Part shown: positions 1 to 64,000 of the stretch, piece after piece
Layout: the number at the start of each line of letters is the position of its first letter
Numbering within the stretch: the first letter of the stretch is position 1
DNA from: Maritalea porphyrae
GTDB lineage: Bacteria > Pseudomonadota > Alphaproteobacteria > Rhizobiales > Devosiaceae
Direction of reading: 5' to 3'
Length of the DNA stretch: 64,000 nucleotides
Assembly: GCF_027213965.1 (NCBI RefSeq)
Contig: NZ_JAPWGX010000002.1
Coordinates: 562,412 to 626,411 of the forward strand
Position numbers and translations under genes: made by a program
Notes under the pieces: generated by a model
What the model saw: the letters and a program-made list of their open reading frames with translations, nothing else
The model's database searches: none
Told to the model about the DNA's origin: nothing

Positions 1-150
1 CAGCGGATCAAGAGTGCCAGCGTGGCCGCCCTTTTTGGCGCTATAAAGCCATTTGATTTTCCCCACCGCCTGGGTGGAGGTCACATCATAGGGCTTATTG
101 AGAATAAGCCAGCCGGAAACGGCGCGTTTTTGGCGTTTAATTTGAGTCAT
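1..150 (-). CDS. truB: tRNA pseudouridine(55) synthase TruB, N-terminal part (runs off window)
   Basis: Only the first 50 codons lie in the window; the gene continues past position 1. TruB converts U55 of the T-loop of elongator tRNAs to pseudouridine. The visible N-terminus has the family segment [10 protein letters not shown] and ends in [10 protein letters not shown], whose Asp (residue 48) is the expected catalytic nucleophile. The ATG at 150-148 lies 18 nt after the rbfA stop codon, so the two genes are probably co-transcribed, in the usual infB-rbfA-truB order. The start is well supported by the family's N-terminal length. Nothing can be said about the C-terminal PUA-type region. Confidence 0.93.
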
Positions 151-168
151 TGATTTGCTTTTGATCGC

Positions 169-579
169 TTAAATGTCTTCAGGATCGTTCTGATCATCAC
201 GGGGCTGCAGATCTTGCGCCACATGGTCTGAACGCAAGAGTTTCTCAATCCGGCCCGCTTCATCAAACGTTTCATCCGCAAAGAAACGAAACTCGGGCGC
301 GTGTTTTAGATTGAGATTTGCAACGACCTGTCCGCGAATGAACTTTTGGTTGCGGTTGAGTGCTTCAACCACTACGTCCACTTTTTGCCCCCCTAAAGGC
401 ATAATATAGACCTTGGCAATTTTGAGATCAGGCGCCATACGCACCTCGGGCACCGTGATGAATGCACCATCCAAATCCGGGTCCAATATTTCATCGCGCG
501 ACAAAAATGCCGACAGGGCATGACGTACCACTTCGCCTACGCGCAATTGTCTTTGTGAAGGAAGTTTTCCGCCGCTCAT
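169..579 (-). CDS. rbfA: 30S ribosome-binding factor A
   Basis: A 136-aa protein of the RbfA family, a small KH-type RNA-binding factor that acts in late 16S rRNA maturation on the 30S subunit. The sequence shows the family pattern: an N-terminal RVGEVVRHALS helix, the PEVRMAPDLKIAKVYIMPLG strand region and RGQVVANLNLKHAPEFRF near the C-terminus. Length is normal for alphaproteobacteria. The start ATG at 579 is preceded by AAAGG on the minus strand, which lies at the end of the upstream LysE gene. It sits between that exporter gene and truB, so its expression may depend on readthrough past the infB terminator or on a promoter near the exporter gene. Confidence 0.95.
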   Translation of the reverse strand: MSGGKLPSQRQLRVGEVVRHALSAFLSRDEILDPDLDGAFITVPEVRMAPDLKIAKVYIMPLGGQKVDVVVEALNRNQKFIRGQVVANLNLKHAPEFRFFADETFDEAGRIEKLLRSDHVAQDLQPRDDQNDPEDI

Positions 580-591
580 GTTTTTTGCCTT

Positions 592-1230
592 TTAGTGGCT
601 TGCCGCTGATTTGTTGATCGTGGCCAAAAGGGCCGCGCCCACCAAAAGCGTTGTGCCAGATATTTTGTTGATCCAATGTGCCGCGCCGCGTTTGGCCAAA
701 CTAGAGCCCGCGCGCTGAGCGATGAATGCATAAGCCACTACGGTGGAATAATCAAGTATGACAAAACTTGTCGCCATCAAGATAAACTGGGGCAACAAGG
801 GCTGGCTGGGGTCGATGAATTGGGGGAAGAATGCGGCGAAAAATGCTATGGCCTTTGGGCTGGTGATGGCCACCACAAAGCCTTGGCGCATGTGCCACCA
901 ATTCGATTTGCGTGGCAAATGCTTGACCGCACCCGTTTGAAAGGTTGTTTTGGACCGAATGGTTTTGATGCCCAACCAGACCAAATAGAGAATGCCAATG
1001 ATTTTAAGGGCCGAAAACGCGGTTGCCGATGTGGCCAAGATCAACCCAAGACCCGTTGCGGCAAGCGCCATTTGAATGACATTGGCGCACACGTCGCCAA
1101 GCGCTGTGAATAACACACGACGCCATCCGTATCCTAACGAGTGCGACACGCCCAGAAGGACCGAGGGACCCGGCGTAAGGACCAAAATGATAACAGCAAG
1201 GATGAAAGCAAAATAAAGGGTTGGGTCCAT
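592..1230 (-). CDS. LysE/RhtB-family amino-acid exporter
   Basis: A 212-aa integral membrane protein of the LysE/RhtB translocator superfamily, whose members export amino acids or related small metabolites across the inner membrane. It has about six hydrophobic segments, the family signature TPGPS at residues 19-23 close to the first membrane helix, and a conserved ITSPKAIAFFAAFFPQF segment in the middle. Substrate cannot be told from sequence. Its position is odd: it separates infB from rbfA-truB, which are usually adjacent. An intrinsic terminator for infB lies about 45-75 nt upstream of its ATG, so this gene may head a separate rbfA-truB transcription unit. The Shine-Dalgarno sequence is weak. 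Confidence 0.9.
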   Translation of the reverse strand: MDPTLYFAFILAVIILVLTPGPSVLLGVSHSLGYGWRRVLFTALGDVCANVIQMALAATGLGLILATSATAFSALKIIGILYLVWLGIKTIRSKTTFQTGAVKHLPRKSNWWHMRQGFVVAITSPKAIAFFAAFFPQFIDPSQPLLPQFILMATSFVILDYSTVVAYAFIAQRAGSSLAKRGAAHWINKISGTTLLVGAALLATINKSAASH

Positions 1231-1270
1231 TGGATTGGCTTTACTTGATGGTGACGTTTTAAGAACTTAC

Positions 1271-1304
1271 GCCCAAAACAAACATGGCGCCAGAAGGCGC
1301 CATG
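1271..1304 (-). terminator. Rho-independent terminator of the nusA-infB operon
   Basis: On the minus strand a perfect 9-bp stem (CATGGCGCC and GGCGCCATG, 1283-1304) encloses the loop TTCT and is followed by TTTGTTTT. It lies 27 nt after the infB stop codon and reads in the infB direction. The plus-strand tail (AGAAAAATTTG) is less suitable, so it is called for the minus strand. Confidence 0.8.
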
Positions 1305-1330
1305 AGAAAAATTTGAAATGCGGTCTAAGA

Positions 1331-3985
1331 TTAGAGCGTGCGCTCGATCTCTTCGACGCGATAACATTCGATAACATCGCCTGCGCGCATGTCTTCGTAT
1401 TTTTCGAACGCCATGCCGCATTCTTGACCAGAATGCACGTCTTTAACTTCGTCCTTGAAGCGTTTAAGCGTTGAAAGCTTGCCTTCATGGATCACCACAT
1501 CGTCACGGATCAAACGGACGCCTGCGCCACGTTCCACCATGCCGTCAGTAACCTGACAACCTGCCACACGACCAACTTTGGTAATGTTGAACACTTCCAA
1601 AATTTTCGCATTGCCCAGGAATGTTTCGCGTACCTCTGGGGCCAATAGACCAGACATGGCCGCTTTCACATCGTCCACGAGATCGTAGATAATGTTGTAA
1701 TAGCGGATTTCGACGCCTTCGCGCGCCGCTGCTTCACGGGCTTGCTTGTTTGCGCGGGTGTTGAAACCAAACACAACAGCGTTTGAAGCAGCTGCCAAGG
1801 TCACATCACTCTCAGTGATACCACCTACGCCACCGATCAAGACCTGAGCCGACACTTCGTCAGTGCCCAGTTTTTCCAATGCGCCGATAATGGCTTCAAC
1901 AGAACCTTGTACGTCGCCTTTGATCACCAATGGGATCTTGGCCAAGTCTTCAGTTTTGAGCTGGTTCATCATCTGCTCGAGCGATGTTACACCACCACCA
2001 GCAGATTTTTCACGTTTTGCGCGTTGACGATATTCGGTAATCTCACGCGCTCTTGCTTCATGTTCCACAACACCAATCAAGTCGCCCGCTTCTGGCACGC
2101 CAGCAAATCCAAGCACTTCAACCGGAATTGAAGGACCGGCTGTTTTCACTTGCTCGCCCTTATCGTTGATCAAGGCACGAACTTTAGCCCACTGTGAACC
2201 CGCAACCACAATATCGCCAACGGCCAATTCGCCGTTTTGAACCAAAACAGTTGCTACCGCACCGCGACCTTTGTCGAGTTTGGCTTCAATCACAATACCT
2301 TGAGCTCGGCCTTTTGGATTGGCTTTGAGTTCCAAGATTTCCGACTGCAAGACGATCGCATCAAGGATGCCTTCAAGGTTCTGCTTTTTCATCGCAGACA
2401 CTTCAACGTCCAAAATATCGCCGCCCATGGTTTCAACAAACACTTCATGTTGAAGCAATTCGTTGCGCACACGGCTTGGATCAGCTTCATGCTTATCCAT
2501 TTTGTTGATCGCAACGATAATCGGCACACCGGCCGCTTTAGCGTGTTTGATCGATTCAATGGTTTGCGGCATCACGCCATCGTCTGCTGCTACCACCAAA
2601 ATCGCAATATCGGTGGCTTGAGCCCCCCGTGCGCGCATGGCAGTAAAAGCTTCGTGGCCTGGTGTGTCCAAGAAGGTGATATTGTGGCCATCACGCTCAA
2701 CTTGGTAAGCACCAATATGCTGGGTGATACCCCCGGCTTCACCAGAAACCACATTGGCTTCGCGGATCGCATCAAGCAATGATGTTTTGCCGTGGTCAAC
2801 GTGACCCATGATCGTCACAACTGGTGCCCGTGGTGCCAAATCTTCTGGATTGCGAGCGGCTTCGTCGTCAAACACGCCCGTTTCAACATCAGCTTCGGCA
2901 ACACGTTTGACGGTGTGGCCCAACTCTGTCGCAATCAACTCGGCTGTATCTGCGTCAAGCACATCGTTGATGGTGACCATTTGGTCTTGGCTCATCATGA
3001 ACTTGATCACGTCAACCGCACGTTCTGCCATCCGAATTGACAATTCCTGTACGGTAATTGCCTCTGGAATGGTCACTTCACGTGAGATTTTTTCTTTAGG
3101 AGTCTGCGGGCCTTTGCCACGTTGTTTGGCACGACGACGCTTCATGGCTGCCAAAGAGTGACCGCGATCGCGTTCACTATCACCACGGGTCGCCGTTGTA
3201 ACGGTTAGACGTGTTTGACGGCGATCATCGGTGGTCGCTTTTTTGCTTGGTTGAGGTTTTGCAGCCCGCTTGGCGCGCTCCAACTCATCTTCGCGCACCA
3301 ACGGTTTTTTGCGCGCAAGCTGATCAGGATTTTTAGAAATCGCACGTTCAGTTGGCGGCGCTGGCGGCTCTGCAGCCACTGGATCAGCTTTTGGCGCTGG
3401 TTTTGTTTTGGCTTTAGCTGGTTTTGCAGTTTTTGCTTTTGCCGCTTCAGCTTCTTCGCGCTGACGTTCAAGACGTTCAGCTTCCAAACGCGCGGCTTCT
3501 GCAGCTTCTGCCCGCTCTGCGGCCTCGCGATCTGCTTTGCGTTGCGCAGCTTCGTCAATACGGCGCTGTTCTGCTTCAACTTGAGCGCGACGTTCTTCGT
3601 CTGCGCGTGCAGCAGCTGCCCGCAAAGCACGTTCGCGCTTTTCAGATTCTGAATTGGTTAGGCCAGTATTTGCTGGTTCTTGACGACGCCCACCCTGTCC
3701 AGGGCGATTGTTGCGGTTGCCATCTTGCCGGCGCGGTTGTTGGCGCTGACCTGTTGGACGACCAGCAGTGCCACCTTCACTTGCCTTTGGACGAGGCGCA
3801 GCACCTGAAGAAGGTGCTGTGAAAGTGCGGCTGCGTTTTTCAACCACGACGGTCCGAGAAGACCGACCGCCACCTGGACGCCCGCCACCTGCAGGTCCGC
3901 CCTTTAGCGAAAGGGTCTTTTTGTCCCCATCACCTGGTGTTGCATCTGATCTTTTATCGTTGTCACTCATATATTCGCCACTCAT
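1331..3985 (-). CDS. infB: Translation initiation factor IF-2
   Basis: An 884-aa IF-2, the GTPase that places initiator tRNA on the 30S subunit and promotes subunit joining. Residues 1-300 form a long low-complexity region rich in Gly, Arg, Ala and Glu, with a charged probable coiled-coil at about 110-205, followed by the IF2_N-like segment near 300-345. The GTPase domain starts with [15 protein letters not shown] (G1 at 394-401) and contains DTPGHEAF (G3) and NKMD (G4); the C-terminal IF-2 domains follow. The ATG at 3985 overlaps the YlxR stop (ATGA), suggesting translational coupling. An internal ATG at 3970 (MSDNDKRSD) is a credible alternative start. A terminator follows the gene. Confidence 0.97.
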
Positions 3986-4587
3986 CCATTAGTTTTCGCC
4001 ACATAGCGTACAAGCCTTTTGTACCGCTCAATGGCCGAATTTGCTGCCGCGCCGCCTACCAGCGCTGCATGTATCACATTTTTACCGCCAAATGCCAAAC
4101 TCAATTGTTCGCCACCTAGTAGGTCGATATGCGGCAAGGTGTCTTCGAGTTCTAAAACCCGTACCAATTGCAACATTTTGCGTCGACCATCGTCGCTTGC
4201 ATCGCTCGCTGTTATCAGCGCGCGTGCCTTATCTGATTCCAAGGCACTGCGAACTTTTGCAGAACCCATTACAAAGAACCCGCCTTTGCGGGCCAATTGC
4301 AAAGCACCGATCAGCTGGTTTTCCAAGTGCTTTTGGGTCAAACCCGCCAGATCGTCTGGCAATTTGACCGGCATCTTCAGACCCCGGGCAAATGCTTTTT
4401 TGCTCTGTGCATCCGCAACAGCTTGAGCTGTTGCGGTTACCCATACGCCTCGACCGCCTGCTTTTCCAGTCACATCTGGAAAAATTTGGTCATCAGGCCC
4501 AACAACGAACCGAATGAGCTCGGTTTTTGGCAAAATTGCCTTCGTCACGCAACATTCACGTGTCGCAATTTGCTTATTTGCTGCCAT
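3982..4587 (-). CDS. ylxR: YlxR/DUF448-family RNA-binding protein with L7Ae-like domain
   Basis: A 201-aa protein joining an N-terminal YlxR (DUF448) domain to a C-terminal L7Ae-like domain, the arrangement typical of alphaproteobacteria. The YlxR part shows TRECCVTKA near residue 8, the [10 protein letters not shown] strand and the GGRGVWV loop at about 44-50. In Firmicutes YlxR homologues bind RNA and modulate RNase P; the role of the longer alphaproteobacterial form is not established. It lies between nusA and infB, 30 nt after the nusA-side start region and overlapping infB by 4 nt, as in many bacteria. This supports a function in RNA metabolism linked to transcription and translation. 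Confidence 0.9.
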
Positions 4588-4617
4588 TGAGCCTTTGTTG
4601 CACCTTTAAGTTCTTGC

Positions 4618-6294
4618 TTATTCAGCGGGTGAAGTTGGATCTTGAGAAACGGCAACCGCCTCTGCTTCATCTTCAACAGCTTCTTCAGCAATTGTTTCGT
4701 TAGCACCATCTAGTGCTTCTTCTTCGCCTTCTTCATCGGACAAATCATCAAGCGTGACCCAACCCGCTTTCAGGCGAGCACTCATGATCATTTCTTCCGC
4801 TTCTTCACGGCTCACTGGGAATTCACTAAATGTGCCTTCAAAGCGTTTGACTTCACCGTCTTTTTTCTCGGTCCAGCCCACTAGATCGTCTGCGGCGCAA
4901 CCAGCGAAATCTTCGATGTTCTTAATTTCTTCTTTGCCCAAAGCGACCAACATGGCCCCTGTAATGCCTGGGATCTCATAAAGCTCATCTTCAACGCCGA
5001 GTTTTTTGCGCTCTTCATCGCGCTCACGCTCAGCTTGCTCAAGATATTCAGCCGCACGGGCTTGAATTTCAGCAGCTGTCGTTTCGTCAAACCCTTCGAT
5101 TGAAGCAATTTCAATTGGCTCAACATAGGCAACTTCTTCAAGGGAAGAGAAGCCTTCGGATGCGAGCAATTGGGCAACCATCTCGTCAACATTCATCGCG
5201 TTCATGAACAGTTCTGTGCGTTCAACGAATTCTTTTTGACGACGCTCGGATTCTTCTTGCTCGGTAAGGATATCAATATCCCAACCAATCAATTGCGATG
5301 CGAGGCGGACATTTTGGCCACGACGGCCAATGGCCAAAGACAATTGCTCGTCTGGCACAACAACCTCAATGCGCTCTGCTTGCTCATCAAGCACAACTTT
5401 GACCACCTCGGCGGGCTGCAAAGCTGATACCACAAGATCAGGCAAAGTTTCGGTCCAAGGAATAATGTCGATTTTTTCGCCTTGCAACTCGTTTACAACG
5501 GCTTGCACGCGCGAACCGCGCATACCCACACAAGCACCAACTGGATCGATCGAAGAATCATTAGACACCACAGCGATTTTCGCGCGGCTACCTGGATCAC
5601 GAGCGATCGAGCGGATATTGATGACGCCGTCATAAATCTCTGGCACTTCTTGCATGAACAATTTGGCCATAAATTGTGGGTGCGTACGTGACAAGAAAAT
5701 CTGTGGGCCACGTTGTTCTTGGCGCACATCATGAATGTATGCCCGAACCCGATCGCCATAGCGGAATGTTTCACGTGGGATCAATTCGTCGCGACGAATA
5801 ATGGCTTCGCCCCGACCAAGATCGACAATCACATTGCCATATTCAACACGTTTAACTGTACCGTTGATGACTTCACCAAGGCGATCCTTGAACTCATCAT
5901 ACATGCGCTCGCGCTCAGCATCACGCACTTTTTGCACGATAACTTGTTTCGCAGATTGCGCAGCAATGCGACCAAATTCAATTGGGGGCAAAGGTTCGGT
6001 AATGAAATCGCTCAGCTTAGCGTCTGCGTTGCGCAGCTTCGCTTCTTCCAGCGAAATCTGGCGGCTATATTCTTCAACCTCTTCAACAACTTCGAGCAAG
6101 CGCCACATGCGCAATTCGCCGGTTGAGGGATTAATTTCAGCCCGAATTTCAGTTTCAGCGCCATAGCGTGAGCGGGCCGCTTTTTGAATAGCGTCCTGCA
6201 TCGCTTCGATGACGATCATGCGATCAATTGACTTCTCGCGCGCTACAGCATCCGCGATTTGCAATAGTTCGAGCCTATTTGCACTGACAGCCAT
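4618..6294 (-). CDS. nusA: Transcription termination/antitermination factor NusA
   Basis: A 558-aa NusA, which binds RNA polymerase and nascent RNA and modulates pausing, intrinsic termination and antitermination. The N-terminal polymerase-binding domain spans about 1-130. An S1 domain follows ([19 protein letters not shown], about 144-162), then two KH modules with [11 protein letters not shown] (253-263) and [10 protein letters not shown] (321-330). The C-terminus has two helix-hairpin-helix-like repeats at about 370-490 and a very acidic tail, as in proteobacterial NusA proteins. It is co-oriented with rimP (36 nt upstream) and ylxR. The rimP leader carries a candidate attenuator that NusA itself might influence. 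Confidence 0.97.
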
Positions 6295-6330
6295 GTCTCA
6301 TTCTCCTTGATAGGGAACTTGGGACGCCTT

Positions 6331-6969
6331 TTAAGCGTCCCCATCATTCTCGCCAGACTCTTGGGTCTGATCAATTTCAGTTTCAATTTCTGGGTCGCTC
6401 AATGGGTTCGCCAGCTCTTGGCGCGCGCGGGCTTCATCGAGCAACTTATCTGTCATCACCAATTTGGCGTCTGCCAAATTTTCGATTTCAATGCGGTACA
6501 GGTCTTCTTGACCTTCTGGAATATCGGGCAACCGCACCAAAACTTCAGATCCCTCAACACCTTCAATGGTGCCGCGATAGCGCCGGCGGCCATTGACCAT
6601 ATTTTGGATCTCAATCTTTGCTTCATGGCCGACCCATTGTTCAAAATCGGAGAGGCGCACAAGCGGGCGATCAATACCAGGAGAAGAAACCTCTAGGTGA
6701 TATTCGCGGCTGATCGGATCTTCTACATCAAGAATTGGTGAAATCTCTTTTGAAAACTTCTCACAATCGGTGATGTTGAAGTCACCATGGGCATCTTCGG
6801 CCATGATCTGCAACGTGCAGCCATTGTCTTGGGTTAGGCGAACACGCACAAGGCGATATCCCATATCAAGAGCTACCGGCTCAAGGATCGCTGAAACGCG
6901 TTGTTCCTGGCCAGCTTCGCGGCAATATCGTTGCTCATTTAAGTCTAGTTCGACGTGCATTGGACCCAT
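6331..6969 (-). CDS. rimP: Ribosome maturation factor RimP
   Basis: A 212-aa RimP, a cytoplasmic factor needed for 30S maturation, found at the head of nusA operons. It has the typical N-terminal domain (ILEPVALDMGYRLVRVRL; then EKFSKEISPILDVEDPI and YHLEVSSPGIDRPL) followed by an Sm-like C-terminal domain, and ends in an acidic Glu/Asp-rich tail longer than in E. coli. Start codons at 6969 and 6960 (MGPMHVELD or MHVELD) are both possible; neither has a clear Shine-Dalgarno sequence, because a terminator-like hairpin with a U tract ends only 8 nt before 6969. The gene heads the rimP-nusA-ylxR-infB operon. Confidence 0.94.
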   Translation of the reverse strand: MGPMHVELDLNEQRYCREAGQEQRVSAILEPVALDMGYRLVRVRLTQDNGCTLQIMAEDAHGDFNITDCEKFSKEISPILDVEDPISREYHLEVSSPGIDRPLVRLSDFEQWVGHEAKIEIQNMVNGRRRYRGTIEGVEGSEVLVRLPDIPEGQEDLYRIEIENLADAKLVMTDKLLDEARARQELANPLSDPEIETEIDQTQESGENDGDA

Positions 6970-6977
6970 TTGGTATT

Positions 6978-7008
6978 AAAAAAGAGCGGGGCCTGCTGGC
7001 ACCCACTC
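6978..7008 (-). terminator. Candidate transcription attenuator in the rimP leader
   Basis: On the minus strand GAGTGGG pairs with CCCGCTC (7 bp, one G-U), extended inside by GCC/GGC around an AGCA loop with one bulged U. It is directly followed by six Ts (6983-6978). This has the form of a strong intrinsic terminator but ends 8 nt before the rimP start codon and about 20 nt after the predicted transcription start. No minus-strand gene ends immediately upstream; the nearest, trmB, ends at 8045 beyond an oppositely oriented gene. Attenuation is an inference. Confidence 0.6.
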
Positions 7009-7035
7009 TCATATTCGATTTGAGATTTTGCACGT

Positions 7036-7064
7036 TATATACTGCCAATATCCACTATTTGCAA
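7036..7064 (-). promoter_or_regulatory. Predicted housekeeping promoter of the rimP-nusA-infB operon
   Basis: Minus strand: -35 TTGCAA (7064-7059), 17-nt spacer, -10 TATATA (7041-7036). Transcription would begin near 7029, giving a leader of about 60 nt that contains the terminator-like hairpin at 7008-6978. The hexamers and spacing fit a sigma-70-type promoter; this is a motif call only. Confidence 0.5.
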
Positions 7065-7171
7065 GCGGTTTGGGCTATTTGTGGCAGCTCTTTGTCGTCA
7101 GTTGACTTCCATCAACGATATTTGGTGCAAGGTATCGTCTTATGCTGCAGCAAAACTGGGGAAGCGCCGCC

Positions 7172-8041
7172 ATGTTAAAGACAGTCATTTTGTCTATTCT
7201 TTTGTTTTTGAGCATTTCAGCAATGGCCTTTGGTATGTTTGCTCTGTGGCTCAACTTTAGCGATGAGAGAAACCTTGAAACGGTCAATTGGCGCATCTGG
7301 AATGAGATCGACCCAGCACGTGGCGCATATGACCCTTTGATGGTGGCGCATCTGCCTGCACCTGTGCAGCGCTACTTCAATTTTATGATTGCGCCCGATG
7401 CTCAACTTAGATCCATCAATCGGATTGAAATGGTGGGCGAATTTGGATTGGGGGACGCTAATGAGCATAGCTATTATCCTTTTACCGCTACGCAGTATAA
7501 CGCGGCCCCAACTGGTTTCACCTGGGCGCTAAAGACTTATGACACACCCATGTCGATGAATGGCAGCGACATGGTGTGGGATGAGCAAAGCTGGACAAAA
7601 TTTTGGTTGCTGGGTGTCCTCCCCGTTGCGCGCGCTGGTGGGGATGAGGACTATTTGCGCTCTGGCGTTGGGCGTATGGTGGTTGAAATGGCAGCCTGGT
7701 CGCCTGTTTCCCTATTGCCTCAATTTGGTGTTGAATGGGAAGAGCTTGGGGATGATGAAATCCGCGCGAAAGTGAACGCTTTGGGCTTTGACCAAATTGT
7801 CGATATCAAAATTGATACGCGTGGCGCACCCATCGAGTTCTTGATCCCCAGATGGAGCAACGCGAACCCCGAGCAAACTTTTAAACTGCAGCCGTTCGGG
7901 GGCATTGCCCATGCTTATGCAACTTATGATGGGATCACGATTGTGAGTGATGTTGAAGCGGGCAACCATTTTGGGACGCCCGACTATTTCGCGTTCTTCA
8001 AAGCCAAAGTTACAGCGCTTGATTTTCAGCCTGCTCGTTGA
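7172..8041 (+). CDS. Conserved protein of unknown function, DUF6544/DUF6920-like
   Basis: A 289-residue protein whose N-terminus (residues 1-25) is hydrophobic and probably a membrane anchor or uncleaved signal, with the remainder outside the membrane. It contains a PAPVQRYFNF motif, followed by a strand-rich region, which recalls the DUF6544/DUF6920 family. That assignment is from memory and function is unknown. The ATG at 7172 is chosen because GGGGAAG lies 6-7 nt upstream; an upstream in-frame ATG at 7142 would add ten residues. It is the only plus-strand gene in the first 31 kb, divergent from rimP and convergent with trmB (4-nt gap). Confidence 0.75.
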   Translation: MLKTVILSILLFLSISAMAFGMFALWLNFSDERNLETVNWRIWNEIDPARGAYDPLMVAHLPAPVQRYFNFMIAPDAQLRSINRIEMVGEFGLGDANEHSYYPFTATQYNAAPTGFTWALKTYDTPMSMNGSDMVWDEQSWTKFWLLGVLPVARAGGDEDYLRSGVGRMVVEMAAWSPVSLLPQFGVEWEELGDDEIRAKVNALGFDQIVDIKIDTRGAPIEFLIPRWSNANPEQTFKLQPFGGIAHAYATYDGITIVSDVEAGNHFGTPDYFAFFKAKVTALDFQPAR

Positions 8042-8044
8042 ACC

Positions 8045-8773
8045 TTATCTGCGGATAAAGCTGAAATAAAACGAAATGTCTCGCCCCTCTTTGCGGGCTT
8101 TTTCTTCATAGCGGGTTGATTGCCAACCGGCCCAGGGTTGATGCCAAGAACTTGCTTCCGCTTGGGGCCAGCTAAATTCATCATGGCGCAACACTTGGCC
8201 AAGGGCCCAAGTTGCATAATCTTCAATGTCTGTTGCCACGCGAAATTCTGCACCCGGCTTTAAAATACGGGCCAAGGCGCTTAGGGTCACCGAATTGATA
8301 AAGCGGCGTTTGTGGTGACGTTTTTTGGGCCAAGGGTCGGGATAGAGCAAATAGGCACCATCAAACGAGGCTTGTGGCAACGCCTTCAAAAGATGCAAAG
8401 CATCGTCTGTGAAAAGCTTGACGTTTTTGAGCTGATCATCATCAATCGCCGCCAACATTTTGCCGATGCCGCCGATAAACGGTTCGCAACCTATATAGTT
8501 TGCGTCTCTATTCTCGCGCGCTTGCCGGGCAAGGTGTTCACCGCCGCCATAGCCGATTTCAATGAAATTGCGGGGCGCAGGCTGCTCAAACACTTGAGTA
8601 AGCGGCAAGGGCCCTTCACCCAATTCAAGCTTGACCTTGGGCAGCAATTGATCGGCCAGTTTTTGCTGGGTCGGATGGAGCTTATGGGCTGAACGGCGGC
8701 CAAAAAAGGCCTTTCGTTCAGCCTCTAGGCCATATTCTTTTTTGCGCAAATGCGAGGTAGAAGCGGGCGCCAT
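8045..8773 (-). CDS. trmB: tRNA (guanine-N7-)-methyltransferase
   Basis: A 242-aa TrmB, which uses S-adenosylmethionine to methylate G46 in the variable loop of tRNA. The SAM-binding motif EIGYGGGEH lies at residues 72-80 and the family motif DPWPKKRHHKRR follows in the middle; the C-terminal part (TRYEEKARKEGRDI) carries the expected tRNA-contact residues. Length is normal. Its ATG begins 3 nt after the metK stop, so it is co-transcribed with the gene making its methyl donor. This metK-trmB pairing is common in Hyphomicrobiales. There are no anomalies. Confidence 0.95.
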   Translation of the reverse strand: MAPASTSHLRKKEYGLEAERKAFFGRRSAHKLHPTQQKLADQLLPKVKLELGEGPLPLTQVFEQPAPRNFIEIGYGGGEHLARQARENRDANYIGCEPFIGGIGKMLAAIDDDQLKNVKLFTDDALHLLKALPQASFDGAYLLYPDPWPKKRHHKRRFINSVTLSALARILKPGAEFRVATDIEDYATWALGQVLRHDEFSWPQAEASSWHQPWAGWQSTRYEEKARKEGRDISFYFSFIRR

Positions 8774-8776
8774 AAA

Positions 8777-9946
8777 TTAAGTCAATTCCGACCGGATTGC
8801 TTCGCCCAAATTGGTACGCTCCCAAGAAAAACCACCATCATTTGTGGGGTTACGTCCAAAATGACCGTAGGCCGCTGTGCGTTCATAAATTGGTTTGTTC
8901 AACTGCAAAGCTTCACGGATGCCACGGGGGGACAGGTCCATCACTTTGTTGAGCACTTGACCCAATTTGTCTTCGTTTACAGAACCGGTGCCGAATGTAT
9001 CGACAAAGATCGACAAGGGTTTGGACACCCCAATTGCATAAGAAAGCTGGATCACGCATTTTTTGGCCAAGCCCGCCGCGACAACATTTTTCGCCAAATA
9101 GCGCGCAGCATAGGCCGCAGAGCGGTCAACTTTTGTGGGGTCTTTACCGGAAAAAGCGCCGCCACCGTGGGGGGCTGCACCGCCATATGTGTCCACAATG
9201 ATTTTGCGGCCCGTAAGTCCCGCATCTCCATCAGGTCCACCAATGACAAAGGCACCAGTTGGGTTGACGTAAAAATCGTCTTCTTCGCACATCCAGCCAT
9301 CTGGCAGCGCGTTAATAACGAAGGGGCGCACTATTTCACGCACTTCTTGTTGGCTGACGCCCTCCATGTGCTGGGTTGAAACAACAACAGAGGTGGTGCC
9401 AACTGGTTTGCCATCTTCATATTTCAATGTCACTTGGCTTTTGGCGTCTGGCGCCAATTGTGGCACTTCGCCGGCGTGGCGTGCGGTGGCCATGGTGCGC
9501 AAGATTTTATGGGCATATTGAATGGGCGCTGGCATTAGTTCTGGGGTTTCATCGGTCGCAAAACCAAACATGATGCCCTGATCGCCTGCCCCTTCATCTT
9601 TACTGGCAGAGGCATCAACACCTTGAGCGATCTCTGCTGATTGCTCATGTACATAAACATCAACATCGCAGGTTTCCCAATGGAAGCCTTCTTGTTCATA
9701 GCCAATATTTTTGATGCATTCGCGGGCAATAGCTTCCATGGCCGCTTTGTCAATTGAGTCTGGGCCGCGCACTTCGCCCGCCAACACAACTTTGTTGGTT
9801 GTGGCCAATGTTTCAACAGCAACGCGTGAATAAGGATCCGCAGTTAGAAATGCATCAAGCACAGCGTCCGAAATACGATCGCAGATTTTGTCTGGATGAC
9901 CCTCTGACACAGATTCAGAAGTAAAAAGATATGACGAATTTGCCAC
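8777..9946 (-). CDS. metK: S-adenosylmethionine synthetase
   Basis: A 389-aa methionine adenosyltransferase making SAM from methionine and ATP in the cytosol. Signatures are [13 protein letters not shown] near the N-terminus, [12 protein letters not shown], and the P-loop-like [20 protein letters not shown] at 9946 ([13 protein letters not shown]) is chosen because it restores the usual family N-terminus and has AAAGG 8 nt upstream. A TTG two codons earlier is less likely, and the nearby ATG at 9962 is in another frame. The leader forms two hairpins, one covering the Shine-Dalgarno. It is followed by trmB and preceded by an XRE regulator gene on the same strand. Confidence 0.96.
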
Positions 9947-9991
9947 AAGCAAAGCCTTTCATTCAGGGCTTGAACTACGCGGTTCGCGCAG
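9946..9991 (-). promoter_or_regulatory. metK 5' leader with two hairpins, one overlapping the ribosome-binding site
   Basis: On the minus strand CTGCGCG-AAC-CGCGTAG (9991-9975) forms a 7-bp stem with a triloop. It is followed by AAGCC (9971-9967), which can pair with GGCTT (9956-9952), whose GG belongs to the AAAGG Shine-Dalgarno. The upstream CAAGC could alternatively pair with GCTTG (9950-9946), reaching the start codon. This suggests translational control. It does not match the SAM-II or SAM/SAH consensus as I recall them. Confidence 0.35.
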
Positions 9992-10068
9992 AAGTTTGAC
10001 CCTAGAGATATTCTTTGACCTGCATAATTGCAACATGGATATAAAGAATTCGTTATATCAAATGGAAT

Positions 10069-10473
10069 TCACCTAGCTTTTTCGCGCAAATGGGGGGCAG
10101 CCATTTGATCCGCAATATCCAGCAGCGCGTTTTTGGCCACTGAGGTGGGGATGGCATCAAAGGCACTGAGCAACCTTTGCTCTTGCGATGAGAGGGAGGA
10201 AAAAGATGACTGCGCACTTTCGCCAAATCCCTGACCTGCCGATTCGGCATAGAAATCGCCAGGCGATCCGCCAAGCAGTTCCGCAATCATGGCCAAACGC
10301 GACGCTGGAATGCGGTTGGCGCCTGTTTCGTATTTTTGGACCTGTTGATAGGTAATCCCAAGCGCTTGGGCGAGTTTTTTCATCGACATGGCACAGGCTT
10401 TGCGTCTTAAGCGCACCTGTTGGCCAACATGTTGATCTACTTGGTCCGGCTGTCGTGGGCGGGGGATGGACAC
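10069..10473 (-). CDS. XRE-family helix-turn-helix transcriptional regulator
   Basis: A 134-aa small regulator with one Cro/C1-type helix-turn-helix at about residues 15-75 (VGQQVRLRRKACAMSMKKLA, then GITYQQVQKYETGANRIPAS) and a short helical C-terminus. Proteins of this kind directly upstream of metK are common in Hyphomicrobiales, but their target is not established here. Its ATG lies 1 nt after the lnt stop codon, so it may be translated from the lnt transcript. About 120 nt separate it from metK, leaving room for a metK promoter. Role in methionine or SAM control is only a guess from position. Confidence 0.85.
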   Translation of the reverse strand: MSIPRPRQPDQVDQHVGQQVRLRRKACAMSMKKLAQALGITYQQVQKYETGANRIPASRLAMIAELLGGSPGDFYAESAGQGFGESAQSSFSSLSSQEQRLLSAFDAIPTSVAKNALLDIADQMAAPHLREKAR

Positions 10474-10474
10474 G

Positions 10475-12100
10475 TTAATTCTCCCAATTGCGACGCCATC
10501 TATTCCTTAAAAAGGTGGAAATCAATATAGCGCCAATAATCAAATAAAATATGATGTGACGATATTGCGAAAACAATGTTTTCTCAAGCCTTTGCGGCAA
10601 ATTTGCGTTCAAGACAAGCGCTTCATCCATTGGCAACGATGCGGTGATCCGCCCGAAGGCATCCACAATGGCCGTGCGCCCAGTGTTGGCGACGCGGACC
10701 AAGGGCAAACCTTCTTCTAACGCGCGCATGCGGGCATGTTCAAAATGCTGAGCGGGACCAATGGTGCCTTGAAACCATGCATCATTGGTGAGATTTAAGA
10801 TCCAGTCTGCTTGATCAATGGCACTACCCATCCCACCTGAAAAAATAACTTCATAACAAATCAGGGGCAAGAACGCTGGCGTGCCCAACGGCCTTAGCGC
10901 CTGATTTGGCTTCTCTCCATGCACAAAACTGTCAGACGCGGACACCATTTCCTTGATGCCCATGAGGGACAAAAGGGGTTTGAACGGCACATACTCCCCA
11001 AAAGGGACCAAGCGGTATTTATCGTATGTGGCATTGATTTCGCCTTGATCGCTAAACGCGAGAATGGAGTTTAGGATCCCCTCTTGTGTTTGCCCAAGAC
11101 CGGTCAGATCGACGTTCTTGCGGGCCGCCCCGGCGATCAATTTTGTGCCATTTGGCAATAGCCGCGCAATGCGCGCCAAGGCATCCGGCCGCTCAGACAC
11201 CAAAAATGGGAAAACCGATTCGGGCCAGATAAGGTGCGTGGCGGCAATCAAACCGGGATCATTTGGGGTGCTGCGTTCGGCGGAAAGGGACAAAAGCGTT
11301 TCAAAAATCGGCTGCGCGTTTTCCGGCTTCCATTTTTCCACTTGGGCGATATTGGGCTGCACCAAGCGCAAACGCACGTCATCTCGATAAAGGGTGGGAT
11401 TGGCGCCAAGCTGGTAATGTCCAAAACCAAAGAGCAAAGCCAAAAGAGCAAGTCCGCCAAGCGTTGGCGCAAACCGTGCCATTTTTGATTGATCCAGATG
11501 GGGCCAAATGGTGGCGGGGGCCATGGCCACAATCATCACCAGAAGGCTGAGACCATAAATGCCGACCACTGAGCCAAATTGCATGGTTTGATCTAAAATG
11601 CTTAGGGCATATCCGGGCAAGTTCCAGGGAAATCCTGTGAAGAGGTGACCACGCAAAAATTCTGTTAGGGACAAAATGGCCGCGAGGGCGAAGATCCGTT
11701 GGCCATAATCAGACCACATCAGATGCGCCGCGGCGGTGCCAAATCCCCAAAAGATGGCCAGAACGGCAGGCAAGCCGAAAAGCCCTAGCGGTAAGGCCCA
11801 TAAAAACAGATCTGGTTCCACAAAGAACGCGCCCGCCATCCAGTGCAAAGAGAGCGTGAAATAACCAAAGCCAAAGGCCCAGCCGATGCGAAAGGCGGGG
11901 CCAAATAGCTTTTGCCGCACGCTCAATTGTGTTTCCACCCCATCGAGCAACCACACCAAAATGGGGTAGGCGACAAAAAGGGCTGGGAAAATAAACAGCG
12001 GCGGCATCGACAAAGCTGCAAAAGCCCCAGCAAGAAATGCAACAGCTAAACGCTGCCAGCCGTGCGCCAACAAGCACCATTGTGCGAAATTATCCAGCAT
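10475..12100 (-). CDS. lnt: Apolipoprotein N-acyltransferase
   Basis: A 541-aa inner-membrane enzyme that adds the third acyl chain to the N-terminal Cys of lipoproteins. The N-terminal 230 residues contain six or more membrane helices, and the C-terminal half is a periplasmic nitrilase domain. The catalytic triad expected for the family is visible: Glu294 in IWPES, Lys361 in YDKYRLVPFGEYVPF and Cys415 in LICYEVIF. A last hydrophobic segment lies near the C-terminus (HIIFYLIIGAILIST). It sits downstream of the corC-like gene, matching the conserved corC-lnt order of proteobacteria. Confidence 0.95.
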   Translation of the reverse strand: MLDNFAQWCLLAHGWQRLAVAFLAGAFAALSMPPLFIFPALFVAYPILVWLLDGVETQLSVRQKLFGPAFRIGWAFGFGYFTLSLHWMAGAFFVEPDLFLWALPLGLFGLPAVLAIFWGFGTAAAHLMWSDYGQRIFALAAILSLTEFLRGHLFTGFPWNLPGYALSILDQTMQFGSVVGIYGLSLLVMIVAMAPATIWPHLDQSKMARFAPTLGGLALLALLFGFGHYQLGANPTLYRDDVRLRLVQPNIAQVEKWKPENAQPIFETLLSLSAERSTPNDPGLIAATHLIWPESVFPFLVSERPDALARIARLLPNGTKLIAGAARKNVDLTGLGQTQEGILNSILAFSDQGEINATYDKYRLVPFGEYVPFKPLLSLMGIKEMVSASDSFVHGEKPNQALRPLGTPAFLPLICYEVIFSGGMGSAIDQADWILNLTNDAWFQGTIGPAQHFEHARMRALEEGLPLVRVANTGRTAIVDAFGRITASLPMDEALVLNANLPQRLEKTLFSQYRHIIFYLIIGAILISTFLRNRWRRNWEN

Positions 12101-12198
12101 GAAACGGGGCTACCTATCTACCAAATCAGTTCGCTACATTGCTCACGCTTGAAGGCGGTTTCGTCAAGGCCAAGTTGACCAAAGCGGCAAAATCGCAC

Positions 12199-13275
12199 TT
12201 ATTCGGCGGCGGTTTTTGTGCCGTCGGCTTGTGTGCTGCTTTCAATTTTGAGTTTGCGTGGCCGTTGGCGCAAGTTTCTCTTGCGACGGGTCACTTTGAT
12301 GGTTTTGACCCGACGTGGATCGGCTTGAATAATCTCAAATTCGAAATCGCGTAGTTTTGAAATAACTTCGCCACGCACCGGTACGCGATCAAGCATAGAG
12401 GTGACTAGACCGCCCAAAGTATCCACATCTTCGGCATGTTCGCCAGGCACAAAATCTGGCCCTAGAGCCACAGACAAATCATCAAGCTCACAGCGTGCAT
12501 CTACCACGAAGGTGTTCTCATCGATCTGGCTGATTTGAATATCTTCGGCTTCATCGTGTTCGTCTTCGATGTCGCCTACAACTTCTTCAATCAGATCTTC
12601 AATGGTCACCAAACCGTCAGTGCCGCCATATTCGTCCACAACAATCGCCATGTGGATGCGGGTCGCTTGCATGGATTGCAATAGATTGCCAACCGGCATT
12701 GCAGGGGGCACATAAAGAACTTCGCGCACAAGCGCGGCGTTGGCGAGTTTTGCGCGCAATGTGCCTGTTTTCAGTTTTTCGGGATGCGCCTTTTTGTCTT
12801 TTGTTTCTTGAGGTTCTGATAGGCTCAGCAGCAAATCTTTGATGTGGACCATACCCACAATATTGTCGAGCGTATCGTCGTACACGGGCAAACGAGAGTG
12901 CCCAGCCTCACGAAAGCGTGCAATCAAAACAGCAACGCTGTCATCAACCTCGGTCGCTTCAATATCAGCGCGATTGACCATGACGTCTTCAACGCGAATT
13001 TGGGAAAGGTTTAAGACGTTTTGAATGAGTGCCCGCTCACCATCCGAAAAAGCGGCGTCAAAGCCATTTGCGGTGGAATCTTCCAGCGCCTCTTGCAAAT
13101 CTTGGCGCAGGGTTGGGGCGCGAAAAGCCAATTTTGCTCGGATTTTACCCCAAAAAGATAGCTTGCGATCAGAGGATTGCTTGTCATCGGTATTTGGGTT
13201 TTTTGTGTTCGCACTGTCGTCATTTTGACGATGCGGCCGTTGCGCCGCGGCGATGGGTTGGTCTTTGTCGTTCAT
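12199..13275 (-). CDS. CorC/TlyC-family CBS-domain protein
   Basis: A 358-aa cytosolic protein with an N-terminal low-complexity stretch, a pair of CBS domains at about residues 80-215 ([33 protein letters not shown]) and a C-terminal transporter-associated (CorC_HlyC) domain at about 235-320. It lacks the N-terminal DUF21 membrane region, so it resembles CorC rather than full-length hemolysin-C-type transporters. CorC proteins are linked to magnesium and cobalt efflux; the name hemolysin often given to them is misleading. The C-terminal tail is strongly basic. It is encoded between ybeY and lnt, the usual arrangement. Confidence 0.9.
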
Positions 13276-13315
13276 TGCGTTGCGGCCAATGGCCGGTTTT
13301 ACCCCTTAGGAAAGT

Positions 13316-13822
13316 TCAATGTTCTAGCGCCATTTCGGCATATGGATCGCCGATTTCAAGAGCGCTAAGTATATCGCGCTCCAATTGTTCCATTTTTTCA
13401 GCGTCTTCGCTGGTGAGATGATCATAACCTAAAATGTGCAAAAATCCATGCACACAAAGGTGTGAGACGTGATCCGAAAAGCTTTTACCCTCTAGCTGCG
13501 CCTCTTTTGCAACGGTTTCATAGGCCAAGGATATGTCGCCAATAAGGCCGCACACCGGCGCAAAAGGTTCAATCTGTGGGAAAGAAAGCACATTGGTGGT
13601 GGATTGTTTTTCCCGCCACTGGGCATTTAGTTCATGTTGATGGGCGTCATTAGTCAATAAAACCGATAATTCTGTCGGGCCGGTTGGCACGATTTGAAGA
13701 TGATCAATGGCAGCCGCGACAGCGCGCAAAATTACATCTTCCAAGTCCGGCGACCACATGTCGTCTTGGACCAGCACATCAATTTCAATTTGAAAATCAG
13801 ACAATGGCTTATACCAAAGCAC
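13316..13822 (-). CDS. ybeY: Endoribonuclease YbeY / rRNA maturation factor
   Basis: A protein of up to 168 aa of the YbeY family, a zinc-dependent endoribonuclease involved in 16S rRNA 3'-end maturation and ribosome quality control. The metal-binding motif is clear as HLCVHGFLHILGYDH, the HxxxHxxxxxH signature. The annotated start is a GTG at 13822; a TTG at 13804 (giving MSDFQIEIDVLVQDD) would match the usual family N-terminus better, and neither has a good Shine-Dalgarno. The gene follows phoH with 3 nt between, the normal order phoH-ybeY-corC-lnt. Confidence 0.94.
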   Translation of the reverse strand: MLWYKPLSDFQIEIDVLVQDDMWSPDLEDVILRAVAAAIDHLQIVPTGPTELSVLLTNDAHQHELNAQWREKQSTTNVLSFPQIEPFAPVCGLIGDISLAYETVAKEAQLEGKSFSDHVSHLCVHGFLHILGYDHLTSEDAEKMEQLERDILSALEIGDPYAEMALEH

Positions 13823-13825
13823 ACC

Positions 13826-14851
13826 CTATTTGGATGCGGCTATGGCCTTTTTTTCAGCTTTATCATAGGCGCGAATAATCCGGGCAACCAATTCATGGCG
13901 CACCACATCTTTATCGGTGAAGCGGGTCACATGAATGCCTTGTACACCAGCCAAAAAGTCCAAGGCTTCAACCAAGCCGCTTCGGACGCCACGTGGCAAA
14001 TCCACTTGCGAGGGGTCACCGGTGATGATCATTTTCGAGTTTTCACCCAAACGGGTCAAAAACATCTTCATTTGCTGGGTTGTGGTGTTTTGCGCTTCGT
14101 CCAAAATTACAAGGGCGTTAGACAATGTGCGCCCCCGCATAAAGGCTAAAGGCGCCACTTCAATCGTGTGGTTTTCAATGCAGCGATCAACAATTTCAGG
14201 CTGCATCATATCATAAAGCGCATCATATAGCGGGCGCAGGTATGGATCGACCTTATCTTTCATGTCACCGGGCAAAAAGCCCAAATGCTCGCCCGCCTCA
14301 ACCGCTGGGCGTGACAAGATAATGCGCGAGATATCACCACGCTCAAGCAAAGTTGCCGCATATGCCACCGCAAGATACGTTTTACCTGTACCTGCCGGGC
14401 CAACGCCGAATACCAGTTCGGTGCGGTCCATGGCGCGAATATAGCCGTCTTGGGCAGGAGAACGCGCTACAATGGTTGATTTGCGGGTCGCAATTTGTGC
14501 CATGCGGACCCGGCCTTTTTTCTCAAAGGTGGGCAAAGTCAGCTGGCTATCTTCTGTGATGATCATGCGAATAACGCCATCGACATCTCCAATAGAGATA
14601 TCTTGACCGTCTTCTAGTTGCGCGTAAAGAGATTCAAGGGTGCGGCGCGCTTGATCAACGCTAACCGCGCTGCCGGATAACATGACATGATTGCCGCGGG
14701 TGTTGGCGCGAACGCCGAGCTTTTGTTCGATCAGAGCCAGATTTTGGTCAAACTCGCCATAAAGTTGAGACGCTAGACGGTTGTCTTCAAACGCCATTTC
14801 CAAATCTGTTGTGTCCGATTTATGGCCTTCGGGTGACCATGATTTTGTCAA
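13826..14851 (-). CDS. phoH: PhoH-family ATPase (YbeZ)
   Basis: A 341-aa cytosolic P-loop ATPase of the PhoH/YbeZ type, which works with the adjacently encoded YbeY in RNA and ribosome metabolism. Walker A is GPAGTGKT at residues 151-158, and Walker B is ALVILDEAQ with DEAQ at 251-254. A KH-like region precedes the ATPase domain (GVRANTRGNHVMLSGS). Length matches the alphaproteobacterial family. The start ATG lies 66 nt after miaB, with the same orientation, so the genes miaB-phoH-ybeY-corC-lnt probably form an operon. Confidence 0.95.
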   Translation of the reverse strand: MTKSWSPEGHKSDTTDLEMAFEDNRLASQLYGEFDQNLALIEQKLGVRANTRGNHVMLSGSAVSVDQARRTLESLYAQLEDGQDISIGDVDGVIRMIITEDSQLTLPTFEKKGRVRMAQIATRKSTIVARSPAQDGYIRAMDRTELVFGVGPAGTGKTYLAVAYAATLLERGDISRIILSRPAVEAGEHLGFLPGDMKDKVDPYLRPLYDALYDMMQPEIVDRCIENHTIEVAPLAFMRGRTLSNALVILDEAQNTTTQQMKMFLTRLGENSKMIITGDPSQVDLPRGVRSGLVEALDFLAGVQGIHVTRFTDKDVVRHELVARIIRAYDKAEKKAIAASK

Positions 14852-14917
14852 ACAATAGCTCCTTTATGATTTCGACTCAGTGCCATTTCAGTATGCCCTG
14901 AATTTGCGGCAAAACCT

Positions 14918-16261
14918 TTAACTTTTTGTGACGATCTTACCAAAAAGTGAAAATTTGCCTACCGAATCGATAAAAACATCACCAATTGTGCCGATATGGG
15001 ACGGATCTGCGTCCACCTGCACTGGTTGCAGATATGGGGAACGCCCAACGATTTGACCAGGGTCGCGGCCGGTTTTTTCAAAAAGAACCTGCATGGTGGT
15101 ACCGATGCGGGACTTGTTGAACTCGGTTTGCTGATGGTTCAATAGCTCTTGCAAGCGCTGTAAACGTTCAGACTTCACCTCTTCGGGGACCTGGTCATCC
15201 ATATTCGCGCCCGGGGTGCCGGGTCGGATTGAATATTTGAACGAATAGGCTTGGGCATATTCGACATCGCGCACCAATTGCATGGTGCCTTCAAAATCTT
15301 CATCGGTTTCACCGGGGAAGCCGACAATAAAGTCACCCGACAAAGCGATATCAGGGCGCGCGGCGCGAATACGTTGAAGCAATTTCATATAGTCATCAAC
15401 AGTGTGCTGACGGTTCATCGACTTCAAGATTTTGTCAGAACCGGCCTGAACAGGCAGATGCAAATAAGGCATCAATGTATCAAGATCGCGGTGCGCGTTG
15501 ATCAGCGTCTCATCCATATCACGGGGGTGCGAGGTTGTGTAACGCAGGCGATCAAGGCCTTTAATGTCGGATAATTTATAGAGCAGATGTGCCAACCCGG
15601 CGCTTTCGCCATTGGCGTCCAGTCCGTGATAGGCATTAACGTTTTGACCCAGAAGGGTGATCTCTTTTACGCCTGCATCCACCAAGTTTTGTGCTTCTGC
15701 AACAACTTGGTTTATTGGGCGCGATACTTCGGCACCACGAGTGTAGGGAACCACGCAGAATGAGCAGAACTTGTCGCAACCCTCTTGCACCGTAAGAAAG
15801 GAGGTGAGACCACGCGCAATGGTTGTTTCGCGCTTTGCTTGGGGCAAATGCTCAAATTTGTCTTCAGCCGGAAAGTCGGTTTCCACGACCTTTTTGGTAT
15901 GGGCTTGTTCCACCAATTCGGGCAACCGATGGTAGGACTGAGGACCAAACACCAAATCCACCACAGGCGCGCGGCGCACAATTTCTTCGCCTTCGGCCTG
16001 GGCAACACAGCCGGCGATGCCGATCATCATTTTGCCGCCGTTTTGCTCTTTTTTCTGGCGCATAATGCGCAAGCGGCCCAGCTCGGAATAAACTTTTTCC
16101 GCTGCTTTTTCGCGAATGTGGCAGGTGTTTAGAACAACAAGGTCAGCCTGATCGATGTCCGTTGTCGCCTCATAACCAGAGGGCGCCAGCGCATCAGCCA
16201 TGCGATCGCTGTCATAAACATTCATCTGGCAGCCATAAGTTTTGATGAATAGCTTTTTCAT
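14918..16261 (-). CDS. miaB: tRNA-2-methylthio-N6-isopentenyladenosine(37) synthase MiaB
   Basis: A 447-aa radical-SAM methylthiotransferase that adds the 2-methylthio group to i6A37 of tRNAs. The N-terminal cluster ligands are Cys11, Cys47 and Cys85 ([22 protein letters not shown]). The radical-SAM motif CDKFCSFC has Cys162, Cys166 and Cys169. A C-terminal TRAM domain is present ([22 protein letters not shown]). Length and spacing are normal for MiaB rather than RimO or MtaB. It is followed by phoH on the same strand and preceded by the plsC-like gene 87 nt away. Confidence 0.96.
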
Positions 16262-16348
16262 GGGGCTAAACGAGACCTTTTAGGGTAAATTCTTGATTGA
16301 GGCGACTTGTTACACCAAACAGCGGTGCGAGGCAAAGGACTTGTTGGG

Positions 16349-17155
16349 CTAGCCAAGATGCGCGGGGGGCAATGGCATTTGCCGATTGATCGCCACCAGC
16401 ATCTCACGCACTTTTTCTTCAGCCCTTTTGGTGATCAGTTTGCGATCATCTTTTGGGGAAATTAATATCGGCTCACCAAACATTATCGTGGTGGTTTTGG
16501 TGCCTACGCTCAAAATATCGCCAATATTGTCTTCAATGCCCATATCGCCAATCCAAGCGATTTTTGATCGTTCTGCAGCGGAAATGGGCAAGCCGTTTAG
16601 GTGGGTATAGGCGATCACCATGGGCTGGATATACATCTCATTGACGTGATCATTTTTCATGGCCGCTTGAGTGCCCCCAACCAGCGCCGAGCGGAACGGT
16701 AAAACGTGCAGCCCGACGTCTGAGGTGCCTTCAGCGAACAAAACAACCGCGCGGCCATCAGACATACGTTCGCCCATTTCGTTGGCGACACGGCCGGTGT
16801 CTGACTTTTTTTGGCGGTCCACATAGATGGTTTTCTGCAAATTGGCCAAGAAGCCAACGATGGGCCAACGCCCCACTTCAGCTTTTGCCACAAATGAAAT
16901 CGGCACAATGGAGCCGATTGCGGGGATATCAAGCCAAGAGATGTGATTGGAAACCAGTAATGTGGGTTTATCGCTAGCGGGCGTACCGATTTGCACCACC
17001 TTAACCCCAAGGTTAAAGCACACCAGCTTGTGGGCCAGCTTTGGTACAAAATTCCAGTTTTTAAGTTTGAGCGCCAACACGATGGATTGGCATGAGATCA
17101 GCACCAGCAACAAGGGAATGGTGACGCCAACAAAGAAGATGATACGCCAAATCAT
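16349..17155 (-). CDS. 1-acyl-sn-glycerol-3-phosphate acyltransferase (PlsC family)
   Basis: A 268-aa inner-membrane acyltransferase of the PlsC/LPLAT family, expected to acylate lysophosphatidic acid or a related lysolipid. The N-terminus has one hydrophobic helix. The catalytic HX4D box is seen as NHISWLD (His71, Asp76), and the second conserved block reads LFAEGTSD (about 139-146), in place of the commoner FPEGTRS. In rhizobia proteins at this locus include OlsA-type ornithine-lipid O-acyltransferases, so that alternative is open, especially with an OlsB-like gene elsewhere in the window. Its ATG overlaps the fur/mur stop codon (ATGA). Confidence 0.88.
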   Translation of the reverse strand: MIWRIIFFVGVTIPLLLVLISCQSIVLALKLKNWNFVPKLAHKLVCFNLGVKVVQIGTPASDKPTLLVSNHISWLDIPAIGSIVPISFVAKAEVGRWPIVGFLANLQKTIYVDRQKKSDTGRVANEMGERMSDGRAVVLFAEGTSDVGLHVLPFRSALVGGTQAAMKNDHVNEMYIQPMVIAYTHLNGLPISAAERSKIAWIGDMGIEDNIGDILSVGTKTTTIMFGEPILISPKDDRKLITKRAEEKVREMLVAINRQMPLPPAHLG

Positions 17156-17604
17156 TCGCTTGGCTCACCCTCACCCTTTTTGTCCTCAAGGGGCACACCA
17201 TAAAGCTCGAGCCGATGGTCAACCAGCTTGAAGCCCAGTTTGCGGGCGATCAGCTCTTGGATGGCTTCGATCTCTTCATTGCGAAATTCAATAACTTTGC
17301 CGGTGCGTACATCAATCAAATGATCATGATGTTCGTCGGGGATTTGTTCAAACCGTGCTCGGCCGTCTTTGAAATCATGCTTGGCGACAAGGCCAGCTTC
17401 TTCAAACAGATTGACCGTACGATAAACAGTTGAAAGCGAGATTTTAGGGTCAATATCTGAAGCGCGGCGATAAAGCTCTTCAACATCTGGATGGTCGGTT
17501 GCGCCTTCAAGCACGCGCGCAATGATCCGACGTTGTTCTGTCATACGCATGCCAGAAGTTTCGCACTGTTGTTCAAGGTTTGTGTTATCGCCTGTTTCGC
17601 CCAT
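17152..17604 (-). CDS. mur: Fur-family metal-responsive regulator (Fur/Mur)
   Basis: A 150-aa Fur-superfamily repressor with a winged-helix DNA-binding domain (SLSTVYRTVNLFEEAGLV) and a dimerisation domain carrying the metal-site sequence PDEHHDHLIDV. In Hyphomicrobiales the Fur protein encoded at this place usually acts as a manganese-responsive Mur, controlling manganese import, while iron control is done by Irr and RirA. The symbol is therefore inferred from lineage and location rather than proven. It lacks the C-terminal Cys pairs of zinc-structural Fur proteins. It overlaps plsC by 4 nt and follows rimI. Confidence 0.85.
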   Translation of the reverse strand: MGETGDNTNLEQQCETSGMRMTEQRRIIARVLEGATDHPDVEELYRRASDIDPKISLSTVYRTVNLFEEAGLVAKHDFKDGRARFEQIPDEHHDHLIDVRTGKVIEFRNEEIEAIQELIARKLGFKLVDHRLELYGVPLEDKKGEGEPSE

Positions 17605-17646
17605 GGCTCAACCTCTTTGATGCAGTGCGTTTATCTTGCGTTTGGA

Positions 17647-18123
17647 TTATCCGAGATCAGCTTTCATGACAAGTGCGGTTGCGGTTTTGCCATCAGGTCG
17701 GGGATAGTAACCACGTCGTTCGCCAATTTGGCTAAATCCGAAACGCTGGTAAAGTTTGCGGGCGGGTTGATTGTCCTCATCCACCTCCAAAAACATCTTG
17801 GTAACTGGACTCATCATCAAATCCTCGATCATGGCTTGCATGAGCGCAGTTGAAAGGCGTTTGCCCTTAAACTTTTTGCTGACCACGATGGTCATCAATT
17901 CGCATTCGTCCCCAGTTATGCGCAGCATGGCAAAGCCTGCAATCCTATGCTTTGCATCGCAGGCCACATAAATGGGGGTTTGTGTGTCGCGCACATAGGA
18001 TTGAAAATCGGCCACGGTCCAGCCGCGAAAAAAGCCTTCAGCGTGCAGTTTTGCTAGGTCTTTTTCATCACCGGGTTGAGCGGGTTCAATGTGCAATCCT
18101 GCCGGGGCCATCCATACTTTCAT
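17647..18123 (-). CDS. rimI: [Ribosomal protein bS18]-alanine N-acetyltransferase RimI-like
   Basis: A GNAT-family acetyltransferase of 158 aa, expected to acetylate the N-terminal Ala of ribosomal protein S18 or other protein N-termini. The start ATG at 18123 overlaps the tsaB stop codon (ATGA), giving the N-terminus MKVWMAPAGLHIEPAQPGDE. The acetyl-CoA-binding region is SKKFKGKRLSTALMQAMIED, followed by EVDEDNQPARKLYQRFGF, both typical of RimI. The adjacency of tsaB and rimI is widely conserved. Substrate specificity is not proven by the sequence. Confidence 0.9.
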   Translation of the reverse strand: MKVWMAPAGLHIEPAQPGDEKDLAKLHAEGFFRGWTVADFQSYVRDTQTPIYVACDAKHRIAGFAMLRITGDECELMTIVVSKKFKGKRLSTALMQAMIEDLMMSPVTKMFLEVDEDNQPARKLYQRFGFSQIGERRGYYPRPDGKTATALVMKADLG

Positions 18124-18800
18124 CGGCGGGCAATTTGTTTGGCAGATTGTGGTTTTGCGTCTGCTGCGCGCAGGTAACAAGGTTCTGGCGGGAAGTGGTT
18201 AGGGTCCGCCAATTGGCCAAATTCGGCCATTTTGACCACATTGAGGAAAGTGCGCATGTCTGGGTCGCGGGCCAATTCAACATTGTGAGCCCCACATTCA
18301 CTCGCTGCCCATTCAGCACCAGAACCTAGAACCCGACTCTGCGCAGTAAAGCCATCTAGCGCATTGATGTTTTCAAATGCTTTTGGTTCGCTAATAGGTT
18401 TGCCGGGCGCTGAGAAATCTTGGCGATAATGCTGGTCGCGCCGCGCGTCAATCAACACACTCAACGGGCTATTTTCGCGCCCGCTAAGAGAAAGCGCCAA
18501 CAAGGTTGGGATGCCAAGACACGGGATATCGAGCGCCACCGCCAATCCACGCGCAGCCGCCAATCCAACGCGCAATCCGGTGAAGGATCCCGGGCCAGAG
18601 GCCACAACGATCCGTTCCAAGTCATCATATTCGCGCTGGGAGTTGTCCAATAGCGCATCAATTTGGTCCATCAAATGCTCAGCGTGTCCACGGGCGCGTG
18701 CTTCGGACATTGAATAGCTCGTGCCATCGGCATCAATAAGCGCGCACTGGCAGCAGGCCTGTGCCGTATCAATGGCCAATGTGATGGGGTATTTTGTCAT
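18120..18800 (-). CDS. tsaB: tRNA threonylcarbamoyladenosine biosynthesis protein TsaB
   Basis: A 226-aa protein of the TsaB (YeaZ) family, an ASKHA-fold partner of TsaD in forming t6A37 on ANN-decoding tRNAs. The N-terminal TLAIDTAQACCQCALID strand and the region RIVVASGPGSFTGLRVGLAA are diagnostic. Length is usual. It overlaps rimI by 4 nt, the classic tsaB-rimI pair, and is followed upstream (20 nt) by nfuA in the same orientation. No catalytic role by itself is expected; it supports the TsaB-TsaD-TsaE complex. Confidence 0.94.
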   Translation of the reverse strand: MTKYPITLAIDTAQACCQCALIDADGTSYSMSEARARGHAEHLMDQIDALLDNSQREYDDLERIVVASGPGSFTGLRVGLAAARGLAVALDIPCLGIPTLLALSLSGRENSPLSVLIDARRDQHYRQDFSAPGKPISEPKAFENINALDGFTAQSRVLGSGAEWAASECGAHNVELARDPDMRTFLNVVKMAEFGQLADPNHFPPEPCYLRAADAKPQSAKQIARR

Positions 18801-18820
18801 TTAGCGACCAATCGTGCGCA

Positions 18821-19387
18821 CTAGATTTGTTGCACGTCCTCAACACCAGGGACAAAATGGCGCAGCAGATTTTCGATGCCATTTTTAAGTGTCGCGGTGG
18901 AAGAAGGACAGCCTGAACATGCGCCTTGCATGTGTAAATAAACAGTGCCCTGTTTAAAGCCTTTAAAGATAATGTCGCCGCCATCCATTGCTACGGCTGG
19001 GCGCACGCGCGTGTCGAGCAATTCTTTAATCACTTCAACCATTTCTTGGTCAGCTTCTTCAAAGAACTCATCTTCGCTTGCGTCCGCTTTGGCGTCTTGT
19101 GCACCATCAACCAACAAAGGCTGACCGGACATGAAATGTTCCATGATCGAGCCCAAAATGGCGGGTTTGATGTGCGACCAGTCGCTATCGTCTTTTGTAA
19201 CTGCGATGAAATCGCCGCCCATGAAAACCCCAGTCACACCGTCAATGGTGAAAAGCGCGGTTGCCAACGGTGAGGCCTGAGCTGCTTCTGGAGTTCGAAA
19301 GTCCATTGGATCGCCCGGCAAAACGTCTCGGCCCGGCAAAAACTTGAGGGTTTGCGGGTTTGGTGTCGCCTCTGTTTGAATAAACAT
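18821..19387 (-). CDS. nfuA: NfuA/NifU-type iron-sulfur cluster carrier
   Basis: A 188-aa Nfu protein made of an N-terminal Nfu_N domain (residues 1-90, MFIQTEATPNPQTLKFLPG) and a C-terminal NifU-like domain with the cluster-binding CxxC at Cys157 and Cys160 (GACSGCPSSTATLKNGIE). It delivers Fe-S clusters to client enzymes; possible clients in this window include MiaB, HemW and Nth. The ATG at 19387 is preceded by GGAG about 10 nt upstream. The promoter region carries a near-perfect iron-control element (19435-19451), so expression is probably set by iron or heme through Irr. Confidence 0.94.
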   Translation of the reverse strand: MFIQTEATPNPQTLKFLPGRDVLPGDPMDFRTPEAAQASPLATALFTIDGVTGVFMGGDFIAVTKDDSDWSHIKPAILGSIMEHFMSGQPLLVDGAQDAKADASEDEFFEEADQEMVEVIKELLDTRVRPAVAMDGGDIIFKGFKQGTVYLHMQGACSGCPSSTATLKNGIENLLRHFVPGVEDVQQI

Positions 19388-19417
19388 GGTCTTGGATCTC
19401 CGAGCTCATATGCCCAA

Positions 19418-19470
19418 TTGCGGGCAAAATCTTCTTTAGAATGATTGTAAAATAGTATTTTTGCGGGCAA
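19418..19470 (-). repeat. Two copies of TTGCGGGCAA flanking the nfuA iron box
   Basis: The 10-mer TTGCGGGCAA occurs at 19418-19427 and again at 19461-19470, 43 bp apart start to start (about four helical turns), one on each side of the Irr-type box. The upstream copy lies between the predicted -35 and -10 of nfuA; the downstream copy is in the leader. Its meaning is unknown; cooperative binding by a second regulator is possible. Confidence 0.5.
19435..19451. promoter_or_regulatory. Iron-control element (Irr box) at the nfuA promoter
   Basis: The 17-mer TTTAGAATGATTGTAAA departs at one position from the alphaproteobacterial ICE/Irr consensus TTTAGAA-N3-TTCTAAA. It is centred 56 bp upstream of the nfuA ATG and overlaps a possible minus-strand -10 (TATTTT, 19454-19449), which has TTGCCT (19476-19471) 16 nt upstream as the -35. 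Overlap with the -10 would fit repression under iron limitation. The consensus is from published work on Irr regulons; binding here is inferred. Confidence 0.65.
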
Positions 19471-19535
19471 AGGCAAGTAGTTTCCCCGTGAGCAGGCTGC
19501 ATTTGGGCAAACAATTTGTTCTATCGCAAATAGGG

Positions 19536-20039
19536 TTAGGCCAATTCTTCAATTTGCTCGTCGGTCAAGAAGCCGGGTACAATGGCAACAGGAATGGGCA
19601 AGGCATTGGCCCCACGCGCCGCGATTGAGCTGACCAATGGCCCGGGTCCGTCTGTAGATTTTGACGAGGCAAGCACAAGAATCGAAATGTCTTTGTCTTC
19701 TGCGATGGCCGCTTCCAACTCGTCCGCTTTCGGCCCTTCACGAATTTCGCGCTCAACCGGAATATCGCCCAATGCCTTGATTTGTGCTTCAGCAACATCG
19801 AGCCAACGATTAGCTTCTTCGAAGGCCTCTGCGCGCATTACGTTTTCAACGCCAATCCAGTGTTGGAACTGATCAGGTTCAATGACCACCAACAGCTTGA
19901 CGATCCCGCCGGTGCGCCGCATTCGACAGGCCGCAAAAGTGACCGCCACCGCGCATTCGTCAGTGCCATCCAATACCGCCAAAAATTTGCGGTTATATTT
20001 GGGTCGATCCATTCGTGCCGCATTTTCCATAGCGCGCAT
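19536..20039 (-). CDS. Universal stress protein (UspA family)
   Basis: A UspA-fold protein of about 167 aa. Strand-helix elements typical of the family are visible: RKFLAVLDGTDECAVAVTFA at the start of the domain, and LVLASSKSTDGPGPLVSSIA near the C-terminus, in place of the canonical G-2x-G-9x-GS ATP loop, so ATP binding is uncertain. The start is unclear: a TTG at 20066 would give nine more residues, and ATGs at 20030 and 20012 are also in frame. It lies between trpS and nfuA, which is its customary place in rhizobia. No specific role can be given. Confidence 0.83.
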   Translation of the reverse strand: MRAMENAARMDRPKYNRKFLAVLDGTDECAVAVTFAACRMRRTGGIVKLLVVIEPDQFQHWIGVENVMRAEAFEEANRWLDVAEAQIKALGDIPVEREIREGPKADELEAAIAEDKDISILVLASSKSTDGPGPLVSSIAARGANALPIPVAIVPGFLTDEQIEELA

Positions 20040-20099
20040 GCTGCCATTTGCAGCCCCATTTGCCAAGATGGAAAAAGGGCTGCCGTTTTTTGTGTGTGT

Positions 20100-21137
20100 T
20101 TAGCTTAGGAAACCAACGATCTGGCGTACGTGCTTCATGGTTTCCTCGGCAATTTCGCCTGCCCGTTCTGCACCATTGCGCAAAATAGAATCAATTTCAT
20201 CCGGTTCAGCCAACATGCGGCTGATCTCTGAAGAGATGGGGCTAAGGTGCTCAACCGCCAAATCTGCCAACGCAGGTTTGAACGCGCCAAAGCCTTGGCC
20301 ACCAAATTCTTGCAACACTTGCTCGCTGGTTTGATTAGACAAAGCGGCGTAAATTTCCACCAAATTGCGTGCTTCTGGACGCCCTTCAAGGCCTTCAATT
20401 TCTGACGGCAGGGGCTCTGGGTCAGTCTTGGCTTTGCGAAGCTTTTTGGCGATCATGTCCGCATCATCCATCAAAGCGATACACGCCATTTCAGAGGGGT
20501 CAGACTTTGACATTTTCTTTGTGCCATCACGCAAAGACATAATCCGCATGGCCGGGCCAGAAATCAGTGGTTCGGTAATGGGGAAGAATTGACCATCTTC
20601 AAAACCTTCTTCAACGATCTCACTTTTGAAATCATTATTGAACTTGCCCGCGATATCACGAGTAAGTTCAAGGTGTTGTTTTTGATCGTCGCCCACGGGC
20701 ACATGAGTGCCGCGATAAAGCAAAATGTCTGCGGCCATCAAACTTGGATAAGCATAAAGACCCAAAGACGCGTTCTCACGGTTTTTTCCCGCCTTGTCTT
20801 TGAACTGCGTCATGCGGTTCATCCAGCCGATACGCGCCACACAATTGAACACCCATGCCAATTCCGCGTGCTGCATCACCTGACTTTGGTTGAAAATAAT
20901 CGAGCGCTTTGGATCAACGCCGGTGGCAATGTAGGAAGCCGCAACTTCGCGGGTTTTTTGGCGAAGCACTTTTGGGTCCTGCCAGACGGTAATCGCATGC
21001 ATATCAACGACGCAGAAAATGCAGTCAAATTGCTCTTGCAGCGGGCCAAATCGACGAACGGCGCCAAGATAATTGCCCAAGTGAAGATCACCGGTTGGTT
21101 GTACGCCAGAAAAGAGGCGGTTTTGGAATTCAGTCAT
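20100..21137 (-). CDS. trpS: Tryptophanyl-tRNA synthetase
   Basis: A 345-aa class-I aminoacyl-tRNA synthetase that charges tRNA-Trp. The HIGH-like motif is [13 protein letters not shown] (residues 14-26) and the KMSKS loop is complete ([13 protein letters not shown]). Length and domain order match bacterial TrpS. It is in the same orientation as murJ and the usp gene, 33 nt before the latter. No leader peptide or attenuator was seen in the 100 bp separating it from murJ. No unusual features were found. Confidence 0.96.
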
Positions 21138-21239
21138 GGTTTGGACCCAAGCTTTTCAAATGGAAGATAAATTGAAGGGATTACCTAAACGATCAAAGGC
21201 AAAATTGTAAACAGTCAAGTGCGATGCCAAAATGACAGT

Positions 21240-22796
21240 TTATGATTTAAGGAAATCACGCCATCGGTTGAGGCGCTGAATGCCAAAGAGGTGCAAAAGA
21301 AAAAAATAGCTGCCTGCACCGACAAAAACCAAAACCGAAAGAGCCGATGCCCGCCACCACAATGGGAATTGTTCAACGACAAATTGCGGGCTTAAAAAGT
21401 CAGCCGCAAAGTACAAGATAGCGCCCATAATTGCGCTGATCGCCATTAGGGAAAACGTGCGACCCAGCGCTGATAGTGGCAGCATGAGTTCGCGCCAAAA
21501 GGCCAGCGTCATAATGAGCATAATGACATTGGCCCAACCGGAAATGGTGGTGGCCCAGGCGATCCCCACATGGCCTAAACGAGGAAATAAGAGAAGGGAG
21601 AAGCCAATATTGAGCACTACCGAAACGGCGGCAAATATGGCCGGGGTTCTGGTATCTTCGCGCGCGAAATAGCTGGGTTGAAACACTTTGACCAAAACAA
21701 AAGCAGGGAGCCCCAGCGCAAAAACCTGCAAGGCCTGTGCGCTTTGGTTGGCGGCTTGTCCATCAAAAGCGCCACGTTGGAACAAAGTAACAAGCAATGG
21801 GTTGGCGATCACATACAATCCCACCGCGGCTGGCAAGGTCAGCATCAACCCAAAAAACAGGCTTTTTGATTGCACATTGGCCGCTTTTTGTTGCTCACCT
21901 GACTTCAACAGGCGGGACAATTCGGGCAACAAAACAATGCCAATGGCGATGCCAATCATCCCCAATGGCAATTGATAAAGTCGATCAGCGTAATAAAGAT
22001 AGGCGATGGCGCTATCTTGAGAGGACGCAATATTGGTGCCCACCAAAATGTTGATTTGGGTGACCCCGCCCGTCAGGATGGCGGGGATGGCAAGGGCCCA
22101 GAACTTTTTGAGGTCATTGTCGATTTTTGGCACAGTTAATCCGGGGAAGAACCCCGTTTGTTTGAGGGCCCAAGCAACCAAGCCGATTTGTGCTATCCCG
22201 CCCACCAGAACGCCACAAGAAATCACAATGGCTGCGAAACGCGTGTCATGGACCACAAACACCAAATACCCGAGCATCGTAACCAACACCACATTGAGTA
22301 GGGTTGGGGCCAGAGCGGCGAGGAAAAATTTGCGCAACCCGTTCAAAATAGCACCATAGGCAGCCATCAGCGACATGCAGGCCAAATAGGGGAAACAAAT
22401 GCGCGCCAGCAAAACCGTTAAGTCAAACTTTTGCTGATCATCCGCAAACCCTGTGGTCAGCACCAATATGAGTTGTGGCATAAAAATCTCTGCCAGCAAG
22501 GTCAGCGCCAGCAAGATATATATGAGCGACGAAACGATATTGGCAGAAAAGCGTCTGGCTTCTTCTTCGCCCTTTTGTTCCAAGGCTTTGGCAAAAAGGG
22601 GAATGAACGCGGTATTGAACACACCTTCGGCCAAAATCCGCCGAAACATATTGGGTAGGCGAAAGGCGGCGACAAATGCATCGGCCACCGGGCCAGCGCC
22701 AAGTATACCCGCCATCATAATATCGCGCGCAAAACCAAGCAGGCGCGACAATAGAGTTGCCCCGCCAACGCTTGCAAAGTTCTTTATCAGGCTCAC
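21240..22796 (-). CDS. murJ: Lipid II flippase MurJ
   Basis: A 518-aa polytopic inner-membrane protein of the MOP superfamily with about 14 hydrophobic segments. MurJ flips the peptidoglycan precursor lipid II across the inner membrane. The N-terminus (KNFASVGGATLLSRLLGFAR) and the segment RRILAEGVFNTAFIPLF are characteristic. Its ATG overlaps the glnD stop by 4 nt, indicating translational coupling; glnD-murJ-trpS is a standard order in Hyphomicrobiales. There is no sign of truncation. Confidence 0.95.
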   Translation of the reverse strand: MSLIKNFASVGGATLLSRLLGFARDIMMAGILGAGPVADAFVAAFRLPNMFRRILAEGVFNTAFIPLFAKALEQKGEEEARRFSANIVSSLIYILLALTLLAEIFMPQLILVLTTGFADDQQKFDLTVLLARICFPYLACMSLMAAYGAILNGLRKFFLAALAPTLLNVVLVTMLGYLVFVVHDTRFAAIVISCGVLVGGIAQIGLVAWALKQTGFFPGLTVPKIDNDLKKFWALAIPAILTGGVTQINILVGTNIASSQDSAIAYLYYADRLYQLPLGMIGIAIGIVLLPELSRLLKSGEQQKAANVQSKSLFFGLMLTLPAAVGLYVIANPLLVTLFQRGAFDGQAANQSAQALQVFALGLPAFVLVKVFQPSYFAREDTRTPAIFAAVSVVLNIGFSLLLFPRLGHVGIAWATTISGWANVIMLIMTLAFWRELMLPLSALGRTFSLMAISAIMGAILYFAADFLSPQFVVEQFPLWWRASALSVLVFVGAGSYFFLLHLFGIQRLNRWRDFLKS

Positions 22797-25621
22797 GCGC
22801 TTAACTCTTGGCTTTTTTTCTTGGCTGGTTTTGTGCCATTTTTTTGCTCAAAGGTTTCAATCAGCGCCTCTTTGATCTTTTTCTGACGCCGTTCATCGAC
22901 AACCTTCATGCCTGTAAGGTCGGTGACATAGAAAACATCAATCGCGCGCTCACCAAATGTACCAATGTGCGCGGACCCAATGGTTAAATTGAGATCGGCA
23001 ATGGTTTTGGTCAAATCGTGCAACAGGCCCGAGCCATCCAAACCAGACACTTCGATCACGGTGAATTTGCGAGAAAGCGAGTTGGAAATAATCACATCTG
23101 TTGGGACTTTGAACGGCTTTAACCGCTTGTTGAGTTTGGACCCGGCGCCCAATTCGTCTGGCAAGCGTTTTTCGCCGCTTAAAAGCTTTTGCACCATTTC
23201 AATGATTTTGAGCGCGCGAATGCGCTCATCTTCATCCGAGGTGAAGCTGCGCTTCAAGCGTAAGGTATCTAGGGCTTTACCGTCCCGCATTAGGGTGATC
23301 TGAGCACCCATAATGTCCGCATTGGACAATGTACAAGCCCCCGCAATCATTGAAAGCAAGCGCGGGTGATCTGGGGTATAGATCGAAATTTCGGTGACCG
23401 CTTCAAAACTGTTGATCCCCACACAACCAGCAAATGGCTGGCCGAGTTGATTGGCTTTGCGGATCATATGAGCGTGATCAATTTGCAACTGGAATTCTGA
23501 GCGAATCCAATAGGCTGGATAATGTAGATCCAAATATTCGTCCGCTTGGGCTTTTGGCCAGTCCCGCAAGGCTTGGGCCAAACGCTCTTTGGCGGCCAAG
23601 GTGCGATCCGCTTGGCTAATCTGAGAGTGCCCGCCGGACAAAATTGGCTCGGTGGCATAATAGAGCGCGCGCAACAAAGAGCCCTTCCACCCGGTCCATA
23701 CACCGGGGCCAACCGCGCGAATATCGCAAGCGGTAAGCACCAGCAATAGGCTCAATCTTGCTGGACTTTGAGCGATTTGGGCAAAATTTAAGGCGGTTTC
23801 TGGGTCTTGCACATCTCGGCTTTGGGAAATTTCGCTCATCACCAAATGCTGCTCGATGAGCCAGGCGACCGTATCGGTTTCAGCTTCCGTTAGGCCAAAA
23901 CGCGGACAAAGGCGACGGGCCACTTTTGCCCCGGCAATAGAATGGTCTTCTGGTCGGCCTTTGGCGATATCGTGCAAGAATAGCGCCACAAACAGCAGTT
24001 TAACATCCGCCAAATGAGGCAGTAATTCATGGGTTAGGGGCAACTCGTCTTTTAGGCCACCCTGCACAATCTCGGCCATGACGCCCACGGCACGGATCAG
24101 GTGCTCATCCACTGTATAATGATGATACATGTTGAATTGCATCAACGCCACGATACGGCCGAACTCGGGCACGAAACGCCCCAAGACCTCTGCCTCATTC
24201 ATGCGGCGCAAAATGCGCTCAACAGAAGGTGCGTGGGTGAGGATTTCAAGAAAATAGCGGTTCGCTTCAGGATCTGTTCGCAGCTCTTTGTCGATCAATT
24301 TGCGGGAACGGTTAATCTGCTTCAGACTGTCGGGGTGGAATAAAATGCCTTCCTGACCCGCGATGTAAAAGATCTTGATGAGATTAATTGGGTTGTTGGC
24401 AAAAACATCATCATCAACAATATTCAGGCGACCCCGGTCGATCACAAAGTCGGTTTCGCCTTTAATTTTGCGGCGCCGGGATAGGGTTTTGCGCATGCGC
24501 CCCAGCATGTCGACGTCTTTGGCGTGATTAAACTCAAGTGAAGTACAAAAAATCCGTGTGAGGTCGCCGACGTCTTTTGCCACCGCAAAATAACGCTTCA
24601 TTAAGCGCTCGACGGGTTTCAGCCCGGCGCGGCCCGTAACATTAAGGCGATTTGCCAGTTCTTGCTGCAGCTCAAAGCTGAGCTTTTCTTCGGCTCGGCC
24701 GGTAAGAAAATGCAAGTGACAGCGAATGGCCCACAAAAAGTCTTCAGAGCGGCGGAAACGGCGGTATTCGGTTTTGGAGAATACGCCACGTTTGATCAAT
24801 TCGGCGCTTTTTTTGACGCGGTAGAAATATTTAGCGATCCAAAACAGCGTGTTGAGATCGCGAAGGCCACCCTTGCCTTCTTTGATATTTGGTTCAACTA
24901 CAAAGCGGGTATTGCCGATTTTCTCATGCCGCTCATCGCGCTCTGCCATTTTTGCCGCAATAAACTCAGGACCACTATCCGCCATGATTTCTTCGGCGAA
25001 ACGGTTTTGCAACTCAACAAACAAATCTTTGTCGCCCGTTATGTGGCGCGCTTCCAGCGTTGCGGTGCGCACGGTCATATCCGCTTTTGCCATGCGCAAG
25101 CACTCATCGATTGAGCGTACGGCATGGCCCACTTTTTGGCCCAAATCCCAAAGCAAATAGAGCACATATTCTGTGACGCTTTCGCCCCAGGGGGTTTGCT
25201 TATAGGGCAGGATAAACAATAGATCGATGTCAGAACCTGGTGCCAAGGTGCCCCGGCCATAGCCCCCTACCGCAGAAATCGACAGGGCTTCCGCGTCTGA
25301 CCGGTTGGTCACGGGATAGACATATTCCGAAGCGAAGCGGAACGCCATTTTGATCAATTCGTCTTGGGCTTTATTGAGGTTTTTTGCACAAGCGCGGCCG
25401 CGCCCATTTGCAATCAGATCCGCTTCTGCTTCGCGATGGGCAGTAGCTAAAATCTCTTTTGCCTTTTTGAGCACAACAGCCCTTGCTTTAGACCCGGTTG
25501 GGTTTTCGTCACCAATTTCAAGCAAGATTTCGCTGATGACGACATCAGCTTTAGCAAGTGTAAACTGCAAATTTGGGCGACTAGCGTTCGGCATGTTTTT
25601 GGCTAAGCTTTTTGAGTTCAT
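22793..25621 (-). CDS. glnD: Bifunctional uridylyltransferase/uridylyl-removing enzyme (PII regulator)
   Basis: A 942-aa GlnD, the glutamine sensor that uridylylates and de-uridylylates PII proteins to set nitrogen status. The nucleotidyltransferase motif GGYGRGTLAPGSDIDLLF lies in the N-terminal domain, the HD domain shows VALFLHDIAKGRPEDHS, and two C-terminal ACT domains occur after about residue 740 (SIYTPDHPRLLSMIAGACTL and TVIEVSGLDGSGLLHDLT). The first ATG (25621) lies inside the end of mutS, giving a 41-nt overlap; the ATG at 25594 is an alternative with a 14-nt overlap. It is coupled downstream to murJ. Confidence 0.96.
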   Translation of the reverse strand: MNSKSLAKNMPNASRPNLQFTLAKADVVISEILLEIGDENPTGSKARAVVLKKAKEILATAHREAEADLIANGRGRACAKNLNKAQDELIKMAFRFASEYVYPVTNRSDAEALSISAVGGYGRGTLAPGSDIDLLFILPYKQTPWGESVTEYVLYLLWDLGQKVGHAVRSIDECLRMAKADMTVRTATLEARHITGDKDLFVELQNRFAEEIMADSGPEFIAAKMAERDERHEKIGNTRFVVEPNIKEGKGGLRDLNTLFWIAKYFYRVKKSAELIKRGVFSKTEYRRFRRSEDFLWAIRCHLHFLTGRAEEKLSFELQQELANRLNVTGRAGLKPVERLMKRYFAVAKDVGDLTRIFCTSLEFNHAKDVDMLGRMRKTLSRRRKIKGETDFVIDRGRLNIVDDDVFANNPINLIKIFYIAGQEGILFHPDSLKQINRSRKLIDKELRTDPEANRYFLEILTHAPSVERILRRMNEAEVLGRFVPEFGRIVALMQFNMYHHYTVDEHLIRAVGVMAEIVQGGLKDELPLTHELLPHLADVKLLFVALFLHDIAKGRPEDHSIAGAKVARRLCPRFGLTEAETDTVAWLIEQHLVMSEISQSRDVQDPETALNFAQIAQSPARLSLLLVLTACDIRAVGPGVWTGWKGSLLRALYYATEPILSGGHSQISQADRTLAAKERLAQALRDWPKAQADEYLDLHYPAYWIRSEFQLQIDHAHMIRKANQLGQPFAGCVGINSFEAVTEISIYTPDHPRLLSMIAGACTLSNADIMGAQITLMRDGKALDTLRLKRSFTSDEDERIRALKIIEMVQKLLSGEKRLPDELGAGSKLNKRLKPFKVPTDVIISNSLSRKFTVIEVSGLDGSGLLHDLTKTIADLNLTIGSAHIGTFGERAIDVFYVTDLTGMKVVDERRQKKIKEALIETFEQKNGTKPAKKKSQELSA

Positions 25622-28364
25622 AGAGTAAATCGATCGCCATGCGCGGCGTCAATTCATCTGGATTGATTTGGTTGATACGGTTTTGCAGCAAATTGTCAGT
25701 TTTTGGTTTCGGTTCGGGGCGACGCTGAGCAAATAGGGGCAATTGCGCCACGCCCGATGCCACGTCATTTGTCTCCCGCTTTTCTAAAATATCAAGCACT
25801 TCTTGCGCCCGTTCAACCACATGGGTGGGCAGGCCGGCCAATTTTGCCACTTGAATACCATAAGAGCGATCAGCAGTGCCATTTGCCACCTCATGCAAAA
25901 AGACCACATCGCCTTCCCATTCACGCACTTTCATGGTGTGGTTTGACACACGATCCAAACGATCCGAAAGGGCGGTCAATTCGTGGTAATGGGTGGCGAA
26001 CAGAGCCCGACAACCTGTGTTTTCATGCAAAGCTTCAACAGCGGCCCAAGCAATGGAAAGCCCATCAAATGTGGCGGTGCCGCGCCCAATTTCGTCCAAA
26101 ACCACCAGAGAAGAAGCCGTGGCGCGATTCAGAATAGCAGCGGTTTCGACCATTTCGACCATGAAGGTTGAGCGGCCATGAGCGATATCATCGGCTGCAC
26201 CAACCCGAGAAAACACCCGATCTATTACCCCAATATGGGCAGCGCTTGCGGGCACAAAGGAGCCCATTTGCGCCATGATGGCAATGAGGGCGTTTTGGCG
26301 CAAGAAGGTCGACTTACCACCCATATTTGGACCTGTGATTAGCCAGAGCGCGCCATTTACCTGCTCATCCTTTGGCGATAGGTCGCAATCATTTGCCACA
26401 AACGAGGTTTTGCCACCTTTGGCCAGCATCACTTCAACGACCGGGTGTCGACCATCCTTGATTTCAAAAGCATTGCCTTTGTCGATTTTAGGCCGACAGT
26501 AGTTTTGCTCAAGCGCCAATTGGCCTAAGGCAACACAAACATCAAGTTCAGCCAAGGCGTCGGCCAATTCTTGCAGCGCAGAAGTGCGGTCCAAGATAAT
26601 CGTGCGCAACTGCTCAAAAATCGAGAGTTCTATGGCTAAGGCAGCGTCACTTGCGTGAGTAATTTTACCTTGTAATTCAGATAGTTCACTCGTATTGAAT
26701 CTTACTGCATTGGCCAGGGTTTGCCGATGAATAAAGGTCTGATTGAGCGGTTCGACCATGAGCTTATTGCCATGACTTGCAGGCACTTCAACAAAGAATC
26801 CCAAGACGTTGTTGTGCTTTACTTTGATCGCTTTAATGCCGGTCTCATCGGCATAGCGAGCCTGAAGGGCTGCAATGACTTGCCGGCTTTGAGTGGCGAG
26901 CTTGCGGAATTCGTCCAATTCAGGATCAAACCCTTGACGCACAAATCCGCCGTCGCGCGGCAACATGGGCACATCGTCTTGTAGCCGCTCTGCGATTTGC
27001 ACCGCTAAATCTTTGGGGGCATTTGAAAGCACATCTATCAATTGCTGATTGCCAGCGCTTGGTCGATCCAGCGCGATCAGTTCTTGAGATAATTCAACGG
27101 CGCCGGAAATGGCTGCATGAATGGCGAGCATTTCGCGGGGTCCACCGCGCCCAAGCGCCAAACGCGTAAGACCGCGCACAATGTCCGGGGTCGATTTTAG
27201 TTTTTGTCGAATGAGCGACGTGACCAAACTATTGTCGAAGAAATCGCCCACCATATTGTGGCGCTCAACAATGGCCGCCGGATCGCACAAGGGAGCGCTG
27301 AGGCGCGCCGACAGCAGGCGTGAACCTGCCGAGGTGATGCATTTGTCCATTGTGGCACGTAAAGCGCCTTTGGTTTCGCCCCGGTTGGTGCGCAACAACT
27401 CAAGTGACATGCGGGTTGCCGCATCGATTTGCATGAGTTTTTCACCTGCACGCTGGGGCAAGCGCAAGGGCACTTTTGCGCCCTTTTGGGTTTGATCTAT
27501 ATAGCTGATCGCCGCTGCTAATGCTGAGCGTACAATGCGAGACTGCCCTAAAAGCGGGCCTGCGGCTTCGCCAAAAGTTTTGTGCAACACATCTGTTGCT
27601 GCTTCGGAATTGAATAGATCAGCGGATTGCACGGCCAGTTGACCCGAAAAGGCAATGGGCAACAAATTGTTTTGAATGATGAAGCGGTGCGTTTGCTCTG
27701 CAACAATTAACTCAGTTGGCTCAATGCGCGCCAACTCATCGCTCAGCTGCTCAGCGCTCACATCACAAAAGAACATTTCGCCCGTTGAAATATCCGTGTA
27801 GCAAATTGCAAAATCGGCATCGCCATGCTGGATCATGGCAAGGCTAGCCAAATAATTGTTGGCCGCGCTATCCAGCAGATCATCCTCGGTGAGCGTTCCC
27901 GCTGTGACCAGCCGCACAACGTCGCGTTTTACGACAGATTTCGCGCCGCGCTTTTTTGCCTCCGCTGGATTTTCCATTTGTTCGCAAACCGCCACACGAT
28001 GGCCGAGCGAGATCAATTTTTTTAGGTAGTCTTGGGCGGCATGCACGGGCACACCGCACATGGGAATATCTTGATCAAGATGCTTGCCCCGCTTGGTCAG
28101 CGCAATACCCAATGCCCGCGATGCAATTTCAGCATCGTCAAAGAACAACTCATAAAAATCGCCCATTCGATAGAAAAGCAAATAGCCCGGATTCACCGCA
28201 CGAATTTCAAAAAACTGCGCCATCATTGGCGTCGGTTGAGCGCCGCCCGTTTTTTTTGAGACAGGATTTTGCAGATCGGGCGCGCCTTCAGGCACCTCTC
28301 CCTTTATAGGGGGTTGGTGAATTTCATCATTTGGTTGGGCGTATTGGATGTTTTTATCGTTCAT
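25581..28364 (-). CDS. mutS: DNA mismatch repair protein MutS
   Basis: A MutS of about 927 aa that recognises mismatches and starts methyl- or nick-directed repair. The mismatch-recognition segment TPMMAQFFEIRAVNPGYLLFY, whose Phe-x-Glu counterpart reads YRMGDFYELF, follows an N-terminal unstructured 50 residues. The ATPase domain contains Walker A GPNMGGKSTFLRQNA, LVVLDEIGRGTATFDGLS and FATHYHEL. The ATG at 28364 (MNDKNIQYA) is preferred over one ten codons upstream at 28394 on homology grounds; no Shine-Dalgarno decides. It overlaps glnD. Length is slightly above average because of the N-terminal extension. Confidence 0.96.
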   Translation of the reverse strand: MNDKNIQYAQPNDEIHQPPIKGEVPEGAPDLQNPVSKKTGGAQPTPMMAQFFEIRAVNPGYLLFYRMGDFYELFFDDAEIASRALGIALTKRGKHLDQDIPMCGVPVHAAQDYLKKLISLGHRVAVCEQMENPAEAKKRGAKSVVKRDVVRLVTAGTLTEDDLLDSAANNYLASLAMIQHGDADFAICYTDISTGEMFFCDVSAEQLSDELARIEPTELIVAEQTHRFIIQNNLLPIAFSGQLAVQSADLFNSEAATDVLHKTFGEAAGPLLGQSRIVRSALAAAISYIDQTQKGAKVPLRLPQRAGEKLMQIDAATRMSLELLRTNRGETKGALRATMDKCITSAGSRLLSARLSAPLCDPAAIVERHNMVGDFFDNSLVTSLIRQKLKSTPDIVRGLTRLALGRGGPREMLAIHAAISGAVELSQELIALDRPSAGNQQLIDVLSNAPKDLAVQIAERLQDDVPMLPRDGGFVRQGFDPELDEFRKLATQSRQVIAALQARYADETGIKAIKVKHNNVLGFFVEVPASHGNKLMVEPLNQTFIHRQTLANAVRFNTSELSELQGKITHASDAALAIELSIFEQLRTIILDRTSALQELADALAELDVCVALGQLALEQNYCRPKIDKGNAFEIKDGRHPVVEVMLAKGGKTSFVANDCDLSPKDEQVNGALWLITGPNMGGKSTFLRQNALIAIMAQMGSFVPASAAHIGVIDRVFSRVGAADDIAHGRSTFMVEMVETAAILNRATASSLVVLDEIGRGTATFDGLSIAWAAVEALHENTGCRALFATHYHELTALSDRLDRVSNHTMKVREWEGDVVFLHEVANGTADRSYGIQVAKLAGLPTHVVERAQEVLDILEKRETNDVASGVAQLPLFAQRRPEPKPKTDNLLQNRINQINPDELTPRMAIDLLYELKKLSQKHAER

Positions 28365-28455
28365 TATGGTTTGTTTAGCCAGATCAGTCCGCATATCGGA
28401 AGGTCAAGACTAGGCCAACCCGTCCACAGTGCCAACAATAAAGCGCGGGTGCTAA

Positions 28456-29430
28456 CTAGTTTTTGCGATCTAGGCCTGTGGCTTGAATGAAATGGCGTTT
28501 GTATCGCTCGGGCACATCGTCAATCAAGGTGACGATCATCACGTCGGTGGTGCCGAATTGGTGGTCAACAAATGCTCCATCGCCCACATGGGCGCCAACC
28601 CGCAAATAGCCTTTAATCAAGGGTGGTAGATCTTTAATAATTTCGCGTTGGTCGAGGGCATTTATGTCTAAATAGTCAATGGACGTGCCAACATCAGACC
28701 GGGCGTGCACGGCCCAACTTTGTGGTGGATGCGCGGTGTGATGCAAGAGACTTAGGGCCTCAAGATGGGCTTCTGGGTCGGTCCCCTCAAAGCTTGCGAC
28801 ACCAAAATAGACGTCAATATCATAAAGCACCGCATAGGCCCAAAGCCCTGCCCACAGGGCCTCCATTGTCCGCCGATCACGATAGGGTGGCAAAACACAG
28901 GATCTGCCGAGTTCGCAAAATCCCTTTTCCCAATTCTTGGCCAACATGGACTTGAAATCAAATTCTGCAGAAGAATAGAATCCATTGCATGCATTGGCGA
29001 CTTCGGCGCGCAAGGCACGATAGGTGCCTACAATTTTGGGCCGCGCTGAAATTCCCTCGGTTTCATCATGATCAACCACAATAATATGGTCGCAAATGGG
29101 ATCAAATTCGTCTGCATCGCGCTTGGTGCGGAAAGCGCGCGGATCTGGTTTTGCAGACATTTCCTCATAGAATACGGTGTAGCGCAAACGTTGGGCGCGG
29201 CGCACTTCGCTTGCGGTTTGGGCCAAGCGCACTTCCAATGAACCAAGGCGCGCAAGAGATGCTGGGTCTTTTTGCTCGCGCTGAGCTTGTTCGTTGCGCC
29301 CAATCGCTGCAAGGCTGGAGCCGATTGCATTTATATTTGTCGTTGGAAAAATCTGATCGAACCAGCGTTTTGGGCGGCGGTGTACCGGTGCCAACTCTCG
29401 CGGTTTTAGGTCAAACATAAACATATACAA
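28456..29430 (-). CDS. OlsB-like ornithine/acyl-ACP N-acyltransferase (GNAT fold)
   Basis: A 324-aa protein of the PlsC-independent hemolysin-like acyltransferase family (Acetyltransf_5) that includes OlsB. OlsB transfers 3-hydroxyacyl from ACP to ornithine in the first step of ornithine-lipid synthesis. The core matches the family: AQRLRYTVFYEEMSAKPD, DEFDPICDHIIVVD, FCELGRSCVLPPYRDRRTME and the following LWAGLWAYAV. The N-terminal 75 residues are an extension of low conservation. Whether the substrate is ornithine or another amine cannot be read from sequence. It lies upstream of mutS on the same strand, 91 nt away. Confidence 0.83.
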   Translation of the reverse strand: MYMFMFDLKPRELAPVHRRPKRWFDQIFPTTNINAIGSSLAAIGRNEQAQREQKDPASLARLGSLEVRLAQTASEVRRAQRLRYTVFYEEMSAKPDPRAFRTKRDADEFDPICDHIIVVDHDETEGISARPKIVGTYRALRAEVANACNGFYSSAEFDFKSMLAKNWEKGFCELGRSCVLPPYRDRRTMEALWAGLWAYAVLYDIDVYFGVASFEGTDPEAHLEALSLLHHTAHPPQSWAVHARSDVGTSIDYLDINALDQREIIKDLPPLIKGYLRVGAHVGDGAFVDHQFGTTDVMIVTLIDDVPERYKRHFIQATGLDRKN

Positions 29431-29519
29431 CTACCCCGGTGCCAGATGTGTGGCCGCAACGCTATGTGCTGATTGTATGCCAGTACAAGAATGGATGCAA
29501 TTGGGGGTGCACTAAAGCA

Positions 29520-29798
29520 CTAGAATGGTTCAGAGAGTTCCACTTGCAGGGTCTGCTTGTCCATCACACAAACATGTCGCCCCTTGGCTGTGTAAACAAT
29601 AGAAACGCCGTAACTTTGGGTACCAAACAGGTCAATTTCGATCAAACTATCCTCCCCTGCGTTTGCTGCCTTTTTGCATTTTTCCAACAAAGTTTGACGA
29701 AATTCTTCCCATGCATCATCGCTACTGGCACCTGCCGTGCCAACGATTGCCATGCTCACCAACATTAGCGACGCCAAAGCCCGTCTTAGGTATCTCAT
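29520..29798 (-). CDS. Small exported protein of unknown function
   Basis: A 92-aa protein with a clear Sec-type signal peptide: basic start MRYLRR, hydrophobic core LASLMLVSMAIVG and a likely cleavage site near TAGAS-S (about residue 25). The mature part of some 67 residues is acidic and has two Cys residues (in LEKCKKAAN and GRHVCVMDK) that could form a disulfide in the periplasm. No family is recognised. It stands alone, downstream of the ScfR-like regulator on the same strand and 89 nt upstream of the OlsB-like gene. Coding is supported by the signal peptide and a normal codon pattern. Confidence 0.7.
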   Translation of the reverse strand: MRYLRRALASLMLVSMAIVGTAGASSDDAWEEFRQTLLEKCKKAANAGEDSLIEIDLFGTQSYGVSIVYTAKGRHVCVMDKQTLQVELSEPF

Positions 29799-29824
29799 GC
29801 CGATGTCCTTATAGTGTGCGCTTC

Positions 29825-31243
29825 TTAGCTCATTTTAGCATAGAGATTTTCCGGTTTTGTCGCACTATCAATTTGGAATCGATGGTCTGCGGGCGGGTGA
29901 GCCCTTTGACCGCATTCAAGGCGCGGACAAATACGGCAGCCAACACCAATTGGCACCACTTGGGAAAGATTTTTTAAATCAACCCCTTCGGAGTAGATCA
30001 TCTCTTTTGCATGCGAAATATGACACCCCAAACCAATTGAAAGGTGACGGCGCGGCGCATTGTGACGATAGCCGCCTTTTGCAATAGACTTTGCGATGCA
30101 GAAATAAGATTCGCCGTCGGGCATTTGCGAGATTTGAATGTTGATCTTTTCGGGCTGCAAAAAGGCTGAATAGATGTTCCAGCGCGGGCAAGCGCCTGAA
30201 TGGCGCGGAATATGAATGCCGGACAAGGAAAAGCGTTTTGATATATTGCCCGCAATATCTGTGCGCACCAAATGTAAAGGAATGCCTTGTGCGCCTGCGC
30301 GCTGCAAGGTGGTCATGCGGTGGCAAACTTGCTCAAAGCTGGCATTGAAGCGTCGCGATAGGCGCTCAACGTCATAGCGGTAGTCTCGGCATGCCGCCAA
30401 AAAAGGCGCGTAAGGCATGACCAAAGCGGCAGCGAAGTAGGAAGCCAGAACATTCTTCGCCAAAATGGGGGCATCCCCTTCTGGCAAGTTCGACTGATCC
30501 ACGATGGCTTCTATTTCATGTTCCGCTGTGAGCAGCGCGGCGCGATGCGCCATGGAGAAAAGCGCAGATTCTGGACTTAGAATATCTGAAATAAAAAGTT
30601 TGTTGGTTGCTTCGTCGAGCTTTTGGGCGATACCCGCAGGCAATGATGCCATTTTGCACTCAAGACCAAAAACATTTGCTAAATATGTTTTCAACCCCAT
30701 TTCAAAATTGTCAGAAGCATGGTCAACATCGTGACGCACCCGTTCGGCTGATGCTTCCAGGGTCGGGAAATGGTTGGCATTTTCTTGTATGAAATCTGAA
30801 ATTGCTTCCGTGGCCATATGGTAGCCGGTGGTTGAGGGCTCTTGATGCCTATCACTTGTACCCGATGAATTGCCCGAACGCACTTCTTGGAATTTATCAA
30901 ACAGACGCAAAATGGCGCGTGAAGCCGATGGGTTGGAAAAAGCCAGATCGCGAATCTCGTGATTGGTCAGGTCGGCGTCGGCAAAAATGTCATCGCCGAA
31001 CAATTCCATCAAATCTCCGACCAATTGGCCTTCGTCACTCTCCACCAGCTCACCCGGTTCAATACCAAAATGTCCGGCGAGTTTAAAAAGCAGGGGCACG
31101 GTGATGTTGCGCCGATTGTGTTCAAGCAGGTTCAAATAGCTCGCGGAAATGCCCAGAGCTGAGGCCAAATCCGCCTGGCTGACATGCTTTTGCCGCCGTA
31201 AGCGCCTGATTTTACCACCTATTTGTGGGCCGGACTTTTCCAT
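29825..31243 (-). CDS. ScfR/RamB-type transcriptional regulator (XRE, IrrE-like and DUF2083 regions)
   Basis: A 472-aa regulator of the short-chain fatty acid / RamB group, which controls glyoxylate-shunt and acyl-CoA genes. Residues 9-65 form an XRE helix-turn-helix (GKIRRLRRQKHVSQADLASA). The middle part is IrrE/DUF955-like but carries no HEXXH zinc motif, the corresponding segment reading SMAHRAALLTAEHEIEA. The C-terminal DUF2083-like region is rich in Cys, ending GVGCRICPRLECGQRAHPP, possibly binding metal or an Fe-S cluster. It is transcribed divergently from a small gene and aceA, and five CTTTAC motifs fill the gap between them, consistent with acting on its own and the aceA promoters. 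Confidence 0.85.
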   Translation of the reverse strand: MEKSGPQIGGKIRRLRRQKHVSQADLASALGISASYLNLLEHNRRNITVPLLFKLAGHFGIEPGELVESDEGQLVGDLMELFGDDIFADADLTNHEIRDLAFSNPSASRAILRLFDKFQEVRSGNSSGTSDRHQEPSTTGYHMATEAISDFIQENANHFPTLEASAERVRHDVDHASDNFEMGLKTYLANVFGLECKMASLPAGIAQKLDEATNKLFISDILSPESALFSMAHRAALLTAEHEIEAIVDQSNLPEGDAPILAKNVLASYFAAALVMPYAPFLAACRDYRYDVERLSRRFNASFEQVCHRMTTLQRAGAQGIPLHLVRTDIAGNISKRFSLSGIHIPRHSGACPRWNIYSAFLQPEKINIQISQMPDGESYFCIAKSIAKGGYRHNAPRRHLSIGLGCHISHAKEMIYSEGVDLKNLSQVVPIGVGCRICPRLECGQRAHPPADHRFQIDSATKPENLYAKMS

Positions 31244-31267
31244 ATTGGCCTCCCGCTGCGCTTGTAA

Positions 31268-31377
31268 ACTTTACAAGACTTTACAAAAACGATTGATGTA
31301 CTTTACTGAACTTTACAGCTTAACACCTTGATTTATCGAATTATCTTGCAATTCGACGCCAAATGTCAAATCTTTAC
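31268..31377. promoter_or_regulatory. Cluster of CTTTAC motifs, candidate operators for the ScfR/RamB-like regulator
   Basis: CTTTAC occurs five times in 110 bp: 31269, 31279, 31301, 31311 and 31372 (start positions, plus strand). The first two and the next two are spaced exactly 10 bp, so each pair presents both copies on one helix face. The first copy is also part of an inverted repeat CTTGTAAA-CTTTACAAG (31261-31277). RamB of Corynebacterium binds an AACTTTGCAAA-type site upstream of aceA, which resembles these. Binding here is an inference. Confidence 0.6.
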
Positions 31378-31418
31378 ATCATCACTTCTCGGAACGGTTC
31401 CGGGAGACGGAGGAAAAC

Positions 31419-31661
31419 ATGACACATACAATCGATAACCGGCAGAACACGCAAGACGAATATATCACCATTATTGCGCGTACCGTTGCAGACGCGATGC
31501 GCCAGTTTAAAGCCAAAGGACTTGATAAGTTGGGCTTTGCGATTGTGGGTCCTGTCGACAAGCACCAATTCTCGCTAGCCGAAGGCGACGAAATCGCAAC
31601 AGACATGTTTGATGGCAACCCTATGATTGCCGCAACATTTCGACGCAGCCTCGCGCAGTAG
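31419..31661 (+). CDS. Small protein of unknown function encoded upstream of aceA
   Basis: An 80-aa soluble, acidic protein with no signal peptide or membrane segment; no family is recognised. It starts at an ATG with a strong Shine-Dalgarno (GGAGG, 31410-31414) 4-5 nt upstream. The reading frame has sensible composition (EYITIIARTVADAMRQFKAK; GFAIVGPVDKHQF). It lies 113 bp upstream of aceA in the same orientation and directly downstream of the CTTTAC cluster, so it is likely the first gene of an aceA operon. A role in glyoxylate-shunt control is possible but unsupported by sequence. The longer antisense frame here is rejected. Confidence 0.7.
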   Translation: MTHTIDNRQNTQDEYITIIARTVADAMRQFKAKGLDKLGFAIVGPVDKHQFSLAEGDEIATDMFDGNPMIAATFRRSLAQ

Positions 31662-31774
31662 CGCCATCTACTCTCTTTAATCCCTTTCCCTTCTAACCCT
31701 CCAACGCTCCTTGGTTCGATCTTTTCGGGTCGCGCCAAGGGACGGCGGAGCTTTATTAAAATTCAAATAGGATC

Positions 31775-33067
31775 ATGGCCATGCTTGACCGCAACAAAAA
31801 TCAATTCGCAACCCCTGAGTGGGCACCTGACCGCTGGGACAATATTGCACGTACATACACCCCCGAAGATGTTGCCAAATTGGCAGGTTCTTTGCCGATC
31901 AAATACTCTTTGGCCGAAAATGGCGCGAAGAAGCTCTGGGAACTGCTGCATACTGAAGATTATGTGCCAACATTGGGCACCTTTACAGGCAACCAAGCGG
32001 TGCAACAGATCAAAGCGGGCTTGAAGGCTATTTACCTTTCTGGCTGGCAAGTTGCGGCAGACGCCAACAACTCTGGCAATATGTACCCGGACCAAAGCCT
32101 ATATCCAGCTGATAGTGTTCCAGCTGTTGTTAAACGCATCAACAAAGCGTTGCAGCGTGCAGACCAAATTCAAACCATGGAAAAGCTTTCAGGCGAAGAA
32201 ACGACTGACCTTGATTTCTTTGCGCCGATTATCGCTGACGCGGAAGCCGGCTTTGGTGGCCAATTGAACGCTTTTGAATTGATGAAGGGTATGATTGAAG
32301 CGGGCGCTGCGGCGGTTCACTTTGAAGATCAACTTGCATCTGAAAAGAAATGTGGCCACTTGGGCGGCAAGGTTTTGGTGCCGACAAAAACATTCGTTCG
32401 CACATTGAACGCGGCGCGTTTGGCGGCCGATGTTTTGGGCGTACCGACCTTGATTATGGCACGGACCGACGCTGAAGCTGCGCGTTTGATCACCTCAGAT
32501 GTTGATGAGTATGATGCGCCATTTGTTACGGGCGAACGCACTGAAGAAGGCTTTTACCGCCTGAAAGGCGGGTTTGATGCAGCCATCGCACGTGGCCTTG
32601 CCTATGCACCTTATGCCGATCTGATCTGGTGTGAAACTTCAACACCAAACTTGGATGATGCACGTCGTTTCGCCGAGGCAGTTAAGAAGGAATTCCCAGA
32701 CCAAATGCTGGCGTACAACTGTTCGCCGTCATTTAACTGGGCCAAGCATATGGACGAAACTCAAATGGCCAAATTCCAGGGTGAATTGGGCGCGATGGGA
32801 TATAAATACCAATTCATCACCTTGGCCGGTTTCCATAATCTAAGCTACACGACCTTTGATTTGGCAAGCCGATACAAAGAGCGTGGCATGGCCGCATACT
32901 CAGAACTGCAACAGGCGGAATTTGGCGCAGAAAGCCGCGGCTTCTCTGCAACACGGCACCAGCGTGAAGTTGGCACGAGCTACTTTGACGCGGTTTCAAT
33001 GGCGGTTAGCCAAGGCAATAGCTCCACAACTGCCATGGCTGAATCCACTGAAACAGCTCAATTCTAG
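31775..33067 (+). CDS. aceA: Isocitrate lyase
   Basis: A 430-aa isocitrate lyase, which cleaves isocitrate to glyoxylate and succinate in the glyoxylate shunt, allowing growth on acetate and fatty acids. The catalytic signature KKCGH is at residues 191-195 with Cys193 as the active-site base, and the metal-binding segment [15 protein letters not shown] lies at about 148-162. The C-terminal [18 protein letters not shown] is also conserved. ATGs at 31775 and 31781 are both possible starts; AGGA precedes the first. It is probably regulated by the divergent ScfR/RamB-like protein. A strong terminator follows. No malate synthase gene is in the window. Confidence 0.97.
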
Positions 33068-33151
33068 CGTTTGGGCGCTAAAAAGAATTCCAACTCTTAA
33101 GAGTTTGGCGCACGTCCCCACTTTAGTCGTGCCAAGCTTGTTGGAACACTG

Positions 33152-33181
33152 AAACCGACGGGTTCGCTCGTCGGTTTTTTA
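33152..33181 (+). terminator. Rho-independent terminator of aceA
   Basis: The stem CCGACG / CGTCGG (33155-33174) encloses GGTTCGCT, is flanked upstream by AAA and followed by six Ts. It lies 85 nt after the aceA stop, just past the end of the convergent GNAT gene. Confidence 0.8.
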
Positions 33182-33583
33182 CTGCGCGTATTTGGCCATG
33201 CCGACTGATTTAGGCGCCGTTTCGTGAAAGCCAAACTTCTTATAAAGCTCATTGGCAGTGCCATCCGCAAAAAGGTTGATGAAAGCTCCAGTAGGTAGAT
33301 TCTGGTCGATATAGTCCATCAGTTCTTGCATGACACGACGACCAAGTCCTTTGCCTTGATGGTCCGGGTGAACAGCAATGTCGCAGACTTGCACGAAGCA
33401 TCCACCGTCACCCACCAAGCGACCCATTGCGAGCAAATTTCCATGAGGATCTCGGACGGATACGCCAAATAAGGAGTTCGGCAACCCTCGGGCAGCGGCG
33501 TCCTCTGATTTTGGCGAAAGACCCGCGACAGCGCGCATCTGGCAATATTCTTGCACTGTCGGGATTTGATGAACAACAATCAT
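33179..33583 (-). CDS. GNAT-family N-acetyltransferase
   Basis: A 134-aa single-domain acetyltransferase of the GNAT fold. The acetyl-CoA motif is DIAVHPDHQGKGLGRRVMQE (motif A, with HQGKGLG), and the C-terminal part shows NELYKKFGF. The strands GVSVRDPHGNLLAMGRLVGD precede it. The ATG at 33583 (MIVVHQIPTVQEY) is chosen because GAGGA lies about 9 nt upstream; a frame extension to 33631 is possible but has no ribosome site. Acceptor substrate is unknown. It is convergent with aceA, whose terminator abuts its stop codon. Confidence 0.85.
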   Translation of the reverse strand: MIVVHQIPTVQEYCQMRAVAGLSPKSEDAAARGLPNSLFGVSVRDPHGNLLAMGRLVGDGGCFVQVCDIAVHPDHQGKGLGRRVMQELMDYIDQNLPTGAFINLFADGTANELYKKFGFHETAPKSVGMAKYAQ

Positions 33584-33682
33584 ATATTCAGTCGTCCTCT
33601 CCTTGATATTTATATGTTGGAGCAAATCCACAGTTCACCATTTGCAAGGAGATAGATCGACCCATCCAATTTTACTGAACCG

Positions 33683-35455
33683 CTATGAAACTTGGGATGA
33701 CTCAAAAAGCGTGCCAATATCTTCTTCATCAAACATTTTGTCGTCTTTGAGTTGCGAGCATTTTACGACTTGGTTTCGGCCTGCCGATTTGGCGCTATAG
33801 AGTGCATCGTCAGCTGATCGCATCAGCGATTGGGGCAAGTTTCCGTCACTTGGGTACATCGCAATTCCCGCAGAAATTGTGATCCTAGGAAGTTGCTTGC
33901 TACCATAGCGCACTGCGATGTTTTCAATCATTTTGCGCAGTTTTTCCATGCGCATTAGAGCCCCTTCCTCGGTCACGGCATCAAGTAGAATGGAAAACTC
34001 CTCCCCCCCGACACGGAAGGCATAATCGTTGCCTTCAAACTCCGACAACAATGCCTCTGCAACTGCTCTGAGCACCATATCGCCTGCATCGTGGCCATGA
34101 TTATCATTGAACTTTTTGAAGTGATCCACATCAAATGAGGCCAGCGCAAAGGTTTCTTTATTTCGCTCTGCAACAGCAATTTGATTGCGCGCGACATCAA
34201 AGAAATGGCGACGATTGTATAGTCCTGTAAGCGGGTCTCTGATTGATTGGCTAAGAAGTTCGTCGCGCAGCCTTACGTTGGCGATCGCCAAGCTGATTTG
34301 CTCTGCACAAGTTTGGGCAAGTTCAAAAAGCTCAGCAATCTTTGCTGCATTGTTTGCGGTGCGATGCAAATCGATGTGCAACAAACCAATGGTATCGCCA
34401 TGGGCAATAATCGGAATGCAAAAATAGACGCTGTCATCGTCAAAATGATTGTGTGAGCAACTGAAATGGATGTCGTCTAACCCATATGTGTAGGCTCTCC
34501 CGCGCCTCAACCCCCAGCAATCATCTGGAGCAATTTCGGTATTGTGCTCGGCCCCATTCCAACTGCACGACCCTTCAAGCACATCGCGGGAGTTTGAATA
34601 GATGTAGATGCTGCCAGAGCTTTCGGGCAGCAATTGTTCAAGTATCGTTGTCGTGATCCTAAATAGTTCAGCCATAGACTTACTTGACTGCATCCATTCA
34701 CTTAACTGCGACAAAAGCTGTACTTCCTTGCTGCGCAGAAGATCGCGTTCAAGAACGGACCTTTCCTTTTCACGTTGTGCCGAATTGAAGGCTGCAACAC
34801 GCGCTTGATAAGTGCGAGAGGCGTGCCATGCAATCAAAATGGTTAGTGAAATGAGTGCGAACACAATCACGGCTGCAGATGTAATGCGAATTTTGTTTAC
34901 GTTGACTTGATCGGTGACATCTAGAAACGTTTCCAAAACCCCTTTAAATTTTCCATCGTGCAAAATCGGAATATAGTCTGTGATGATAAGTCTGCTCTCG
35001 GTAGAGCTGTAGTTTTCGCCAAGGTGGTCTAGGTCAAAATTTTCGATTTCTGCAACCGTTACAGACTCATATGTTTGAACTGGTTTGCCATGCGACACCT
35101 TGTGCAAGAAAAATGGTGAATCTGTTATGTCCGGTGCTTGCACGAGGCCCGATGTGTAAAATGCAATCCCCTTCTGGTCGAACAATGTGACCTGAAACGC
35201 GTCTGAGGAGATCGCAAAGTGATCGAGCGCCAGCTTTTCCGCGTCCGAAAGCGTAGCGGTCGCAAATGCTTTATCACTATCCTCCAGGAGACTCAAAACC
35301 CGAACTTGCCAACGTTTGGCTGCACTGTGTGCTTCAATCGTCACAAAATACCGCGAAAGGCCATCAGGCAGGAACCAAATAACGGACGAACAACCAATCA
35401 GATAAATAAGTACAAGAATACCAGTCTTTAATTGTTTTCTTAGGTTGTTCGACAT
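33683..35455 (-). CDS. Membrane-bound sensor diguanylate cyclase (GAF-GGDEF)
   Basis: About 590 aa from the ATG at 35455 (an in-frame GTG at 35530 would add 25). A first membrane helix (TGILVLIYLIGCSSVIWFLP) is followed by a periplasmic sensor region of about 150 residues, a second helix (SAAVIVFALISLTILIAWHA), a coiled linker, a GAF domain containing DDCWGLRRGRAY, and a C-terminal GGDEF domain. The active-site motif is GGEEF, so c-di-GMP synthesis is likely. The inhibitory I-site is altered: RxxD is replaced by EGND, so feedback inhibition by product is probably lost. The signal sensed is unknown. It stands between the GNAT and dinB-like genes. Confidence 0.9.
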   Translation of the reverse strand: MSNNLRKQLKTGILVLIYLIGCSSVIWFLPDGLSRYFVTIEAHSAAKRWQVRVLSLLEDSDKAFATATLSDAEKLALDHFAISSDAFQVTLFDQKGIAFYTSGLVQAPDITDSPFFLHKVSHGKPVQTYESVTVAEIENFDLDHLGENYSSTESRLIITDYIPILHDGKFKGVLETFLDVTDQVNVNKIRITSAAVIVFALISLTILIAWHASRTYQARVAAFNSAQREKERSVLERDLLRSKEVQLLSQLSEWMQSSKSMAELFRITTTILEQLLPESSGSIYIYSNSRDVLEGSCSWNGAEHNTEIAPDDCWGLRRGRAYTYGLDDIHFSCSHNHFDDDSVYFCIPIIAHGDTIGLLHIDLHRTANNAAKIAELFELAQTCAEQISLAIANVRLRDELLSQSIRDPLTGLYNRRHFFDVARNQIAVAERNKETFALASFDVDHFKKFNDNHGHDAGDMVLRAVAEALLSEFEGNDYAFRVGGEEFSILLDAVTEEGALMRMEKLRKMIENIAVRYGSKQLPRITISAGIAMYPSDGNLPQSLMRSADDALYSAKSAGRNQVVKCSQLKDDKMFDEEDIGTLFESSQVS

Positions 35456-35689
35456 GTTGACAACGGCCCACATTTTCTTCGTGCAAGACATCAACATATC
35501 GGCAATTGATTTACATAAAGTTCCGCTCACTTTGAGACTTTAGCAACAAATGCTGGCGGCAAATGCATTCTACGTCGACAATAGATGTGCAAATTCATGC
35601 GATCTACCAACATCGAAATGCGAACGCTGGTGCAGTGCGCCAACCGAAAGAAACTGAACAGGTCAAAGAATGGATAATTTGATCAAAGT

Positions 35690-36229
35690 TCAAAAGTTAA
35701 ACAAGTCCGCTTCCTCTAAACTAAGCTCTTCCAAGTCTTTCGCTCGGTCAGATCGATCGGCCCGAAACATAAATTCATCCAATTGTGGGGGTACAACAGA
35801 AGTGCCTGCAAACATGGCATGAGCTTGCCCGCGATGATGAATTTGATGTTGAAAAAGGTGAGGCAAAACATTGCCCAAAGGCTCTTCATATCGCAACAGG
35901 TTGACGGGTTTGGACAGCGCATCTTCTGTCAATTGTTCGCAAAAACGGATCAAGCGTAGATCAACGGCCCGCTGCTCCGCTTTTAGCGTTAAAGCGTCAT
36001 CGAATGGTTCTTCTGGGTCCCAAGCTTTTGCACCCAATGTGCCGCCTTCTAATGCATCAACATAATACCAATCTACAGTGATGTTATGATTGAGTGTTTT
36101 GCTGATTGAGGGGAAAAAGCTTGTGCCTTTGGCCTCAAATTCTCCGGGCTGCAGGTTTTCAGCCGCGCTGAGCAGGCGATGATTGGCCAGCAAATTATTG
36201 TAAGCGAGTTGATGATAGATCTTGAGCAT
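35690..36229 (-). CDS. DinB-family protein (putative metal-dependent hydrolase/transferase)
   Basis: A 179-aa four-helix-bundle protein of the DinB/YfiT-like superfamily. Three metal-ligand histidines typical of DinB proteins can be proposed: one in SKTLNHNITVDW and two in HLFQHQIHHRGQAHAM. Some members are thiol-dependent transferases; the DinB of Bacillus is DNA-damage induced, but no such control is visible here. It begins 9 nt after the yifB stop codon, so the two are probably co-transcribed. Substrate is unknown. Confidence 0.82.
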   Translation of the reverse strand: MLKIYHQLAYNNLLANHRLLSAAENLQPGEFEAKGTSFFPSISKTLNHNITVDWYYVDALEGGTLGAKAWDPEEPFDDALTLKAEQRAVDLRLIRFCEQLTEDALSKPVNLLRYEEPLGNVLPHLFQHQIHHRGQAHAMFAGTSVVPPQLDEFMFRADRSDRAKDLEELSLEEADLFNF

Positions 36230-36238
36230 ATCAAATCC

Positions 36239-37756
36239 TTAGGTCCCGAACCCTATGCGATAACCCAAAGCTTCTGCAATATGTGATTTTTTGATCGGCT
36301 CTGATCCGCCCAAATCTGCCAAGGTGCGCGCAACCTTTAAAACACGATGATAGGCGCGGGCGGAAAGGGAGAATTTTTCGGCCGCTTGCACCAAAAGCTT
36401 TTTGCTTTCTGCGTCCGGCTGGGCCACTTGCTCAATTACTTTGGCACTTGTCGCGGCATTATTGTAAACGCCTGCAACCCCCATTTGCATATAACGATCG
36501 TTCTGAATTTGGCGGGCACGCAGCACCCTTTTTGCCACGTTTTCGCTCGGTTCTGCCTCTCCCGGCTCAATCATGTCCAATGCGGTGACTGCTGGCACAT
36601 CTATTCGAATATCGATCCGGTCCAAAAACGGTCCTGAGATTCTTGCTTGATAGTCACCCGCACAACGCTCACCGCGTCTGCACGTATGGCCGGGGGACCC
36701 CGCCATCCCACATTTACACGGATTCATGGCCGCCACCAATTGCACCCTTGAGGGGTAAACCACGCGGTGATTGGCGCGGGCGATCACGGTTTCCCCACTT
36801 TCTAGGGGTTGGCGCAACCCATCGATGACCTGGGGGGCAAATTCGGGTAATTCGTCTAAAAACAAAACCCCATTATGGGCTAAAGAGACTTCGCCGGGCC
36901 TAACCTTTAAGCCCCCGCCGATTAATGCTGCCATGGATGCAGAATGGTGCGGGGCACGAAACGGGCGTCTGTCTGAAAGGCGGCCCCCGGCAAGTTCCCC
37001 TGCAATAGACTGCACCATCGACACGTCGAGCAACTCGCGCGGATTGAGCGGTGGCAAAATTGACGGCAACCGCGCTGCCAACATAGATTTACCCGCACCC
37101 GGTGGCCCGATCATCAAGAAATTATGCCCGCCGGCAGCCGCCACTTCCAAGGCACGTTTTGCGCCTTCTTGTCCCTTGATTTCACTCAGGTCTGGGAAAG
37201 ATGCTGTTTGATCTCGACGCCGAGCAACGGGCCTTGCGCACAATTGGTTGCCTGTGAGGTGGTTGACCAAGGCCAAAAGGTTGACCGGGGCGATAATATT
37301 GAGGTCCTCGCCTGCCCACGCGGCTTCTGGCCCGCAATCTGCAGGGCAAATAAGCCCCAATTGCCGCCCTTCTGCAGAAACTGCTGCGGGTAGTGTACCC
37401 GCCACAGGGGAAATGCGGCCATCCAGCGCCAATTCCCCGAGCACCACATATTCGTCCAAACTATCGCTCGGAATAGCACCAATGGCAGCCATTAACCCCA
37501 GCGCGATGGGCAAATCGTAATGCGAGCCTTCTTTTGGCAAGTCGGCGGGGGCAAGATTGATGGTGATGCGTTTGGGGGGCAGTGACAGACCAGATGAGGT
37601 CAAGGCAGAGCGCACGCGCTCTTTGCTTTCGCCGACTGCTTTGTCCGGCAGCCCGACAATATTGAAGGCGGGCATGCCGTTGGCGACCTGCACTTGCACG
37701 TCTACCGGGAGCGCTTGAATTCCTTGAAAGGCAACGGTTTGAACGCGAGTTACCAT
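36239..37756 (-). CDS. YifB/ComM-family Mg-chelatase-like AAA+ ATPase
   Basis: A 505-aa protein of the YifB/ComM family. ComM in naturally competent bacteria is a branch-migration helicase acting in integration of transformed DNA; in others the role is open. The N-terminal Lon-S5-like domain is followed by an AAA+ core with Walker A GPPGAGKSMLAARLP, and HNGVLFLDELPEF as Walker B. A Cys cluster is visible (MNPCKCGMAGSPGHTCRRGERCAG). The ATG at 37756 (MVTRVQTVAFQGI) fits the family N-terminus and has AGGA 8 nt upstream; a start at 37792 is less likely. It lies just upstream of the dinB-like gene. Confidence 0.92.
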   Translation of the reverse strand: MVTRVQTVAFQGIQALPVDVQVQVANGMPAFNIVGLPDKAVGESKERVRSALTSSGLSLPPKRITINLAPADLPKEGSHYDLPIALGLMAAIGAIPSDSLDEYVVLGELALDGRISPVAGTLPAAVSAEGRQLGLICPADCGPEAAWAGEDLNIIAPVNLLALVNHLTGNQLCARPVARRRDQTASFPDLSEIKGQEGAKRALEVAAAGGHNFLMIGPPGAGKSMLAARLPSILPPLNPRELLDVSMVQSIAGELAGGRLSDRRPFRAPHHSASMAALIGGGLKVRPGEVSLAHNGVLFLDELPEFAPQVIDGLRQPLESGETVIARANHRVVYPSRVQLVAAMNPCKCGMAGSPGHTCRRGERCAGDYQARISGPFLDRIDIRIDVPAVTALDMIEPGEAEPSENVAKRVLRARQIQNDRYMQMGVAGVYNNAATSAKVIEQVAQPDAESKKLLVQAAEKFSLSARAYHRVLKVARTLADLGGSEPIKKSHIAEALGYRIGFGT

Positions 37757-37839
37757 CACTGGGTCCTGAAAAATCCTTAAGTATGTCTCCAAGGCTAGCA
37801 GCCAAATAGATAAGACACAAGAACATTTCAGGAACAGGT

Positions 37840-38070
37840 TTATTTATGCCTAGATGGCGAACTTGAATCCAACAATCCAATATCCCTGAGGAGGTGGGGG
37901 CTTAGGACAACCATGCGGTCATTGGGAATTTTTCGCCGCTCAGACTTGCTCAAGGCACGAAGCGAAAGCTTGCGCTTCGCCAAAAACTCTTTGGCCAGGC
38001 GAATGAGTGAAAGCCTAGACTTTGTTTGATAGGATTCACGTGGAACATCTGAAGCTATATTGCAGGTCAT
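37840..38070 (-). CDS. DUF1127-domain small protein
   Basis: A 76-aa basic protein ending in a DUF1127-like segment (DRMVVLSPHLLRDIGLLDSS). DUF1127 proteins are short, abundant in alphaproteobacteria, and some take part in RNA turnover or phosphate and carbon responses; no function is shown for this one. The ATG at 38070 is selected because AAAGGAGAT lies 6-7 nt upstream; in-frame upstream codons to 38139 lie across that ribosome site. It is divergent from the LysR gene with an 88-bp gap. Confidence 0.8.
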   Translation of the reverse strand: MTCNIASDVPRESYQTKSRLSLIRLAKEFLAKRKLSLRALSKSERRKIPNDRMVVLSPHLLRDIGLLDSSSPSRHK

Positions 38071-38158
38071 TTTGATCTCCTTTGTTGACATAGGATGACG
38101 CGCTTTAGGGTTGTTGACCAACAAAAGCTCAGCTACCATGCATAAGGAGATTTTATGT

Positions 38159-39067
38159 ATGGCTTTAGACCCCTTACCCCCATTGACCGCGCTTAGAGCC
38201 TTTGAGGCCGCAGCACGACATAAGAGTTTTACTAATGCTGCCAGTGAGTTACATATGACACAGTCGGCGGTGAGCTATCAAATTAAGCAGCTCGAAGATC
38301 GGTTTGGCGAACCGCTGTTCATTCGTGGAACACGGCAGGTGAGTTTATCTGAAGCAGGGGCGCGATTGGCACCTTCCATCACCGAAGCGTTTGAAATTAT
38401 TCGAAGATCATTTGCTGAAGCGCGGGGGCAAGCCGACGACTTATTGACCATTACAACCGCGCAAACGTTTGCCAGTTCGTGGCTCGCCAAACATTTTGGC
38501 GCATTTACCATTTGTTGCGCTGCACTGGCCGTTAAATTGGATATATCAAGCACGGCGTATAGTGATTTTCAGTCAGCGGGCGTTGATGTTGCCATAAGAA
38601 CCGGCAACGGCAATTGGCCCGGCCTTGTGGCGAAAAAGCTGATGCATTTTGACTATACGCCCATGTTATCGCCAAAACTGTTGGCCCAACACGACCTAAA
38701 AGAGCCCAAGGACCTATTGAAACTGCCTATGGCTAGTCCATCGGACCCTTGGTGGCACAGTTGGTTTAGCTCGATGAATGTGAATACCTCTGAGTTGAAA
38801 AAAGCAACTGGCCCGATTTTGGATGTTCAATATATTCATGGGGTTGCGGCGATATCGGGGAGCTCGGTTGCGCTGCTGACCCCCTCTTTCTATCGCGAAG
38901 AAATTGCTACGGGCACTTTAGTGCAACCGTTTGACCATGTTGAAAAGGAAGATCACGCGATTTGGCTGTGCTACCCAGAACGCCGTCAAAATTGGAAGAA
39001 AATCCAGATCTTTGAAGAGTGGCTGTTTCCCATGCTCGATCAAACCATGCCCGACAGGCGGGCTTAG
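38159..39067 (+). CDS. LysR-family transcriptional regulator, GcvA-like
   Basis: A 302-aa LysR-type regulator. The N-terminal winged helix-turn-helix reads PPLTALRAFEAAARHKSFTN, then AASELHMTQSAVSYQIKQLE, which is the GcvA/AmpR-like subgroup pattern; the C-terminal effector domain is periplasmic-binding-protein-like. The ATG at 38159 is supported by AAGGAG 8-9 nt upstream; a longer frame from 38111 lacks this. It converges with the AEC transporter gene (3-nt gap) and diverges from the DUF1127 gene. Effector and targets are unknown. Confidence 0.9.
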   Translation: MALDPLPPLTALRAFEAAARHKSFTNAASELHMTQSAVSYQIKQLEDRFGEPLFIRGTRQVSLSEAGARLAPSITEAFEIIRRSFAEARGQADDLLTITTAQTFASSWLAKHFGAFTICCAALAVKLDISSTAYSDFQSAGVDVAIRTGNGNWPGLVAKKLMHFDYTPMLSPKLLAQHDLKEPKDLLKLPMASPSDPWWHSWFSSMNVNTSELKKATGPILDVQYIHGVAAISGSSVALLTPSFYREEIATGTLVQPFDHVEKEDHAIWLCYPERRQNWKKIQIFEEWLFPMLDQTMPDRRA

Positions 39068-39070
39068 TTT

Positions 39071-40006
39071 TCACAGCGGGATTTGTTTCACCAAGGCAAT
39101 GACCACTGACACGGTAGCAACGGAGACGACGGTTGAAACCAAAATGGAGGCCGATATTTTTTGCGGCGCCACATCATAGTGCTGCGCCAGAATGTAAATA
39201 TTGCCCGCTACTGGCAGGGCAGCGCAAGCAATCATGACGCTTGCGGCAAATCCATCAACGGGGAACAGCCAAAGTGCGGTGATGGCCACGGCGATAGGGT
39301 GGACGAATAGTTTTAAACCGCTCAACCAAAACGCAGGCACCAGACCACGCGCTTTGATGGTCGACAAGGATGCACCGATGGCGACCAAGGCGCCTGGTGT
39401 GGCTGCACCGCCAAGAATGGTCACAAAATCGTCCAGTGGCTGCCACATGGGGATGTTAAACCCGGACCAAATCAACCCGATGGTGATGGACACAATCATT
39501 GGGTTGGCGGCCAAGCCTGAAAGAGCAGACCGAAGTGCTGCGCTTGGCGAAGATGATCCTTTGGACGATGTCACCAAAACAACCACCAAAGAGCCGAAAA
39601 CCGTTAAATCCATAGCCAAAACCAGAATGACCGGCCCGATGGCGGCTTCACCCAACAATAACACCAACATGGGCACGCCCAGAAAACCCACGTTGCCAAT
39701 GATGGATGTATGGGCTTCAAACGCCATTTCAGCGATCGTCAATCCGCGCTGGCGTGCCACCAGCGCCGCGACGGCGTAAACTGCAAAACTGCCCACCAAA
39801 TAAGCGCCCACAAAGGCCCAGTCAAAAATTTCGCCCAACGACAAGTTGGCTGCAAAGCGAAACAGCATGGCGGATAGGGCAAAATAGAAGACGAATTTTG
39901 TGAGGTAAGCAATCGCTTCTTTTGAGAAAAAGCCGGTACGGCCCGCCCCATAGCCTAAAGCGATGAGGGCAAAGAACGGCAATGTTTTCAAAAAGATTTC
40001 AAGCAT
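39071..40006 (-). CDS. AEC-family transporter (auxin efflux carrier type)
   Basis: A 311-aa membrane protein with about ten hydrophobic segments, matching the auxin efflux carrier (AEC) family of bacteria, whose characterised members transport malate, malonate or other small anions. Indicators are the N-terminal LKTLPFFALIALGYGAGRTG and the central NVGFLGVPMLVLLLGE. The substrate cannot be deduced. It lies downstream of a MarC-family gene (59 nt gap), possibly in one transcript with it, and converges with a LysR regulator gene that could control it. Confidence 0.88.
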   Translation of the reverse strand: MLEIFLKTLPFFALIALGYGAGRTGFFSKEAIAYLTKFVFYFALSAMLFRFAANLSLGEIFDWAFVGAYLVGSFAVYAVAALVARQRGLTIAEMAFEAHTSIIGNVGFLGVPMLVLLLGEAAIGPVILVLAMDLTVFGSLVVVLVTSSKGSSSPSAALRSALSGLAANPMIVSITIGLIWSGFNIPMWQPLDDFVTILGGAATPGALVAIGASLSTIKARGLVPAFWLSGLKLFVHPIAVAITALWLFPVDGFAASVMIACAALPVAGNIYILAQHYDVAPQKISASILVSTVVSVATVSVVIALVKQIPL

Positions 40007-40065
40007 GAGGCAAGATTAGCGCCAACCGATTGGCATGACGAGCCGGTTTAGTGACAATCAGTCTT

Positions 40066-40707
40066 TTATGTGAGACCGGGGATAAGACCCGAGGTGCGAA
40101 TACCATCAAAGATGAACTGAACGGACAGGGCCGCCAGTAAAACACCCACAACCCGAGACACCACATGCAAAATGGTCACGCCAAGGATCTTTTGCAGCTG
40201 GGTCGCACCAAGCAACAACAGGTAAGTGGCCATAAGAATGGTCATCAACCCGCCCACAACTGCAGCTTGCCGAGCATGATCGCCAGATGCATCGGCGATT
40301 AAAAGGATCGTCGCCCCGATCGCACCAGGCCCAGCAATAAGGGGCGTAGCCAGTGGAAATACCGAAATATCGTTGCTGGACGCGGCTTCGGCATTTTCCT
40401 CGTCGGTGGTAGATGTGGCGCTAGAATCGCGCGCGAACACCATATCAATGGAGATCAAAAGCAACAAAATACCGCCCGCTGCGCGCAAAGCAGGCAGACC
40501 AATGCCAAAAATGTGCAGAATCGCTTCGCCGAACAGTGCGAAGAACAAAAGCACCAAACCACCGATTACTGTGCCTTTGAGCGCCATGGCGCGGCGCTCT
40601 TTAGCCGATGCACCCGCGGTCAACGCCGCAAACAACACCACAATATCTGCCGGACCAATGGTGGCAAAATAGGTAGTGAGGGCAATCAAAAAGGTGTCTA
40701 GCGGCAT
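40066..40707 (-). CDS. MarC-family integral membrane protein
   Basis: A 213-aa protein with six hydrophobic segments and the MarC (UPF0056) features: TIGPADIVVLFAALTAG near the N-terminus and ISVFPLATPLIAGPGAIGAT in the middle. MarC proteins were once linked to multiple antibiotic resistance, a link later withdrawn; their transport function is unknown. A hydrophilic loop of about 25 residues rich in Ser/Thr/Glu (ARDSSATSTTDEENAEAASS) separates helices 3 and 4. It follows gshB by 17 nt on the same strand. Confidence 0.9.
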   Translation of the reverse strand: MPLDTFLIALTTYFATIGPADIVVLFAALTAGASAKERRAMALKGTVIGGLVLLFFALFGEAILHIFGIGLPALRAAGGILLLLISIDMVFARDSSATSTTDEENAEAASSNDISVFPLATPLIAGPGAIGATILLIADASGDHARQAAVVGGLMTILMATYLLLLGATQLQKILGVTILHVVSRVVGVLLAALSVQFIFDGIRTSGLIPGLT

Positions 40708-40724
40708 GAGGGCACTCTAGCGGT

Positions 40725-41675
40725 TTAGCGCCGCTTTTCAATAGCGTCGAGAATCAACACCGCAATGTCAGGCCCGCCAAAGCGCTTGATCTCCCGAATG
40801 CCTGTTGGCGAAGTCACATTGATTTCGGTGATATAATCGCCAATCACGTCAATGCCGACGAAAATGAAATCGCGTTGCTTAAGCGCTGGGGCGATTTTTT
40901 CGCAGATTTCAAGATCACGGGGGGTGAGTTCAACAAATTCGGGGCGACCGCCCACATGCATGTTGGAGCGCGCTTCGCCTTCTGCTGGAATACGGTTAAG
41001 CCCTGCAACGGGCACGCCATCAATAATGATTATGCGTTTATCGCCTTTTCTGACGTCGGGCAGATATTTCTGGATCATAAAGGGTTCGGGGAAACTATCC
41101 TCAAACATTTCGAGCAATGAAACCAGGTTTTGGTCGTTTTCGCGCAGCAAAAATACGCCTGCTCCCCCATTGCCAAACAAGGGTTTAACGATGATATCGC
41201 CGTGGGTTTCACGGAATTTAACGATTCGGGACCGATCACGGGTGACCAGAGTTGGCGGCATAAGATCTGGAAATTCAGTGACCAGAATTTTTTCAGGGGC
41301 ATTGCGCACAGGTTCAGGTGCATTCACCACTAGTGTTTTGGGGTGCAAGCGCTCCAGCAAATGGGTGGTGGTGATATAATTCATGTCGAACGGGGGATCT
41401 TGGCGCAGCAAAATCACATCCAATTCTGACAGGTCAGTGATTTGACCTGCGCCCAATTCGAACCAATTCTTCGTGTCGTCCGTCACTTTGATCGGGAAAA
41501 CCTCAGCGCTGACCACATTGTTTTCAAGCGCCAGCGTGGCGGGTAGATAATAAAAGACTTCATGACCGCGCGCTTGGGCTTCAAGCATCATAGCAAAGCT
41601 GCTGTCACCAACGGGGTTGATGCTTTCAATTGGGTCCATTTGCACGCCAATTTTGAGTTTTTTCGCCGTTGCCAT
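40725..41675 (-). CDS. gshB: Glutathione synthetase
   Basis: A 316-aa ATP-grasp enzyme that joins glycine to gamma-glutamylcysteine, the second step of glutathione synthesis. Family features include [20 protein letters not shown] at the N-terminus, [20 protein letters not shown], the phosphate-binding [12 protein letters not shown], and [17 protein letters not shown] at the C-terminus. The ATG at 41675 is preferred because AAAGG lies 4 nt upstream; an ATG at 41690, five codons earlier, directly follows the yraN stop. Order rsmI-yraN-gshB is conserved in Hyphomicrobiales. The GFA-domain gene elsewhere in the window may use glutathione. Confidence 0.96.
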
Positions 41676-41690
41676 AAAGCCTTTATCCAT

Positions 41691-42059
41691 TCAATTGGTT
41701 TGAAACGCATCAACGATATGCACAGGCCAGACTAAAGGTGCAAGGCCGATCACATCAAATCTTATTGTTCGGGTCTGATATTGTGGGTTTTGAGAAAGCC
41801 AATATTGAGCTGCAGAGATGATCCTGTCTTTGCGTACCGCTTCAAAAGCTTCGCCCAAATGCTCTTGCTTGCGCCGGGCTTTCACCTCAACAAACACAAG
41901 CATTTCGCCGCGTTTTGCAATGAGATCAATTTCACCGCCTCGTGCTTTAAATCTCTGGTCAATGACGCGAAAGCCTTTGAGTGACAAAAATATCTTTGCC
42001 CAAAATTCGCCTTTGCGGCCAAAATGCTCAGCTTTTGTGCGTTTTGAGCTATTCGGCAT
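41691..42059 (-). CDS. yraN: UPF0102/YraN-family nuclease-fold protein
   Basis: A 122-aa protein of the UPF0102 (YraN) family with a restriction-endonuclease-like fold. The nuclease-type motif is visible as ARGGEIDLIAKRGEMLVFVE followed by VKAR, with D-x(n)-ExK geometry. Function is not established; genomic pairing with rsmI is very widespread. Its ATG lies within the last codons of rsmI, an 11-nt overlap, implying translational coupling, and gshB follows directly. Length is standard. Confidence 0.93.
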   Translation of the reverse strand: MPNSSKRTKAEHFGRKGEFWAKIFLSLKGFRVIDQRFKARGGEIDLIAKRGEMLVFVEVKARRKQEHLGEAFEAVRKDRIISAAQYWLSQNPQYQTRTIRFDVIGLAPLVWPVHIVDAFQTN

Positions 42060-42933
42060 TTTTCAGCTCAAGCGCTATTTGATAGACTTGCTTGCGTTTC
42101 AAATCAAAGTCTGCGGCGACTTTGTCCACTGCTCCGCGCAGGGGCATTTCTTCCATCAACGTTTTCAGCACTGCCCGCCATTGATCGGGGTCAACTTGTG
42201 CCACTTTGCTTGCGCCGGCCACCAAGATCACCACTTCGCCTTTTGTCGTTTCACCAGCAAATTCATCGGCCAACTCGCCCGCTGTGCCCCGATAAAGCGT
42301 TTCAAAACGCTTTGTCAGTTCACGCGCCACAACCACTTGCCGGTCAGAGCCAAACACTTGCGCCAAAGCGCTCAAGGTGGCGTTGGTGCGTTTGGGTGAT
42401 TCATAAAAAACCAATGTAGGTTGATGGGTTTTAAGCTCTTCTAACCTACTTATGCGCGCGGCTTGTTTGGGGGGCAAAAAGCCAAAAAAGCTAAAACTAT
42501 CCGTTGGTAGACCGCTCACCGCCAACGCGCTCAATACAGCAGATGCGCCGGGAATGGCGATAATAGAAATGGCTTCTTCAGCGGCCATTCGAACCAAGGG
42601 GAAGCCTGGATCAGAAATCAACGGGGTGCCCGCATCTGATATCAAGCAAATGGCTTTGCCTGATTTTACCTCATCCACAATATTTTGCGCTTGGGCCATT
42701 TCATTATGTTCGTGCAGCGATGCCTTTTGGGTCTTTATGCCGTAGGCGTTTAACAGCTTGGCGGAAGTGCGTGTGTCCTCACAAAGGATCAATTCAGCGC
42801 CCGCCAAGGTTTCCAGCGCCCGAACGGAGATATCTTTGAGGTTACCAATGGGGGTGGAAACCAAATATAGGGCTGGCTCGAGCTTGGGCGCTACAAATGC
42901 ATGACCAGATATAAGAAATTGATGTTCCGCCAT
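42049..42933 (-). CDS. rsmI: 16S rRNA (cytidine1402-2'-O)-methyltransferase
   Basis: A 294-aa SAM-dependent methyltransferase of the tetrapyrrole-methylase fold that 2'-O-methylates C1402 in the ribosomal P site. Signatures are ALYLVSTPIGNLKDISVRAL near residue 21, CLISDAGTPLISDPGFPLVR in the middle, and FYESPKRTNATLSAL. The N-terminus carries about 20 residues before the conserved domain. It overlaps yraN by 11 nt, and is divergent from the LpoA-like lipoprotein gene with a 145-bp gap, a pairing seen in many proteobacteria. Confidence 0.95.
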   Translation of the reverse strand: MAEHQFLISGHAFVAPKLEPALYLVSTPIGNLKDISVRALETLAGAELILCEDTRTSAKLLNAYGIKTQKASLHEHNEMAQAQNIVDEVKSGKAICLISDAGTPLISDPGFPLVRMAAEEAISIIAIPGASAVLSALAVSGLPTDSFSFFGFLPPKQAARISRLEELKTHQPTLVFYESPKRTNATLSALAQVFGSDRQVVVARELTKRFETLYRGTAGELADEFAGETTKGEVVILVAGASKVAQVDPDQWRAVLKTLMEEMPLRGAVDKVAADFDLKRKQVYQIALELKNAE

Positions 42934-43078
42934 GAAATCTGCTCATTGTCCAAATATTTGTTCAATTGACTCTTTAAGCTTTGCAGCCTGTTTTGTATAG
43001 CTATTGGAGCAATTGCGTATTTTGGCGTAAGACCAAGAGCACAATAAGCGGCAAAAAATAAACTGGGGTACTTTAGCG

Positions 43079-44299
43079 ATGTCGGCATTCAACTTGAAAC
43101 CTTTGGCGGGCGGCGCCAAATTGGCAGCAAGTCTTCTTGCGGCCGTTGGGCTTTTTGCCTGCACACCCGATTTCAATTTTGGCCCGTCCAACCTATCCAA
43201 CAACCAGCAAAAACCAGTGCTGCAAGGCAATCTACCCCCAGCCAGTGGCGAAACCCTAGGCGATGGGCCAGTACGTGTGGTTTTGTTGACGCCTTTGAGT
43301 GCTGAAGGCGGCTTGGGCACTGTGGGCATTTCGATTCGCAATGGTGCCAAAATGGCAATTGATAAGATCAAATCAAACAACCAGTTCGCTTCCAATATCC
43401 ATGTAGTGGTCAAAGACACAGGTGGTTCTGCGGTAACGGCCAAGGCGCTTGCCACACAGGCCGTGAGTGAAGGCGCTAGCCTGATACTTGGGCCACTTCG
43501 CGCCGACGGCGTGCGGGCAGCAGGCAGCGTTGCGCGGGCAGCGGGCATTCCCCTCATCGGTTATTCAAACAATTCGGGCGCATCCGCCCCTGGCATCTAT
43601 TTGTTGAACGTCTTGCCTGAATCTGAAGTTTTGCGCTCAATCAAATATGCCCAAAATTTTGGCCGAAAGAATTTTGCCGCCATCGTACCGCGCACTGACT
43701 TTGGGCAAATCCAAGAGGGCGCGTTCCGCGTTGCTGCTTCAGAAACGGGCGCGGCAATCCACGGCATTTATCAGTTCTCCAATGAGGAAGAAGCGCGCAC
43801 AGCGGTTGAGCAATTGGTGCCATTTTTGATTTCGGGTACGGTTGACGCGATCTTTTTGCCTGACCGGGCAACGGCCCCTTCAATTGCAGTGCTGCTTGAA
43901 AGCGCACAAATTGAAAAGTCTGACATTACAATTATTGGCTCGGCTGACTGGGATGGCGACGTTAAAGTTTCTCAAACGCCTTTCTTAACGGGTGCCTTTT
44001 TTCCCGCGGTGGATGGTGCCGGTTATGAACGTTTGAAGCCAGAATATGAAGCCATTTATGGGGTGGCGCCACACCCAATGGCAACCTTTGCCTATACATC
44101 CATATTGCTGGCAAACTCCTCGTCCCTAGCCAATGCAACACCACGCTATGATCGCAATCAGCTAACACGTCCAAGTGGATTTGCAGGCCAAGATGGGGTG
44201 TTCCGGTTCTTTGACAATGGCACAAACCAACATGCTTTGGTGGTGAAGCAAGTGGTAATAGATGGCAGCCGGATCGTTGACGGGGCGAAGATGCCCTAA
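43079..44299 (+). CDS. LpoA-like periplasmic lipoprotein (penicillin-binding protein activator)
   Basis: A 406-aa lipoprotein with a signal peptide and lipobox LFAC, modified Cys at residue 28. The remainder is a type-I periplasmic-binding-protein fold (VRVVLLTPLSAEGGLGTVG; LGPLRADGVRAAGSVARAAG), as found in LpoA-type activators of class-A penicillin-binding proteins and in leucine-binding proteins. Placement divergent from rsmI-yraN is typical of LpoA-like genes. Alphaproteobacterial forms lack the TPR N-terminal domain of gamma-proteobacterial LpoA, as here. Role in peptidoglycan synthesis is inferred from family. Confidence 0.87.
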   Translation: MSAFNLKPLAGGAKLAASLLAAVGLFACTPDFNFGPSNLSNNQQKPVLQGNLPPASGETLGDGPVRVVLLTPLSAEGGLGTVGISIRNGAKMAIDKIKSNNQFASNIHVVVKDTGGSAVTAKALATQAVSEGASLILGPLRADGVRAAGSVARAAGIPLIGYSNNSGASAPGIYLLNVLPESEVLRSIKYAQNFGRKNFAAIVPRTDFGQIQEGAFRVAASETGAAIHGIYQFSNEEEARTAVEQLVPFLISGTVDAIFLPDRATAPSIAVLLESAQIEKSDITIIGSADWDGDVKVSQTPFLTGAFFPAVDGAGYERLKPEYEAIYGVAPHPMATFAYTSILLANSSSLANATPRYDRNQLTRPSGFAGQDGVFRFFDNGTNQHALVVKQVVIDGSRIVDGAKMP

Positions 44300-44316
44300 G
44301 GGGTTTACCCCTTAGG
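44295..44316. terminator. Palindrome spanning the stop codons of two convergent genes
   Basis: A perfect 9-bp inverted repeat CCTAAGGGG-TTTA-CCCCTTAGG. The TAA of the lipoprotein gene (44297-44299) sits in the left arm, and the TAA of hemW (44314-44312 on minus) in the right arm. It may act as a bidirectional terminator, although no T tract follows in either direction. Confidence 0.45.
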
Positions 44317-45466
44317 CCGCAAGATCTGCCACAACAGCGTCAAGCACGGGCCAACCTTTATCGGTGACCCTTAAGTTGCCATCTTCCAGCATTTCGACAA
44401 AACCAATCCCGGTGAGGTGGTCGATTTGTTCTTGGCGCAGTTTTTGCCCCGCAAGCGCTTCAAAACGAGCTGGAGAAATGCCGGTTTTAAGGCGCAAACC
44501 CATCAGCAAATATTCGTCTGATTGCTCGCCGCGACTTAGGGCCTCAAACTCAACGAACCCATCGCCTTTTGCACTTACATATTCAGCCCATTTGAATGGC
44601 ATGCGCTCAGTGGCGGTGGCGTGGCGCTTACCTTCAATCAATAAACGTCCATGTGCGCCTGGGCCGATGCCCGCATATTCGCCATATTGCCAATAGGTTA
44701 GATTGTGGCGGCTTTCTTCGCCCGGCGCGGCGTGATTTGAAATCTCATAGGCCGGTAAACCACGCGCATCGCAGATTTCTTGGGTCAATTCATAAAAGTC
44801 AGCTGACAATTCGGGGCCGGGCATATTCAACTTACCGGCATGAAACAGGTCATAATAGCGGGTGCCCGATTCAATGGTCAGTGCATAAAGCGAGATATGT
44901 TCCCGGGCTAAATCCAGCGCTTCGTTCAATTCTTCGCGCCATTCGTCCAAAGTTTGGTTGGGGCGGGCATAGATTAAATCGTAGCTGACCCGATCAAATA
45001 TCGACTGGGCCAGTTTGACCGCCGCTTTTGCGTCTTCGACTGAATGCAAACGCCCGAGCGCAGCTAGTGGCTCGGCGCGCAAAGACTGTACCCCGAGCGA
45101 TACCCGGTTAACGCCTGCCAAGCGAATGGCTTGGAACTTTTCTCGTTCCACGCTTGTGGGATTGGCTTCTAGGGTGATTTCAACGTCGTTGGATAATTGC
45201 CATTTGGTGGAAATCGCATTGATGATTTTTTCAACCGATTGGGGCTGCATTAGGGAAGGCGTTCCCCCACCGAAAAAGATCGAGCGTACAGTCCGACCCG
45301 GCACCAATTCAGCTGTTTGGCTGATCTCGGTGAGATAGTTCTCAACAAAGGCCTCTTCGTCAAAGGGACCGCGATGCACATGAGAATTGAAGTCACAATA
45401 AGGGCATTTGGCCGCGCAAAACGGCCAATGCACATAGACGCCAAAAAGATCCGGCTCAATCGTCAG
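44312..45466 (-). CDS. hemW: Heme chaperone HemW (coproporphyrinogen-oxidase-like radical SAM protein)
   Basis: A radical-SAM protein of the HemW family, thought to deliver heme to membrane proteins rather than oxidise coproporphyrinogen. The cluster motif is CAAKCPYC, followed by DFNSHV and the [11 protein letters not shown] and GVQSL segments. No ATG precedes the conserved region. A GTG at 45433 would remove the conserved EPDLFGVY and has no ribosome site. A CTG at 45466 gives [17 protein letters not shown] with AAGGA 8 nt upstream, and an ATT at 45460 overlaps the rdgB stop. The CTG is annotated here as most likely; an in-frame stop sits just upstream. It is third in rph-rdgB-hemW. Confidence 0.9.
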
Positions 45467-46094
45467 GGCAACAGTCCTTCACAAACAAAGAAAACGCACG
45501 CGAGCGATGCGAAAGTCCAATTTTGTCTTTAGACCAAGCGTGTTTTTCGCTTTCGCTCATTTCACCAAAAGTGCGCATGTGCCCATCGGGCTGGAACATG
45601 GGATCATAACCAAAGCCAGACGTGCCGCGTGGGGGCCATACTAATGTGCCTTCAGCTCGCCCCTCAAAGCATATTGTTTCGCCTTCGGGGTTGGCCAGGC
45701 ACAAAACCGCTACAAAAGCGGCTGTGCGTTTACCCGGCGCCATTGCACCTTTTTCCATCAAAGAGGTGTGAACCTTGACCATTGCATCGTCAAAATTCTT
45801 GTTTGGTCCTGCCCAACGCGCTGAATAAATGCCAGGGTCACCATCAAGGGCGTAAACGCTTAGACCTGAATCGTCAGACAGCGCCCAAAGACTTGAGGCT
45901 TTGGTTGCCGCCAAGGCTTTGATCTTGGCGTTTTCTTCGTACGTTGTACCGGTTTCTTCTGGCTCGGGCAGCCCCAATTCGCCAGCAGACACCAATTCCA
46001 ACCCAAATGGTTTTAAAAGCGTGCGGAATTCGCGTACCTTGCCCTCATTATGGGTGGCAACAACCAGTTTTTGGCCTTTTTGCAGCTTGCGCAT
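45456..46094 (-). CDS. rdgB: dITP/XTP pyrophosphatase RdgB
   Basis: A 212-aa member of the Ham1/RdgB family that hydrolyses dITP, ITP and XTP to monophosphates, keeping deaminated purines out of nucleic acids. The N-terminal [35 protein letters not shown] and the C-terminal [15 protein letters not shown] are diagnostic, and the end has LSHRSRAF. Its ATG at 46094 lies 1 nt after the rph stop codon. The 3' end probably overlaps the beginning of hemW. No unusual features were seen. Confidence 0.96.
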
Positions 46095-46095
46095 A

Positions 46096-46812
46096 TTAGT
46101 CCTTTAACGCCGCTTTTTGCAGTGCAACCAACTCATTGACGCCTTTTTGCGCCAAACCAATCAATTTTGCCAATTCGTCGGCAGAAAATGGGCTCTCTTC
46201 TGCGGTGCCTTGAATTTCAACAAAGCCGCCGGAACCAGTCATCACAAAATTTGCATCAGTTTCTGCCGCACTATCTTCGTCATAGTCCAAATCAAGCACC
46301 GGTTGGCCTTTGTAGATGCCGCAAGAAATAGCCGCCAAATGATCGCTGACCACATTGTCACCAACAAGGTCGCGTTCGCGCATCCATGACAGCGCGTCAC
46401 TCATAGCCACAAATGCACCGGTAATCGCGGCTGTGCGCGTGCCACCATCCGCTTCGATCACATCACAATCCACCGTGATTTGGTTTTCGCCCAATGCTTT
46501 CATGTCGACCACTGCGCGCAAAGACCGTCCGATAAGGCGCTGAATTTCTTGGGTGCGGCCAGATTGTTTGCCCGCGGTTGCTTCGCGGCGCATGCGCTGA
46601 CCTGTTGAGCGGGGCAACATGCCATATTCTGCGGTAACCCATCCCAAACCTTGGCCCCGACGCCAGGGTGGCAAATTGGTTTCAACGCTTGCGGTGCACA
46701 ATACTTTGGTGCCACCAAACGAGATCATGCATGATCCTTCTGCGTGAGAAGAAACATGGCGCTCAATGGTAACATCGCGCATTTGGTCAGTTGCGCGTTT
46801 TGACGGCCGCAT
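46096..46812 (-). CDS. rph: Ribonuclease PH
   Basis: A 238-aa phosphorolytic exoribonuclease that trims tRNA 3' ends. The ATG at 46812 gives [18 protein letters not shown], the family N-terminus, and is preferred over a 22-residue extension to 46878; AAAGGGG lies about 5 nt upstream. Conserved blocks include [60 protein letters not shown] and [20 protein letters not shown]. It is followed directly by rdgB, a common pairing, and diverges from hrcA with a gap of about 180 nt. Confidence 0.96.
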
Positions 46813-46989
46813 AGGGTTCCCCTTTTGTAATGCCCTTATCTTGTGGCTTTGCTTGGCTGAAATTGCAGCCAACTTCAAGGGTAAAGCGCTGCTTTTGATG
46901 ATTTTTGCGAAAAATTTGAACGGCTAATCGCTTGGCGATCCAAGAAATTGCGCATAAATAGGAATAGAGTTTGGTTTAACGAGGCTGTT

Positions 46990-48075
46990 TTGAGCACACC
47001 ACCTATCAATCAAGATTTTTTGTCGGTTCTCAATGAACGTTCGCAAGGCATTTTCAAACGCCTTGTGGAGCGGTTCATTGAAACGGGAGAGCCCGTGGGC
47101 TCGCGACAATTATCGCGCGCGCTGGAGGAAAGCCTTTCAGCGGCTTCCGTGCGCAACGTGATGGCTGATCTTGAAGATTTGGGCCTTATCGCTGCGCCGC
47201 ATACATCTGCAGGGCGCGCTCCAACTCAGGCAGGGCTGCGGTTCTTTGTTGATGCCATGCTGGAAGTTGGCGCAATGGGCGCAGAAGAGCGCCGCAACAT
47301 CGAAAAACATATTGATGGCGTCACCCAGCATGAAAAAATCGAAGATGTATTGGCCCAAGCCAGCCAAGTTCTTTCAGGTTTGTCACATGGTGCTGGCTTG
47401 GTGTTGGCTCCAAAAGCCGACATTGTTCTCAAACATATTGAATTTGTGCGCCTTGACGCTGAATTGGCGATGGCTGTTTTGGTAGGTGAAGATGGGCATG
47501 TGGAAAATCGGGTGTTTTCCATCCCGCCCGGGCTGACGGCGAGCGAATTGACCAAAGCGAGCAATTTCTTATCCCACCACATTGTTGGGCGCACCTTGCG
47601 CGAAGTGCGTTCGATGCTGCAAGCTCAACATATTGCCCATCAATCTGAGTTGGATGCGCTAACCAAACAATTGGTCGACGAAGGCCTTGCCACGCTGTCT
47701 GAACCTCGGGGCGATGAAACCCCAACCTTGATTGTGCGCGGCCGTGCCAATTTGATTGCAGACACCATGGCAAGCGAAGAGCTTGATCGGGTACGCCAAC
47801 TGTTTGACGAGTTGGAATCAAAAAAATCAATCATCGATCTGTTGAGTGACACCCACGATGCTGATGGGGTGCGGATATTTATTGGTTCTGAGAACAAATT
47901 GTTCTCGCTTTCTGGCTCGTCTGTGATCCTTTCGCCCTATCGCGACCACAACGCCAATGTGGTTGGAATTGTGGGGGTCATCGGACCAACACGACTTAAT
48001 TACGCCAAGATTGTACCGGCAGTGGACTATACCGCCCATGTGGTCTCCAAACTGATCAACAAACGCAGTGTTTGA
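46990..48075 (+). CDS. hrcA: Heat-inducible transcription repressor HrcA
   Basis: A 361-aa repressor that binds CIRCE operators and controls groESL and, in some species, dnaK. The N-terminal winged helix is RSQGIFKRLVERFIETGEPV followed by GSRQLSRAL and AASVRNVMADLEDLGLIAAP. The C-terminal conserved segment is VVGIVGVIGPTRLNYAKIVP. A TTG at 46990 preceded by GAGG is taken as start; another TTG at 46948 is in frame but lies in a possible promoter region. Order hrcA-grpE is standard. No CIRCE element was found in the window, consistent with control of groESL elsewhere. Confidence 0.93.
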   Translation: MSTPPINQDFLSVLNERSQGIFKRLVERFIETGEPVGSRQLSRALEESLSAASVRNVMADLEDLGLIAAPHTSAGRAPTQAGLRFFVDAMLEVGAMGAEERRNIEKHIDGVTQHEKIEDVLAQASQVLSGLSHGAGLVLAPKADIVLKHIEFVRLDAELAMAVLVGEDGHVENRVFSIPPGLTASELTKASNFLSHHIVGRTLREVRSMLQAQHIAHQSELDALTKQLVDEGLATLSEPRGDETPTLIVRGRANLIADTMASEELDRVRQLFDELESKKSIIDLLSDTHDADGVRIFIGSENKLFSLSGSSVILSPYRDHNANVVGIVGVIGPTRLNYAKIVPAVDYTAHVVSKLINKRSV

Positions 48076-48078
48076 CGC

Positions 48079-48125
48079 AAATTTCATGTTCAATTGATTT
48101 GAGTGCTTGAAATTTCACGTTCAAT
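48079..48125. repeat. Imperfect direct repeat in the hrcA-grpE gap
   Basis: AAATTTCATGTTCAAT at 48079-48094 recurs as AAATTTCACGTTCAAT at 48110-48125, with 1 mismatch in 16, 31 bp (three helical turns) apart. It lies 52-98 nt upstream of the grpE start. The spacing suggests an operator for a helix-face-dependent regulator, but no known consensus was recognised. Confidence 0.5.
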
Positions 48126-48176
48126 GGTCGATATCCGGGGCAACAATTTCACTAAATAGACAAGCGAAACGACATA

Positions 48177-48809
48177 ATGAGTGACGAAGAGTTCCAAAAC
48201 GAAGCAAATCAAACTGAGCTAGACGAAGATCAGGCTCAAGAAAATGCTGCGGGCGAACAGGAAGCGGCGTCTCAAACACAAGTCCTTGAGGCTGAAAACG
48301 CCAAGCTTAAAGATCGGTTGTTGCGCGCTGTTGCGGAGATGGAAAATCTGCGCAAACGTACCGAGCGCGATGTCAAAGATGCCCGTCAATACGCAATGGC
48401 AAACTTTGCTCGTGACATGCTTACCGCAACTGACAACCTGTCACGTGCATTGATGACTATGGCACAAGAAGCCAAAGATGAAGCGGAAGGTCCGTTCAAA
48501 TCCTTGATCGAGGGTGTTGAAATGACCGAACGCGAAATGCACCGGTTGCTTGAGAAAAACGGCATTACCAAACTTGAGCCAAAAGGCGAAAAGTTTGACC
48601 CGAATTTTCACCAAGCCATGTTTGAAATTCCAAATAGCGATGTAGCGGAAAACACCGTGATGGAAGTTATGCAAGCTGGTTATGTGATCGGCGAACGCGT
48701 ATTGCGCCCCGCCATGGTTGGTGTTGCCAAAGGTGGCCCAAAGGTTGTGCCCATCAACAATGGTGATGACGCCGCAGAAACGGGCGAAAATTTGGATCGC
48801 TCAGTTTAA
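48177..48809 (+). CDS. grpE: Nucleotide exchange factor GrpE
   Basis: A 210-aa GrpE, which releases ADP from DnaK in the heat-shock chaperone cycle. The N-terminal 45 residues are acidic and disordered; a long coiled-coil helix follows ([20 protein letters not shown]), and the C-terminal beta domain shows [17 protein letters not shown] and [20 protein letters not shown]. Length is typical. It is 101 nt downstream of hrcA in the same orientation and ends at a strong terminator. The partner chaperone genes dnaK-dnaJ lie 1.5 kb further on. Confidence 0.96.
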
Positions 48810-48836
48810 TCTGTTCGATCCGTTTTCTAAGGTTTT

Positions 48837-48864
48837 AAACCGGCGGTTTTCCGCCGGTTTTTTT
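48837..48864 (+). terminator. Rho-independent terminator of grpE
   Basis: AAACCGGCGG-TTTT-CCGCCGGTTT is a 10-bp perfect stem followed by further Ts, 27 nt after the grpE stop codon. It may also work for the convergent GFA gene, whose stop lies at 48868-48866, since the minus strand ends GGTTTAAAA. Confidence 0.85.
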
Positions 48865-48865
48865 A

Positions 48866-49291
48866 TTACTCATTCGCCTCTGCAAAAACCTGTTCTGCGG
48901 TTTTGCGTTCGCTATTTTCATCTGAGAAAGCATAATAGTCAGGCTTTTGTTCAACAAATATCTCCTGCACCACTCTAAAATCCGCATCATCTTCTTGAAA
49001 AAGACCCGCAGAATAGAAATGCTCCATGGTGCCTACCGTTAGGTGGTAGAATAATGGGGTGCCGCATTTTGTGCAGAACCCACGCTCTGCCCAATCTGAG
49101 GACCTATAGCGCCCAATATGCTCGGCGCCCGTTGCTTCAAGCTTGTCGTCACCATGCAGAGCCAGGAACGCCGATCCGCCGCTCAAGCGCCGGCAAATAG
49201 TGCAATGGCACGCTCCGATTTTGGTGGCATTTGCGTTGACACTAATTTCCACTGCCCCACAAAGGCATGTTCCCTTGCGCTCATGTTTCAT
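48866..49291 (-). CDS. GFA/CENP-V-domain zinc protein
   Basis: A 141-aa protein of the glutathione-dependent formaldehyde-activating (GFA) superfamily. The zinc-binding cysteines are seen as CLCGAVEIS near the N-terminus, GACHCTICRR in the middle, and GFCTKCGTPLFYH. Classical GFA was proposed to speed S-hydroxymethylglutathione formation, but most such paralogues have no shown activity. It is located downstream of the alkB-like gene on the same strand (70-nt gap) and converges with grpE. Substrate unknown. Confidence 0.88.
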   Translation of the reverse strand: MKHERKGTCLCGAVEISVNANATKIGACHCTICRRLSGGSAFLALHGDDKLEATGAEHIGRYRSSDWAERGFCTKCGTPLFYHLTVGTMEHFYSAGLFQEDDADFRVVQEIFVEQKPDYYAFSDENSERKTAEQVFAEANE

Positions 49292-49361
49292 TGGTCCATC
49301 CCACTATTTGTTGCGATATTGTTCTCTCAATATTCTAGCAAACCGCTTTGTACAAATCTTG

Positions 49362-49982
49362 CTAAATTGATTTCGATTTTGTGACCCGCCTTAGGGTCAA
49401 ATTCACCCGTCCGCCGTCTTGGAACACAGCGCTAGATGCAAGCAATTCAGAGCTATTTGGATAAATCTTGTCAATGCCATGAAAGGCGAGCCGCGTGTCC
49501 TTTTCCAACACCAGCGCATCGCCTGAACTAATGTCAAATGACGATGTTTTGCCGCCACGCGTCGTGCCCCCAAGCCGAAACCGCGCGCGGTCGCCAAGGG
49601 AAATGGACAATACCGGGGCATCAAGATCGTCTTCATCCTTGTCTTGATGCAGACCCATTTTGGCGCTTGGGGCATAATAGTTGATCAAACAAGCTTCAGG
49701 TGGAGCAGGATAGCCGGTCAGTTCATGCCAGAGGTCGCACAACATGGTGGGCATCTGGGGCCAAGGTTTGTTGGTTACTGGGTGCTGTGGTTGATATCGG
49801 TAGCCTTTTTGTTGATCTGAAACCCAACCCAACTCACCAAGATTGGACATGCGCACCGAAAAGGCCTTACCTGTTCTTGGCATGGTGGGGGTGAAAAGCG
49901 GGGCGATTTCTAGTGCATTTTCAATGTGCTTGAGGAGTTCCACTTGCTCGGTTTTGGCGAGTTGGCCGGGGAAAATTCGCAT
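49362..49982 (-). CDS. alkB: AlkB-like 2-oxoglutarate/Fe(II) dioxygenase (DNA dealkylation)
   Basis: A protein of about 206 aa from the ATG at 49982 (MRIFPGQLAKTEQ); in-frame sequence to 50072 would add 30 basic residues of doubtful origin. AlkB enzymes oxidatively remove 1-methyladenine and 3-methylcytosine lesions. The iron ligands appear as HQDKDE (HxD) and the later His in LAFHGIDKIYP, and the 2-oxoglutarate-binding Arg in GRVNLTLRRV. The substrate-lid segment GWVSDQQKGYRYQPQHPVTN is also characteristic. It is followed by the GFA gene. Homology to rhizobial AlkB is clear from the motifs. Confidence 0.9.
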   Translation of the reverse strand: MRIFPGQLAKTEQVELLKHIENALEIAPLFTPTMPRTGKAFSVRMSNLGELGWVSDQQKGYRYQPQHPVTNKPWPQMPTMLCDLWHELTGYPAPPEACLINYYAPSAKMGLHQDKDEDDLDAPVLSISLGDRARFRLGGTTRGGKTSSFDISSGDALVLEKDTRLAFHGIDKIYPNSSELLASSAVFQDGGRVNLTLRRVTKSKSI

Positions 49983-50134
49983 GTTTTTTTGTTTTTTCCT
50001 GTCGCTTTTTAAATCAATCACGTCTATATAACCGCGCTTGTTCTTTACGGTCCAAATTATTCGCAAGCACATTGATCGATTAAGAGATGCAACAAAGGTC
50101 TAAGAGCCGGTTTCAAAGAATCTTATCTTTGATG

Positions 50135-50163
50135 CTTGAAGCCCAATTTGTTGCTTCCTATAT
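50135..50163 (+). promoter_or_regulatory. RpoH (sigma-32) promoter of dnaK
   Basis: CTTGAA (from 50135) and CCTATAT (50157-50163), with 18 nt between the CTTG core and the second element. This agrees with the alphaproteobacterial RpoH consensus (CTTG and CyTATnT). It would give a leader of about 125 nt before the dnaK ATG, holding several small hairpins such as CAGAC-AAAGG-GTCTG (50263-50277). No CIRCE element is present. Confidence 0.7.
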
Positions 50164-50296
50164 ACCGATCAACAAGTGGATTGGGCACGGCGGTGCCTGA
50201 AACATGAATATGAGGGATCCGAACGGCTTTTATGCCGGTGAAAGACTGCTGGAAACGGGGTCAGACAAAGGGTCTGCCAACAAAGAGGTTTTATAA

Positions 50297-52201
50297 ATGG
50301 GTAAAGTAATTGGAATTGACCTTGGTACCACCAACTCGTGTATTGCGATTATGGACGGGGCCGAGCCAAAAATCGTTGAAAACGCAGAAGGTGCGCGTAC
50401 AACACCTTCAATGGTCGCGTTCACAGACGACGACCGTTTGGTTGGACAGCCAGCGAAACGCCAAGCTGTAACCAACCCGGAAGATACTCTTTTTGCGATC
50501 AAACGTTTGATCGGCCGTCGTTTCGACGATCCGATGGTGAAAAAAGATAAAGATCTAGTTCCTTACAAAATCGTCAAAGCTGATAGCGGCGATGCATGGG
50601 TTGAAGCAAAGGGTGAGAAATACTCCCCTTCACAAATTTCAGCCATGATCCTTCAAAAAATGAAGGAAACAGCGGAAAGCTATTTGGGCGAGCCGGTAAC
50701 TCAGGCCGTTATTACCGTTCCTGCGTACTTTAACGACAGCCAGCGCCAAGCCACAAAAGATGCGGGCAAAATTGCGGGTCTTGAAGTTTTGCGGATCATC
50801 AACGAGCCTACAGCTGCGGCTCTTGCTTATGGTTTGGACAAACAAGAAGCAGGCATCATTGCAGTGTACGACCTTGGTGGTGGTACATTCGACGTTTCGA
50901 TTCTTGAAATCGGCGATGGTGTTTTTGAAGTAAAATCAACCAACGGGGATACTTTCCTTGGCGGTGAAGATTTTGATATGCGCTTGGTTGATTATTTGGC
51001 GGACGAATTTAAACGCGAAAACGGCATCGACCTTCGTGGCGATAAGCTTGCGTTGCAGCGTTTGAAAGAAGCAGCTGAAAAAGCAAAAATCGAATTGTCT
51101 TCAGCTACACAAACCGAAGTCAACTTGCCGTTTATTACGGCTGACCAATCTGGCCCGAAACACCTTCAACTTAAACTGACACGCGCAAAGCTTGAGCAGT
51201 TGGTTGAAGATTTCATCAAGCGTACGATTGAGCCTTGTAAAGCGGCGTTGAAAGACGCAGGCATTTCAGCTGGCGAAATCGACGAAGTGGTATTGGTTGG
51301 CGGTATGACCCGTATGCCAAAAATCCAAGAAGTCGTTAAAGAGTTCTTCGGCAAAGAGCCACATAAGGGTGTGAACCCTGATGAAGTTGTGGCTGCAGGT
51401 GCTGCTATTCAGGCTGGTGTGTTGCAAGGCGACGTTAAAGACGTTCTTCTTTTGGACGTAACACCATTGTCTTTGGGTATTGAAACATTGGGCGGCGTAT
51501 TTACCCGCTTGATCGATCGCAACACAACGATCCCAACCAAGAAAAGCCAAGTGTTCTCAACAGCTGAAGACAATCAGTCTGCGGTGACCATTCGGGTTTC
51601 TCAAGGTGAGCGGGAAATGGCTGCGGACAACAAGGTTCTTGGCCAATTTGACTTGGTTGGCATTCCGCCAGCACCGCGCGGTGTTCCCCAAGTTGAAGTT
51701 ACTTTTGATATTGACGCCAACGGCATCGTGAATGTGTCGGCGAAAGACAAAGGTACTGGCAAAGAGCAACAAATCCGAATCCAAGCTTCTGGTGGTCTTT
51801 CAGATGAAGAGATCGAAGCCATGGTGAAAGATGCGGAAGCAAATGCTGATGCCGACGTTAAAAAGCGCGAATCTGTTGAAGCGAAAAACCAAGGCGAGGC
51901 TTTGGTCCACTCAACAGAAAGCTCATTGAAAGAGCATGGCGACAAAGTCGACGAAGGCACACGCGAAGTTATCGAAGTTGCTTTGGAAGAACTCAAATCA
52001 GCGCTGGAAGGCGATGATGCGGATCTAATCAAAGAAAAGACCACAGCATTGGCTCAAAGCTCTATGAAACTTGGTGAAGCCATGTATCAGGCAAGTCAAG
52101 AAGGCGACAGCGACGAGTTTGATGGTGGTGAACCAGCAGCCGACGATGACGTTGTTGATGCTGACTTTGAAGAAGTTAAAGACGAAGACCAAAAGTCATA
52201 A
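50297..52201 (+). CDS. dnaK: Molecular chaperone DnaK (Hsp70)
   Basis: A 634-aa Hsp70 that binds and releases unfolded polypeptides in an ATP cycle with DnaJ and GrpE. The nucleotide-binding domain starts [18 protein letters not shown] and contains [19 protein letters not shown] and [17 protein letters not shown]. The substrate-binding domain and lid follow, ending in an acidic tail ([19 protein letters not shown]). A GAGG box lies 8 nt before the ATG. A RpoH-type promoter 134-162 nt upstream implies heat induction. dnaJ follows after 102 bp. Confidence 0.98.
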
Positions 52202-52227
52202 GTCTTAACTGAACAAACCGATCTTGA

Positions 52228-52268
52228 TTGGCGGGGCAGCTTGTATGTTTGCAAGCGGGTCCCGCCAA
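52228..52268 (+). other. Long hairpin in the dnaK-dnaJ intergenic region
   Basis: TTGGCGGG (52228-52235) pairs with CCCGCCAA (52261-52268), and inside it GCTTG (52239-52243) pairs with CAAGC (52252-52256). No T tract follows, so it is not a standard terminator. It may be an RNA processing or stability element setting the DnaK to DnaJ ratio. Confidence 0.45.
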
Positions 52269-52303
52269 CGATCTCGGGGCACCAATTTTGGAGCACCAGC
52301 GCC

Positions 52304-53455
52304 ATGTCCAAAAAAGATTTCTACGATGTGCTAGGGGTTGCCCGCGAAGCGGATGACAAGACCCTTAAATCAGCCTATCGCAAATTAGCGATGAAATATC
52401 ACCCAGATAAAAACCCTGGGGACGATGCTGCCGAAGCATCATTTAAAGAAGTTTCTGAAGCGTATGACACGCTCAAAGACGCGCAAAAGCGCGCAGCCTA
52501 CGACCGATTTGGCCATGCCGCCTTTCAAAATGGTGGCGGACAAAACGGATTTGGCGCCGATTTTTCTTCATCCATGTCTGACATTTTTGAGGATATCTTT
52601 GGCGACTTCATGGGCGGCCAAGGTGGGGGAAGACGCGAACGCAGCTCTGCGATGCGCGGCTCTGATTTGCGCTATAACCTTGAAATATCGCTAGAAGAGG
52701 CCTTTGAAGGGCAAACCGTTGATATCGACGTGCCTTCGATGGTGAGTTGCGATACGTGCGAAGGACATGGGGCCAAACCTGGCACAGGTTTTTCAACATG
52801 TGGCACTTGCCAAGGACACGGCAAAGTGCGCGCAGCTCAGGGCTTTTTCACCATTGAGCGCACCTGCCCACAATGCCATGGTCGTGGCGAAACAATGGAC
52901 CAACCTTGTACCGATTGTTCGGGCCAGGGACGCCGACAAGAATCTCGCTCATTGTCTGTTGATGTGCCAAAGGGCATTGAAGATGGCACCCGCATTCGCC
53001 TTTCAAGCGAAGGGGAAGCGGGGATGCGCGGCGGACCTTCGGGTGACCTTTATATTTTCGTTTCTATCAAGCCTCATGATTTGTTCCAGCGCGATGGTGC
53101 TGACCTTTTCTGTCGGGTCCCCATTTCAATGACCACTGCCGCGCTTGGTGGCGAGTTTGAGGTGCCTGCTTTGGGCGGAGGCCGCGCGAAAGTGAAAGTG
53201 CCTCAAGGTACACAAGCTGGACAACGTGTTCGCCTTAAGGGCAAAGGCATGCCAGTTTTGCGGTCGCAGCAAATGGGTGATCTTTACATTCAAATGGATG
53301 TGGAAACACCGCAGAACCTGAGCAAACGGCAACGCGAATTGCTTGAAGAATTTGACGAGATCACAACCAAAGAAACCAATCCAACCTCCGCGGGCTTTTT
53401 CAAGAAGATCAAAGGCCTATTTGAAGGATTGAGCGAGCACGCCCGCAAGGATTAA
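52304..53455 (+). CDS. dnaJ: Chaperone DnaJ (Hsp40)
   Basis: A 383-aa class-I J protein. The J domain starts [18 protein letters not shown] and has the HPD motif in KYHPDKNP; a Gly/Phe-rich linker follows, and the zinc domain holds four CxxCxGxG repeats ([32 protein letters not shown]). The C-terminal client-binding domains and dimer segment complete the normal length. The ATG at 52304 is chosen by homology, since upstream in-frame sequence encodes unrelated residues, and GGAG lies 10 nt before it. It acts with DnaK encoded just upstream. Confidence 0.97.
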
Positions 53456-53526
53456 GCGTGGTTTTGATTTGCGGGTTGTCATCTGAAAGCTGATCTGATC
53501 CGTTATAAAATGGATAGGGGCAATCA

Positions 53527-54069
53527 ATGACGAAAATTCTGGCGATCTCTGGATCGATACGCAATGATTCATATAATGCACAATTGGCGCATATGATGGT
53601 GCGCCATTTGCGCGAACGTGGCGCAGATGCGGCCTATTTGGATCTCGCCAATTTTGACATGCCCTTGTTCAACGAAGATTTGCCAGCCGAACAGCAACCC
53701 GCTTGTGCTTTAAAACTGGCCAATCTCTTGGCGAATACCGATGCGGTATTCATCGCATCACCTGAGTATAATGGTTCACTAACGCCCCTGTTGAAGAACA
53801 CAATTGATTGGGTGCACCATCAAAAACTTGGCGCATTTTCTAAAGCCACTTTTGGCATTGCCTCTGTGTCCAGTGGCGCCCTTGCCGGCATTATGGCACT
53901 TTCGCATTTGCGCGATGTTCTGTCTAAAGTGGGTGCCTTAATCGCCCCGACCGCGCTTGGTGTGGGCATGGCAGCCGATGCATTTGATGACAAAGGCGAG
54001 CTTTGCGACCAACGTGTTGCCGCACGGGCACAAGCTTTGTTGCATGAGCTGATCACCATTAAACGCTGA
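53527..54069 (+). CDS. NADPH-dependent FMN reductase-family protein
   Basis: A 180-aa flavodoxin-like protein of the NAD(P)H-dependent FMN reductase family (ChrR/YieF/azoreductase group). The FMN-phosphate loop is ISGSIRNDSYNAQLA at the N-terminus and the second conserved block is FIASPEYNGSLTPLLKNTID, both diagnostic. Such enzymes reduce quinones, chromate or azo dyes in vitro; the natural substrate here is unknown. It begins 72 nt after dnaJ and ends 5 nt before the next gene, so it may be co-transcribed with that phosphatase-like gene. A GGGG box precedes the ATG. Confidence 0.9.
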   Translation: MTKILAISGSIRNDSYNAQLAHMMVRHLRERGADAAYLDLANFDMPLFNEDLPAEQQPACALKLANLLANTDAVFIASPEYNGSLTPLLKNTIDWVHHQKLGAFSKATFGIASVSSGALAGIMALSHLRDVLSKVGALIAPTALGVGMAADAFDDKGELCDQRVAARAQALLHELITIKR

Positions 54070-54073
54070 CCAT

Positions 54074-54676
54074 ATGTCTGTAGCGACCTATCTTACCCAC
54101 CCCGAAGTCAATATTGACCCCAATGTGCCAACACCTTGTTGGTCTCTGTCGAATATAGGGAGGGAGCGTCTTCAACGTGCGATTGGTCGGGGCATTTTCG
54201 ATCACATTGAATTGGTTATCGCCTCGAGTGAACAAAAAGCGTTGGATGCTGCGGAAATTATTTGTGATCGGCAAGACCTGCCGTTCCTTGAAAACTCTGC
54301 ATTTGATGAAAACGATAGATCCGGCACAGGTTTTTTGGCCGCCGACGCGTTCGACACCGTAGCTACCCAGTTTTATGAACAACCTGACAAGAGTGTTCGA
54401 GGCTGGGAAACTGCCATTGCTGCGCAAAATCGAATTGTGGATGCCGTGCATAAGTATTTAACCCAATTTGAGGACAAACGGGTTTTGTTTGTCGGACATG
54501 GCGCGGTTGGCACATTGCTGAAATGCCATATTGGAAAACGTCAGATATCGCGAGATGAAGATCAACGCCTAATGGCAGCCAAAGGTGGCGGCAATGTTTT
54601 TTCTTTCGATTGGGCTAACCGCACATTGCTTACAGACTGGGTATCGCTTGAGGATTGGCCATCTGGACAACATTAG
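54074..54676 (+). CDS. Histidine-phosphatase-superfamily protein with altered RHG motif
   Basis: A 200-aa protein of the phosphoglycerate-mutase-like fold. The N-terminal catalytic motif, normally RHG, reads TYLTHPEV: His9 is kept, but Arg and Gly are replaced by Thr and Pro. The second Arg (usually SxxxRAxxTA) is Lys55 in SSEQKALDAA, while the second His is present at residue 142 in VGHGAVGTLL. Catalysis may therefore differ or be lost; related proteins with THP are known to me in alphaproteobacteria, function unknown. It lies between the FMN reductase gene (4 nt) and the pyrF fusion gene, 69 nt before it. Confidence 0.78.
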   Translation: MSVATYLTHPEVNIDPNVPTPCWSLSNIGRERLQRAIGRGIFDHIELVIASSEQKALDAAEIICDRQDLPFLENSAFDENDRSGTGFLAADAFDTVATQFYEQPDKSVRGWETAIAAQNRIVDAVHKYLTQFEDKRVLFVGHGAVGTLLKCHIGKRQISRDEDQRLMAAKGGGNVFSFDWANRTLLTDWVSLEDWPSGQH

Positions 54677-54745
54677 CTTGTTGTTTTTGGCGAACTATGC
54701 CAGTTAACAACTCCGACATGCTATCTTGCCGGAGCCACCTTGCCT

Positions 54746-55963
54746 ATGACCAAAGCTACCCCTCAATTGATCACCGCCCTTGATGTTTCCACCCGCAAAG
54801 AAGCGGAGGCATTGGTTGAAAGAATTGACGATAATGGGGTGTTCTTTAAAATTGGCTATCAGTTGATCTATGGGGATGATGGGCTTGGCTTGGCCAAAGC
54901 GCTCAAAGCGGCGGGCAAGAAAGTCTTTTGTGACGTCAAGCTTTTGGACATTCCCAACACGGTGGAAAAAGGCGTCGCTGGATTGGTTGAATTGGGCGCA
55001 GATATTGTGACCATTCATGCAGAACCTCATTGTATGGCCGCTGCCAAACGCGCAGCTGAAGGCTCAGCAACTAAGCTAATGGGCGTCACTGTGATGACTT
55101 CACTTGATGATGAGGATCTAAAAGCCAGCGGATACGCATATGGCGTGCGTGATTTGGTGGAACGCCGCGCCAAACAGGCCGCGGGCGAAGGCATTGATGG
55201 GGTAATTTGTTCGGCCCATGAAATAGAGCTGGTGAAACAGGCCAGTGGCGGCAAATTGATGGCGGTTACGCCAGGTATTCGACCAACTTTTAGTTCTAGT
55301 GACGACCAAAAACGGATCATGACCCCCACACAGGCCATTGAAATTGGTGCCGATCATTTGGTGGTTGGCCGTCCGATTTACCGTGCGAATGACCCTTATG
55401 CTGCAGCGGGTGCAGTGAACGCTGAAATTGCAGCAGCCAATGCGATCATTACCTCGATTCGCCCTGCCGATAGCGCAGACGCAGAGCGGTTGAAGGAAAT
55501 TGAAGATGATGCGGCAATGCTATTCAAACAATTGGGCGGCGCCTTTACTCAGCTAGACTATTCTGCCAAATCACCTGCATTTTACGCCAACGCTATTGGG
55601 CAAAATCAAATAATTTGGATGGCTGAAGTGCGCGGCGAGCCGGTTGGCTTCCTGCGCGCGAAACCGGTTGATGACGTTTTGTACTGTGCGGAGATTTCGG
55701 TTCTGCGCCAGCATCAAGGCAAGCGTATTGGCGAACGGCTTATCGCCCACTTTGTCGATTTTGCCAGAGCGAATGAATTTGCAGGCGCGGCGGGTGTGAC
55801 CTATGAACATGTGCCATGGAATGGTCCATATTATCTACGGCTTGGGTTCAATTTGTTGCCAGGGGACCAGATTGGGCCTGAATTGGCGCAAATTATGTCA
55901 TCTGAAGTTGAAACGGTCTTGTCTAAAGCGGGCAATCGCATAGTCTTTGGCAAACGGTTCTAA
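54746..55963 (+). CDS. pyrF: Orotidine-5'-phosphate decarboxylase fused to a GNAT acetyltransferase domain
   Basis: A 405-aa two-domain protein. Residues 1-232 are a complete OMP decarboxylase, the last step of UMP synthesis, with [13 protein letters not shown] (Asp63, Lys65, Asp68), [16 protein letters not shown] and the C-terminal [10 protein letters not shown]. Residues 235-405 form a GNAT domain beginning [20 protein letters not shown] and including [20 protein letters not shown] and [11 protein letters not shown]. The frame is open throughout, with no linker of note. Most PyrF proteins are about 230-240 aa. A TTG at 54740 is an alternative start, nearer to the GGAG box. Acetyl acceptor unknown. 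The neighbour dapB begins 70 nt later. Confidence 0.92.
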
Positions 55964-56033
55964 TCTGTGCCTATTGCTAGCGGTAGGTTCGGTTTTTATG
56001 TTAAATCAATCTCAAAACAGGATTGGCAGATCA

Positions 56034-56834
56034 ATGCAAAAAATCACAGTTTTGGGCGCAAGTGGCCGAATGGGCCAAGCCAATATTCACGCGATTGCGC
56101 GTATTGATGGCGCGGCGCTATTTAGCGCGCTTGAGCGTGATGGTGTTGTTGCCATTGGCAAGGATGCGCGTGCGTTAGCAGGGCTTGAGCCATCCGGTGT
56201 GCTGATTACCTCAGATGTAGACGCAGCCCTTGATGGTACAGATGCAATTATTGATTTCACCGCGCCACAGGTCAGCATTGATTATGCCAAAAAAGCCCAT
56301 GAGTTGGGACTTGTGCATGTCATTGGCACAACAGGTTGGACGCGCGAAGAAGACGAAGAGATCGCTGCCCTCACCGGAAAAGGTCGTCTGGTAAAGGCGG
56401 GCAATATGTCTTTGGGCGTCAATTTATTGATGGGGTTGGTCAAAAAGGCTGCGGCCGCCTTGCCTGAAGATTTTGACATAGAAGTTTTGGAAATGCACCA
56501 TCGCATGAAAGTGGATGCCCCATCTGGCACCGCCCTCATGCTTGGGGAAGCCGCAGCTGAGGGGCGTCAAATCGATCTAGCTGAAAACGCCGTGCGATCC
56601 CGCGATGGGATTACGGGTGCGCGCAAGCCGGGCAACATTGGCTTTGCCACATTGCGCGGCGGCACGGTGATTGGTGATCATTCTGTTATCTTTGCAGGCA
56701 GCAACGAGCGGATTGAATTAAGCCACTCGGCCCAAGACCGCTCGATTTTTGCAAATGGCGCTATTCACGCTTCACTTTGGGCGCAAGATAAAGCGCCCGG
56801 ACTTTATTCGATGGCCGACGTACTTGGCCTTTAA
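56034..56834 (+). CDS. dapB: 4-hydroxy-tetrahydrodipicolinate reductase
   Basis: A 266-aa NAD(P)H-dependent reductase of the lysine and meso-diaminopimelate pathway, supplying peptidoglycan and lysine. The N-terminal dinucleotide-binding GASGRMGQ follows MQKITVL; the catalytic motif is [16 protein letters not shown], and VIGTTGWT and [13 protein letters not shown] are also present. The ATG at 56034 is chosen because it gives the family N-terminus; longer in-frame starts at 55998 and further upstream are possible. It is followed by gpmA after 27 nt, the conserved order in Hyphomicrobiales. Confidence 0.96.
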
Positions 56835-56861
56835 GACCCTTACCTTAAGGATATAACCACT

Positions 56862-57479
56862 ATGGATCGCAGACTAATATTGGTTCGTCACGGACAAAGC
56901 GAATGGAACTTGAAAAACCTCTTCACAGGCTGGAAAAACCCAGGTCTGACCGAAAAGGGCGTTGAGGAAGCTATTGCTGCTGGCAAATTGCTCAAATCAC
57001 GCGGCTACGAGATAGAAGTTTGCTACACGTCCGCCTTGGCACGTGCCCAACGCACTCTGGATTTGATGCTTGAGAATATGGATATCGTCAATATGACGAT
57101 TATTCGCAACCAAGCATTGAATGAGCGCGACTATGGTGATCTTGCAGGGCTAAATAAAGACGATGCCCGTGAAAAATGGGGCGAAGAGCAAGTCCACATT
57201 TGGCGCCGCTCGTTTGATGTGCCGCCTCCAGGGGGTGAAAGCTTGAAAGATACCGCAGAGCGTGTTCTCCCCTATTATGAGGCTGAAATTGCCCCACGTG
57301 TCGCTGATGGTGGCACAATATTGGTGGCGGCGCACGGTAACTCGCTGCGCGCTTTGGTGATGAAGCTTGAGAATCTCAGCCCAGAGGAAATTCTCAAACG
57401 CGAAATCGCTACCGGCAAACCGATCATTTATGATTTTGATGCTGATGGAAACGTGACAAACGTTGAGAACATCGACTAA
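56862..57479 (+). CDS. gpmA: 2,3-bisphosphoglycerate-dependent phosphoglycerate mutase
   Basis: A 205-aa dPGM that interconverts 3- and 2-phosphoglycerate in glycolysis and gluconeogenesis. The RHG motif is [10 protein letters not shown] (Arg9, His10), followed by [47 protein letters not shown] and the second His in [16 protein letters not shown]. Length matches the short alphaproteobacterial GpmA. It starts 27 nt after dapB with AAGGA upstream of the ATG, and ends at a Rho-independent terminator. Confidence 0.96.
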
Positions 57480-57487
57480 GCATTACA

Positions 57488-57511
57488 AGGCGACCCAAGG
57501 GTCGCCTTTTT
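57488..57511 (+). terminator. Rho-independent terminator of dapB-gpmA
   Basis: AGGCGACC-CAAG-GGTCGCCT is an 8-bp perfect stem followed by TTTT, 8 nt after the gpmA stop. The opposite gene ends at 57531, so the region separates two convergent units. Confidence 0.85.
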
Positions 57512-57530
57512 CTTGTTTGCACTGCAAATC

Positions 57531-58403
57531 CTATTCGGCGCCCCCTACCAGCCCCGCTTCCCAACCCAAAATCGCTTGCTTTCGGGTTAAACCCCAGTGA
57601 TATCCGGTGAGCTTTGCGTTTTTGCCAATCACCCGATGGCATGGCACCACAAATGATATGGGATTGCGCCCGATAGCAGCGCCCACGGCGCGGGCGGCTT
57701 TGGGGTTGCCTATGTGGGTGGCGATTTCGCCATAGCTGGTCGCCTGCCCCGGTTTGATGCGCAACAGAGTTTGCCACACGCGCACTTCAAAGTCGGTCCC
57801 GATCATCACGATCTTAATGGGTTGGTCTTGGTGCCATTTTTTGGGGTCAAAGATCTTTTCGGCCCATCGGCGGATTTCATCTGGCTGTGCTTTTAGGTAA
57901 ATCGCTTTGGGCCAACGCCGTGTCATATCCTCTAACGCGGCTCGTTCTTCGCCCTCGTCGCAAAAAGCCTGCCCCGCCAAGCCATAATCTGTGAGCATGA
58001 TCAATACTTGCCCAAAAGGGGATGGATGAAAACCATATCTGATTTCTAAACCTTCGCCCTTGGCCTTATAAACGCCCGGTGGCATTGCATCATGGGTGAC
58101 AAACAAATCATAGAGCCGCGCCGCCGAGGAAAGGCCAAGCTCATAGCTGGTGTCGAGCAATGGCACATTTTCTTTCAGCATTTGGCGGGCCCTGTTTAAA
58201 GTGACGCATTGTGAGAAGGCTTTAGGGGTTAGCCCCGCCCAGCGTTTAAACAAGGCTGTAAGTTGACGAGGTGACATGCCCATATCACGGGCAAGTGCAT
58301 CAAAGTCGTGTTCGTCCGCCGGGCGCGCGGAAATTTCCTCGATCACTTTTGTGATCACCGAGTAGTCTCTGGCTTGCGCAAGTAAGGGGGTCATATCGTT
58401 CAT
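57531..58403 (-). CDS. AraC-type regulator fused to methylated-DNA-cysteine S-methyltransferase (Ada-like)
   Basis: A 290-aa protein combining an N-terminal AraC-type helix-turn-helix (MSPRQLTALFKRWAGLTPKA) with a C-terminal Ogt/MGMT domain. The active-site motif PCHRV has Cys255, and the region RVWQTLLRIKPGQATSYGEI is the DNA-binding part of the methyltransferase. The Ada N-terminal zinc domain that repairs methylphosphotriesters and triggers the adaptive response is absent, so the mode of activation must differ. It repairs O6-alkylguanine. It is divergent from nth and convergent with gpmA. Confidence 0.9.
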   Translation of the reverse strand: MNDMTPLLAQARDYSVITKVIEEISARPADEHDFDALARDMGMSPRQLTALFKRWAGLTPKAFSQCVTLNRARQMLKENVPLLDTSYELGLSSAARLYDLFVTHDAMPPGVYKAKGEGLEIRYGFHPSPFGQVLIMLTDYGLAGQAFCDEGEERAALEDMTRRWPKAIYLKAQPDEIRRWAEKIFDPKKWHQDQPIKIVMIGTDFEVRVWQTLLRIKPGQATSYGEIATHIGNPKAARAVGAAIGRNPISFVVPCHRVIGKNAKLTGYHWGLTRKQAILGWEAGLVGGAE

Positions 58404-58562
58404 AATGGACCAAACTTACTTCGATTAGGCGCAACAATCGACCCGATTTTGACATTGTATGTAATCGGTTGTGCGTACCGCTTCCAAACACAGATTTTGC
58501 CCTTTTCATTCCGCCAATCTCATGCCCTAATTCAACGGACTTTAATCTGACCCAGCGATGAT

Positions 58563-59219
58563 ATGACCAAACGATCCCGCCTCAACAAACAGACCATTCA
58601 TCAAATGTTCGCCAATTTTGAAGCGAGCAACCCCGAGCCAGAGGGTGAATTGGATTATGTCAACGATTTCACCCTGCTGGTGGCCGTGGTTTTAAGCGCA
58701 CAAGCGACCGATGTGGGTGTTAACAAAGCCACTAAAGCCTTGTTTGAGGTGGCGCCAACGCCCGAGCAAATGTTTGCGTTGGGCGAAGAGACAATCCGCG
58801 ACTATATCAAGACCATCGGGCTTTACCGCAACAAGGCGAAGAATGTTTATGCGCTTTGCAAGGAATTGATCGACAAGCATGGATCAAAAGTCCCGCAAAC
58901 CCGCGAAGAGTTGGAGGCATTGCCTGGTGTGGGACGAAAAACCGCAAATGTGGTGCTTAATATCGCCTTTGGTCAGCCCACCATTGCCGTGGATACCCAT
59001 CTTTTCCGTATTTCAAACCGCACGGGCCTTGCGCCGGGCAAGACCCCTTTAGCGGTTGAGTTGTTGCTTGAACGGATCATTCCAAAAGAGTTTTTGCAAC
59101 ATGCCCACCACTGGTTGATTTTGCATGGCCGCTATATTTGCAAAGCACGAAAGCCCGAGTGCTATCATTGTGTGATCATTGATCAATGCAAATTTAAGGA
59201 CAAGGTCCTAAAAGCTTAG
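58563..59219 (+). CDS. nth: Endonuclease III
   Basis: A 218-aa bifunctional DNA glycosylase/AP lyase for oxidised pyrimidines. The helix-hairpin-helix is LPGVGRKTANVVLN with the catalytic Lys126, and the catalytic Asp144 is in AVDTH. The [4Fe-4S] cluster ligands are Cys193, Cys200, Cys203 and Cys209, in the canonical C-X6-C-X2-C-X5-C spacing. Length is normal. It lies beside a second DNA-repair gene (Ogt-like) on the opposite strand, 159 bp away. Confidence 0.96.
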   Translation: MTKRSRLNKQTIHQMFANFEASNPEPEGELDYVNDFTLLVAVVLSAQATDVGVNKATKALFEVAPTPEQMFALGEETIRDYIKTIGLYRNKAKNVYALCKELIDKHGSKVPQTREELEALPGVGRKTANVVLNIAFGQPTIAVDTHLFRISNRTGLAPGKTPLAVELLLERIIPKEFLQHAHHWLILHGRYICKARKPECYHCVIIDQCKFKDKVLKA

Positions 59220-59287
59220 GGGTTCTTGCTTGACGCAGGGCTCTAGCACACTAAAAGCAACCCGAGCTTTTTTGGAGAAATAGCGAT

Positions 59288-60292
59288 ATGGCAGATGCCA
59301 AATTTGATGTGCTCACCATCGGCAACGCGATTGTTGATGTGTTTGCAAAGGTCGACGATGCCTTTTTGGAAAATGAAGGCATGGACAAATCAATCATGCA
59401 TTTGGTGGATGCTGAACGCTCTGAGTATCTTTATTCTCGCCTGCCCGGCACGCCGCAGCACATTTCAGGTGGTTCATGCTGCAACACCGCGGTTGGCGTA
59501 TCTTCGCTTGGGGGCAATGGCGCATTTATTGGCAAAGTGGCCGAAGATGATCTTGGAACAATTTATCGCAAAGATTTGACAAAAGCCGGTGTTTTTTACA
59601 ATACCCCAACGCTAATCCACGGCACCTCCACAGCCCGTTCGATGATTGTGATTACCCCGGATGGGGAACGCACCATGAATACCTATTTGGGTGCCTGTCA
59701 GGAGCTTACTGTTGCTGACATGGACGAAGACTTAATCGCTTCGTCCACCCTAACCTTTATGGAAGGATATTTGTGGGATCCACCAGAAGCCAAGCGCGCT
59801 TTTGTGAAAGCTGGGGAATTGGCGCACAAGCACGGTCGCAAAACCGGCATCACTTTATCGGACCCATTTTGTGTTGATCGATTCCGCGATGAATTTGTTG
59901 CCCTATTGCGCAATAAAACCATGGATGTTTTGCTGGCAAATGACGATGAGATTAAATCGCTCTATCAAGTGAGTGATCTCAATGAAGCAATTGCCGCTGT
60001 GCAAAAAGATTGCTCCACTGTTGCGATTACTTTGGGTGCCAACGGGGCGATGGCGATCAAAGATGGTGTGATCACTGAAGTACCTGCTTTTGCGGTGGAG
60101 CAGGTCGAAGATGTGACAGGCGCGGGTGATTTGTTCGCTTCAGGCTTCTTGTATGGTTTGGCCCGCGGACAAAGCATGGCAGAAAGCTTGTCACTTGGTT
60201 GTTTGAGCGCCTCTGAAGTGATTGCACATGTGGGCGCGCGGCCAAATGTCAGCCTGAAGGGTTTGGCAACAAAGATGGGACTAGCGCTTTAG
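59288..60292 (+). CDS. PfkB-family kinase, adenosine kinase-like
   Basis: A 334-aa ribokinase-fold (PfkB) sugar/nucleoside kinase. The N-terminal LTIGNAIVDVFAKVDD and the Gly-rich HISGGSCCNTAVGVSSLGG are typical, and the anion-hole motif DVTGAGDLFASGF places the catalytic base at Asp281. Homologues at this locus in Hyphomicrobiales are annotated adenosine kinase, but the substrate is not proven by sequence. A GGAG box lies 8-9 nt before the ATG. It is 68 nt downstream of nth and converges with coaA. Confidence 0.88.
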   Translation: MADAKFDVLTIGNAIVDVFAKVDDAFLENEGMDKSIMHLVDAERSEYLYSRLPGTPQHISGGSCCNTAVGVSSLGGNGAFIGKVAEDDLGTIYRKDLTKAGVFYNTPTLIHGTSTARSMIVITPDGERTMNTYLGACQELTVADMDEDLIASSTLTFMEGYLWDPPEAKRAFVKAGELAHKHGRKTGITLSDPFCVDRFRDEFVALLRNKTMDVLLANDDEIKSLYQVSDLNEAIAAVQKDCSTVAITLGANGAMAIKDGVITEVPAFAVEQVEDVTGAGDLFASGFLYGLARGQSMAESLSLGCLSASEVIAHVGARPNVSLKGLATKMGLAL

Positions 60293-60326
60293 TTTTTCGT
60301 GATCCCGGCCAAGGTCGGGAACGCCC

Positions 60327-61283
60327 TTAGAGTTTTCTCAACGCCACTTTGTCGATTGTGTGATCCATACCTTTGGTGAGAATTAGATCTGCGCGACCGC
60401 GAGTGGGCAGAATGTTTTCCATTAGGTTGGGCAGGTTTATTTGTTCCCAAATGGAAATGGCCAGCGCTTTGGCTTCTTCAATATCCAGTTTTGAGAACTG
60501 ATGAAAAAAGCTTGTGGGATCACGAAAGGCCGTTTCGCGCAGGCGCAAAAACCGTTCCACATACCATTTGCGCAAAAGGGGTTCTTCGGCGTCTATATAG
60601 ACGGAGAAATCGAGATAGTCCGACGCAAAAAGGATCGGCTTGCCGTCTTTGGGCAAATCACCGGGTTGCAAAATGTTCAACCCTTCCACAATGAGAATAT
60701 TGGGTCGATCCACCCTCACTTCTTCGCCCGGCACCACATCATAAACAAGATGCGAATATGTGGGCACGCTCACATTGGGTTCACCCGCCTTAATCCGGGC
60801 CAAGAATCTTAGAAATGCGCCACGGTCATAGCTTTCAGGGAAGCCTTTTCGCTCCATCAATCCGCGTTTTTCAAGTTCGGCGTTGGGCAGCAAAAAGCCA
60901 TCAGTTGTGACCAAATCAACCTTTGGCGAAGAGGGCCAGCGCTGCAACAGCGCACGCAAGATCCGCGCGGTGGTAGACTTTCCCACCGAGACAGAACCAG
61001 CTACGCCGATGATGTAGGGGGCTTTGTCGCCATTATGGTGCAAGAATTTCCCCGCCGCCACATGCAGGCCCTGAACCGCTTCTACATAAAAGGACAAAAG
61101 CCTTGTGATCGGCAAATAGACTTTTTCTGCTTCGCTTAGGGAGATGGGATCGTTCAAAGATTGCAGCCGCACCAAATCTTCAGCAGTCAAGGTCATGGGT
61201 TCGTCAGCGCGCAAAGCTGACCACTCGGTTTTGGAGAACTCATAATAGGGCGAAGCATAGTTCGCGTTTGAGACCTGATCCAA
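60327..61283 (-). CDS. coaA: Pantothenate kinase (type I)
   Basis: A 318-aa type-I pantothenate kinase, which begins coenzyme A synthesis by phosphorylating pantothenate. The P-loop is [12 protein letters not shown] (residues 93-104), and the conserved segments [33 protein letters not shown] and [20 protein letters not shown] follow. Length is normal. Its ATG lies 3 nt after the hisE stop codon; the his-coaA arrangement is characteristic of rhizobial relatives. Confidence 0.96.
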
Positions 61284-61286
61284 ACC

Positions 61287-61604
61287 CTACCTCTTTCTGG
61301 ACGCTTTTTCGGCCAAACCGGACTGCGCTGTGCGCCGCTCCAGCTCCGCTAGGACGTCGCCAAGCGCCACGCCATTGCCTTTTAAGACCACCAAAAGATG
61401 GTAGATCACGTCTGCGGCTTCTTTGGTCAATTCTTCGCGGTCATTGCTGATCGCCGCGATCACGGTTTCAACCGCTTCCTCACCGAGTTTTTTTGCCGCC
61501 TCTTTGCCGCCGTTTTGCAACAATCTAGCCGTATAGGACTGCTCAGGTGATGCAGCGGCCTTTTCGGCGATGATTTGTTCCAAATCGCTTAAAGAGAATG
61601 TCAT
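61287..61604 (-). CDS. hisE: Phosphoribosyl-ATP pyrophosphatase
   Basis: A 105-aa HisE, which hydrolyses PR-ATP to PR-AMP in the second step of histidine synthesis. It is an all-alpha MazG-like protein; the family pattern [20 protein letters not shown] and [10 protein letters not shown], then [20 protein letters not shown], carries the acidic metal ligands. It is a stand-alone enzyme, not fused to HisI. It sits 3 nt after hisF and 3 nt before coaA, all on one strand, so they form one operon. No oddities. Confidence 0.95.
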
Positions 61605-61607
61605 AGA

Positions 61608-62408
61608 CTATCCTTTAGCCACATTGTCTTGACGTACCGCAATACCACTTTGTGCCATATGGGCTTTTGCCTCGCCAATTGAAAAGGTGCCGAAGTGGAA
61701 AATGGAGGCGGCCAACACAGCGCTTGCACGCCCTTCATTGACCCCATCGACCAGATGATCGAGCGTGCCAACGCCGCCAGAAGCGATCACGGGTACTTCC
61801 ACTGCGTCTGAAATCGCGCGGGTCAATTCAAGATCAAAGCCGATTTTTGTGCCATCGCGATCCATGGAGGTAACCAGCAATTCCCCCGCCCCGCGCTTGA
61901 CCATATCCTTGGCAAACTCAATCGCGTCAATGCCCGTAGCGTTACGCCCACCGTGGGTGTAAATCTCCCACTTGGATTGCCCATCCACCAGCGCATCTTC
62001 GGCACGTTGTTTTGCGTCAACGGACACAACAATGCACTGATTGCCAAATTTGTCCGCTGCCGCGTTGATAAAATCTGGGTCTTTTACCGCAGCGGAATTG
62101 ATCGACACTTTATCCGCACCAGACAGCAATAGTTTGCGGATATCTTCTACCGTGCGAATGCCACCGCCCACGGTTAAAGGCATAAAGCAGTGCTCAGCCG
62201 TGCGCGCGACCACATCATAAATTGTGTCGCGGCCTTCGTGGCTGGCGGTAATGTCAAGAAAGCACAGTTCGTCAGCACCCGCTGCATCATATGCAATCGC
62301 AGATTCAACCGGATCACCAGCATCGACCAGATCAACAAAGTTGACGCCCTTTACGACACGGCCGTCTTTGACATCTAAACAAGGAATGACGCGGGTTTTA
62401 AGGGTCAT
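61608..62408 (-). CDS. hisF: Imidazole glycerol phosphate synthase, cyclase subunit HisF
   Basis: A 266-aa (beta-alpha)8 barrel that uses ammonia from HisH to make imidazole glycerol phosphate and AICAR. The N-terminal [20 protein letters not shown] holds the catalytic Asp12 (equivalent of Asp11), and [20 protein letters not shown] carries the second catalytic Asp. The C-terminal [12 protein letters not shown] and [12 protein letters not shown] are typical. Its ATG overlaps the hisA stop by 4 nt. Length is normal. Confidence 0.97.
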
Positions 62409-63136
62409 GCTGCGTCCTTAATCTGTTTGAGCGCTTTTGGCACATCAATCCGCCCATCATAAAGCGCGCGGCCTGAAATTGCGCCTTCAAGCACAGCCAT
62501 TTCGGGTTTGCACATTGTGTCAATGTCATCCATTGAGGCCAATCCGCCAGAGGCCACGACGGGAATAGAAACCGCCTGCGCTAACTCCAAGGTTGCGTCC
62601 CAGTTGATGCCGGTCAGGATGCCGTCACGATCAATATCTGTGAAAATGATCGCCGCCACGCCAGCGCCTTCAAACTTTTTCGCCAGTTCGATCACATCAA
62701 GTTCTGATGTTTCGGCCCAGCCTTCAACCGCAACTTTGCCGCCACGTGCATCAATGCCCACAGCGATCTGGCCGGGGAATTTTTTGCAAGCCTCTTTGAC
62801 CAACTCGGGATCACGCACAGCGATAGTGCCAAGGATCACGCGGGCTAAACCGCGGTTTAGCCAGGCTTGAATATGCTCAATGGTGCGAATGCCGCCGCCA
62901 AGCTGCACGGGCATATTGACCGCTTTGATAATCGCTTCCACTGCGTCACCATTGACGCTTTCGCCCGCGAAAGCACCATTCAAATCGACCACGTGCAAAT
63001 ATTCAAAGCCCTGGGTTTCAAACTGTTTGGCTTGATCGGCAGGATTATCGTTGAACACCGTCACCGCGTCCATGTCGCCTTTTTGCAGGCGTACGCATTT
63101 ACCGTCTTTAAGATCGATCGCTGGGAACAAAATCAT
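62405..63136 (-). CDS. hisA: ProFAR isomerase HisA
   Basis: A 243-aa barrel enzyme converting ProFAR to PRFAR in histidine synthesis. The N-terminal [20 protein letters not shown] contains the catalytic Asp8, and [17 protein letters not shown] and [13 protein letters not shown] mark the second half with the second catalytic Asp. HisA and HisF are related; this one shows the HisA-specific AIDLKDG. It lies between hisH (18 nt upstream) and hisF (4-nt overlap). Confidence 0.97.
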
Positions 63137-63154
63137 ACTATTTAAGGCCTTTCG

Positions 63155-63811
63155 TCAAAGCGACCAATTGAGGAAATTCGAGATGAACTTGAGGCCTAGG
63201 GCCTGACTTTTTTCCGGGTGAAACTGGGTTGCAATCAGGTTTTCACGGCCAACAATTGCGGTTAGCGTTTGGCCATATTCAACCGTCGCTAACAAATGGG
63301 CTGGGTCCGCTACTTCAAAGTGATAAGAGTGCACAAAATAGGCATTTAGCCCATCTGGCCCAATGTCTAAGTCATCAATCATGGGATGGGCGTTGGTTTG
63401 TGTCAGGGTGTTCCAGCCCATGTGCGGCACTTTTAGCATTTTATCGTTCGGTTCGATATGCTTGACGATCCCGGGGATCCAATCAAGCCCGTGCGTGTAG
63501 ACCTTTTCGCGGCCCTCACTGGCCAAGAGTTGCATGCCCACACAAATGCCCAAGAAAGGCACTGCGTCCAAGATCACACGCTTGTGCAAGGCATCTACCA
63601 TGCCCTCAACCGATGTGAGGCCGTTCATACAGTCGGCAAAGGCTCCAACGCCGGGTAAAATCACCCGATCTGCGTTTTGAACGTCTTTCGGATCACTTGA
63701 AACCAACACATCGCATTCACCAGCGAGTTCCCGCGCGGCGCGCTGGGTGGCGTTTTGGGCAGACTTGAGATTGCCCGCGCCATAATCAACGATTACAATT
63801 TTTTCACTCAT
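63155..63811 (-). CDS. hisH: Imidazole glycerol phosphate synthase, glutamine amidotransferase subunit HisH
   Basis: A 218-aa class-I glutamine amidotransferase that feeds ammonia to HisF. The nucleophile is Cys90 in FLGICVGMQLL, the His and Glu of the triad are in ATQFHPEKSQ, and IVDYGAGNLKSAQNA forms the N-terminus. Length is slightly above the usual 200-205, as often in alphaproteobacteria. The ATG at 63811 overlaps the stop of the upstream partial gene (ATGA), so it is translationally coupled. Confidence 0.97.
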   Translation of the reverse strand: MSEKIVIVDYGAGNLKSAQNATQRAARELAGECDVLVSSDPKDVQNADRVILPGVGAFADCMNGLTSVEGMVDALHKRVILDAVPFLGICVGMQLLASEGREKVYTHGLDWIPGIVKHIEPNDKMLKVPHMGWNTLTQTNAHPMIDDLDIGPDGLNAYFVHSYHFEVADPAHLLATVEYGQTLTAIVGRENLIATQFHPEKSQALGLKFISNFLNWSL

Positions 63812-64000
63812 TGCACCGCTCCGGTTGGACGTTCGTTGGACAATAAGGTTGTCGAAAAACTAGGGCCGGGCGATGATGCTTGAACCGGTTTTTCCGCCCT
63901 GTCGCGAAGCGTTTGTTGAGCATTTAATTGCCCTGCGGTGTAACGCCATTCTGCATCGCGGGGGTTTGGGGATATCAATTCACCCTTGAATTGATATCCT
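63808..64000 (-). CDS. C-terminal part of an unidentified gene upstream of hisH (possibly DUF2628)
   Basis: An open frame enters from the window's right edge and stops at 63810-63808, overlapping the hisH start by 4 nt. The last 63 residues include GYQFKGELISPNPRDAEWRY and a Pro/Ser/Thr-rich tail. In rhizobia a small DUF2628 membrane protein lies between hisB and hisH, and the strand-like segment before EWRY agrees with that family's C-terminus as I recall it. The assignment is based mainly on synteny. The first 30 bp of this piece form a perfect palindrome. Confidence 0.55.
   Translation of the reverse strand, partial: GYQFKGELISPNPRDAEWRYTAGQLNAQQTLRDRAEKPVQASSPGPSFSTTLLSNERPTGAVQ
63970..63999. 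repeat. Perfect 13-bp inverted repeat at the right edge
   Basis: GGATATCAATTCA (63970-63982) and TGAATTGATATCC (63987-63999) are exact reverse complements around CCCT. It lies inside the open frame of the partial gene before hisH, which is unusual for a coding region. Confidence 0.7.

What the first reader, a model, noticed from the sequence alone, without database searches (positions are those of the whole stretch)
54746..55963. PyrF (OMP decarboxylase) fused in frame to a GNAT acetyltransferase
The frame encodes a complete OMP decarboxylase (DxKxxDI, GRPI and IRP motifs all present), then passes without stop or long linker into a GNAT domain of about 170 residues. PyrF is normally a stand-alone enzyme of about 230-240 aa, or fused to orotate phosphoribosyltransferase. 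I know of no characterised PyrF-GNAT protein. The GNAT part keeps the core motifs ([39 protein letters not shown]). It could acetylate PyrF, a nucleotide intermediate, or an unrelated substrate, or be a simple gene fusion.
Basis: partly seen in the sequence, partly recalled or inferred. Interest (0 to 1): 0.7.

Follow-up and report, generated by a model that had tools for sequence, protein, structure and literature searches.

The report
PyrF-acetyltransferase fusion in Maritalea bacteria
In the marine bacterial genus Maritalea the enzyme that makes UMP is joined end to end with an acetyltransferase that is still a separate neighbouring gene in some related bacteria; the joint protein is real and conserved, but what the acetyltransferase half modifies is unknown.

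Summary
Window 54746-55963 (+) is one 405-codon frame: a complete OMP decarboxylase (PyrF, aa 1-234) followed without linker by a complete GNAT acetyltransferase of the PA2271 type (aa 235-405). It is the only OMPdecase match in the genome. The same uninterrupted, indel-free fusion is in 6 of 6 sampled genomes of the genus, which named records identify as Maritalea (Devosiaceae), so it is not a sequencing error. Both halves are under purifying selection (dN/dS about 0.03 and 0.12-0.15). The split form exists: two other genera of the family have pyrF and a separate GNAT gene overlapping by 4 bases, between dnaJ and dapB, and 14 sampled genomes in four other families have such a GNAT beside pyrF. 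No other fusion showed in the samples searched (397 genomes of the order, 385 of the class, 398 of the phylum; capped lists, strict cut-offs). Most likely a translationally coupled neighbour pair lost the stop between them in the Maritalea ancestor; the product is a bifunctional enzyme whose halves work independently. The acetyl acceptor is unknown; a tie to pyrimidine metabolism, hinted at by the linkage, is not shown. It is a new domain combination of two known families.

The parts
54746..55963 (+). pyrF-GNAT fusion gene, 405 aa plus stop
   Evidence: translation, Pfam and NCBIfam, same fusion in 6 of 6 genus genomes
54746..55447 (+). PyrF (OMP decarboxylase) domain, aa 1-234; tetrad K35, D63, K65, D68 and phosphate-site R209 (residue roles recalled)
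55448..55960 (+). PA2271-type GNAT domain, aa 235-405
55715..55732 (+). acetyl-CoA loop Q324-G329 (QGKRIG) of the GNAT; arginine at the fourth place in 33 of the 125 aligned GNATs
   Evidence: loop role recalled
55832..55834 (+). Tyr363, candidate general acid of the GNAT
   Evidence: tyrosine in 125 of 125 aligned GNATs, the six fused ones included; role recalled
52304..53455 (+). dnaJ, upstream syntenic gene
   Evidence: Pfam
53527..54069 (+). NADPH-dependent FMN reductase-like gene
   Evidence: Pfam FMN_red E 3.9e-34
54074..54676 (+). histidine-phosphatase-like gene
   Evidence: Pfam His_Phos_1 E 4.9e-09
56034..56834 (+). dapB, downstream syntenic gene
   Evidence: Pfam DapB_N and DapB_C
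56862..57479 (+). gpmA-like gene
   Evidence: Pfam His_Phos_1 E 4.8e-42; the name gpmA is recalled

Best explanation
A genuine bifunctional protein, fixed in the genus Maritalea. Shown: complete PyrF and complete PA2271-type GNAT in one frame, conserved in 6 of 6 genomes and under purifying selection in both halves. Inferred: the ancestor had pyrF and a GNAT gene as translationally coupled neighbours in the dnaJ-FMN reductase-phosphatase-pyrF-GNAT-dapB stretch, much as two other genera of the family still have; a small deletion or frame change over the overlap removed the stop and joined them. Inferred: PyrF remains the cell's only OMP decarboxylase and, like its family, works as a dimer, so two GNAT domains hang on its C-terminal helices; the GNAT uses acetyl-CoA to acetylate a small amine acceptor independently of PyrF, and the fusion mainly fixes co-expression at 1:1.
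For: Single uninterrupted ORF; profile hits for both families over cut-off; only OMPdecase match in the genome, with pyrE present. Fusion in 6 of 6 Maritalea genomes, 405 aa each, no indel. dN/dS in the three usable pairs: GNAT 0.14, 0.15, 0.12; PyrF 0.026, 0.030, 0.033. Split form with GTGA overlap in G106 and G002. In the dnaJ/pyrF/dapB/gpmA tree these two genera and Maritalea lie outside a 12-row clade of family members without the GNAT (support 86/98). Model: both domains complete, no linker. Tyr363 in 125 of 125 aligned GNATs.
Against: No activity is shown for either half. The GNAT half has a dN/dS about four to five and a half times that of PyrF. The GNATs of G106 and G002 are only 30% identical to the window's and do not group with the fused ones in the 125-row tree; one clade is not rejected (p 0.19) but has no support either, and in the 125-row tree the fused GNATs sit next to GNATs of family f51 that have no pyrF in their stretches (80/29, flagged as a long-branch join). 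So the separate GNAT of the sister genera may not be the direct forerunner. The branching order of the three genera is unresolved. Linkage to pyrF in several families argues for some functional tie, against pure independence.
Confidence: 0.6

Rival explanations
1. The GNAT acts in pyrimidine metabolism: it acetylates a pathway metabolite or a pyrimidine-like toxic nucleoside, and the fusion brings it to the place where UMP is made.
For: GNATs of this type lie beside pyrF in 14 sampled genomes of four other families as well as in two genera of this family; in f40, f34 and f13 with a DUF1330 gene between. Gene fusion is commonly taken as a sign of a functional link (so the abstract of PMC3155505, seen in the listing). 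After PA2271 the solved relatives include a putative streptothricin and a nourseothricin acetyltransferase.
Against: OMP and UMP carry no free aliphatic amine (recalled chemistry). Many relatives of this GNAT lie elsewhere: in 29 of 40 fetched stretches no PyrF is in the stretch, and 0 of 75 non-Maritalea loci of the genome scan have pyrF nearby (the best 80 of 254 loci only). Within f44 the GNAT is patchy: six f44 genomes have only weak matches. No random-gene control for the linkage was run. The drug-acetyltransferase matches are weak.
Confidence: 0.2
2. The GNAT regulates PyrF by acetylating it, in cis or in trans, for instance at the catalytic lysine.
For: No linker, so both domains are held close; GNATs that acetylate metabolic enzymes exist (recalled).
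Against: The solved relatives bear names of small-molecule, ribosomal-protein or unassigned acetyltransferases, none of an enzyme-lysine acetyltransferase. 13 of 16 sampled genera of the family show no close relative of this GNAT (best 97.7 bits, in G092), so PyrF does without it there.
Confidence: 0.12
3. The GNAT half is a decaying passenger trapped by the fusion.
For: Faster evolution: 44-52% identity between the two Maritalea subgroups against 81-84% for PyrF; of the six fused copies only the window's has arginine in the acetyl-CoA loop.
Against: dN/dS 0.12-0.15, no stop or indel in six genomes; catalytic tyrosine and fold kept; the same arginine occurs in 33 of 125 aligned GNATs.
Confidence: 0.07
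4. Assembly or sequencing artefact at the junction.
For: None found; split genes do exist in relatives.
Against: Same joint in six assemblies, four of them of named strains.
Confidence: 0.01

Closest known systems
OMP decarboxylase PyrF (PF00215; PRK00230)
   Different: Carries a C-terminal GNAT domain; no PyrF match of another genus of the family runs past query residue 267, and the six PyrF C-termini printed end just after the last helix
GNAT acetyltransferase PA2271 of Pseudomonas aeruginosa (9cr5)
   Different: The solved PA2271 chain is a single domain of 174 residues; 31% identical; no paper with that name and 'acetyltransferase' in the library
Separate pyrF and GNAT genes of other Devosiaceae genera (G106, G002)
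   Same: Same place between dnaJ and dapB, same order and strand
   Different: Two ORFs with a stop and a GTGA overlap; GNAT only 30% identical
Bifunctional OPRT-OMP decarboxylase (UMP synthase; recalled)
   Same: PyrF as one half of a bifunctional protein
   Different: There the partner is the preceding pathway enzyme; here it is an acetyltransferase with no known place in the pathway

Membership tests
OMP decarboxylase (PyrF) | Profile match over the curated cut-off | tested here: met
   PF00215 188.3 bits (cut-off 27), PRK00230 258.8 (cut-off 193)
OMP decarboxylase (PyrF) | Catalytic Lys/Asp residues in FKIG and DxKxxDI and phosphate-site GRPI | tested here: met
   K35, D63, K65, D68, R209 present and invariant in 6 of 6; roles recalled
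OMP decarboxylase (PyrF) | Decarboxylates OMP to UMP | not testable with these tools
   Only OMPdecase match in a genome that has pyrE
GNAT acetyltransferase | GNAT fold and profile match over cut-off | tested here: met
GNAT acetyltransferase | Acetyl-CoA loop Q/R-x-x-G-x-G/A (recalled) | tested here: inconclusive
   Window QGKRIG departs at the fourth place; 33 of 125 aligned GNATs have R there, the other five Maritalea have G
GNAT acetyltransferase | Catalytic tyrosine near the C-terminal end of the core (recalled) | tested here: met
   Tyr363, 125 of 125 aligned GNATs
GNAT acetyltransferase | Transfers acetyl from acetyl-CoA to an amine | not testable with these tools
   No assay
PA2271-type GNAT group | Closest to PA2271 over the full domain, VP[WF]NGP[YW]Y motif | tested here: met
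   the group is my own, not a curated family

The most novel reading that the evidence does not exclude
The fusion exposes a so far unknown functional pair: an orphan GNAT group that was set beside pyrF in several lineages because it acts on the pyrimidine pathway, either on PyrF itself or on a pyrimidine-like metabolite or toxin, with Maritalea having made the pair into one enzyme.
Probability: 0.25. Interest if true: 0.65.

Novelty: new variant of a known kind. Interest (0 to 1): 0.36.

Why it matters
It is a fixed natural fusion of a central, normally single-purpose enzyme with an acetyltransferase of unknown substrate, and overlapping separate genes are still present at the same place in relatives. 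The fusion and the pyrF-GNAT neighbourhood in several families give a concrete, testable lead to the substrate of an orphan GNAT group (PA2271-like), and a ready case of how coupled genes become one protein.

Tried and rejected
Sequencing error at the junction: rejected. Broken acetyl-CoA loop in the window's copy: looked suspicious (QGKRIG), but 33 of 125 aligned GNATs have R at that place, so it is not used as strong evidence of decay. One shared origin of all pyrF-linked GNATs: rejected by the AU test when the f40 GNATs are included (p 0.0056) or all linked ones (p 0.0043); not rejected for Devosiaceae alone (p 0.19), for fused + Devosiaceae split + f44 (p 0.11) or fused + f44 (p 0.31); long branches make all of these weak, and the f44 set holds one row (L152) with no pyrF in its stretch. 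G302's match that ran past residue 300 proved to be pyrF with no GNAT behind it. Internal start for a separate GNAT: none shared by 6 of 6; not excluded for single species. For 16 unlinked relatives I listed neighbour positions only and did not scan their families. Viral contigs: no relative. Promoter- and terminator-like patterns around the genes were about as frequent as in shuffles (6 against 5.7; 8 against 6.9). Papers: PA2271, PyrF-GNAT in several wordings: no listed title or abstract start is on such a fusion; I saw listings only, opened none, and did not check the passages where the words occur. Maritalea (30 papers, 15 listed): nothing on this gene in the listing. The plain Foldseek search of the PDB never ran because the machine was busy; the VIA-align second look was used. 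Limits: searches list only part of their matches; searches used strict cut-offs (1e-55, 1e-45), so a fusion of a distant PyrF, or one with an unrelated GNAT, could be missed; the order, class and phylum sets are samples that overlap; the genome scan kept the best 80 of 254 loci.

Full report
OBSERVATION. The frame 54746-55963 (+) gives 405 aa without an internal stop. Pfam finds OMPdecase at aa 6-222 (E 2.3e-55) and Acetyltransf_1 at aa 270-368 (E 5e-11), both over their cut-offs; NCBIfam names the first half PyrF (PRK00230, 258.8 bits, cut-off 193). It is the only OMPdecase match in the 3.6 Mb genome, in which pyrE is also found. ATG 54746 is the likely start: a GCCGGAG stretch precedes it in 6 of 6 Maritalea genes; the ORF list would also allow a TTG two codons earlier.

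THE FUSION IS FIXED IN A GENUS. Of 136 genomes of the family, 129 match the protein. In 6 of 6 genomes of the window's genus (G000, G111-G115) the match runs from 1 to 405 without stop or indel; the other five are 67-80% identical to the window. The genome scan (best 80 of 254 loci kept) returned the same contigs under names: Maritalea porphyrae NBRC 107169, an uncultured Maritalea MAG, M. mediterranea P4.10X, M. myrionectae DSM 19524 and M. mobilis CGMCC 1.7002 (contig lengths equal those of G114, G115, G111, G113, G112). The tree tool lists them under Devosiaceae. In the other 15 genera no PyrF match runs past query residue 267.

SELECTION. In the three pairs with usable dS (mediterranea, myrionectae, mobilis) dN/dS is 0.14, 0.15 and 0.12 for the GNAT half and 0.026, 0.030 and 0.033 for PyrF (ratios worked out from the printed dN and dS; one of the GNAT dS values is 1.03). 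In the other 12 of 15 pairs every dS is above 1.2 or could not be computed. The GNAT half is therefore constrained, but less than PyrF.

SPLIT FORM AND GENE ORDER. The window order is dnaJ - FMN reductase - histidine-phosphatase-like - pyrF-GNAT - dapB - gpmA-like. In two other genera of the family a separate GNAT gene lies between pyrF and dapB: G106 (L032) and G002 (L033), found by pairwise search at E 3.7e-17 and 1.2e-15, both with a GTG start that overlaps the pyrF stop TGA by four bases. With the GNAT profile A2, 8 of 136 family genomes exceed 190 bits, the six Maritalea and these two; all eight are rows of A2, so their scores are by construction, but no other genome comes near (next best 97.7 bits, in G092 at a place without pyrF). 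A tree of four joined proteins (25 rows; family rows from 13 of the 16 genera) places G106, G002 and Maritalea outside a clade of 12 family rows without the GNAT (86/98, below the tool's star), with the order among the three unresolved. The simplest reading is an ancestral pair, fused in Maritalea, and lost in the branch that leads to the other sampled genera.

WIDER LINKAGE. In 397 genomes of the order the profile has matches at E <= 1e-8 in 213. I fetched 40 of these GNAT places besides three found earlier (L052, L054, L056, which are rows of A2). PyrF lies in the same stretch, upstream and on the same strand, in 11 of 40 plus those three: eight genomes of family f44, three of f40, two of f34 and one of f13; in 29 of 40 no PyrF lies in the stretch of about 4-6.5 kb, some of which end at a contig end. 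A DUF1330 gene stands between pyrF and the GNAT in one locus each of f40, f34 and f13 that I scanned, and the ORF lists of three further f40 and f34 loci look alike. Within f44 the GNAT is patchy: G280, G305, G412, G438, G451 and G474 have only weak matches (E 9e-9 to 8e-11). The four families are known here only by code. In the genome scan, 0 of 75 non-Maritalea loci have pyrF near. No control with random genes was run, so the excess of linkage is a judgement, not a test.

PHYLOGENY OF THE GNATS. The fused GNATs form one clade (100/97 in 125 rows; 100/100 in 61 rows; the 61-row set keeps 11 of the 75 named non-Maritalea loci). L149 was left out of both trees as too short. Deep branches are poorly resolved and long. 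In the 125-row tree the fused rows join unlinked GNATs of family f51 (80/29, flagged by the tool as a possible long-branch artefact), and L032 and L033 join actinobacterial rows. One clade of fused + Devosiaceae split rows is not rejected (p 0.19), nor fused + split + f44 (p 0.11) or fused + f44 (p 0.31); adding f40 is rejected (p 0.0056), as are all linked rows (p 0.0043). So either the pyrF-GNAT neighbourhood arose more than once, or the alignment cannot resolve it.

NO OTHER FUSION SEEN. In the order sample (397 genomes) the listed matches that pass residue 300 are G000, G114, G506 (two stops; split genes) and G302 (two stops; no GNAT); lower-scoring matches were not listed. In 385 genomes of the class, 6 match at E <= 1e-55 and only the window's genome spans both halves. 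In 398 of the phylum, 87 match at E <= 1e-45 and none but the window's genome passes residue 265. These sets overlap. Viral contigs gave no relative.

CATALYTIC RESIDUES. PyrF K35, D63, K65, D68 and R209 are invariant in 6 of 6 (roles recalled). In the GNAT, Tyr363 is tyrosine in 125 of 125 aligned GNATs, and the acetyl-CoA loop is QGKRIG in the window, QGKGLG or HGKGLG in the other five; R at that place occurs in 33 of 125.

FUNCTION. The closest solved relative of the GNAT, PA2271, has no paper in the library under that name. The next ones by profile are a putative streptothricin acetyltransferase (3pp9, E 1.2e-13) and an S18-alanine acetyltransferase (9mto, 2.4e-11), with nourseothricin acetyltransferase further down (5c82, 7.8e-07). 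I commit to an independent small-molecule acetyltransferase tethered to PyrF, at modest confidence, because nothing in OMP or UMP offers a free amine (recalled chemistry) and many relatives live away from pyrF; the linkage in several families keeps a pyrimidine-related role open.

LITERATURE. Searches listed no title or abstract on a PyrF-GNAT protein; I saw search listings only and opened no paper. The statement that PyrF is otherwise fused to OPRT is recalled.

Noticed in passing
window 54074-54676 and 10 related loci: The histidine-phosphatase-like gene before pyrF has [TS]HP in place of the usual RHG motif (recalled), in the window and in 9 of 10 related loci printed (the tenth, L038, shows a shortened start), so it may not be an ordinary phosphatase.
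   Followed up: partly
L039 6467-7093 (Maritalea mobilis): The same gene appears as two separate ORFs in M. mobilis, perhaps a broken gene or a sequencing error.
   Followed up: no
L037 (Maritalea mediterranea): dnaJ, the FMN reductase and the phosphatase-like gene are not found upstream of the pyrF fusion within the stretch, unlike in L035, L038 and L039.
   Followed up: no
order sample, family f10: Eleven listed f10 genomes have no match to the fusion at E <= 0.001 and six have one at only 2e-15 to 2e-17; those six also have strong stand-alone GNATs of this type, so the weak matches may be to the GNAT half, and f10's OMP decarboxylase may belong to another group.
   Followed up: no
window 57531-58403 (-): A converging gene joins an AraC-type HTH to a methylguanine methyltransferase domain (Ada-like); a relative lies in 15 of the 19 pyrF stretches of the family annotated.
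   Followed up: no
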